30,791 bases of DNA, from positions 1 through 30,791 of the IMG/VR virus record IMGVR_UViG_3300034082_000616; one strand, written 5' to 3'. Source of the DNA: a virus. Position 1 is the first letter of the stretch, and each line of letters begins with the position of its first letter. Under the pieces are notes generated by a model, which worked only from the letters and a program-made list of their open reading frames with translations, was not told the DNA's origin and made no database searches. The position numbers were made by a program, and so were the translations under genes. Positions 1-30,791 of this stretch are shown one piece after another.

Positions 1-2
1 GT

Positions 3-254
3 ATAAGCCGAACAACTTACACGAGTACAAACGTTAAAGAGTATTTTGAGGTAAAAGTAAATGCTAATACAAATTGGTCGGTAGTTAAAATAGATACAGG
101 AGATGGGGTTTCGTGGTTTAGTTGTGATAAAACAATAGGCGATAAATCAGAATATACAATGGTTACTGTAAATGCAAATGCAGGAGCGACCAGGTCGGGG
201 ACTTTACGTTATATAATTGGAGGAGTTAATTTTGACTTAATAATAACACAATGA
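3..254 (+). CDS. BACON-domain structural protein, C-terminal fragment
   Basis: This open frame enters from the left edge and stops with TGA at 252-254, so only the last 83 residues are visible. They read as a beta-sandwich segment with the pattern NWSV..., VSWFS, VTVNANAG.TRSGTL and a final LIITQ. This is the signature of the BACON domain, a carbohydrate- or mucin-associated beta-sandwich found in Bacteroidetes proteins and in tail proteins of their phages. Its position just upstream of the tape measure gene suggests a tail-tip or minor tail component, which is inference. It overlaps the next gene by 4 nt (ATGA). It could be the end of the same gene that is cut at the right edge of the window. 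Confidence 0.7.
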   Translation: MSRTTYTSTNVKEYFEVKVNANTNWSVVKIDTGDGVSWFSCDKTIGDKSEYTMVTVNANAGATRSGTLRYIIGGVNFDLIITQ

Positions 255-400
255 TAAAAGCGGTTTTAGAATTATTACAATTACACGAGTGGCTTAATTG
301 TAGCGAAAATATAGATATTGCAAAGGGTAAATATGAACTACCGAAAACATTTAAAAAAGCAACTAAAAAAATAAAAAGAGAATGGCAATCGAGAAAATAA
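251..400 (+). CDS. Small protein upstream of the tape measure gene
   Basis: A 49-residue frame starts in an ATGA overlap with the preceding gene and runs 19 nt into the tape measure gene. The N-terminal half is Leu-rich and amphipathic; the C-terminal half is strongly basic (Lys/Arg, ending in WQSRK). The tight coupling on both sides is the main support, because the length alone would be weak. I do not recognise the family. By position it should be a minor structural or assembly protein. Confidence 0.6.
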   Translation: MIKAVLELLQLHEWLNCSENIDIAKGKYELPKTFKKATKKIKREWQSRK

Positions 401-2247
401 TTAATTTAAAAGTAGAAAATAATTTAGATAGCGTTGCCAAAGATGTTAAGAAATTAAACTCAAGTTTTGAGGATACCGCTGAAGAAATTAAAAGCATAAA
501 AAAATCAACGCAAAATGCTGAAGGCGGTGTTAAGTCTTTATCTGAAGGCTTCAAAGGTATGGGTTTGGCGGTTAAAGCTATCGGTATTGGCTTGGTTATG
601 GAAGCCTTTAATATGTTTAAAGAAGTATTAGGTAAAAATCAAAAAGTAGTAGATTTATTTAATACGGCTATTGGTGCTTTATCTATTGCGTTTAATGATT
701 TGATTGGCTTTGTAGTGGATAGTTTTCCGTCTGTTATTAAAATTTTTAAAGATGTATTTGAGAATCCAACAAAATATTTAGAAAAATTTGGAGATTTAAT
801 TAAAGAAAATTTAATTGAAAGATTTAATTCATTTTTAGACACAATAGGTTATTTAGGTAGTGCATTAAAAAAAGTATTTGAGGGAGATTTTGCTGGTGCA
901 ATGGAATCTGTTAAACAAGCAGGTAAAGAATCTATTGATATCTTAACAGGTGTTAATAATACATTTGATAGAGGTAAAAAAGCTATTGTAGATGCTGCTG
1001 ATGCAATTGGTAATTATGCGGTAAAAACATTTAAAGCATCCGAAGCCAATATAAAATTACAAAATTCCGCTATACTTGCATCAGCCGAGCAAGGTAGATT
1101 AGTCGAACAATACGATAGACAAGCCGAAAAATTAAGGCAAATAAGAGATAATGATTTATTATCTATTGAAGATAGAATAAAAGCTAATGATAAATTAAAA
1201 GTTGTATTAGAAAAACAACAAGCGGCAATGTTAGCACAAGCTAATTTACAAGTCCAAGCAGCAAAAGCTACTTACGCTATGAATAAAAGCATAGAGAACC
1301 AAGCTGCTGTTACTGATGCTTTAGCTAATAAAGAGGGTGTACTTGCTCAAATTGAGGGATTACGAAGCGAACAGATATCAAATAGCATTTCTCTACAAAA
1401 AGAGAAAATAGCTTTAGGACAAGCTGAAATTGAGGGTTTAAATAATTTAGCTATTGAACAAAAGAAATTTGATGAATCATTAGAAACTAATGAATTAAAA
1501 AAGCTAGAAAATCAAAGAAAAAATTTAGAAGAAGAAAAAAGAATTGAACTTGAAAGATTACAAGCTAAAATAGATTCCGCAGTTATTGGAACTCAATCTC
1601 GAGTAGATGCAGAATTAGAATATAAAAGTAAAAAGCAAGAAATTGATAATGCTTTAGTCGTTAACGCTAAAGAAACAAAAGATAAAATATTAGAACAGGA
1701 AAAAGCTATTGCTGAGGGTAAAAGAGATATCCAACAAGCAACCTTAGACAATATTTCTAACGGTATTGCATTAGCTAAAGAATTAGCGGGTAAAAACAAA
1801 GCATTGCAGAAAGGTTTAATGATTGCGGAAAGTGCAGCAGGTATAGCTAGAATTGTTACAAGTACGCAAGCGGCTAACGCTGCTGATTTAGCCGCCTCTG
1901 CTTTAATGGGTCCAGCGGGTGCTGGTTATCTTGCAACTAAAAAAGTACTAAATACCGTTAGTGCGGGTATTGGTATAGCTGCTAATATTGCTGCAACATC
2001 AAAAGCATTATCTGCTTTAGGTGGTGGAGGAGCGGGTGGAAGTTCTGCTAATGTTGGTAGCGGAGGAGGTCAAGCACCAGCACCACCACAATTTAACATA
2101 GTAGGGCAAAGCGGAACAAACCAACTTGCGCAAACGATCGCAGGACAACAAAACAGACCAATAGAAGCTTTTGTAGTGAGTTCCGCAGTTACAACAAGCC
2201 AAGCACTTGACAGAAATAGAGTAAAGACCGCTACTTTTGGAGGTTAA
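382..2247 (+). CDS. Tail tape measure protein
   Basis: The 621-residue product would set tail length and occupy the tail lumen before DNA ejection. The N-terminal 50 residues are charged and coiled-coil-like. Hydrophobic segments lie at about residues 55-75 and 90-115. A long Lys/Glu/Gln-rich coiled coil spans about 220-470. The C-terminal part is Ala/Gly-rich and hydrophobic (about 485-560), followed by a Gly-rich linker with GGGG and GGAGGSS runs. This layout, together with its size as the largest structural gene here, is typical of tape measure proteins of Bacteroidetes phages. At about 1.5 angstrom per residue the tail would be around 90 nm, a family-based estimate. The ATG at 382 is chosen because it overlaps the upstream small gene. 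Confidence 0.85.
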   Translation: MAIEKIINLKVENNLDSVAKDVKKLNSSFEDTAEEIKSIKKSTQNAEGGVKSLSEGFKGMGLAVKAIGIGLVMEAFNMFKEVLGKNQKVVDLFNTAIGALSIAFNDLIGFVVDSFPSVIKIFKDVFENPTKYLEKFGDLIKENLIERFNSFLDTIGYLGSALKKVFEGDFAGAMESVKQAGKESIDILTGVNNTFDRGKKAIVDAADAIGNYAVKTFKASEANIKLQNSAILASAEQGRLVEQYDRQAEKLRQIRDNDLLSIEDRIKANDKLKVVLEKQQAAMLAQANLQVQAAKATYAMNKSIENQAAVTDALANKEGVLAQIEGLRSEQISNSISLQKEKIALGQAEIEGLNNLAIEQKKFDESLETNELKKLENQRKNLEEEKRIELERLQAKIDSAVIGTQSRVDAELEYKSKKQEIDNALVVNAKETKDKILEQEKAIAEGKRDIQQATLDNISNGIALAKELAGKNKALQKGLMIAESAAGIARIVTSTQAANAADLAASALMGPAGAGYLATKKVLNTVSAGIGIAANIAATSKALSALGGGGAGGSSANVGSGGGQAPAPPQFNIVGQSGTNQLAQTIAGQQNRPIEAFVVSSAVTTSQALDRNRVKTATFGG

Positions 2248-2295
2248 TGATACCAAAAAATAAATAAAACGTTAAACTATTAAATATATATAATT

Positions 2296-2607
2296 ATGGG
2301 AAGTATTAAAGGAATTAAATTTGAGTTGGCATTATCAGATGATTTAAAAGCAGGTGTAAGTTTTTTAGAATCGGCTAAAAGTGCGGTAGATAAATCTATA
2401 GCTAATTACCAAACGTCTTATAAGGCTATGCAAACAGAATCTAATGGAGCAAAAAGCGTTTTAAATACACAGCAAAAATTAATTAATAACGTTGAAGCAA
2501 AAGCAAAAGAATTAGGTATTAATCCAAGCACTATACCTGGTTATAATGATATTAATAAGATTTGGCAAATGACCAGCGATACTATTGATAAAGTAAATGA
2601 GTTCTAA
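2296..2607 (+). CDS. Small helical structural protein of unknown function
   Basis: The 103-residue product is predicted to be mostly helical, with heptad-like Leu/Ala spacing between about residues 18 and 75 and no Cys or membrane segment. It follows the tape measure gene after a 48-nt gap and overlaps the protease gene by 11 nt. I do not recognise the family. Its position between tape measure and head protease suggests a virion or assembly component, but nothing in the sequence proves this. Confidence 0.65.
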   Translation: MGSIKGIKFELALSDDLKAGVSFLESAKSAVDKSIANYQTSYKAMQTESNGAKSVLNTQQKLINNVEAKAKELGINPSTIPGYNDINKIWQMTSDTIDKVNEF

Positions 2608-3694
2608 TTTGGAAACTTACACCGTAATATTCAAAAAAGAAGAAACCGAAGGAGTATTCGGTATTTCACTTGTAGAAAGTCCTGCAATGGAGTCCAATTT
2701 TATAGCATTAAGCGAACAAAAAGAGATTCAATTAAAAGCTATCGACAATGAAAAAAGGATTCTTTTAGGTGCGGTATTAATTCCAAATAAACCTATTTAC
2801 CGCAACCAAAATGGTAAAGAGTTTAACATCGTTTTCCCTGCTGAAACTATTCGTTTGTCTATGGAAAACTTTTTTGAACAAGGTTACCAAAACGCTTCGA
2901 CATTAGAACACGACAACGAGCAAAAACTTAAGGATGTAACTTTTGTTGAAAGTTGGATCAAAGAAGATGAGGTAAACGATAAGTCTGTTAAATACGGAAT
3001 GAATGAGCCAGTAGGAACTTGGTTCGCAAGTATGAAAGTAAATAACGATGAGATTTGGAATGACTTTGTAAAGACAGGAAAAGTGAAAGGATTTTCAATA
3101 GATGGCTTTTTCGACTTAGAACGTATTAATTTAAAAACCGAGAATATGAATGTAGATTTAATTTTGACCGCTATAAAGGATGGTTTCGCCTCTCTAATTA
3201 AGAAAGAAGAAATTGTACTTGGTAGCGTTATGACTCAAGACCAATCTTTGACGATTGACTTTGAGGGCGATACTTTAGCAGTAGGAATGCCGCTAACTAT
3301 CCAAAATGAGAATGGCGATGTTATGCCGTTACCTGATGGCGAGTATATCCTTGAAAATGGTATGACTTTAACCGTTGCACAAGGTTTGGTTTCTGAATTG
3401 TCAGAAGCAAAAGCAGAAGAAGCCGAAGAAGAAATGGAAACCGAAATGGAAAAAGAAAGCCCAAGCGTTGGTGGTGTAAAAAGTGAAAAACACACGCAAG
3501 AGATTTTTTACCAATTGGCTAAAGAATTCGGTACTCAATTGGAAGCTATGAAAGCTGAATTGAAAGCTGATTTTACCGCTAAATTAGAAGAACAAAAAGA
3601 AATCGTTTCATTAACAAAGAACAAACCCGCTAAAGAAAAATCATTTGAAGAAATGACAGCTTTAGAAAAATTTAGACTAACAAAAAATAAATAA
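2597..3694 (+). CDS. XkdF-like capsid maturation protease with scaffold-like C-terminus
   Basis: The 365-residue protein opens with a domain resembling the putative phage serine protease XkdF. It has GISLVESPAM near residue 25, a LGAVLIPNKPIYR strand, a candidate catalytic His105 in TLEHDNE, the VGTWFASMKV strand, and a candidate nucleophile Ser167 in GFSIDGFF. From about residue 265 it turns acidic (repeated EAE and EME) and then becomes a Lys/Glu coiled coil with a basic end. This is the layout of a protease fused to a scaffold. It lies 6 nt before the major capsid gene, the expected place. Known for the family: such proteases cut the scaffold during prohead maturation. Inferred: that the coiled coil is itself the scaffold here. 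Confidence 0.8.
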   Translation: MSSNLETYTVIFKKEETEGVFGISLVESPAMESNFIALSEQKEIQLKAIDNEKRILLGAVLIPNKPIYRNQNGKEFNIVFPAETIRLSMENFFEQGYQNASTLEHDNEQKLKDVTFVESWIKEDEVNDKSVKYGMNEPVGTWFASMKVNNDEIWNDFVKTGKVKGFSIDGFFDLERINLKTENMNVDLILTAIKDGFASLIKKEEIVLGSVMTQDQSLTIDFEGDTLAVGMPLTIQNENGDVMPLPDGEYILENGMTLTVAQGLVSELSEAKAEEAEEEMETEMEKESPSVGGVKSEKHTQEIFYQLAKEFGTQLEAMKAELKADFTAKLEEQKEIVSLTKNKPAKEKSFEEMTALEKFRLTKNK

Positions 3695-3700
3695 AAAATT

Positions 3701-4723
3701 ATGGCAATTACTTACAATTCAGTTAACTACAGAGGAAAGGCAGCAGAGCCTATCGTAGAAGAATTATTATTTGAAAACGCAACTATTGCAAAAGCTTTAG
3801 TAACATTTGAAGAAGATGTAAAAGCGGAAACTATTTTTACAGAAGCTACTGCTACTGCAACTCTACAAGCTTATACTTCAGGAGTTCCAACAAGCGCAGG
3901 TTCTTTAACTGCATTTGATGTAGCGGTAACACCTACAAAAGTACAATTTTACCAAGAGTTTGACCCTAACACTTTGAGATTCTCAAGATTCAAAAGAGAT
4001 ATGAAGCCTGGTGCTTGGGAAATCATGAGTTCAGAATTCGAGCAACTTGTAATTGGTGGTTTATACGCTAAACAAATTTCTAACGCTTTTGAAAATGAGT
4101 TTTGGAATGGTGCAACTGCTGCAACTAAAACGGCTGTAGCTGCTTTAACTGCAGGAACTGCTAATACTTCAGTAGGTGCTGCTGAGAAAACTAAAGTTGC
4201 TGCTTTGGCTTCAAGTCAAGTAGATGGTATTTTGGTTAAAATGATTTACAATGATTCTAACGCTTCAGCAACTGCAGGAGTAGGTACAAGAATCAAAGTT
4301 GCAGGTACTACTTTAACTGCTTCTGTTTTAAAAGCTGAATTAGACAAAGTTTATGCTGCTATTCCTGCTGCTACTTTGAACGCTGCTGAAAAACCATCTT
4401 TGTACTTGCCACGTTCGGTAAAACAAATGATTGTACAAGCTAACAACGTTACAACTGACTACACTAAGCCATTTGATGCTGATGCAGCTTATGAGAACAT
4501 TTACTTTAACGGTTTAAAATGTGAATTCGTTCCATTACCTGAAAACGTTGTTATCGCTGCTTTGAAATCTCATTTGATTTGGGCTACAGATCTAGCTTCA
4601 GATGTTAACGTTATGCAGTTAGATAAAATTGCTTTGAACCGTGAGGATATGTTCTTGAAAAACAATATGACACTTGCTGCTCACGTTGTTAATCAAAAAT
4701 TCAACGTTCTTTACGTAGGATAG
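3701..4723 (+). CDS. Major capsid protein
   Basis: The 340-residue protein follows directly after the protease/scaffold gene. It is rich in Ala and Thr, with features of HK97-fold capsid proteins of flavophages: an N-terminal helical arm (AEPIVEELLFENATIAK), a central FYQEFDPNTLRFSRFKRDMKPG segment, and a C-terminal segment ending in LAAHVVNQKFNVLYVG. Codon use favours GCT, ACT and GTT more than in neighbouring genes, which fits high expression. A strong terminator begins 11 nt after the stop, so this gene can be over-expressed relative to those downstream. Identification rests on position, length and composition; a fold search would settle it. Confidence 0.82.
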   Translation: MAITYNSVNYRGKAAEPIVEELLFENATIAKALVTFEEDVKAETIFTEATATATLQAYTSGVPTSAGSLTAFDVAVTPTKVQFYQEFDPNTLRFSRFKRDMKPGAWEIMSSEFEQLVIGGLYAKQISNAFENEFWNGATAATKTAVAALTAGTANTSVGAAEKTKVAALASSQVDGILVKMIYNDSNASATAGVGTRIKVAGTTLTASVLKAELDKVYAAIPAATLNAAEKPSLYLPRSVKQMIVQANNVTTDYTKPFDADAAYENIYFNGLKCEFVPLPENVVIAALKSHLIWATDLASDVNVMQLDKIALNREDMFLKNNMTLAAHVVNQKFNVLYVG

Positions 4724-4733
4724 TCAATAACTT

Positions 4734-4761
4734 AAACCGCTCTTTAATTAGGGCGGTTTTT
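4734..4761 (+). terminator. Rho-independent terminator after the capsid gene
   Basis: A 10-bp stem (arms 4734-4743 and 4750-4759, with one G-T wobble) closes a TTAATT loop and ends in a short T tract. It sits inside the late structural operon, directly behind the capsid gene, so it is more likely to be partially read through than absolute. Confidence 0.8.
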
Positions 4762-4777
4762 AATAAAATATATAAAT

Positions 4778-5296
4778 ATGGCTTGTGATATATTAAAAGG
4801 TCGGACTTTACCGTGTAAAGATTCGAGAACGGGAATTAGATTTGTAGATTTTGGACTTTATACAGGCGATACTTATACGGTATCGGCTCAGGAAATTGCT
4901 TCTTTACCTGCTGGATTAGCTGAAGTTTTTCGTTATGAGGTAAAAGGTGCGGGTAATTCATTAATTGAAACTGCAACTGTAAATAACGATAACAGAACTA
5001 TTGAAATCGTTCAAGCATTAGCTTTGACTTTGCCTAAATTGGGTAAAGAAACTGAAGTGGAATTGCAATCTTTACTTTATGGTAGAGTTGTAGCATTTAT
5101 CCACGATTATAACGGTAACGTTAAGGCTGTAGGTATTGATTCAGGACTTGAAGCTACTACAGGAGTTATGAGTACTGAAGCGAGTGGTTATACTTTGGCT
5201 TTAGAGGCGAGAGATAATAACTTTGCTCCATTCTTATCAGGTGCTGCTAAAACTGCTTTGTTGGCTTTAGTTTCAGCGCAAGTAGTTACTGCATAA
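4778..5296 (+). CDS. Probable major tail tube protein
   Basis: The 172-residue protein begins MACDILKGRTLPCKDS. It continues with beta-rich segments: a YEVKGAGNSL strand, LTLPKLGKETEVELQ, then AFIHDYNGNVKAVGIDSG, and a threonine/glycine turn before YTLALEARDNNFAPFL. This arrangement resembles a family next to capsid genes in Bacteroidetes phages and looks like a tail-tube-type beta barrel. Like the capsid gene it is followed at once by a strong terminator, which fits an abundant virion protein. The tail-tube role is an inference from fold-like pattern, size and position; a head decoration protein is the main alternative. Confidence 0.55.
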   Translation: MACDILKGRTLPCKDSRTGIRFVDFGLYTGDTYTVSAQEIASLPAGLAEVFRYEVKGAGNSLIETATVNNDNRTIEIVQALALTLPKLGKETEVELQSLLYGRVVAFIHDYNGNVKAVGIDSGLEATTGVMSTEASGYTLALEARDNNFAPFLSGAAKTALLALVSAQVVTA

Positions 5297-5321
5297 TATT
5301 TTTTTCATAGTGTTTTTGTTT

Positions 5322-5353
5322 AAAGCGTACTTTAATAGGTACGCTTTTTTTTT
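5322..5353 (+). terminator. Rho-independent terminator after the tail-tube-like gene
   Basis: A perfect 9-bp stem (5322-5330 with 5339-5347) closes an 8-nt loop and is followed by nine consecutive T. It lies 25 nt after the stop of the preceding gene and has no recognisable promoter behind it, so genes from 5387 onward probably depend on read-through. Confidence 0.85.
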
Positions 5354-5386
5354 GATACCAAACCACTAAAAAAACGTTTAATAAAT

Positions 5387-5650
5387 ATGAAGATATTTGA
5401 TCCTACAGATACAGTCCATACATTACAAATCATACCACGTGACTATGTTACTACGGCTACTATGATTTTAAGAAATGAATTAAGACAAACCGAAACTTCC
5501 CACGCTTTAACTTGTACAAATACGGGTGGATATTTAACTGCTACATTTACTCAAGTAATGACAGAGGGACAAAGTTATGAGTTTGAGGTTTACGATAGTT
5601 TTAACAATTTACTTTACAGAGGTAAAGCATACGCAACCACAACGATATGA
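5387..5650 (+). CDS. Small beta-rich structural protein
   Basis: The 87-residue product has alternating hydrophobic strands: HTLQIIPRDY, TATMILRNE, YLTATFT, SYEFEVYD and LLYRGKAYATT. It looks like a single beta-sandwich domain. Similar small proteins occur beside capsid and portal genes in flavophages. It overlaps the portal gene in an ATGA junction, which implies translational coupling. A virion role such as head decoration or a head-tail interface is likely but unproven. Confidence 0.65.
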   Translation: MKIFDPTDTVHTLQIIPRDYVTTATMILRNELRQTETSHALTCTNTGGYLTATFTQVMTEGQSYEFEVYDSFNNLLYRGKAYATTTI

Positions 5651-7332
5651 GTATAGAGATTTTACAATTAGCAAACTATAATCGACCTGAAATAAAAGAA
5701 AGCGCTTCTAAAGACTTTGTTTTAAACGGCGACAAAAATAGTTTTTACCAAGAGATTATAGACCGTTATAACGGAAGCGCAACTAATAGAGCTATTATTG
5801 ATGCTTATGCACAATATATTTATGGCAAAGGTTTAACTTCAAACCAAAAAAGTACAAAGGCTATCCAATTTGCGGATATTTTGAGAATCTTATCTAAAAA
5901 AGATTTAAAGAACGTTTGTCAGGATTATTCTTTGTTTGGCGAAGCAAGTATCGAGATAATTTTTAAAGGCGGTAATGTAATGCAAATTAAGCATACGCCT
6001 AAAAATTGTATTGTACCTAATAAAATGGATGAAAACGGGGACGTAAAAATCTATTGGTATTCAAGAGATTTTTCACAGCCAAGAAAATACGAGCCTATTC
6101 CAATACCTGCATTTGGTTTTGATACAATAAAAAACGGTTCAGCGATTTATATAATTTCAGACTACCAAGTAGGAAAAACTTATTTTAGTGATCCTACTTA
6201 TTTAAGTGGTATGCCTTATGCTGTTTTCGAAGAAGAATACTCTAATTTTGTTGTTAACCATATTAAAAATGGTTTGTCTTTTGGTCATATTATTAATTTT
6301 AACGATGGAGCAGACAAAACCGAAGAACAAAAGAAAGCTATCTTTGATTCATTTAGACAAAACCTTGCAGGAAGTACAAACGCAGGTAAATTTGTTTTGG
6401 CTTACAATGATAACAAAGAAAATAGCGTAACTATTGAAGCGTTAACTGTAAGTGATGCGCACAAACAGTACGAGTTTTTGACTGCTGACGCTATGCAAAA
6501 AATAATGTTATCGCATAGGGTAACATCACCTATTTTATTCGGTATAAAAGACGCTACAGGATTCGGAAATAATGCAGACGAAATGCAAGTAGCTTTTGAC
6601 GAATTGATGCTAAATGTAATTCAACCAAAACAAGAGGTAATTTTAGATGCTTTAATGTTTGTTTTAAATCAAAACGGATTTAATATTGATTTGGATTTTA
6701 TACCATTAAGACCTAAAACCACAACCGAGCAACCTACGCAACTATCAAAGCAAGATTCTCACGAACATACAGACGACATTTTAGCCGATGAGTTAATGGG
6801 GTTAGGGGAAACTATTGATTTGGATGAATGGGAGTTAATTGATTCAAGAGAGGCGCAAAATGATGACCCTATTTCAGAAACTTCTTTTAAGTTGGCTTAT
6901 GCACCTTCTAATTTTCCAATGAAAGATAGTGAACAGGATACAAGTTTATTTAAAATTCGTTATTCTTACGCAGGTAATCCAACACCACAAAGAGAATTTT
7001 GTCGTAAAATGATACAAGCAAATTTAATGTATCGTAAAGAAGATTTAATTGCTGCGGGTAATAAAGCAGTTAATAAAGGATTCGGTCCTAATGGTGCTGA
7101 TAAATATTCTGTATGGTTGTACAAGGGCGGTCCCAGATGCCATCATTTTTTTATGAGAAACATTTATATTAAAAAGAATAACGACAAAATTAGTGCTAAA
7201 AAAGCAAGGGAATTACTAAATGCGTTAGATCCTTCTTTGAGAAAGGAAGCTAACTTTGAACAAAATGACCCGTTAGTAGCAAAAATGCCAAATGATATGC
7301 CTAACAACGGATTTTTAAACCCACAAGGATAA
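5647..7332 (+). CDS. Portal protein with an extra C-terminal Cys/His domain
   Basis: Residues 1-360 of this 561-residue protein look like a portal: an N-terminal helix-rich clip (NRAIIDAYAQYIYGKGL), a GEASIEIIFKGG strand, TPKNCIVPNK, a long central helix, and a C-terminal helical segment with SHRVTSPILFGI and FDELMLNVIQPKQEVI. Residues 365-415 are an acidic linker. Residues about 430-530 form a second domain with REFCRKMIQANLMYRKEDL, KYSVWLYKGG and the motif PRCHHFF. This resembles Cys/His-containing minor-head or MuF-type tails. The portal forms the dodecameric DNA channel at the capsid vertex. The gene follows the capsid gene rather than preceding it, which is unusual. It overlaps both neighbours by 1-4 nt. 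Confidence 0.82.
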   Translation: MSIEILQLANYNRPEIKESASKDFVLNGDKNSFYQEIIDRYNGSATNRAIIDAYAQYIYGKGLTSNQKSTKAIQFADILRILSKKDLKNVCQDYSLFGEASIEIIFKGGNVMQIKHTPKNCIVPNKMDENGDVKIYWYSRDFSQPRKYEPIPIPAFGFDTIKNGSAIYIISDYQVGKTYFSDPTYLSGMPYAVFEEEYSNFVVNHIKNGLSFGHIINFNDGADKTEEQKKAIFDSFRQNLAGSTNAGKFVLAYNDNKENSVTIEALTVSDAHKQYEFLTADAMQKIMLSHRVTSPILFGIKDATGFGNNADEMQVAFDELMLNVIQPKQEVILDALMFVLNQNGFNIDLDFIPLRPKTTTEQPTQLSKQDSHEHTDDILADELMGLGETIDLDEWELIDSREAQNDDPISETSFKLAYAPSNFPMKDSEQDTSLFKIRYSYAGNPTPQREFCRKMIQANLMYRKEDLIAAGNKAVNKGFGPNGADKYSVWLYKGGPRCHHFFMRNIYIKKNNDKISAKKARELLNALDPSLRKEANFEQNDPLVAKMPNDMPNNGFLNPQG

Positions 7333-7892
7333 TGGAAACAATTTTATTAAACGATAACGAGATAACAGAAAGCACTTTATTAGGTGGGAATATCGATGTA
7401 GACAGGTACAAGTTTTGTATTATTGACGCTCAAATTTCAAAGTTGGAAGAATGTTTAGGCGAAACGCTTTACGAGAAAATAAAAGATGACTTTGAAGCTA
7501 ACACTTTAGCTGGCAATTATTTAATATTGCACACAAAGTATATTAAACCTTTTTTAATTCATCAAAGCGCTTTAGAATACCTTAAAATTGGAGCATACCA
7601 CGTTAGCAATGGTGGAATATATAAACATACACCAAGCAATGGGACAGCAATAGAAAAAAATGAGGTGGATTTTTTGGTAGAAAATCAAAGGACTAAGGCA
7701 GAAATGTACTTACAACGTATGGAAAAATGGCTTGCAGTTAACACAATACCTGAATATTATTCTTATGTATCTGGAACTGTAACACCTGCACGTAAATCAA
7801 GTATTGGTAATTGGTATTATGACGGTATGGACTACACAAACAAACGAAACAAAAGCGATAATGACAACGAAACCGACTTCGGATACTGGTAA
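7332..7892 (+). CDS. Head-tail connector (gp6-like) protein
   Basis: The 186-residue protein starts on the last base of the portal stop codon. Its N-terminal two thirds are helical: DAQISKLEECLGETLYEKI, then HTKYIKPFLIHQSALEYLKIGAY. This is the pattern of gp6-like connector proteins that sit under the portal in Bacteroidetes phages. A later helix (AEMYLQRMEKWLAV) is followed by a polar, Asn/Asp-rich tail. Position directly after the portal supports a head completion role. I am fairly confident of the class but not of the exact family. Confidence 0.6.
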   Translation: METILLNDNEITESTLLGGNIDVDRYKFCIIDAQISKLEECLGETLYEKIKDDFEANTLAGNYLILHTKYIKPFLIHQSALEYLKIGAYHVSNGGIYKHTPSNGTAIEKNEVDFLVENQRTKAEMYLQRMEKWLAVNTIPEYYSYVSGTVTPARKSSIGNWYYDGMDYTNKRNKSDNDNETDFGYW

Positions 7893-7968
7893 AAAAGAGC
7901 GTGAAGCTAAAAAAACAATTGAAAAACTGCAAATATATTTAAAGAAAAATGGCACAACAAATAGTTAA
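7861..7968 (+). CDS. Possible 35-residue basic peptide
   Basis: A short frame overlaps the end of the connector gene by 32 nt and the start of the fibre gene by 20 nt, so it bridges the 56-nt gap between them. It encodes a Lys/Thr-rich peptide with one amphipathic helix (REAKKTIEKLQIYLKK). The coupling pattern matches other small genes here, but the length is too short to exclude chance. Confidence 0.35.
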   Translation: MTTKPTSDTGKKEREAKKTIEKLQIYLKKNGTTNS

Positions 7969-9604
7969 CGTAGGAGCAGCGGCAAATGACGGAACAGGCG
8001 ATACTTTAAGAGCTTCGCAACAAAAAGCAAATGCAAATTTTACCGAGTTATATGGAATTGCGGGAGGTTCTTCAAGTTTACAAGCGGTTACCGATATAGG
8101 CAATACTACAGATAATAACATAGAATTTTCTTCAGGAGTTGGAGTTCTATTAGATAACACTTCGACATTAAGAAAAGGTACAATTGATGCAGGTTATGGG
8201 GGTGCAAATGGTATCGCTCAAATTTGTTCAGTAGGTTACGAATTGAAGTGGGAAGCTGGTCGTTTATATGTTATGGGCGATGGTGGCACAACTATTAGAG
8301 AAGTAAGCCACAATTTCACAACTACACCCGCTGCTACAGACGATGTGGCAAAAGGTTTTATAGTTGGTAGTAGATGGATTTTAGACGATGGTGATTTATA
8401 TGTTTGTACCGATAACACAAGTACGGCAGCCGTTTGGGTATTACAGCCAAATATTCCAACCAAAACAAGCGATTTAATAAATGATGGTGATGACGGAATA
8501 TCTCATTTTATTTCGTTAAATGATTTGCCTTCAAATGTTATTTTATACCCTACAAATGTAGCAAGTGATATTGGTGGATATGTTAAATTGGTTACTTCAA
8601 TTACCGATACTGATTATAATACAACCGCAGTAGATATTAGCACGGGTGCAATCACAACAACATCACAATTAATAAGCAGTTTAGCCACTCCGGCAAATAT
8701 TATTGTTGGTAATCCTGGAGTATTTAATATTACAACTATAGGAAATATTAGAAGAACAGCAGGGAGCGGAACAGCATCTTTTTATTTTCAAGTTTATAAG
8801 AGAACAAGCGGTGGAACTGAAACACTAATAACAACAAGCGACAATACTATCCCCGTTTTAGATAGTGGTACTTATATAGAATTTTCTTCTACTGCATTAT
8901 GGAATGACGGAATATTTTTAAGCACGGATAGAATTGTTTTAAAGTTTTACGGTAATAGAATTTCGGGCGGTTCAAATCCAACCTACGAGTTTCAATTTGG
9001 CGGTACAACTCCTGTAAGGTCATTTTTACCAATACCTTTAACGGTAGTTCCAGTTCTTAAATTAGACGGTTTGCAGGATGTAACTATTACAACTGTTGCA
9101 GATAATGATTTATTGATTTACGAAAATAGTACCTCGTTATGGAAAAATAAAACTATAACGGCTGCAATGTTACCGAGTGCAATTGATGCATCTAAAATTG
9201 ATGGAGGTAATGTTTCAAATACTGAATTTAGTTATTTAGATGGAGTTACAAGTTCAATCCAAACACAAATAGACTCAAAAGCCGATATTAATCCAAGACT
9301 TCAAACCGTTACAAGTTCGGCAACGGTTACACCAACGAGCGCAAATGATTTGGTAGTTATTACAGCTCAAGCTGCTGGTTTAACAATTGCAAATCCAACA
9401 GGCACAATGGTACAAGGTCAGGCTTTAATGATTAGAATCAAAGATAACGGAACGGCTCGAAGTATTGCTTATGGTACTAATTATAGAGCGTTAGGTATAA
9501 CACTACCAACTACAACCGTAATAAATAAGACTTTGTATTTAGGTTGTATATGGAACGCAACCGATACTAAATTTGATGTTGTTGGATTAAATCAGGAAGC
9601 CTAA
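7949..9604 (+). CDS. Tail fibre or baseplate-type protein
   Basis: The 551-residue product begins with a motif seen at the N-terminus of many phage fibre and baseplate proteins: VNVGAAANDGTGDTLR followed by ANANFTELYG. The middle is Thr/Asn/Ser-rich and beta-structured, without membrane segments. Residues about 415-460 carry AMLPSAIDASKIDGG and TEFSYLDGVTSSIQTQID, a repeat type common in trimeric fibre shafts. The C-terminal 90 residues form a compact beta domain. It probably mediates attachment together with the next gene. Its late position just before the lysis genes fits that role. Confidence 0.72.
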   Translation: MAQQIVNVGAAANDGTGDTLRASQQKANANFTELYGIAGGSSSLQAVTDIGNTTDNNIEFSSGVGVLLDNTSTLRKGTIDAGYGGANGIAQICSVGYELKWEAGRLYVMGDGGTTIREVSHNFTTTPAATDDVAKGFIVGSRWILDDGDLYVCTDNTSTAAVWVLQPNIPTKTSDLINDGDDGISHFISLNDLPSNVILYPTNVASDIGGYVKLVTSITDTDYNTTAVDISTGAITTTSQLISSLATPANIIVGNPGVFNITTIGNIRRTAGSGTASFYFQVYKRTSGGTETLITTSDNTIPVLDSGTYIEFSSTALWNDGIFLSTDRIVLKFYGNRISGGSNPTYEFQFGGTTPVRSFLPIPLTVVPVLKLDGLQDVTITTVADNDLLIYENSTSLWKNKTITAAMLPSAIDASKIDGGNVSNTEFSYLDGVTSSIQTQIDSKADINPRLQTVTSSATVTPTSANDLVVITAQAAGLTIANPTGTMVQGQALMIRIKDNGTARSIAYGTNYRALGITLPTTTVINKTLYLGCIWNATDTKFDVVGLNQEA

Positions 9605-9605
9605 T

Positions 9606-10400
9606 ATGTATTATAGTTTAATTAGCTCGATGGGCAAAGGGTTATCAGATGCGCAAAAATTTATTTTAGCCGCAGGAATAACAGACGCAACGCAAAAAAG
9701 CGCAATTAATACCTTAGTTGATGATTTAAAATCTTATGGTTTATGGAGTAAAATGAAAGCCATTTATCCAATGGTTGGAGGAACTGCTACGACACACCAA
9801 TATAATTTAAAAGATCCTCGTAATTTAGATGCTGCTTTTAGATTAGAATTTTATGGGGGATGGACACATTCAAGTACAGGAGCATTACCAAATGGAGGCG
9901 CTTATGCAGATACATTTTTAAACGCATTAACATCATTGACCAATAACAATTACCATTTGGGGCATTATTCACGGACTCAAAAAACAACAGGCGGAGAGGT
10001 TGATATGGGATGCGGAGAATTAGCAACTATTAAAATGATAGCAATTGACCAATATTACGCAGGAGCTGGAAAAGCGTTTGTGGCTGGAGATTATATCTCA
10101 AGTTTAATCTTAAATGCAGACACAAATACACTTGGAATGGTAGTAGGTAGTAGAACTTCGCAAACTTCTGCTAAATTATTTATGAACGCTGTACAAAAAG
10201 GAAGTACTTTGACATTAAGCAATCCAAATGTGCAACCAAATAGTAAGTTTTATTTAGGAGCGAATAATACTACTCCAATCGAATACTCAAATAAACAATG
10301 TGCTTTTGCATCAATAGGCGATGGATTATCAGATACAGAAGTATCTAATTTTTATACAGCCGTACAAGCATTTAACACAACTTTATCTCGTCAGGTATAA
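9606..10400 (+). CDS. Receptor-binding or fibre-tip candidate
   Basis: The 264-residue protein starts 1 nt after the fibre stop codon. A helical N-terminus (about residues 12-50, GLSDAQKFILAAGI and INTLVDDLKSYGLW) is followed by a beta-rich body. It ends with ASIGDGLSDTEVSNFYTAV and LSRQV, a concanavalin/LamG-like C-terminal pattern frequent in adsorption proteins of Bacteroidetes phages. Its role in host binding is inferred from that ending and from its place next to the fibre gene. No catalytic residues are apparent. Confidence 0.6.
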   Translation: MYYSLISSMGKGLSDAQKFILAAGITDATQKSAINTLVDDLKSYGLWSKMKAIYPMVGGTATTHQYNLKDPRNLDAAFRLEFYGGWTHSSTGALPNGGAYADTFLNALTSLTNNNYHLGHYSRTQKTTGGEVDMGCGELATIKMIAIDQYYAGAGKAFVAGDYISSLILNADTNTLGMVVGSRTSQTSAKLFMNAVQKGSTLTLSNPNVQPNSKFYLGANNTTPIEYSNKQCAFASIGDGLSDTEVSNFYTAVQAFNTTLSRQV

Positions 10401-10609
10401 TGAAAAAATATAAATTAACAACAGAACAAAAAGAAACTTTAATCAATCAAACTTATGACGGTGTACAATATTTTAATCCTACTTTAGATACAGATGGAAA
10501 TTGGTTTATTTCAATTGAGGAAGTAAATCAATGTACAAATGAATTATTTCAATGGGTTAAAGATTTGCCTTTAATAGAATATAATCCTATAAAAATGAAT
10601 TATTTTTAA
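10400..10609 (+). CDS. Small protein following the fibre genes
   Basis: The 69-residue product shares one base with the preceding stop codon. It is soluble, acidic to neutral, and rich in Asn, Tyr and Trp (DTDGNWFISIEEVNQC). I do not recognise it. The location after the adsorption genes suggests a fibre-associated or assembly helper protein, without direct evidence. Confidence 0.6.
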   Translation: MKKYKLTTEQKETLINQTYDGVQYFNPTLDTDGNWFISIEEVNQCTNELFQWVKDLPLIEYNPIKMNYF

Positions 10610-10619
10610 ATTTTGCATT

Positions 10620-11063
10620 ATGACATTACCAATTAAAAAAATAGAACCGATTACATTTATAGGAATTGCTTTGGCATTTATCGCTCCAATATACCCGTTA
10701 ATGGCCACCGTTTGCACGTTTATTGTGGCCGATGCTTTACTTGAAGTGATAAACTCATTTAAGAATAAGCAATTTTGCCCTACTTTTGTTAAAAGATTAG
10801 TATTAAAATTCTTATCTTATAATATTTGTTTGATAATTATATACGTTTTAGAGATCAATTTATTAGGCGAATTCGTTAAAATGATAGTTGGAATACCTTT
10901 ATTAATTACAAAGGTTATTAGCGTTGGTTTAATATGGTTAGAATTAAACTCAATAGACGAAAACTTTTATAAAATTACGGGTAAAAGATTCGTAAAAGAG
11001 TTTAAAAAAATGATTATATTTGGGAAGGAATTTAAAAACGAAATACAAGATGCAAATAAATAA
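10620..11063 (+). CDS. Holin
   Basis: The 147-residue membrane protein has predicted transmembrane segments at about residues 11-38, 61-82 and 86-108, with basic residues between them and a Lys-rich cytoplasmic tail. It overlaps the lysozyme gene by 14 nt. A multi-spanning small protein immediately before an endolysin without its own signal sequence is the classical arrangement for a holin, which permeabilises the inner membrane so that the lysozyme can reach the cell wall. It resembles the larger holin family of Bacteroidetes phages. Confidence 0.75.
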   Translation: MTLPIKKIEPITFIGIALAFIAPIYPLMATVCTFIVADALLEVINSFKNKQFCPTFVKRLVLKFLSYNICLIIIYVLEINLLGEFVKMIVGIPLLITKVISVGLIWLELNSIDENFYKITGKRFVKEFKKMIIFGKEFKNEIQDANK

Positions 11064-11499
11064 AGATTGTTTATTATTGATAGCAGAATTCGAAGGTTTA
11101 TCTTTGAAACCTTATCTTTGCCCTGCTAAAAAAGCGACAATAGGATACGGAAATACGTATTATAAAGATGGTAAAAAGGTTACAATGTTAGATAGTCCAA
11201 TAAGTAAAGAAGATGCGCTTATATTGCTTGAAAACGTTGTTAATTCATTTGCTAAAGAAGTAAACAAGTTAGTAAGTGCGCCACTTAATCAAAATCAATT
11301 TAATGCGGTTGTATCTTTTGCCTATAATGTAGGGATGGGTAACCTAAAAAATAGTACATTATTAAAATTAATTAATAAGGATCACAATCAAATTGCAATT
11401 GCAAACGAGTTTCTAAAATGGGTTAACGCAGGCGGTCAAAAGTCAAAAGGATTAGAACGTAGAAGAATTAAAGAATCACAAATTTATTTTAAAAAGTAA
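11050..11499 (+). CDS. GH24 lysozyme (endolysin)
   Basis: This is a T4/P22-type lysozyme that cleaves peptidoglycan between N-acetylmuramic acid and N-acetylglucosamine. Counting from the ATG at 11050 (149 residues), the catalytic Glu15 lies in AEFEGLSLKPYLCP, Cys24 replaces the usual Asp, and Thr30 lies in ATIGYGNT. This E-8-C-5-T spacing is an accepted variant of the family. NAVVSFAYNVG and a C-terminal GGQKSKGLERRRIKE are also typical. An upstream ATG at 11020 would add 10 residues before the normal start and overlap the holin by 44 nt, so 11050 is preferred. No signal peptide is visible, so export depends on the holin. Confidence 0.9.
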   Translation: MQINKDCLLLIAEFEGLSLKPYLCPAKKATIGYGNTYYKDGKKVTMLDSPISKEDALILLENVVNSFAKEVNKLVSAPLNQNQFNAVVSFAYNVGMGNLKNSTLLKLINKDHNQIAIANEFLKWVNAGGQKSKGLERRRIKESQIYFKK

Positions 11500-11503
11500 C
11501 AAA

Positions 11504-11665
11504 ATGGAAAAAAAAGATTTGATTAATTTAGCATTAAAAGAAGTAGCTATTAAATATAGTGAAAGTCCTGCAACTACTAACGCTGGCAGATGGTTAAGGT
11601 TAATTGTTAAGTATTTACCAACTGATTTAATTGTTAAGGCATTTGCTCATAAGTTGAGTAGGTAA
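11504..11665 (+). CDS. 53-residue protein at the end of the lysis cassette
   Basis: A short frame 4 nt after the lysozyme stop codon encodes a soluble, basic helical protein (LINLALKEVAIKY and GRWLRLIVKYLPTDLIVKAF). It precedes the late-operon terminator, so it belongs to the lysis cassette by position. It lacks a signal peptide or lipobox, so I cannot call it a spanin. Function unknown. Confidence 0.6.
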   Translation: MEKKDLINLALKEVAIKYSESPATTNAGRWLRLIVKYLPTDLIVKAFAHKLSR

Positions 11666-11700
11666 TTTAAACGGGATTAGGGTGTCTTCTGGTCGAAACT

Positions 11701-11734
11701 AAAACCTTGTAATTAATTTTATAAGGTTTTTTTT
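11701..11734 (+). terminator. Rho-independent terminator ending the late module
   Basis: A 12-bp stem (11701-11712 with 11719-11730, one G-T wobble) closes a TTAATT loop and runs into eight or more T. It separates the lysis genes from the promoter at 11742. Confidence 0.88.
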
Positions 11735-11741
11735 ATTTTTG

Positions 11742-11772
11742 TTTGCGTAATTAAATTTAATTACTATCTTTG
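11742..11772 (+). promoter_or_regulatory. Bacteroidetes-type promoter with palindromic spacer
   Basis: The -33 box TTTG (11742-11745) and the -7 box TATCTTTG (11765-11772) are 19 nt apart, matching the primary sigma-factor consensus of Bacteroidetes. The spacer is C plus the perfect 18-bp palindrome GTAATTAAATTTAATTAC (11747-11764), a likely operator. Transcription should begin near 11777, about 20 nt before the ATG at 11796. Confidence 0.88.
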
Positions 11773-11789
11773 TCAAATATTAATAACAA
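11742..11789 (+). repeat. 48-bp direct repeat, copy 1
   Basis: These 48 bases match 13258-13305 at 47 positions, the only difference being T11773 versus A13289. The repeat includes the whole promoter and the start of the leader. The two copies flank the cassette of four genes at 11796-13241. Confidence 0.9.
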
Positions 11790-11795
11790 TAAAAA

Positions 11796-12206
11796 ATGGA
11801 TAATATAAAAAAATGCACTTGTTGTAAATTAGATTTTCCAAAAACTAAAGATTATTTTTTTGTTAGAATAATTAAGCAACAAAATAAAAACGGAATAGGA
11901 ATTTATCATTTATTTAGAGCAATTTGTAAAAGTTGTAATAATAAAAAAACAGAGCAAAATAGAATAAAAAAGCGATGTAAAGAAATGAATTGTAATATTT
12001 CTGATTATAAAGAAAATTGGAAAAAACAATATTCAGAAACAAGGACTAAATATAAAATAGATGTTACAATAAGCAAATATCATTCAAAACATTTGACAGA
12101 TACTTATATTAAACAATTATATAGATGTATAGATGTACCAAAAGAAATGATTGAAACAAAAAGATTAATAATTAAACTAAAAAGAGAATTAAAAAATGGA
12201 AAGTAA
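11796..12206 (+). CDS. Zinc-ribbon, HNH-associated-type protein
   Basis: The 136-residue protein has two CxxC pairs, Cys7/Cys10 and Cys44/Cys47, spaced as in the N-terminal zinc ribbon of phage HNH homing-endonuclease-like proteins (KKCTCCKLDFPKTKDYF and AICKSCNNKK). The rest is very basic and ends in LTDTYIKQLY and KEMIETKRLIIKLKREL, a tail that such proteins also show. I see no HNH catalytic motif, so it is probably a DNA-binding relative rather than an active nuclease. It is the first gene behind the promoter at 11742 and overlaps the next gene by 11 nt. Confidence 0.6.
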   Translation: MDNIKKCTCCKLDFPKTKDYFFVRIIKQQNKNGIGIYHLFRAICKSCNNKKTEQNRIKKRCKEMNCNISDYKENWKKQYSETRTKYKIDVTISKYHSKHLTDTYIKQLYRCIDVPKEMIETKRLIIKLKRELKNGK

Positions 12207-12417
12207 AAGAGATTTAAATTTCGAAGTAAAAAACGCAAAGCAGTTAAATGAAATGCTTACAGGCGTATTAATGGACGTAAGACGTGGAACCCTTGACCAC
12301 GAAACAGTTAAAAGCATAACTCTTGTAGCTGACAAGATTAATAAAAATAATGTAAATATTTTAGAGTACAAAAAGATTACAAAACATAAAAACGAAATTG
12401 ATTTTTTCGAAAAATAA
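12196..12417 (+). CDS. Conserved small phage protein, possibly regulatory
   Basis: The 73-residue helical protein contains AKQLNEMLTGVLMDVRRGTL and ETVKSITLVADKINKN. This helical pattern is shared by small early proteins in several phages, but its function is unknown. It starts inside the last codons of the preceding gene (11-nt overlap ATGGAAAGTAA), suggesting coupled translation. Confidence 0.6.
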   Translation: MESKRDLNFEVKNAKQLNEMLTGVLMDVRRGTLDHETVKSITLVADKINKNNVNILEYKKITKHKNEIDFFEK

Positions 12418-12430
12418 AATAACTAAAACT

Positions 12431-12598
12431 ATGAATAAAAAACTAAAAGAACTATTCCTTAAATCAGGCTTAACAAAAGCCGAGTTTTCAAGGAAATGCG
12501 GAATTAAAAAACAAAATCTTAATCCGTATTTAACCGATTTGTATGAAATGAAACTTTCAACTTTTGAAAAAATAAAAAAGAATTATTATGGAAAATAA
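12431..12598 (+). CDS. Small helix-turn-helix (Cro/XRE-like) DNA-binding protein
   Basis: From the ATG at 12431 the product has 55 residues and one helix-turn-helix: KLKELFLKSGLTKAEFSRKC then GIKKQNLNPYLTDL. The frame extends upstream to an ATG at 12398, but that start would overlap the preceding gene, while 12431 has a clean A-rich leader. It sits behind a promoter with a palindromic operator-like spacer, so it is a candidate for the protein that binds those sites. That link is speculative. It overlaps the methyltransferase gene by 11 nt. Confidence 0.6.
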   Translation: MNKKLKELFLKSGLTKAEFSRKCGIKKQNLNPYLTDLYEMKLSTFEKIKKNYYGK

Positions 12599-13241
12599 AA
12601 TAAAGGTTTTAAATTTATATGCTTGTTTAGGTGGAAATCGTTACAAATGGGATGAGGTTGCAAATATTGAGGTTACTGCTGTTGAATGGGATGAGGAACT
12701 CGCAAAATTATATCAGGAACGTTTTCCAAATGATAAAGTAATAGTTACGGATGCACATCAATATTTATTAGACCATTACAAAGAATTTGATTTTATATGG
12801 AGTTCGCCACCGTGTCCAAGTCATTCAAGAGCAAGATTTGCACGAAAAAATACAACAAGTGCAATTTATCCAGACTTAAAATTATATGAAGAAGTAATAT
12901 TTTTAGATAATTATTTTGATGGTAAGTATTGTGTTGAAAATGTTATTCCTTATTATGATCCGTTAATTCCTGCAAAAAAAAGAGGTCGGCATTTATACTG
13001 GAGTAATTTTAATTTACCAAGCGATTTAAATGAAAGAAGTTCTTCTATAATGGAAAGTAAAGACGAAGTTAATAAATGGTGCGAATTTCACGATTATGAT
13101 TTTAGACAATATAAAGGAACTCAAAGATTAGATAAAATAGCACGTAATTTAGTGGACTATGAAGCAGGAAAAACTATTTTTGAAACATATTTAGGCATAG
13201 AAAAAAAGTCCATTATTAACCAGGTTTCAATTTTTGATTAA
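12588..13241 (+). CDS. dcm: Compact C5 DNA cytosine methyltransferase
   Basis: The 217-residue enzyme would transfer a methyl group from S-adenosylmethionine to C5 of cytosine. Visible motifs are the motif I region VLNLYACLGGNRYKW (residues 7-21), acidic motif II near Glu33, the catalytic SSPPCPSHS with Cys76, and ENV at 117-119. A motif VIII-like RGRHLYWS follows, and a C-terminal ARNLVDYEAGKTIFE stands for the last motif. It is about 100 residues shorter than free-standing C5 enzymes, because the target recognition region is nearly absent. No restriction partner is visible, so protection of phage DNA is the likely role. Confidence 0.82.
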   Translation: MENKIKVLNLYACLGGNRYKWDEVANIEVTAVEWDEELAKLYQERFPNDKVIVTDAHQYLLDHYKEFDFIWSSPPCPSHSRARFARKNTTSAIYPDLKLYEEVIFLDNYFDGKYCVENVIPYYDPLIPAKKRGRHLYWSNFNLPSDLNERSSSIMESKDEVNKWCEFHDYDFRQYKGTQRLDKIARNLVDYEAGKTIFETYLGIEKKSIINQVSIFD

Positions 13242-13257
13242 TTATTTTAATTATTTA

Positions 13258-13288
13258 TTTGCGTAATTAAATTTAATTACTATCTTTG
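13258..13288 (+). promoter_or_regulatory. Bacteroidetes-type promoter with palindromic spacer
   Basis: TTTG at 13258-13261 and TATCTTTG at 13281-13288 are 19 nt apart, with the perfect 18-bp palindrome at 13263-13280 between them. It probably drives the recombination and nucleotide-metabolism genes from 13320. Predicted start of transcription is near 13293. Confidence 0.88.
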
Positions 13289-13305
13289 ACAAATATTAAT
13301 AACAA
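13258..13305 (+). repeat. 48-bp direct repeat, copy 2
   Basis: This is the second copy of the repeat at 11742-11789 (47 of 48 bases identical), placed right after the methyltransferase gene. Confidence 0.9.
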
Positions 13306-13319
13306 AAACAAAACAAACC

Positions 13320-13412
13320 ATGAAAAACTTTCTTTTAAAATTAGACTACCAAATTAGATTTGCTTACATTTTAGCGATAATCTTTATTCTTAACTTTATC
13401 TTTAGAGCATAA
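13320..13412 (+). CDS. 30-residue single-pass membrane peptide
   Basis: The first frame behind the promoter at 13258 encodes a peptide with a basic N-terminus and one hydrophobic helix (FAYILAIIFILNFIF). The position 27 nt after the predicted transcription start and the 1-nt overlap with the next frame support that it is real. Function unknown. Confidence 0.5.
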   Translation: MKNFLLKLDYQIRFAYILAIIFILNFIFRA

Positions 13413-13513
13413 TGGAAAACAAAGAAAAATTTAACGAGTGGATGCAAAAGATTAAAAATATCTATTTTGCTGATAACGAACAAATGTGCAACGCTTACAC
13501 TAAAATCAATTAA
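13412..13513 (+). CDS. 33-residue small protein
   Basis: A short frame shares one base with the preceding stop codon and ends 2 nt before the next gene. It encodes MENKEKFNEWMQKIKNIYF and a short polar tail. The tight packing is the only support. Confidence 0.45.
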   Translation: MENKEKFNEWMQKIKNIYFADNEQMCNAYTKIN

Positions 13514-13515
13514 TT

Positions 13516-13767
13516 ATGAATAGTTACGACGCTTGGAAGGATGGAAGATTTGATAGTACATCACCAATAAATAAAATAGAAGTAGAAGCCGAAATTGTTA
13601 ACGGTTGGGACAACTTAACAGAAGCATATTATAGCGGACACGTTCACGCTTTTTACGATGTTCAAATAGAAATATTAAAAGAATTAGATATACTATTAGA
13701 GATAGCAAAATTAAACGCATCAGGAACAAAAAGTAGAATTGAGGATTTAATAAATAAATGTAAATAA
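13516..13767 (+). CDS. Small protein of unknown function
   Basis: The 83-residue acidic protein has an N-terminal WKDGRFDSTSP region and a long C-terminal helix (FYDVQIEILKELDILLEIAKL). No motif is recognised. It lies 1 nt before the next gene in the early operon driven from 13258. Confidence 0.6.
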   Translation: MNSYDAWKDGRFDSTSPINKIEVEAEIVNGWDNLTEAYYSGHVHAFYDVQIEILKELDILLEIAKLNASGTKSRIEDLINKCK

Positions 13768-13768
13768 G

Positions 13769-14215
13769 ATGGGATCAAATTCAGAAACATTTTTAGAATT
13801 AAGAGCGCAGGATTTCGTAACAATGTACGATGCAAGTTTCACAAAAAAAGAAGCGCAAAAAGTAGGTTTAAAACTTGTTACCGATTTACTGGATAATGGC
13901 AACGTTGAAAAAATGGAATTTATTGCAAATTTAGCACGTTTAAGCGAGGTTATAACAACTGCAATGACAGAAGCACGTAAACATATTACCGAAGAAAAAC
14001 AGACTGTTATGGGCGTTGAATTTACGCCAGTAAACGGGGGTAATACGATTAACTATTCAGAGGATGCAATTTACCAAGAATTAAAAGCGGATTTGGATGC
14101 ACGTGCTGAATTACTTAAATTAGCACAAAAACAAAGCGTAATTGATGCTTATGGTAATGATGTGCCAAGAGTAAGCACAACGCCACGCAAATCAAGTATA
14201 ACAATTAAATTTTAA
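13769..14215 (+). CDS. Conserved protein upstream of the ERF annealing protein
   Basis: The 148-residue protein is mainly helical. It has a conserved-looking C-terminal segment NTINYSEDAIYQELKADLDA followed by RAELLKLAQK, and a PRVSTTPRKSSITIKF end. Proteins with this C-terminus occur next to ERF or RecT genes in flavophages. A role in recombination, perhaps as partner of the annealing protein, is inferred from the neighbour only. It ends 4 nt before the ERF gene. Confidence 0.6.
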   Translation: MGSNSETFLELRAQDFVTMYDASFTKKEAQKVGLKLVTDLLDNGNVEKMEFIANLARLSEVITTAMTEARKHITEEKQTVMGVEFTPVNGGNTINYSEDAIYQELKADLDARAELLKLAQKQSVIDAYGNDVPRVSTTPRKSSITIKF

Positions 14216-14219
14216 TACT

Positions 14220-14705
14220 ATGAAAAATATAGCATCCGCATTAGTAAAAGCACAATTAGAAATGATAACACCAAAAAAAGGTAGTGTTAATCCATTCTTT
14301 AAAAATAAGTACGCAGATTTAAACGATGTTTTGGCAGCAGTTGTTCCAGCTTTAAATAATAACGGTATTGTATTATTACAACCGTTAGTTAATATCGAAG
14401 GGAAAAACTTTGTAAAGACGGTTTTAATGCATGAATCGGGCGAAATATTCGAATCTTTGGCAGAAATATTCTGTAAAAACACAAATGATGCACAGGCATA
14501 CGGGAGCGGTGTAACTTATGCACGTCGTTATAGTTTAAGTTCTATTTGTGGTATTGGTTCTGAGGATGACGATGCACAAAAAGCGGTACAAGCTAAACCA
14601 ATGGCAACGGCTGAAATATTAGCCAAAGCAAAGGCAACTAATGCAACAATGGCGCAAATTAAGACTAAATACAGCGTAACAGCTGAACAAGAAAAAAATT
14701 ATTAA
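14220..14705 (+). CDS. erf: ERF-family single-strand annealing protein
   Basis: The 161-residue protein matches the ERF family, which anneals complementary single strands during phage recombination and genome circularisation. Diagnostic segments are NPFFKNKYADLNDVLAAVVP (residues about 24-43), NNNGIVLLQP, and QAYGSGVTYARRYSLSSICG then SEDDDA (about 97-122). The C-terminal 40 residues are a less conserved Ala/Lys-rich tail. An SSB-like gene follows 71 nt downstream, completing a recombination pair. No 5'-3' exonuclease partner is recognised nearby. Confidence 0.85.
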   Translation: MKNIASALVKAQLEMITPKKGSVNPFFKNKYADLNDVLAAVVPALNNNGIVLLQPLVNIEGKNFVKTVLMHESGEIFESLAEIFCKNTNDAQAYGSGVTYARRYSLSSICGIGSEDDDAQKAVQAKPMATAEILAKAKATNATMAQIKTKYSVTAEQEKNY

Positions 14706-14716
14706 ACAACAATAAC

Positions 14717-14741
14717 AACTTGTGTAATAATTGCACAAGTT
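14717..14741 (+). other. Intergenic hairpin between annealing protein and SSB genes
   Basis: A perfect 8-bp inverted repeat, AACTTGTG (14717-14724) with CACAAGTT (14734-14741), surrounds a 9-nt AT-rich loop. There is no T tract, so it is not a standard terminator. It could act as an mRNA processing or stability element, or as a protein-binding site. Confidence 0.55.
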
Positions 14742-14776
14742 CAAAACTAAATATTAATCACTAAATAAATAAACAA

Positions 14777-15106
14777 ATGGCTTTAGAAGTAACAGGAGTA
14801 ATCGAAAACATTTTACCATTAGAAAAAGGACAGTCAAAAGATGGTAAACAATGGCAAAAACAAAGTTTCTTATTAAAAACAGCTGAACAATATAACAACC
14901 TTTATTGCTTTGAAATTTTCGGAGATGAGAAAGTAGAAAACTTTATTAAATTTAATAAAGTAGGGCAATCTGTAAAAGTAGATTTTAACGTTGGATGTAA
15001 TGAATGGAATGGCAAATACTTCACAAAATTATCAGCTTGGAAAATATTTAAAGCTGATTCAAAAGAAGAAACACCAGAAGAAATAGAAAATGATTTACCA
15101 TTTTAG
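14777..15106 (+). CDS. DUF3127 OB-fold single-strand-binding-like protein
   Basis: The 109-residue protein resembles DUF3127: VTGVIENILPLEKGQSKDGK at the start, then alternating strands typical of an OB fold (QSFLLKTAE, NLYCFEIFG, VKVDFNVG). It ends in an acidic tail closing with ENDLPF. That tip copies the acidic C-terminal tip of bacterial SSB proteins, which recruits partner enzymes. It probably coats single-stranded DNA during replication and recombination. The neighbouring ERF gene supports this. Confidence 0.78.
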   Translation: MALEVTGVIENILPLEKGQSKDGKQWQKQSFLLKTAEQYNNLYCFEIFGDEKVENFIKFNKVGQSVKVDFNVGCNEWNGKYFTKLSAWKIFKADSKEETPEEIENDLPF

Positions 15107-15118
15107 TATTAATAAAAT

Positions 15119-15138
15119 CCCCCTATTAATTTAGGGGG
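15119..15138 (+). terminator. GC-rich hairpin after the SSB-like gene
   Basis: A perfect 7-bp stem CCCCCTA / TAGGGGG (15119-15125 with 15132-15138) closes a TTAATT loop. The downstream T tract is missing (TAATTAAAACC follows), so termination is probably partial or the element protects the 3' end of the mRNA. Confidence 0.6.
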
Positions 15139-15159
15139 TAATTAAAACCAAAAAACAAA

Positions 15160-15501
15160 ATGATACCAGAAGAAAATAGAATTAATCACATCGTTATAAG
15201 TTCACAAGTTTTGAGTTATTATATTGCTGGAATGAAATCAGATAACTATTTTAAAAAAGTTTTATTAAAATTTACAAATAATTTTATTGAACAACTGAAA
15301 ACTATTGAATGGAAATATTTTGATAAAATGTTTAAAAAAGAAGAGGAAGCTGCTGTAATTATTTATGAAACTTATGACAACTTTATAAAAACAATTGCAT
15401 CCGTTCCAATTTGGGAAATGCAAAATGTGAGCCAAATTTTAGAAGCGTATAACAAAGATCCTAAAAGTATAGAAGGATTGGTAAAAAAGATATTAAGATG
15501 A
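15160..15501 (+). CDS. Hypothetical helical protein
   Basis: The 113-residue protein is Lys/Glu/Tyr-rich and predicted to be helical throughout, with no Cys and no membrane segment. It overlaps the next gene by 4 nt (ATGA). I do not recognise it. Its operon contains recombination and nucleotide-pool genes. Confidence 0.6.
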   Translation: MIPEENRINHIVISSQVLSYYIAGMKSDNYFKKVLLKFTNNFIEQLKTIEWKYFDKMFKKEEEAAVIIYETYDNFIKTIASVPIWEMQNVSQILEAYNKDPKSIEGLVKKILR

Positions 15502-15833
15502 AAAGAATAGCAAAAAAAAATAGAATAGGCTTGGAAGTAGGAAAAGAATATACAATATATGAAGACCCTGATTTTTCTAATTATTATGTAACAAGTGGAT
15601 ATATGTTTTTAAAAGAAAATTTAGAGAATTATTTTGAACCTGAAACAAAACAGAAAAAAGACAAAGTAGTAAGCCAAGTATTAAACAAGTTCAAAGAACG
15701 CTCTAAAATAGGCATTAAGAAGTACGGAACAACTTTACACGAAAATAACACTGATGACTTTTTAAATCACTTACAAGAGGAGTTAATGGATGCAATTTTA
15801 TACTTACAAAAACTTAAAAACAATGGAAAATAA
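15498..15833 (+). CDS. MazG-like / nucleotide pyrophosphohydrolase-type protein
   Basis: After an N-terminal 55 residues that resemble a small beta domain, the C-terminal half reads VLNKFKERSKIGIKKYGTTL and then DDFLNHLQEELMDAILYLQK. The latter carries the EExxD-type helix of MazG-like all-alpha pyrophosphohydrolases encoded by many phages. Such enzymes hydrolyse NTPs or dNTPs and adjust nucleotide pools. Only part of the usual metal-binding set is present, so activity is uncertain. It overlaps the next gene by 11 nt (ATGGAAAATAA). Confidence 0.6.
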   Translation: MKRIAKKNRIGLEVGKEYTIYEDPDFSNYYVTSGYMFLKENLENYFEPETKQKKDKVVSQVLNKFKERSKIGIKKYGTTLHENNTDDFLNHLQEELMDAILYLQKLKNNGK

Positions 15834-15987
15834 ACAAACAGCAGTAGAATGGTTAACTGAAAAATTAAAAATTGAATTTGGATTTGTATTTTCAAATAAT
15901 ATTTTTGAACAAGCCAAAGAAATGGAAAAGCAACAGATTAAAGAATCGTTTCAAAAAGGACAATTAAGCGTATATAAAATAACATAA
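15823..15987 (+). CDS. Small conserved flavophage-type protein
   Basis: From the ATG at 15823 the product has 54 residues: TAVEWLTEKLKIEFGFVF followed by FEQAKEMEKQQIKESFQKG. An in-frame ATG at 15790 would extend it into the preceding gene by 33 nt more, so 15823 is preferred. Short proteins with this AVEWL...QAKEMEK pattern recur in flavophages; function is unknown. Confidence 0.65.
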   Translation: MENKQTAVEWLTEKLKIEFGFVFSNNIFEQAKEMEKQQIKESFQKGQLSVYKIT

Positions 15988-15992
15988 AGAAA

Positions 15993-16133
15993 ATGGAAAC
16001 AAATAAAATAGCTGAATTAATAGAATGGATTGATACAGAACCGAATTTAGTTAAAGTTAAAGACGGTTTTTTATATCACGGACAATATTTTACAAACCAA
16101 CAAATAATAGAAATTTATGTTAAACGAGGTTAG
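15993..16133 (+). CDS. 46-residue small protein
   Basis: A frame starting 5 nt after the preceding stop codon encodes a soluble, mixed-charge protein (IAELIEWIDTEPNLVKVKDG). It overlaps the next gene by 17 nt. Packing and codon use agree with a real gene; function unknown. Confidence 0.55.
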   Translation: METNKIAELIEWIDTEPNLVKVKDGFLYHGQYFTNQQIIEIYVKRG

Positions 16134-16482
16134 AGAATTTCAGAAAACAGGACAACAAATTGTAAACGATTTACCAACGGTTAACAGTTACAATAATTGT
16201 GAATTGCGATACAAGCTAATGAAAGAGGAAAATTTAGAGTATTTGGGAGCGTGTTATAACGAAGACAAAGTAGAAATATTAGATGCTTTATGCGATATGG
16301 CTTATGTATTATATGGTAGCATCAATTTTCACGGAATGCAGGATATATTTTCAGAAGCATTTCGTAGAGTTCATTTAAACAATATGACAAAGTTCCCAAA
16401 TGGGGAAGTTTTATTAAGCCCTGAAGGCAAAATTGTAAAACCTGAAGGGTTTTTGTCAGTGGATTTGTCAGATTTAATTTAG
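16117..16482 (+). CDS. MazG-like (PRA-PH family) pyrophosphohydrolase
   Basis: The 121-residue protein is a clear all-alpha NTP pyrophosphohydrolase of the MazG/PRA-PH type. Metal-binding residues are visible as Glu37, Glu38 and Glu41 in MKEENLEYLG and Glu53, Asp56 and Asp60 in VEILDALCDMAYVLYG. A second helix and a SEAFRRVHLNNMTKF segment complete the fold. The family removes non-canonical or excess nucleotides and may lower (p)ppGpp signalling. It is the last gene of its operon and is followed by a terminator. Confidence 0.78.
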   Translation: MLNEVREFQKTGQQIVNDLPTVNSYNNCELRYKLMKEENLEYLGACYNEDKVEILDALCDMAYVLYGSINFHGMQDIFSEAFRRVHLNNMTKFPNGEVLLSPEGKIVKPEGFLSVDLSDLI

Positions 16483-16489
16483 TATATTT

Positions 16490-16520
16490 ATGCGCCTCAA
16501 AACGGGGCGTATTTTTTTTT
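16490..16520 (+). terminator. Rho-independent terminator
   Basis: A 9-bp stem (16490-16498 with 16504-16512, two G-T wobbles) with a 5-nt AAAAC loop is followed by nine T. It closes the early operon that starts at 13258. Confidence 0.82.
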
Positions 16521-16538
16521 AATCAAATAACCAAAATA

Positions 16539-17657
16539 ATGGGTATATATTCACAATACAATGATCAGATTATAGAATTATTGCAAAAAGGATTAAATGA
16601 TAGTAAAATAGGCCAAGAAATTTTAAAAGATAATTACACCGATTCCTTCCGAAAACATATCAACAGATTAAGAAATAATTTAGGAGTTATCAATGCTTGT
16701 GAAAACGTAGGAGTTGACCCTAAAACAGTTCCGATGTTATGGTTAAAAAATAAAAATGAAAGTGTAAGAGTTACGAATCCACTATTTGAGAAAGCAGACG
16801 AAAAACAATTTCAAGACCTTACAAAAACTTTAATAAAAGATTTACAGGAATACGCTCCGACTTTTGTAAAGTTAGAACGAATTGAAAACAAAGATTCTTA
16901 TTTATTAGTTTTAGATCCTGCAGACATACACATCGGTAAGCTATCAAAACACTTTGAAACTAGAGAAGATTATAACAATCAAATTGCAGTACATAGAGTT
17001 TTAGCAGGAGTAAAAGGTATTTTACAAAAGGTTTCTTCTTTTAATATTGATAAGATTTTATTTATTGGAGGTAATGATATATTACATATTGACAACCCAA
17101 AACGTACAACTACTTCAGGAACACCACAAGATACCGATGGTATGTGGTTTGAAAACTTTATAATAGCTAAAAATCTTTATATTGATGTTTTAGAAATACT
17201 TTTACCTATTGCAGACGTTCATTTTTGCTTTAATCCTTCAAACCACGATTATACAAATGGCTTCTTTTTAGCTCAGGTTATTGAAACTTATTTTAAAAAT
17301 TGTCAAAATATTACTTTTGATACTTCGATAGCACATCGTAAAGGTTTTAGATACTATAACAATCTTATTGGAACTACTCACGGTGATGGAGCAAAACAGG
17401 AATTGTTACCTTTATTAATGGCACAAGAGTTCCCTATTGAATGGAGTTTAACAAAACATAGATACGTTTATACACACCACGTACACCACAAGACAAGTAA
17501 AGATTACGTAGGGATTACAGTTGAATCTTTAAGAAGTCCATCAAGTGCTGATAGTTGGCATAGTAGAAATGGTTACCAACATTCGCCAAAAGCAGTAGAG
17601 GGTTTTTTGCACTGCAAAAATAACGGTCAAATCGCCCGAATTACCCACGTTTTCTAA
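16539..17657 (+). CDS. Calcineurin-like metallophosphoesterase
   Basis: The 372-residue protein carries the di-metal phosphoesterase motifs in order: DxH at Asp129/His131 (DPADIHIGK), GND at 178-180 (FIGGNDILHID), NHD at 235-237 (NPSNHDYTNG), His281-Gly282 (GTTHGDG), and HxH at 314/316 (YTHHVHH). The first 50 residues look like an HTH-type region (NDSKIGQEILKDNY). This is the Mre11/SbcD superfamily, so nuclease or phosphodiesterase activity in phage DNA metabolism is plausible. No promoter is recognised directly upstream; the gene lies between two terminators and may depend on read-through. Confidence 0.82.
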   Translation: MGIYSQYNDQIIELLQKGLNDSKIGQEILKDNYTDSFRKHINRLRNNLGVINACENVGVDPKTVPMLWLKNKNESVRVTNPLFEKADEKQFQDLTKTLIKDLQEYAPTFVKLERIENKDSYLLVLDPADIHIGKLSKHFETREDYNNQIAVHRVLAGVKGILQKVSSFNIDKILFIGGNDILHIDNPKRTTTSGTPQDTDGMWFENFIIAKNLYIDVLEILLPIADVHFCFNPSNHDYTNGFFLAQVIETYFKNCQNITFDTSIAHRKGFRYYNNLIGTTHGDGAKQELLPLLMAQEFPIEWSLTKHRYVYTHHVHHKTSKDYVGITVESLRSPSSADSWHSRNGYQHSPKAVEGFLHCKNNGQIARITHVF

Positions 17658-17665
17658 TACAAATT

Positions 17666-17697
17666 AAATCGGTTATTAATTTAACCGATTTTTTTTT
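17666..17697 (+). terminator. Rho-independent terminator
   Basis: A perfect 10-bp stem (17666-17675 with 17682-17691) closes a TTAATT loop and runs into nine T (17689-17697). It separates the phosphoesterase gene from the promoter at 17706. Confidence 0.9.
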
Positions 17698-17705
17698 GCT
17701 TTTTA

Positions 17706-17736
17706 TTTGCATAATAAAAAACTATTACTACATTTG
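17706..17736 (+). promoter_or_regulatory. Bacteroidetes-type promoter with degenerate palindrome
   Basis: TTTG at 17706-17709 and TACATTTG at 17729-17736 are 19 nt apart. The spacer is C plus ATAATAAAAAACTATTAC (17711-17728), a degenerate version of the palindrome in the promoters at 11742 and 13258. The predicted start near 17741 gives a 25-nt leader for the helicase gene. Confidence 0.82.
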
Positions 17737-17765
17737 CATATATAAATAATAAAACAAAACACAAA

Positions 17766-19133
17766 ATGACAAATTACAAAGAATTTTTAGAAACAAAAAG
17801 ACACTCAATAGGCAACTATGGGTTTAAAGCAAATTACATTCCTGATATTGCTTTTGACTTTCAAAGACACGTTATTGAAAAAGCTACTTTAAAAGGTCGT
17901 AGTGCTGTTTTTTTAGATACTGGATTGGGTAAGACTTTAGTACAATTATCTTTAGCTAAAAACATAGTAAACCATACAAATAAAAAAGTATTAATATTAA
18001 CTCCTTTAGCGGTTGCGTTTCAATTTATTTTAGAAGCTGAAAAGTTAGGTATTGATGATATTGAATATTCAAAAGATGGTAAGCATACTAAAAAAATAGT
18101 TGTTTGTAATTATGAAAGATTACACTATTTTAATGAGAATGATTTTGAAGGAGTTATTTTAGATGAGAGTAGTATTTTAAAAAACTTTGATGGTAAAATT
18201 AAACAAGAAGTAACAAGCTTTGTTAAGAAAATACCTTATAGATTTTTAAGTACTGCAACTCCATCACCTAACGACTTTATAGAATTAGGTACAAGTTCTG
18301 AGGCGTTGGGGTACATGGGGTATATGGATATGTTAGGTAAGTTTTTTAAACAAAATAATAATGCAATTGATTCAACTAATAGAAATATTGGAGAAAAGTT
18401 TTACTTAAAACCACACGCAGAAAAAGACTTTTTTGCTTGGGTTAATCAATGGTCAATTATGGCAAAAATGCCAAGTGATTTGGGTTTTTCAAATGATCGT
18501 TATAATTTACCTGAATTAATTGTAAATAAACATATAGTTACAAATGATAGCCAAATTTCTATAGATGGTCAATTACAAATGTTTAATATAGTAGCTAAAA
18601 ATTTTAATGAAATTCGTTATGAACAAAAGCAAACGGAAGAAAAAAGATGTGAAAAAGCTATTGAATTAGCAAAAAATAAAACTTCAGTATATTGGTGTAA
18701 TACTAATAACGAAAGTAGTATTTTAAAAAGTTCAGATAAAAATGCTATTGAAATTATAGGATCTCAAAGTATTGATAAAAAAGAAGAAATACTTTTAGCT
18801 TTTGCAAATGGAGAAATTGAAAGACTAATTACAAAGGCAAAAATGACTTCTATGGGTTTAAACTGGCAGCATTGCAATCATTCAGTATTTTTTCCAACGT
18901 GGAGTTATGAACAATATTACCAAGCTATAAGACGTTTTTGGAGGTTTGGACAAACAAAAAACGTTAGTATTGATATGGTTATTTCAGATGGTCAAACAAG
19001 GGTACTGGAAGCCTTAGAACAAAAAACACAAAAAGCAATACAATTACATAGAAATCTAACAGAAAACGTAAACCGTTCATTTGAACACAAAGTAAAAGAA
19101 TTTAACAAACAAATTATTAAACCTAAATTTTAA
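17766..19133 (+). CDS. SF2 / SNF2-type DNA helicase
   Basis: The 455-residue protein has helicase superfamily 2 motifs in order: a Q-like FDFQRHV (about 30-36), Walker A DTGLGKT (51-57), motif Ia LTPLAVAFQ, motif II DESS (133-136), and motif III STATPSP (162-168). A second RecA lobe carries TSMGLNWQHC and the motif VI segment QAIRRFWRFGQ. DESS and the RRFWRFGQ form are common in phage SNF2-like helicases. It probably remodels or unwinds DNA in replication or recombination. The methyltransferase gene begins 12 nt downstream, a pairing seen in other phages. Confidence 0.87.
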   Translation: MTNYKEFLETKRHSIGNYGFKANYIPDIAFDFQRHVIEKATLKGRSAVFLDTGLGKTLVQLSLAKNIVNHTNKKVLILTPLAVAFQFILEAEKLGIDDIEYSKDGKHTKKIVVCNYERLHYFNENDFEGVILDESSILKNFDGKIKQEVTSFVKKIPYRFLSTATPSPNDFIELGTSSEALGYMGYMDMLGKFFKQNNNAIDSTNRNIGEKFYLKPHAEKDFFAWVNQWSIMAKMPSDLGFSNDRYNLPELIVNKHIVTNDSQISIDGQLQMFNIVAKNFNEIRYEQKQTEEKRCEKAIELAKNKTSVYWCNTNNESSILKSSDKNAIEIIGSQSIDKKEEILLAFANGEIERLITKAKMTSMGLNWQHCNHSVFFPTWSYEQYYQAIRRFWRFGQTKNVSIDMVISDGQTRVLEALEQKTQKAIQLHRNLTENVNRSFEHKVKEFNKQIIKPKF

Positions 19134-19145
19134 AAACGAAACAAA

Positions 19146-20150
19146 ATGGTAAAAGATCAAATTATTACAGAAAATTACGCAATCTATAATGGAGATTGTA
19201 TGGAAGTGTTACCAACTTTAGACACTGAAAGTGTAGACTTAGTTGTTTATAGTCCTCCTTTTGCAGGATTATACAATTATTCGAGTTCGGAAAAAGATTT
19301 TTCTAATTGCGATAGTAAAGAACAATTCTTAGATCAATATGAATTTATGGTAAAAGAAATGGCAAGGGTAACTAAAAGAGGTCGTATTAATGCGGTACAC
19401 GTTACGGATGTTCATACAAATACCTGTCACCTTTGGGACTTTCCACACGAAGTAATTAGAATACACGAGAAGTACGGTTTTGATTATAGAAATAGAATAA
19501 CTATTTGGAAAGAACCTTTAAAAGTTCGTATGCGTACTATGGTCCAGTCTTTAATGCACAAATTTATTGTAGAAGATTCAACAAAGTGTTTTACTGCTAT
19601 GCCTGATTATGTTTTAGTATTCACTAAAAAAGGAGAAAATGAAGTTCCAGTAACTCATCCTTTTGGAATGAATCATTATGCAGGTGAAATTCCAATTTTA
19701 CCAAACATTTTAAGAGCTTGGAATAATGCTAATAATTCAGATTTAAACGAGGTGCAACTTTGGAATCATTTAAACAATATTAACGAGGATGACAAAATAA
19801 CTAAATTGAATCATTATATCTGGCAACGTTATGCATCCAGTGTATGGGATGATATTAGAATTGATAATGTTTTACCTTTTAGAGATTCAAAAGAAGAAGA
19901 TGACGAAAAACACGTACACCCTTTGCAATTAGATGTAATTGATAGAATTGTAGAATTATATTCTAATCCTGGAGAAATTGTTTTAACTCCTTTTATGGGT
20001 GTAGGTAGTGAAGTTTTTAGCCCTGTTTCAATGGGTAGAAAAGCAATAGGTATCGAATTAAAAGATAGTTACTTTAAACAAGCTAAGTTAAATTTACAAG
20101 AAGCTGCAAAAAGATTTAAAGAAAGTATAAAACAAGAAACTTTATTTTAG
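19146..20150 (+). CDS. N4-cytosine / N6-adenine DNA methyltransferase
   Basis: The 334-residue enzyme has the beta-class arrangement. An N-terminal NGDCMEVLPTL and the catalytic motif IV VVYSPPF (Ser36-Pro-Pro-Phe39) come first. The S-adenosylmethionine-binding motif lies near the C-terminus, LTPFMGVGSEVF followed by GRKAIGIELKDSYF. SPPF is more typical of N4-cytosine enzymes, although N6-adenine enzymes with SPPF exist. A long central insertion (about 60-260) would hold the target recognition part. No restriction endonuclease is adjacent, so protection of phage DNA from host restriction is the likely role. Confidence 0.87.
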   Translation: MVKDQIITENYAIYNGDCMEVLPTLDTESVDLVVYSPPFAGLYNYSSSEKDFSNCDSKEQFLDQYEFMVKEMARVTKRGRINAVHVTDVHTNTCHLWDFPHEVIRIHEKYGFDYRNRITIWKEPLKVRMRTMVQSLMHKFIVEDSTKCFTAMPDYVLVFTKKGENEVPVTHPFGMNHYAGEIPILPNILRAWNNANNSDLNEVQLWNHLNNINEDDKITKLNHYIWQRYASSVWDDIRIDNVLPFRDSKEEDDEKHVHPLQLDVIDRIVELYSNPGEIVLTPFMGVGSEVFSPVSMGRKAIGIELKDSYFKQAKLNLQEAAKRFKESIKQETLF

Positions 20151-20171
20151 TATATTTACACGTTTTGTTTT

Positions 20172-20200
20172 AGCCGCTGAAGAAATTTAGCGGTTTTTTT
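20172..20200 (+). terminator. Rho-independent terminator with GAAA loop
   Basis: A 10-bp stem (20172-20181 with 20186-20195, two G-T wobbles) is capped by a GAAA tetraloop and followed by seven T. It ends the helicase-methyltransferase operon. Confidence 0.87.
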
Positions 20201-20207
20201 ATATCTT

Positions 20208-20240
20208 TTTGTTATTTATTCAAAAAAAGTATTATATTTG
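20208..20240 (+). promoter_or_regulatory. Promoter of the replication operon
   Basis: The -7 box TATATTTG (20233-20240) is a perfect match to TAnnTTTG. A TTTG at 20208-20211 lies 21 nt upstream, slightly longer than the usual 19. The spacer has no palindrome, unlike the other four promoters. The predicted start of transcription is near 20245, exactly where the first hairpin of the leader begins. Confidence 0.75.
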
Positions 20241-20244
20241 TAGC

Positions 20245-20345
20245 TGTAATGTAGTGAGACACGTTACAAAACCGAAAATATTATAAAAATCCTATCAGGA
20301 AGGCGAGTCTCACACCAGCCAACTTGATGGGATTTTACTTTTTAA
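20245..20345 (+). ncRNA. Structured leader or small RNA with predicted kissing hairpins
   Basis: Hairpin 1 pairs 20245-20252 with 20261-20268 (8 bp, one G-U) around the loop AGUGAGAC. Hairpin 2 pairs 20286-20297 with 20325-20336 (12 bp, one G-U), contains an inner GGC/GCC helix (20302-20304 with 20318-20320), and is capped by a loop with GUCUCAC (20307-20313). The loop sequence GUGAGAC of hairpin 1 (20254-20260) is perfectly complementary to that heptamer. The transcript should start at hairpin 1, and hairpin 2 is followed by a U-rich stretch, so it could be an attenuating leader for the replication genes or a ~100-nt small RNA. I do not recognise a named family. Confidence 0.65.
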
Positions 20346-20382
20346 CTAAATAGTTTATCGGTATCTTAAAACCGTTATTATT

Positions 20383-20616
20383 ATGGCAAATTTTGAATTA
20401 AAATTTTTAGACTCAAAAAACGAAATGTTTATTGAAGTAAAGAAAAAAACGGTTGAATTATATTCTTGTAATAAAGATTATATTCAAATTATTATTGGAG
20501 AATTTGATGGTAGAGATCAATACATTGAAATTGATAAAAGTACCGCTATTAAATTTGCCAAAACACTTCGCACAGAAATAAACAAAATTACAGAAAGCGA
20601 GGTTTCTAATGAATAG
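20383..20616 (+). CDS. Small protein, first gene of the replication operon
   Basis: The 77-residue protein has an N-terminal beta-rich half (FELKFLDSKNEMFIEVKKK, then DYIQIIIGEFDG) and a C-terminal helix ending acidic. Its compact beta pattern resembles small phage accessory proteins, but I do not recognise it. It overlaps the initiator gene by 8 nt and lies directly behind the structured leader. Confidence 0.65.
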   Translation: MANFELKFLDSKNEMFIEVKKKTVELYSCNKDYIQIIIGEFDGRDQYIEIDKSTAIKFAKTLRTEINKITESEVSNE

Positions 20617-21295
20617 CTATGAATTATCTCGAAAATGGTTTGATTGGAGTTTTGAAAATCCTGAAAAAATAAGTCCTAACCATTCCGCTTTATATTTTTT
20701 TGCAATTGAACATTGTAATAGATTAGGATGGAGAGAAAAATTTGGTTTTCCAACTGAAATGGCAAAAGATGCAATAGGTATAAAATCTTATAATACTTAT
20801 GTAAAAACTTTAAATGATTTAGTTGATTGGGGTTTTATAAAAATGATCCAAAGAAGTAAAAATCAATATTCAGCTAACATAATTGCACTATCAAATTTTA
20901 ATAAAGCACTTGATAAAGCACTTGATAAAGCAATAGTAAAGCACGTGACAAAGCAAGATGAAAGCATTGATAGTATAGATAAACCAATAACCAATAAACC
21001 AATAAACGATAATGACCGTTCGGTCAATTGGGATGCACTTCTTTTACAATTCAATTCTATAACAGGAAAAAAACTAAAAGTAGTTTGTGATAAATCTAAA
21101 AGGCAAATAAACGCAAGGTTAAAAGAAGGGTATTCTAAATTAGATATTCTTAACGCTATTACAAATTGTTTTAACGATGATTACCATAAAGAAAATCCTA
21201 AATATTTAACATTGGAATTTATAAGCCGACCTGATAAAATGCAAAAATACGCTCAAGAAATTAAAAAATCAAAACCTAAACAAGATAGACTATGA
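20609..21295 (+). CDS. Replication initiator with Phg_2220_C-like domain
   Basis: The 228-residue protein starts with a winged-helix-type region (about 15-85: SALYFFAIEHCNRLGW, MAKDAIGIKSYNTYVKTLND, LVDWGFIKMIQRSKNQYS). A low-complexity linker (about 95-140) follows, then a C-terminal domain resembling Phg_2220_C (ITGKKLKVV, INARLKEGYSKLDILNAI, YLTLEFISRPDKMQKYAQ). This is the layout of DnaD/O-type phage initiators, which bind the origin and load the helicase. The linker DNA carries phased repeats that could be that origin. It is coupled to the next gene by an ATGA overlap. Confidence 0.75.
   Translation: MNSYELSRKWFDWSFENPEKISPNHSALYFFAIEHCNRLGWREKFGFPTEMAKDAIGIKSYNTYVKTLNDLVDWGFIKMIQRSKNQYSANIIALSNFNKALDKALDKAIVKHVTKQDESIDSIDKPITNKPINDNDRSVNWDALLLQFNSITGKKLKVVCDKSKRQINARLKEGYSKLDILNAITNCFNDDYHKENPKYLTLEFISRPDKMQKYAQEIKKSKPKQDRL
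20901..21010 (+). other. Candidate replication origin: iterons plus AT-rich repeats
   Basis: Six copies of AAAGCA begin at 20903, 20915, 20927, 20938, 20950 and 20961, a spacing of 11-12 bp, inside ~12-bp repeats such as ATAAAGCACTTG. Behind them come four short AT-rich repeats of the AAACCAAT type (20981-21010). Iterons followed by an AT-rich stretch inside the initiator gene is the layout of the lambda origin in gene O. The origin role is inferred. Confidence 0.55.
21013..21026 (+). promoter_or_regulatory. 14-bp inverted repeat next to the origin-like repeats
   Basis: TGACCG (21013-21018) and CGGTCA (21021-21026) form a perfect inverted repeat around TT, 3 nt downstream of the AT-rich repeats and inside the initiator gene. 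It is GC-rich compared with its surroundings. It could be a protein-binding site of the origin; it may also be chance. Confidence 0.4.
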
Positions 21296-21804
21296 GTAAA
21301 CCAAATTTAAAAAAGTCTTTTGAATGGTTGTTTGATAGATTTACAAAGGAAAATATTAAGCCGTGCCAATTTGATTTAGACTGCTTGGTAAGCATTGCAG
21401 AAAAAACAAATGAAATAAATAAAGAAGCGTTTCAGGAAAATACTATTTTTGCCAAGATGTATGTTTATTGTCTTATGCACGAATTGGAATATTACAAGGA
21501 TATTGAGTTTGCCACTAAAAAACTAAATGAGGTTTTAGATGCACCATTAGAAAAAACGTGTGATGATTTCTTAAATAGATTAAATCACTTGGAATTAAAT
21601 AAGTATTTAAAATCAATCGGAATTAATACGGATCATTTAAAACAATTGACAAAAGAAGAAGAAGCAAAACAGGTCGTTTTAATAGAAGAAAATAAAAAAA
21701 GTATACAAATATATGTTTTAGGTAAATTCACAAAGGAAAACGTATTCAAATCGATTAATAACGCAATTACAAACTGTATTATTAATTTCAAAAACAAAAA
21801 TTAG
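21292..21804 (+). CDS. Hypothetical protein between initiator and ATPase
   Basis: The 170-residue protein is predicted to be helical, with CQFDLDCLVSIAEKTNE, FAKMYVYCLMHELEYYKD and a final ENVFKSINNAITNCI segment. I see no Walker or zinc motif. Located between an initiator and a RecA-fold ATPase, it may take part in helicase loading or primosome assembly. That is an argument from position only. Confidence 0.65.
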   Translation: MSKPNLKKSFEWLFDRFTKENIKPCQFDLDCLVSIAEKTNEINKEAFQENTIFAKMYVYCLMHELEYYKDIEFATKKLNEVLDAPLEKTCDDFLNRLNHLELNKYLKSIGINTDHLKQLTKEEEAKQVVLIEENKKSIQIYVLGKFTKENVFKSINNAITNCIINFKNKN

Positions 21805-21811
21805 TAAAAAT

Positions 21812-22693
21812 ATGGAAATTAATATACCAAAAATAGAAATTGGAAAACAAAACGAAATAGTAAAAGGCACAAACTTTTTAGATATTTTTAAAAATAGTTA
21901 TGTTGATCCTTCGGAAGAAATAAAACCTCAACCAGTTGCAATAAGTATAGGCAGTTCGGAATATAAAGGCACAAATTACCCGATTCCGTTTGGCTCTTAT
22001 GGTGATTTTTCTTGTATTGTTGGAGCTTCTAAAAGTAGAAAAACTTTTTTTAAATCTATGATTGAAGCTGCTTATATTGGAGGTTATTCTAATATCTATA
22101 ATCCATCTATAAAAGGTCATAATACTAACGATAAATTAATAATATCAATTGACACCGAACAATCAAAGCACCATACTCAAAGAGTAGTTAGAAGGGTTTT
22201 AGATTTGGTTGGTTCTAACTATGATTTATACAAAACATTTTCTTTAAGAACGTATTCGCCCAAAGAGCGTTTTGAGTTTATCAATTGGTTAGTTTATGAA
22301 AGCGAATTTAAAAAAGACATTGGATTGATGTCTATAGATGGATATGTAGACTTGGTAACCGATTTTAATAGTTTAGAACAAGCTACAGGACTAACCGAGA
22401 AGCTACTCGAATGGACTGCACGTAAAGAAGTAAAAGAACAAATGCATATAACAGGAATTTTGCACAAGAATTTTGGAACTGCTAAACCTGTAGGTCACGT
22501 TGGATCAAGTGTTTTAAAGAAAGCTGAAACAGTTGTTTTTATAGATAAAGAAGAAGAAATTTCAAGCGCAAAATGCGAGTATTCTCGTAATATGGAATTT
22601 AAGACCTTAATGTTTGGAATTAATAAAGATTGGTTGCCGTACGAAATTGAAGAAGGAATAGTAGTTAATAATAAAAAAGAAGTATCATTCTAA
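21812..22693 (+). CDS. RepA/DnaB-type RecA-fold ATPase
   Basis: The 293-residue protein has the AAA_25/RepA-type core. A variant Walker A GASKSRKTF lies at residues 71-79 (Lys77, Thr78), a strand IISIDTEQSKHHTQRVVRRV carries the Glu that usually follows, and a Walker B-like GLMSIDGYVDL follows. A downstream HITGILHKNFGTAKPVGHVG segment provides the His/Gly sensor region. SKSRKT in place of GxGKT is common in this family in Bacteroidetes phages. It probably acts as the replicative helicase or its loader. It shares one base with the RusA gene. Confidence 0.78.
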   Translation: MEINIPKIEIGKQNEIVKGTNFLDIFKNSYVDPSEEIKPQPVAISIGSSEYKGTNYPIPFGSYGDFSCIVGASKSRKTFFKSMIEAAYIGGYSNIYNPSIKGHNTNDKLIISIDTEQSKHHTQRVVRRVLDLVGSNYDLYKTFSLRTYSPKERFEFINWLVYESEFKKDIGLMSIDGYVDLVTDFNSLEQATGLTEKLLEWTARKEVKEQMHITGILHKNFGTAKPVGHVGSSVLKKAETVVFIDKEEEISSAKCEYSRNMEFKTLMFGINKDWLPYEIEEGIVVNNKKEVSF

Positions 22694-23019
22694 TGGAGAT
22701 AAAACTACACATAAAACCGATGTCTATTAATAACGCTTTTAAAGGGCGTAAATTTAGGACAAAAGAATATGATATCTTTATAGTTCAGTGTTTAAGATTG
22801 CTGCCGAATAAAATCGAGATACCTGATGAAACAAATATAAAACTTGCTTTGGAATTTGGTTTTAGTTCCAGGGCGAGTGATATTGATAATTGTGTTAAAA
22901 CTTTTATAGATTGTTTGGTAAAAAAGTATAAAGTAGATGATCGTTTTATATACGAATTGCATACTTTTAAAACTATAGTTAAAAAAGGAGAGGAGTTTAT
23001 ACGTTTTAAAATATACTAA
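22693..23019 (+). CDS. rusA: RusA-like Holliday junction resolvase
   Basis: The 108-residue protein matches RusA, a dimeric Mg-dependent enzyme that cuts four-way junctions. The N-terminal strand IKPMSINNAFKGRKFRTKEY is typical. The catalytic segment SRASDIDNCVKTFIDCL supplies Asp63, Asp65 and Lys69, with Asp82/Asp83 in KVDDRFIYEL as the third acidic position. In phages it resolves recombination intermediates before packaging. Its place directly after the ATPase fits a replication-recombination operon. Confidence 0.85.
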   Translation: MEIKLHIKPMSINNAFKGRKFRTKEYDIFIVQCLRLLPNKIEIPDETNIKLALEFGFSSRASDIDNCVKTFIDCLVKKYKVDDRFIYELHTFKTIVKKGEEFIRFKIY

Positions 23020-23226
23020 ATGAAATTAGCCGACAAGATTGAAGCTTTTAAAATTAAAACACCAAATCGCCTTGAGCATACCTTTAAAAATGGGTTAATA
23101 TTTAAAGGAAGCGGAACTTATAAGTTACATTGGTGGATTGATAGCCTTTATAAAGATGCTGTAAATGAGTGGATTGAAAAAAAATGTACCGATACATCAA
23201 AATTTCTTGAAAAAATACTTGCGTAA
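23020..23226 (+). CDS. Small protein closing the replication operon
   Basis: The 68-residue protein begins directly after the RusA stop codon and is basic, with aromatic residues in TYKLHWWIDSLYKDAVNEWI. Its end overlaps the -33 region of the next promoter (23218-23221). I do not recognise it. Confidence 0.6.
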   Translation: MKLADKIEAFKIKTPNRLEHTFKNGLIFKGSGTYKLHWWIDSLYKDAVNEWIEKKCTDTSKFLEKILA

Positions 23227-23248
23227 TTAAAATTTATTACGATATTTG
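23218..23248 (+). promoter_or_regulatory. Bacteroidetes-type promoter with near-palindromic spacer
   Basis: CTTG at 23218-23221 and GATATTTG at 23241-23248 are 19 nt apart; the -7 box has G in place of the first T. The spacer is C plus GTAATTAAAATTTATTAC (23223-23240), a near-copy of the palindrome in the promoters at 11742 and 13258. The predicted start near 23253 fixes the first usable ATG of the next gene at 23282. Confidence 0.78.
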
Positions 23249-23281
23249 CTAAAGAAAACAACAACTACTAAAAGAAATATT

Positions 23282-23554
23282 ATGAAAGCAATCATCAACA
23301 ACGGAACAACTTACAAAGTAACAGGAGAAAAAGGAGCGTTCACAATTACAGAAGATGTGAAAGGTAAAGTGAAAATGTTTCAAACTTCTACAATCGAAAT
23401 TATAGATGCTGAATTTGGAAAAGTTAAAGTTTACGCAAAAGCAAAACAGCCAGTTTCTGCCGCTGCTAAAAGAAACGCTACGGCTTATATAGCTGAAATG
23501 AAAAAAGATTTAAACGATGCTAAATACAGTACAGGAAGATACACTAACCAATAA
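23282..23554 (+). CDS. Small basic protein of unknown function
   Basis: The 90-residue product starts at the first ATG behind the promoter at 23218; the earlier ATG at 23246 lies inside the -7 box and cannot be used. It has a beta-rich N-terminal half (YKVTGEKGAFTITEDVKGK, STIEIIDAEFGKVKVYAK) and a Lys/Ala-rich helical C-terminus. As first gene of its operon it may be an abundant early protein. I do not recognise the family. Confidence 0.7.
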   Translation: MKAIINNGTTYKVTGEKGAFTITEDVKGKVKMFQTSTIEIIDAEFGKVKVYAKAKQPVSAAAKRNATAYIAEMKKDLNDAKYSTGRYTNQ

Positions 23555-23565
23555 TTAAAATAAAG

Positions 23566-23781
23566 ATGGAAATTTCAATTTACGAAGACAGAGTATCAAT
23601 TTCAGTAAATGAAAACGTTAAAATTCAATTAGTAGTATGGGATTTAGAAAAATCTCAACACGAATTTTTAGAAAAACAAATTAATTTAATTATGGCTATT
23701 TCTGAAAAATTAGATGATTTAGTAAAGCATTTAAAAATTAATGGATTTGATGCTGAACTTGAAGATATACACGAAGACTAA
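23566..23781 (+). CDS. Small acidic protein
   Basis: The 71-residue protein starts with two strands (EISIYEDRVSISVNENVKI) followed by an amphipathic helix (LEKQINLIMAISEKLDDL) and an acidic end. It lies 11 nt behind the preceding gene. Function unknown. Confidence 0.6.
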   Translation: MEISIYEDRVSISVNENVKIQLVVWDLEKSQHEFLEKQINLIMAISEKLDDLVKHLKINGFDAELEDIHED

Positions 23782-23869
23782 TACCATTTATCATTTCAGC
23801 AGAAAAAATACAAATTGAATCATTTTAAAAACACAAACAGAACTTTTAAACGCAATAAAATAAAACAAA

Positions 23870-24019
23870 ATGAAAAGAATAATAAAATACATTTATTACA
23901 GAGAGATTCAGGGATCTTCTGATAGGTCATTTAAAACAATTCAAGAAGTACACAAGTACGCTAAAATGATGAATATTGAAAACTATGAAGTAAAAGAAGT
24001 AATCGAAATAACAAGATAA
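23870..24019 (+). CDS. 49-residue small protein
   Basis: A frame with a good A-rich leader encodes a basic protein (RIIKYIYYREIQGSSDRS and SFKTIQEVHKYAKMM). It ends 5 nt before the next gene. Its size is below usual cut-offs, but spacing and codon use agree with the neighbours. Confidence 0.55.
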   Translation: MKRIIKYIYYREIQGSSDRSFKTIQEVHKYAKMMNIENYEVKEVIEITR

Positions 24020-24024
24020 AAATT

Positions 24025-24225
24025 ATGTTAACAGTAAAAAACAAAGCCGAAAAATTAGTGCTATCAATGCACGGAATAGAAAATGATCCTAATCATTACA
24101 TGTCAATTGATAATGCTAAAAAATGCGCATTAATTGCAATTGATGAAATACTTGGAATGGTAGACGAAGAAAGCCTATATTTTGATTATTGGTCGGAAGT
24201 GAAAGAAGAAATAGAAAAAATGTAA
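24025..24225 (+). CDS. Small conserved phage protein, paralogue of 25380-25574
   Basis: The 66-residue helical protein has the pattern AKKCALIAIDEIL then YWSEVKEEIEKM. The protein at 25380-25574 repeats the same pattern (AKQSALIAVDEVL, YWQKVKQEIENL). This type recurs in flavophages and other phages of Bacteroidetes, with unknown function. Confidence 0.65.
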   Translation: MLTVKNKAEKLVLSMHGIENDPNHYMSIDNAKKCALIAIDEILGMVDEESLYFDYWSEVKEEIEKM

Positions 24226-24227
24226 TT

Positions 24228-24716
24228 ATGACACTAACAGAAATCAAAGACTTATTTAAAGTAGATTTAACAATTAAGAATAGAAAACCGCATTTTGTTT
24301 ATTTACGAGGAATTTATATGGATCAGGAGATTGCAAATGGCAGAAATAATTTAAACATTTGCAAAGAATTAAAATGCAATCACGCAACAGGGTTTCACTA
24401 TTTTCAAAGAAAAGATTTTTATAAAAATATTAAAGAATATAATGAGGTTAAAATAGCATTTGATAATAAAAATGCTGATTTATTTAAAGATATTGATTTT
24501 AGACTTAATAATGTTAAGTACATTCACTATCGAGAAATGGAACGTAAAAAGCCTAAAAAAATAAAGTTAGAAGAAATGCCAGAGGTAAGATGGCATTATT
24601 TAAAGATTATTGAGGCACTACGCAAAGATAACAGGCACAGTTTGTGGGAAAAAGAGATGAAATTGTTCACAATTAATGATTATAAAGTTTTAGAAGAATT
24701 GGAAAATGGCAAATAA
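24228..24716 (+). CDS. DnaA domain IV-like helix-turn-helix protein
   Basis: From the ATG at 24228 the product has 162 residues. An earlier in-frame ATG at 24189 would overlap the preceding gene by 37 nt. Residues 19-60 resemble the DNA-binding domain IV of DnaA: RKPHFVYLRGIYMDQEIANG, NLNICKELKCNHATGFHYF, where NHAT takes the place of the DHST signature. The rest is a charged helical region without ATPase motifs. It may bind DnaA boxes and compete with or recruit host DnaA; this is an inference from the motif. It overlaps the next gene by 11 nt. Confidence 0.6.
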   Translation: MTLTEIKDLFKVDLTIKNRKPHFVYLRGIYMDQEIANGRNNLNICKELKCNHATGFHYFQRKDFYKNIKEYNEVKIAFDNKNADLFKDIDFRLNNVKYIHYREMERKKPKKIKLEEMPEVRWHYLKIIEALRKDNRHSLWEKEMKLFTINDYKVLEELENGK

Positions 24717-24846
24717 AAGAATTAAAAAACCGTTAACGCAAAGATTATCGATTTATGAGCAAGAATATAAATTGAAAGAACAAGCAAAAGAAGTACTTAA
24801 AAAAATAAAAGAAGATGCCAGATATATCACTTTGCAAAGGGATTAA
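24706..24846 (+). CDS. 46-residue basic helical protein
   Basis: The frame starts in an 11-nt overlap with the preceding gene (ATGGCAAATAA) and overlaps the next one by 32 nt. It encodes a Lys/Arg/Gln-rich helix (SIYEQEYKLKEQAKEVLKKI). Coupling supports it; function unknown. Confidence 0.5.
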   Translation: MANKRIKKPLTQRLSIYEQEYKLKEQAKEVLKKIKEDARYITLQRD

Positions 24847-25093
24847 TTGCAATATAAAAGATAATTGCTATAGATTTAAAGCCGAACCGAGTAAATTTAG
24901 ACAATCGTGGTTTTGTAAAAGTCCTAATGTAGATCCTTTAAATTGTGATTATTATTGGGAATTAATTAAACCTATACATAAGTTCAATTCAGGAATTGGA
25001 GGAACACTATGCCACAAATGCAGTAAAATTATAAGCACAGGATTTACAAAAGATTTATATTGTTCAATTAAATGCAAAGAAAAATGCGAGTAG
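24815..25093 (+). CDS. Cys-rich zinc-binding small protein
   Basis: The 92-residue protein has ten Cys. An N-terminal cluster, LCKGINCNIKDNCYRF, is followed by FCKSPN and NCDYYW; a C-terminal cluster reads LCHKCSK and YCSIKCKEKCE, the last resembling a treble-clef or zinc ribbon. It probably binds two zinc ions. Similar Cys-rich proteins are scattered in phages of Bacteroidetes. Function unknown. Confidence 0.62.
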   Translation: MPDISLCKGINCNIKDNCYRFKAEPSKFRQSWFCKSPNVDPLNCDYYWELIKPIHKFNSGIGGTLCHKCSKIISTGFTKDLYCSIKCKEKCE

Positions 25094-25281
25094 TATTTAT
25101 AGCTATTTTGATAGCAGCGGTAGGGGTTATAATGTTTCATTTAGGTATGAAAAGTAAAAAATTTTTAGATAAAACTATTGTACTAACTTTGCCGAACAAC
25201 GAATTACCGCCTAATGAGGGTGATTTGTTTAGGGTTCAATATGTGAGTGGGGAAAAAGTTTATTTATGTATAATTGATTAA
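25084..25281 (+). CDS. Single-pass membrane protein
   Basis: From the ATG at 25084 (10-nt overlap with the preceding gene; an ATG at 25072 is possible) the product has 65 residues. It has one N-terminal membrane helix (VVFIAILIAAVGVIMFHLG) followed by a basic stretch and a small beta domain. A membrane-anchored accessory protein is likely. Function unknown. Confidence 0.58.
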   Translation: MRVVFIAILIAAVGVIMFHLGMKSKKFLDKTIVLTLPNNELPPNEGDLFRVQYVSGEKVYLCIID

Positions 25282-25289
25282 ATTTTTTA

Positions 25290-25358
25290 GTCCCAAATTT
25301 AAACAATATTAGGGACAGAATTAATAACTATAATACGGCACTAAATTAAAAAAGTGCC
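25290..25358 (+). other. Two short hairpins in an intergenic gap
   Basis: Two 5-bp inverted repeats lie in a row: GTCCC/GGGAC (25290-25294 with 25312-25316) and GGCAC/GTGCC (25337-25341 with 25354-25358). Neither has a T tract, and no promoter is recognised in the 98-nt gap 25282-25379. They may be weak mRNA structures; chance is possible. Confidence 0.35.
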
Positions 25359-25379
25359 AATAATTAAAAATAAAAAAAT

Positions 25380-25574
25380 ATGACACCTAAACAAAAAGCA
25401 TTTGAATTATATTTTAAATTTTATAGAGATATAATTGCAGACAATGATAAAGCTAAACAATCTGCATTAATAGCAGTAGATGAGGTTTTAGATGCGAGTT
25501 TATATTCTTATGACGCAATGAGTATTTACGTTATTTATTGGCAAAAAGTTAAACAAGAAATAGAAAATCTATGA
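25380..25574 (+). CDS. Small conserved phage protein, paralogue of 24025-24225
   Basis: The 64-residue helical protein shares the pattern AKQSALIAVDEVL...YW..VKQEIENL with the gene at 24025, so the two probably arose by duplication or separate acquisition of the same family. It is coupled to the next frame by an ATGA overlap. Confidence 0.65.
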   Translation: MTPKQKAFELYFKFYRDIIADNDKAKQSALIAVDEVLDASLYSYDAMSIYVIYWQKVKQEIENL

Positions 25575-25657
25575 AATATATTTTAGTTTGGATAGCATAC
25601 GAGTTTATAAGACCAAAAGCGATTTGGTTATGGAATTTTTTAATAAGTAAAGCATAA
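25571..25657 (+). CDS. 28-residue hydrophobic peptide
   Basis: An ATGA-coupled frame encodes a Trp-rich hydrophobic peptide (YILVWIAYEFIRPKAIWLWN). The coupling is the support; the length is at the limit of what can be believed. Confidence 0.4.
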   Translation: MKYILVWIAYEFIRPKAIWLWNFLISKA

Positions 25658-25661
25658 AATT

Positions 25662-25760
25662 ATGATAGAAGATTTTGCACAAGGAATAGTTATAGGGTTT
25701 ATGATGGGAATATGTTTTTCGTTAGTAGCTTATATTTTAAAAAATAATAAGTATATTTGA
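25662..25760 (+). CDS. 32-residue single-pass membrane peptide
   Basis: A short frame 4 nt behind the previous one encodes one membrane helix (GIVIGFMMGICFSLVAYIL) with a basic end. It precedes the sigma-like gene by 4 nt. Function unknown. Confidence 0.45.
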   Translation: MIEDFAQGIVIGFMMGICFSLVAYILKNNKYI

Positions 25761-25764
25761 CATT

Positions 25765-26220
25765 ATGATTGAGAAGTTAGCACAACATCACGAGGACTGG
25801 ATAAAGTTTGCATTAAAGATTTGCGGAAACCGTGATGATGCTAACGACTTGGTACAAGAAATGTATTTAAAAATGCATACGTTAGATAAAGAAGTAAACC
25901 ATTCTTATATCTATTGCGTTATAAAGAATATATTCTTGGATCAATATAGAAAAAATAAAGTAAAAGAAAAAACGGTTTACTACCAGGAGGAATACACAGA
26001 ACAAAATGAAGAAATTGATTTTACAGCAGCTTATGAAGAATCGCTAAAAGAACTTAAAAGCTATAAACAATTGATTGTTAATTTTTCAACTAAAGATGGA
26101 GTTAATAATTTCGCAAGGCAAAGCGGAATTTCACGAGCCACAATAATCAGGATAAGAAACGAATTTAAAACAATACTATGTCAAAAGGTAAAGGACTGGG
26201 AGATTCAATCGCAAAACTAA
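25765..26220 (+). CDS. Sigma-70-like (ECF-type) factor
   Basis: The 151-residue protein has a region 2-like part: HHEDWIKFALKICGNRDDAN, DLVQEMYLKMH, then YIYCVIKNIFLDQYRKNK, the usual DA.DLVQE...I..N...D..RK.K order. An acidic linker is followed by a C-terminal helix-turn-helix (NNFARQSGISRATIIRIRNE) in the place of region 4. It is located 290 nt before the terminase genes, so it may direct host RNA polymerase to late genes, or it may bind DNA only. No separate late-promoter motif is evident to test this. The next gene overlaps it by 43 nt. Confidence 0.72.
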   Translation: MIEKLAQHHEDWIKFALKICGNRDDANDLVQEMYLKMHTLDKEVNHSYIYCVIKNIFLDQYRKNKVKEKTVYYQEEYTEQNEEIDFTAAYEESLKELKSYKQLIVNFSTKDGVNNFARQSGISRATIIRIRNEFKTILCQKVKDWEIQSQN

Positions 26221-26483
26221 CTGAAGCAGTTGGAATAAAGCCGTGCGTTGGTTGTGAGAAAAGAAAAAACATTTTGAATAAACTATTCCCATTTAAACAA
26301 GTTAATGCTTTAAATCGTGCGCAAATTAAGTTAATTGCAAAGTTAGATAGTTTGTCAGATATGGAATTGATAAAAATTTATAACGATGTTTTTAATACCA
26401 ATTTAGATATTTCTACGTTTAATGAGAATATACGCAAAGCAGTTATAAATGATTTAAAAGTACTTTGCGATAATTCAAAATAA
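26178..26483 (+). CDS. Conserved GLGD/CxGC phage protein of unknown function
   Basis: The 101-residue protein starts KGLGDSIAKLTEAVGIKPCV and continues GCEKRKNILNKLFPF. This N-terminal signature, with two Cys and the RK..LN.LFPF motif, is widespread in phages, often near packaging genes, without known function. The start overlaps the sigma-like gene by 43 nt, and the signature requires that start. The C-terminal half is helical. Confidence 0.68.
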   Translation: MSKGKGLGDSIAKLTEAVGIKPCVGCEKRKNILNKLFPFKQVNALNRAQIKLIAKLDSLSDMELIKIYNDVFNTNLDISTFNENIRKAVINDLKVLCDNSK

Positions 26484-26509
26484 ATTTAACTAATTAATTT
26501 ATATTAATT

Positions 26510-26794
26510 ATGGATAATAGAAAGAATAACGGAGGACATTCGACTGCGGGTAAAGCTGGTAGACCTTCCGTAAAAGATGAACTTAAGGGAGTTAATTTAG
26601 CAAGTCCACACGTTAAAGATTCATTTGAAACTATTGCAGCTATAATGAGAAATGAAAATGAAAATTCACGAGATAGAATTGCAGCAGCTAAATTGCTAAT
26701 TGAGTATGGATGTGGCAAACCTAAAGAAACAGTAGAAACTACTCATAATATAAACGACTTTAATATTAAGGATGTGTTTAATATCAATAGGTAA
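26510..26794 (+). CDS. Terminase small subunit-like protein
   Basis: The 94-residue protein opens with a basic AGKAGRPSVKDEL segment. The helical segment FETIAAIMRNENENSRDRIA, AAKLLIEYGCGKPKETVE is typical of small DNA-binding proteins that precede the large terminase in phages of Bacteroidetes. It overlaps the large subunit gene by 23 nt. The role, recognising the packaging site, rests on position and this motif. Confidence 0.65.
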   Translation: MDNRKNNGGHSTAGKAGRPSVKDELKGVNLASPHVKDSFETIAAIMRNENENSRDRIAAAKLLIEYGCGKPKETVETTHNINDFNIKDVFNINR

Positions 26795-27983
26795 AAAATA
26801 TAATATATTAGGTTCGGATAGTAGGTACTTTGTAGTTACAGGAGGCAGGGGTTCAGGGAAGTCGTATTCTGTGAACTCCTTTCTACTTTTGTTAACATAC
26901 GAGGTCGGACACGTTATTTTATTTACTCGATATACTTTAACTTCAGCGCACATTTCTATTATTCCTGAATTTATAGACAAGATTGAAACAGCTGATTTAA
27001 GCCAAGATTTTTATATTACTAAAGACGAAATAGTAAATTTAAAGACAGGTTCTAAAATACTATTTAAAGGTATTAAAACAAGCAGCGGAACTCAAACGGC
27101 TAACTTAAAATCGTTAGCAGGAATAACAACTTGGGTTTTAGATGAAGCTGAAGAACTTGTAGACGAAGATGTATTCGATAAGATTGATTTTTCGATTAGG
27201 GATAAGTCAAAACAAAATAGAGTTATTTTAGTTTTAAATCCAACGACTAAAACACACTTTATTTATAAGAAGTTTTTCGAGAGCAAAGGAGTAGAACCAG
27301 CTTCCAATTTGATAAACGGAAATACTACTTACATACATACGGACTATAAAGATAACATCGAATACCTTTCAGAATCTTTTATCGCTCAAATTGAAAACAT
27401 AAGAGAAAATAATAAAGAAAAATATAGACACGTTATTCTTGGCGGTTGGTTAGATAAAGCCGAAGGAGTAGTCTTTACAAATTGGAAGCTTGGAAAGTTT
27501 GAGGAGGTTGCGCCATCTATTTACGGACAGGATTTTGGTTTTTCAATTGACCCGACTACATTAATACAAACATCAATAGACAAGTCAAATAAACGAATTT
27601 ATGTAAAGGAATTAGTTTATAAATCTAAACTTACAACCTCCGAAATATTTGAATTAAATCAAAGGTATTGCGATAATCAATTGATTATTGCTGATAGTGC
27701 AGAACCAAGATTGATACACGAATTAAGAATACGAGGTAACAATATAAAAGAAACTATTAAAGGACCAGGAAGCGTTACAGCAGGTTTGAGTTTAATGCAG
27801 GATTATGAATTGATTATTGATCCTGATAGCACAAACGTAGTAAAGGAATTAAATAATTATACCTGGAGCGATAAAAAAAGCGATACTCCTGTAGATGCAT
27901 TTAACCACGCTATCGATGCTTTAAGATACGCTGTATATTTTCAGCTGCATAAATTATCAAAAGGACAAACCATTTTAGGTTAA
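26772..27983 (+). CDS. terL: Terminase large subunit (Terminase_3 type)
   Basis: The 403-residue packaging motor has the ATPase motifs Walker A GGRGSGKS (24-31), an adenine/coupling region, and Walker B TTWVLDEAEEL near residue 120, with NPTTKTHFIYKKFF as the coupling motif. The C-terminal nuclease domain shows acidic metal ligands in YGQDFGFSIDPTTLI, LIIADSAEPRLIHELR, and DAFNHAIDALRYAVYF. The enzyme cuts concatemeric DNA and pumps it into the prohead. The length is normal for the PBSX-like family. The portal gene does not follow, which is unusual. Confidence 0.92.
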   Translation: MCLISIGKKYNILGSDSRYFVVTGGRGSGKSYSVNSFLLLLTYEVGHVILFTRYTLTSAHISIIPEFIDKIETADLSQDFYITKDEIVNLKTGSKILFKGIKTSSGTQTANLKSLAGITTWVLDEAEELVDEDVFDKIDFSIRDKSKQNRVILVLNPTTKTHFIYKKFFESKGVEPASNLINGNTTYIHTDYKDNIEYLSESFIAQIENIRENNKEKYRHVILGGWLDKAEGVVFTNWKLGKFEEVAPSIYGQDFGFSIDPTTLIQTSIDKSNKRIYVKELVYKSKLTTSEIFELNQRYCDNQLIIADSAEPRLIHELRIRGNNIKETIKGPGSVTAGLSLMQDYELIIDPDSTNVVKELNNYTWSDKKSDTPVDAFNHAIDALRYAVYFQLHKLSKGQTILG

Positions 27984-27998
27984 ATACGTTATATTAAT

Positions 27999-28655
27999 AT
28001 GAAGATTAAAATACCAACATCATTAAGCGATATAAGATTAGAACAATTTTTATTGTTTCAAAAAGTTATTAAGGAAAATCAAAGTGATTCTTTTGTTTCT
28101 TTAGCAATGGTTAGCATCTTTTGCGATATATCCGTACATGATGCACAAAATATAGAATTGAAAGATTTTAATGATATTGTTTTGCAAATTAGCGAAGTAT
28201 TAAAACAACAACCGAGATTCATACAACGTTTTATTTATAATGGAAAAGAATACGGTTTTATTCCTAATTTAGATGACATTACAGCAGAGGAGTACATTAA
28301 CTTGGAATCTTTTTTAAAGACTGAAGATACCTATCCAAAAGCTATGACAGTACTTTATAGACCTATTGCCAATAAAATGAAAAACCTTTATAACATTGAA
28401 GATTATAAAGAAAACCACACCGACTTTAATAAACTAAATTTAGAGATTGTTTTAGGTTCTATGCTTTTTTTTTGGAATTTAAGCAACGAATTGTTGATAT
28501 CTATGAAGGATTATTTAGCACAACCGAAAAACAGGACACTTTTGGAAACAGCTTTGGCAGCAAATGGGGTTGGTATCAATCAATTTTTACAGTCGCTAAC
28601 GGAAATATCTTCGATTTTGAAAGAGCGACTAAATTACGACTACACGAGTTCCTAA
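27999..28655 (+). CDS. Tail assembly chaperone, G-type product
   Basis: The 218-residue protein is mostly helical, with KIKIPTSLSDIRLEQFLLFQ at the start, LDDITAEEYINLESFL near residue 95, and a C-terminal GSMLFFWNLSNELLISMKDY and NGVGINQFLQSLTE. This pattern is recognisable from tail proteins located before the tape measure gene in phages of Bacteroidetes. The slippery run at 28465-28473 and an overlapping -1 frame indicate that it is the unshifted member of a G/GT pair, which chaperones tape measure protein and tail tube during assembly. The first in-frame ATG is used. Confidence 0.68.
   Translation: MKIKIPTSLSDIRLEQFLLFQKVIKENQSDSFVSLAMVSIFCDISVHDAQNIELKDFNDIVLQISEVLKQQPRFIQRFIYNGKEYGFIPNLDDITAEEYINLESFLKTEDTYPKAMTVLYRPIANKMKNLYNIEDYKENHTDFNKLNLEIVLGSMLFFWNLSNELLISMKDYLAQPKNRTLLETALAANGVGINQFLQSLTEISSILKERLNYDYTSS
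28466..28472 (+). promoter_or_regulatory. Slippery heptamer for -1 ribosomal frameshift
   Basis: The mRNA heptamer U UUU UUU is in the correct register: zero-frame codons are UUU at 28467-28469 and 28470-28472, preceded by U28466. It belongs to a run of nine T (28465-28473). A one-base backward slip makes the next codon TTG at 28472 and enters the downstream frame. Confidence 0.68.
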
Positions 28656-28720
28656 TGTTTTTAGAGTTTAAAGTCGATTTGGCTAACGAAAGTAACAAAC
28701 AAATTAAAAAGTATGAATAG
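28472..28720 (+). CDS. T-extension of the tail assembly chaperone (frameshift product)
   Basis: This -1 frame encodes 82 residues and is open only from 28433, after a stop at 28430-28432. It has no ATG before the conserved part, so expression needs frameshifting at 28466-28472 (or a TTG start at 28472). It contains FGSKWGWYQSIFTVANG and FDFERATKLRLHEFLMFLEF, which resemble a conserved segment of tail assembly proteins of Bacteroidetes phages. A shifted protein would have about 240 residues: 158 shared with the G product plus these 82. Residues coded at 28472-28655 overlap the G frame, so this stretch is read in two frames. Confidence 0.65.
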   Translation: MEFKQRIVDIYEGLFSTTEKQDTFGNSFGSKWGWYQSIFTVANGNIFDFERATKLRLHEFLMFLEFKVDLANESNKQIKKYE

Positions 28721-29156
28721 TTTTTATAAAGTTATCAATTATTTAAAAACACAACTCGAAAACGATATTGATGTTAATACCATAGTACACGGAGAAGCAC
28801 CTGAAAATAAAAAAGACTTGTTTCCGATGGCGCATTTGATGGTAACGAATGGAAGTTTCGGTCAAGGTACTTCAATCTTTAATTTTACAGTTCAGGTTTT
28901 AGATATTCGTAACGTTTCAAAGAAAATGAGTACCGATAAATTCCTAAAGAACGATAACGAATTAGATAATTTAAATACCTGCTTTGCTGTTTTGAATAGA
29001 TTAATAATGGATTTGAAACTACAAAGAAATAATTTAGATATTGAACTTTTAAACGAGCCAAGTTTATTGCCAGTGATTTATGAGTTCAAAGATACTTTAG
29101 ACGGTTGGACTGTAGATTTACAATTGTCAATAACAAATGAAGTTACGGTATGTTAA
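28713..29156 (+). CDS. Tail terminator / completion-type protein
   Basis: The 147-residue protein has an N-terminal helix (SFYKVINYLKTQLENDI), then VNTIVHGEAPENKKDLFPMA, a beta-rich core (FNFTVQVLDIRNV), a helix with NDNELDNLNTCFAVLNRL, and a final DTLDGWTVDLQLSI. This order resembles tail terminator proteins of Bacteroidetes phages, which cap the tail tube at the head-proximal end. It lies between the chaperone and a gp10-like gene, as in siphoviruses. Confidence 0.62.
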   Translation: MNSFYKVINYLKTQLENDIDVNTIVHGEAPENKKDLFPMAHLMVTNGSFGQGTSIFNFTVQVLDIRNVSKKMSTDKFLKNDNELDNLNTCFAVLNRLIMDLKLQRNNLDIELLNEPSLLPVIYEFKDTLDGWTVDLQLSITNEVTVC

Positions 29157-29680
29157 ATAAAGAAGAAACATTATCTACACTTCAGGCGTTTAATAAATAT
29201 GTTATTAAGCAGTCACGAACGAACCTTACTAAAGGCAAAAAAAATGTTTCTAAAAGTCTTTATAACTCTCTTAAATCGACTGAAAAAGTAAACCCGAACT
29301 CTATTGAATCGTATATTGAAATGGAGCAATACGGTCAATTTTTAGACAAAGGGGTTAAAGGTAAATTTAGCAGTCAAAGAGCGCCAGATAGTCCTTTTAA
29401 GTTTGGTAGCGGCACAGGTAAAAAAGGCGGGTTAACTGAAGGGATTAGAGGTTGGGTTAAGGCTCGAAGGTTTCAGTTTAAAAATAGAGAAACAGGTAGA
29501 TTTATGAGTTATGAACAAACAGCGCAATTAATTACACGCTCAATTTATTTAAAAGGAACAAAGCCGACAAGGTTTTTCAGCAAACCTTTTGAAGATGGAT
29601 TTAAAAAGTTACCTGAAGAATTAGTAAAAGCATACGGCTTAGACGTAGAATCATTTTTAAAATTTACATTAAAAGAATAA
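29150..29680 (+). CDS. HK97 gp10-like head-tail joining protein
   Basis: The 176-residue protein has EQYGQFLDKGVKGKFSSQ and FKFGSGTGKKGGLTEGI around residues 60-100. RGWVKARRFQF and YEQTAQLITRSIYLKGTKPT then RFFSKPF follow. The Gly-rich basic loop and R.I...G..PT.FF..PF ending are seen in HK97 gp10-like neck proteins. It probably connects the tail tube with the connector. It overlaps the preceding gene by 7 nt and shares one base with the next. Confidence 0.65.
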   Translation: MLNKEETLSTLQAFNKYVIKQSRTNLTKGKKNVSKSLYNSLKSTEKVNPNSIESYIEMEQYGQFLDKGVKGKFSSQRAPDSPFKFGSGTGKKGGLTEGIRGWVKARRFQFKNRETGRFMSYEQTAQLITRSIYLKGTKPTRFFSKPFEDGFKKLPEELVKAYGLDVESFLKFTLKE

Positions 29681-30791
29681 TGGGACAAAAAATAACATTT
29701 ACTTTTCCGACAAGTACAATTACAGGGTACAACCAAAGAAACTTTAGACTTAAAAAAGACGGTGTAACATTATTTGAAAAGATAGTAATTTTTACTCCTA
29801 CTGTTGAATATGGAACAGACCCTTATTTATTAACATTACCAAACCAAGACGCACCATATAACAACGAAATTGTAAAGGGCGCAAATATTAACAACTTTGC
29901 GAATAATTTTAAATTGTGGCTAACATATCAGCTCGCAGTTGAAACATATTTTTTCAATAACTTTTATTATGAGGTTTCAATAGTTGGAAATGTAGTAGAG
30001 TTAATTTGGGGTTCTAATAGTAGTACAGATACTTTTGAATTTGTTAATTTTCCCGACCAAACAGCGCATACTTCAGCTTGGTTAACTTATACAATTGAAG
30101 CTTATACAATACCTGCTTTAATAGTTCCCGAAGTTTTAGACGAACAAATAATACTTTCAAGAAGTCCGTATCATTTCAAACTAACGCCAGGTATTACATT
30201 TGACGAAATTACTGCTGAAGTATTTATATATCGAGGTCATAAAGTTGATGACAAACCAGCGACTTCTACTTATAATTTAAGTAAATCAGTAGTGCAAGTA
30301 GGTCAAGGTGCTATTAATTTTGATATTCATAAATTGGTTAATGATTATGTTAAAAGTAATTACAACGGAATAGGAGTAGATGGAGCGTTCACTACTTCAT
30401 TATTAGATAGCGTTTGGGTTTATATCGATGCAAAGATTTATTTATCAGGTGCGGAACAATACCAAGCAAATCAAACAGTATTGGCAGTAGATGGTTTTAA
30501 ATACCATACCGAAGTAGATAGTTTATGGACTATAGAATTTCAGCAAAATATATTAAGTAGTATTACAAATCATATTATTTATAATGATAGCGATTATCCT
30601 TTATATTTTATTACGGAAGGTTTAACGACTATTACTGCAAATGGTATTAATGTACCTTTTACATTTAGCCAAGACTACTCTAACCAAAAGATTGGTTATA
30701 TTAATGTAGCTAATTATATTGATGGTTCAACTTCTTTTGACGTAGTTTTTGCTTATGGTTTTGGGGATATTACTTACACGCATAGCTTTAC
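29680..30791 (+). CDS. Large tail protein, N-terminal fragment
   Basis: The frame starts on the last base of the preceding stop codon and is still open at the right edge after 370 codons. It is beta-rich, with many Thr, Asn and aromatic residues, no membrane segment and no catalytic motif. Recognisable stretches include KITFTFPTSTITGYNQRNF, SPYHFKLTPGITFDEITAEV and DIHKLVNDYVKSNY. Long beta-structured proteins at this place, between gp10-like genes and the tape measure gene, are usually minor tail or tail-tip proteins. It may be the start of the protein whose BACON-domain end lies at 3-254. Confidence 0.6.
   Translation, partial: MGQKITFTFPTSTITGYNQRNFRLKKDGVTLFEKIVIFTPTVEYGTDPYLLTLPNQDAPYNNEIVKGANINNFANNFKLWLTYQLAVETYFFNNFYYEVSIVGNVVELIWGSNSSTDTFEFVNFPDQTAHTSAWLTYTIEAYTIPALIVPEVLDEQIILSRSPYHFKLTPGITFDEITAEVFIYRGHKVDDKPATSTYNLSKSVVQVGQGAINFDIHKLVNDYVKSNYNGIGVDGAFTTSLLDSVWVYIDAKIYLSGAEQYQANQTVLAVDGFKYHTEVDSLWTIEFQQNILSSITNHIIYNDSDYPLYFITEGLTTITANGINVPFTFSQDYSNQKIGYINVANYIDGSTSFDVVFAYGFGDITYTHSF

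Follow-up and report, generated by a model that had tools for sequence, protein, structure and literature searches.

RNA loops that kiss are familiar from ColE1, where RNA I and RNA II are joined by a loop-loop helix of about 7 bp that tolerates changed letters as long as both sides change. Structured leaders are likewise familiar in phages: the free-standing homing endonuclease genes of T4 have a leader hairpin directly upstream, which hides the ribosome site within a single hairpin. To our knowledge, no described RNA family has the two-hairpin kissing leader plan that we report here. The closest riboswitch is guanidine-IV (mepA motif), in which two hairpins are joined by a loop-loop pseudoknot and the 3′ hairpin is a terminator near the start codon. 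Its linker length couples P2 closure to kissing, because a longer P2 leaves a shorter linker and thereby hinders the contact (PMC9788692, PMC11611296). In phage HK022, put RNA is a pair of stem-loops of about 70 nt carried by an early transcript, and putL lies just downstream of its promoter (PMC9378689).

The leaders described here have two kissing hairpins in common with guanidine-IV and its Gd4v variant. Their 3′ hairpin may be a terminator too: P2 has a GC-rich base and a U-tract, with the start codon a median of 20 nt further on. They differ in having no Rfam match and in that the kissing helix, whose own letters drift freely, is not flanked by conserved ligand-binding letters. The genes behind them are phage DNA-metabolism (replication) and endonuclease genes rather than guanidine exporters, and in our searches they are restricted to phages. 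By analogy, HK022 put is the nearest phage precedent: here, too, two stem-loops spanning about 70 to 100 nt stand near the 5′ end, in our case the predicted start, of a phage transcript, and they may likewise act on RNA polymerase (PMC9378689). In contrast to put, these leaders have a different structure, in which the hairpins kiss within one molecule and the second resembles a terminator, their host belongs to the Bacteroidota, and there is one leader per gene or operon instead of two per phage. ColE1 kissing joins two molecules, whereas here both loops lie in one leader. Like the T4 leaders, ours can stand directly before phage homing endonuclease genes, but as two kissing hairpins upstream of the ribosome site.

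The window, meaning the whole stretch of DNA that we analysed, comprises the 30,791 nucleotides of IMG/VR virus record IMGVR_UViG_3300034082_000616. The leader and its surroundings contain the following features:

20172–20202, + strand: intrinsic terminator of the upstream operon (AGCCGCTGAAGAAATTTAGCGGTTTTTTT), from a terminator scan
20209–20240, + strand: predicted Bacteroidota-type promoter, TTG (20209) ... TATATTTG (20233–20240), from sequence
20245–20268, + strand: hairpin P1, from the fold; P1 columns 100% paired in 38 homologues
20254–20260, + strand: kissing strand K1, GUGAGAC, from sequence and homologues
20269–20285, + strand: linker CGAAAAUAUUAUA with a conserved A-rich core, from the homologue alignment
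20286–20336, + strand: hairpin P2, from fold and covariation
20307–20313, + strand: kissing strand K2, GUCUCAC, from sequence and homologues
20333–20344, + strand: two-part U-tract UUUU-AC-UUUUU-A directly 3′ of P2, from the position profile of 63 elements
20347–20385, + strand: small conserved hairpin (UAGUUUAUCGGUAUCUUAAAACCGUUAUUAUUAUG) before the start codon, from 14 homologues
20383–20616, + strand: first gene of the operon, encoding a 77-aa protein with a C-terminal DKSTAIKFAKTLRTEIN conserved in homologues
20609–21295, + strand: second gene, phage replication-type protein (weak Phg_2220_C match, below the Pfam cut-off)

By sequence and fold, P1 is an 8-bp stem with an 8-nt loop, AGUGAGAC, in which K1 is complementary to K2, located 46 nt downstream in the apical loop of P2. 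The two hairpins, their loop sequences, coordinates and spacing, as given in a first-pass annotation of this DNA, all agree with the window sequence. The same annotation gave the second hairpin a 12-bp outer stem. A long stem is indeed present, but its length is 12 to 14 bp, depending on how the A-U base is counted; in the RNAfold model, 20286–20299 pairs with 20323–20336 over 14 bp, the last bases being A-U and followed by UUUUACUUUUU. Inside the outer stem lies a purine internal loop, followed by an inner stem (GGC, 20302–20304, with GCC, 20318–20320) and the apical loop with K2. By eye, the internal loop (20300–20301/20321–20322 in the window) is often GGA opposite GAA in the main family, possibly forming consecutive sheared G-A pairs. 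At L004, L120 and L136 it is GAGUA opposite GAAA, which resembles a bulged-G/loop E motif. We considered a strict coupling of P2 height to linker length and dropped it, because linker length varies by several nucleotides within the main family.

A TAnnTTTG (−7 box), TATATTTG, lies at 20233–20240, and a transcription start at about 20245 is therefore plausible. The place of the segment between this promoter motif and a start codon supports a leader role well. Between the leader and the start of the 77-aa gene, the small hairpin at 20347–20385 reads UAGUUUAU-CGG-UAUCUUAAAA-CCG-UUAUUAUUAUG. Its 3-bp stem CGG/CCG varies to CCG/CGG, AGG/CCU and CGA/UCG among 14 homologues, and the hairpin is also found in phages phi19:1 and Harreka_1; it is perhaps a translational operator.

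The segment folds far better than expected from its composition. RNAfold gave −36 kcal/mol for 20240–20385, compared with −22.1 ± 3.4 kcal/mol for shuffled sequences (z = −4.13), and none of 200 shuffles was as good. For the loop-loop duplex, a free energy of about −11 kcal/mol was predicted. Pairing between the loops of two independent stems had been called very unlikely by chance, and a stem of at least 5 bp, a kissing match of at least 7 bp and a second stem did occur jointly in only 10 of 20,000 dinucleotide shuffles of the window segment. Stronger proof than these shuffle statistics comes from the homologous sequences, in which both stems and the kissing helix show compensatory changes.

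BLAST detected the element in Flavobacterium phages morran9-1 and mumin6-1. Further IMG/VR contigs were found by patterns drawn from the linker and P2 only, with the loops left aside, and still more homologues came from a pattern for P1 and from a kissing descriptor, giving an alignment of 38 distinct sequences. Because the descriptor-added sequences had been selected for a perfect seven-base match, the kissing claim rests on the 26 distinct homologues found by patterns or BLAST without reference to loops. Every one of these 26 retains an intact kissing helix. Standard pairs fill 98.9% of the cells in the 30 pairs of the full alignment, and both sides change in 18 of these pairs; when the partner is slid by one to three columns, pairing falls to 36 to 44%. 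Both-sided changes affect four of the six P1 pairs. Within the kissing helix, four pairs change on both sides, one of them (columns 21/75) through all four Watson-Crick pairs (C-G 22, A-U 13, U-A 2 and G-C 1), and columns 18/78 and 19/77 switch jointly, AG with CU or GA with UC. These changes recurred, because A21 and C21 each occur on both GUGAGA and GUGGAA backgrounds. The first-pass annotation had named such compensatory changes as what to look for and a loss of the stems or of the GUGAGAC/GUCUCAC pairing as what would count against it. Changes of this kind are found in P1, P2 and the kissing helix, and pairing is kept while its letters change. On this comparative evidence, the segment is a real structured RNA with a loop-loop tertiary contact that is conserved while the letters drift.

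The suggestion that no named RNA family fits has also held. At the Rfam gathering score, there was no family in the window and only a tRNA in 12 related loci; at E ≤ 10, the best matches in the segment were chance ones, none of them credible. A covariance model (R1, without the pseudoknot) yielded one weak match in 395 Bacteroidia genomes, a plain terminator without kissing. The main-family pattern gave five matches in the genomes of 84,980 species, all without the promoter motif and P1 and judged to be chance. We found no kissing leader behind a promoter motif in 400 kb of Bacteroidota host DNA (twenty 20-kb pieces, 17 from one Pedobacter genome and 3 from another genome). A search of the literature available to us returned no paper on kissing loops in phages of Flavobacterium. 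Within the searches made, we therefore regard the sequence as a phage element. It is new as an RNA family; in kind, it is a phage 5′ leader with a kissing contact.

The main family belongs to a wider class. A model and structure descriptor found further leaders, with several on a contig, in these and in other flavobacterial phages. Their sequences are unrelated, but they are laid out alike: a TAnnTTTG promoter, hairpin 1, an A-rich linker, hairpin 2 with a GC-rich base, a two-part U-tract and a start codon. Several of the sequence-unrelated subfamilies also have an AAAA-N-AUUA-like linker core. Each copy carries its own kissing code, and codes differ between copies in one phage. An anchor-free descriptor scan gave 35 real matches at a score of at least 32, compared with none in shuffled sequence; in 30 of these 35 elements TAnnTTTG ends 2 to 12 nt before hairpin 1, against a background rate of 2%. 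Note that most scanned loci were fetched for carrying the main family, so the counts show that the structure is real, not how frequent it is.

Subfamily B, whose search pattern did not touch the loops, has a kissing helix of at least 7 bp in 10 of 10 distinct members (with codes GTCGTCG, GTGGACG, GTCTCAG and GTCGCAG) and precedes HNH and GIY-YIG homing endonuclease genes. The 9-bp kissing helix of subfamily C is intact in all promoter-bearing members. Sequence-unrelated versions occupy the orthologous place before the replication genes of Cellulophaga phage phi19:1 (GTACGAC/GTCGTAC) and Olleya phage Harreka_1 (GTGGTGG/CCACCAC). For phi19:1, orthology rests on a DNA match, the small hairpin and position, because nothing aligned when the 77-aa protein was compared with residues 1–60 of the phi19:1 protein by local BLASTP. 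One 9.5-kb fragment, L246, has about five kissing leaders. On L024, near-identical leaders at 2009–2100 and 4780–4870, about 2.8 kb apart, have a 10-bp kissing match, AAGTAGTGAG/CTCACTACTT. At L054 2025–2165 (− strand), L066 4370–4470 (− strand) and L075 10150–10256 (+ strand), P1 carries the loop type otherwise found in P2, and vice versa; a pattern for the loop-swapped type returned only the two contigs already known. By eye, the A-rich linker and the second U-run can be paired into an outer helix in some subfamilies, though not consistently. Several long inverted repeats of another kind, with GTTATAA/GTTATGT-like cores at their ends and without promoter motifs, lie at about 6964–8440 of L008/L254 (IMGVR 3300009678_000106), a contig classed as viral; they may be integron attC-like sites.

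The first start codon lies 5 to 54 nt behind the P2 base (median 20; 65 elements). The first gene behind a homologous element differs between phages, and these genes encode the 77-aa protein, DEAD and SNF2 helicases, primase-polymerase/DUF3987, DNA methylases, an AAA ATPase and homing endonucleases. The earlier proposal that the element controls the replication genes thus stands in part: it does head the replication operon here, but it also heads many other first genes, homing endonucleases included. Kissing leaders stand directly before free-standing HNH/GIY-YIG genes at L288, L289, L292, L293, L294, L002, L020 +5446, L022 and L037, and the leader may travel with such genes. In the window, the SNF2 helicase gene at 17766 has a plain short promoter-ATG leader (17691–17766), and an SNF2 helicase with 88% protein identity follows a subfamily C kissing leader at about 2620–2740 (− strand) of L328. 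From this pair, with and without the leader, we take the leader to be a plug-in module.

The U-rich run said to end the second hairpin is confirmed at 20333–20344 and has a conserved form. After the last G/C of P2, U fills 83 to 100% of positions 2–5 and 71 to 92% of positions 9–11 (63 elements). Part of this conservation follows from pairing, because the first U's of the tract pair with A's of P2. The U-tract score after P2 is 4.16, compared with 2.43 at matched upstream positions; this mean is modest, and 44% of elements reach 4. As in intrinsic terminators, a GC-rich stem is followed immediately by the tract, although here an internal loop divides the stem. Canonical terminators of the same phages have no second U peak at positions 9–11, and this run may signify something other than termination.

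We tentatively favour the reading that the segment is a cis-acting 5′ leader RNA working as a kissing-coupled attenuator. Two points speak for it: in every subfamily, P2 resembles a terminator and borders on the start codon, and guanidine-IV offers a precedent. RNA polymerase would start just before P1, which would fold first. As the head of P2 emerges, its loop would pair with the P1 loop in a helix of 7 to 10 bp, whose letters are arbitrary but matching. P2 itself, with its GC-rich base and U-tract directly before the start codon, is built like an intrinsic terminator; full closure of its base would give the terminator form, with the gene off, whereas a compact P1–P2 kissing form held by the A-rich linker would allow read-through, with the gene on. 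The balance between the two forms might be set by folding speed, polymerase state or a shape-recognising factor. Competition is assumed from geometry and the guanidine-IV precedent, because a static model lets P1, P2 and the kissing helix coexist. Termination at P2 and its prevention by kissing are both proposals. An attenuator had been suggested from the outset, as a ligand or protein sensor. The anatomy fits an attenuator best, but no conserved ligand pocket is evident, and the freely varying kissing letters speak against a pocket made of them.

Less likely, the leader could be a folded 5′-end cap that shields the mRNA against degradation, holds the start region open to ribosomes, or both, with kissing giving compactness. 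Its position a few nucleotides from the predicted 5′ end, loop letters that are arbitrary provided they pair, the start codon directly behind and the SNF2 gene at 17766, which manages with a plain leader, all suit a cap, which would, however, leave unexplained the conserved linker, the GC-rich P2 base with its two-part U-tract and the strict retention of loop-loop pairing. Nearly as probable as a cap, though still unlikely, is an antiterminator or anti-pausing RNA like put, whose kissed hairpins would bind the elongating RNA polymerase, stay with it and make it resist later stops; put action of this kind goes through the β′ zinc-binding domain of the enzyme. The extreme 5′ position in phage operons with many different downstream genes is what such an RNA would lead one to expect. 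There would be little to read through, however: on the + strand from 20383 to 30791, a scan for intrinsic terminators gave no clear site and a single weak, 5-bp candidate at 25208. Moreover, many leaders head single homing endonuclease genes, hairpin 2 itself resembles a terminator, and the word 'kissing' does not occur in the put paper (PMC9378689).

Pairing that is strictly kept while its letters are free, the different codes within one phage and the swapped loops would all fit a phage or host protein that reads the shape of the kissing complex rather than its sequence and thereby regulates how the next gene is terminated or translated. ColE1 Rop binds kissing RNA in this way, largely independently of sequence. 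We consider this improbable as the main explanation, and the analysis turned up no candidate protein. A free-standing small RNA of about 100 nt acting in trans, the other option in the first-pass annotation, has lost most of its appeal and is now very doubtful. Its own promoter motif, terminator-like 3′ end and length are in its favour, but the loops are consumed by intramolecular pairing, codes differ between copies, and the gap between P2 and the start codon is so short in most cases that a second promoter would hardly fit, if at all, which argues for a leader. A short terminated RNA could still arise as a by-product of that leader. Inverted repeats beside promoters are usually operators, but a DNA operator for a repressor, with no RNA structure, is scarcely credible here and strongly disfavoured by covariation, as both 7-mers always lie in loops of co-varying stems and their letters differ between copies in the same phage.

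For the leader as a class, we put forward, a shade more cautiously than attenuation itself, that self-kissing leaders could be a widespread regulatory module of Bacteroidota phages, with a pairing code that changes freely and is specific to each copy, and acting through shape alone as a plug-in switch between promoter and start codon, before replication and homing endonuclease genes and in several orthogonal copies per phage. The finding adds an RNA tertiary contact, proven by comparison and missing from Rfam, for phages whose transcription control is little studied. Because the kissing code need only match, varies per copy and sits in swappable loops, these leaders form a natural set of orthogonal kissing pairs. 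Their presence or absence before near-identical genes amounts to a natural experiment on leader function.
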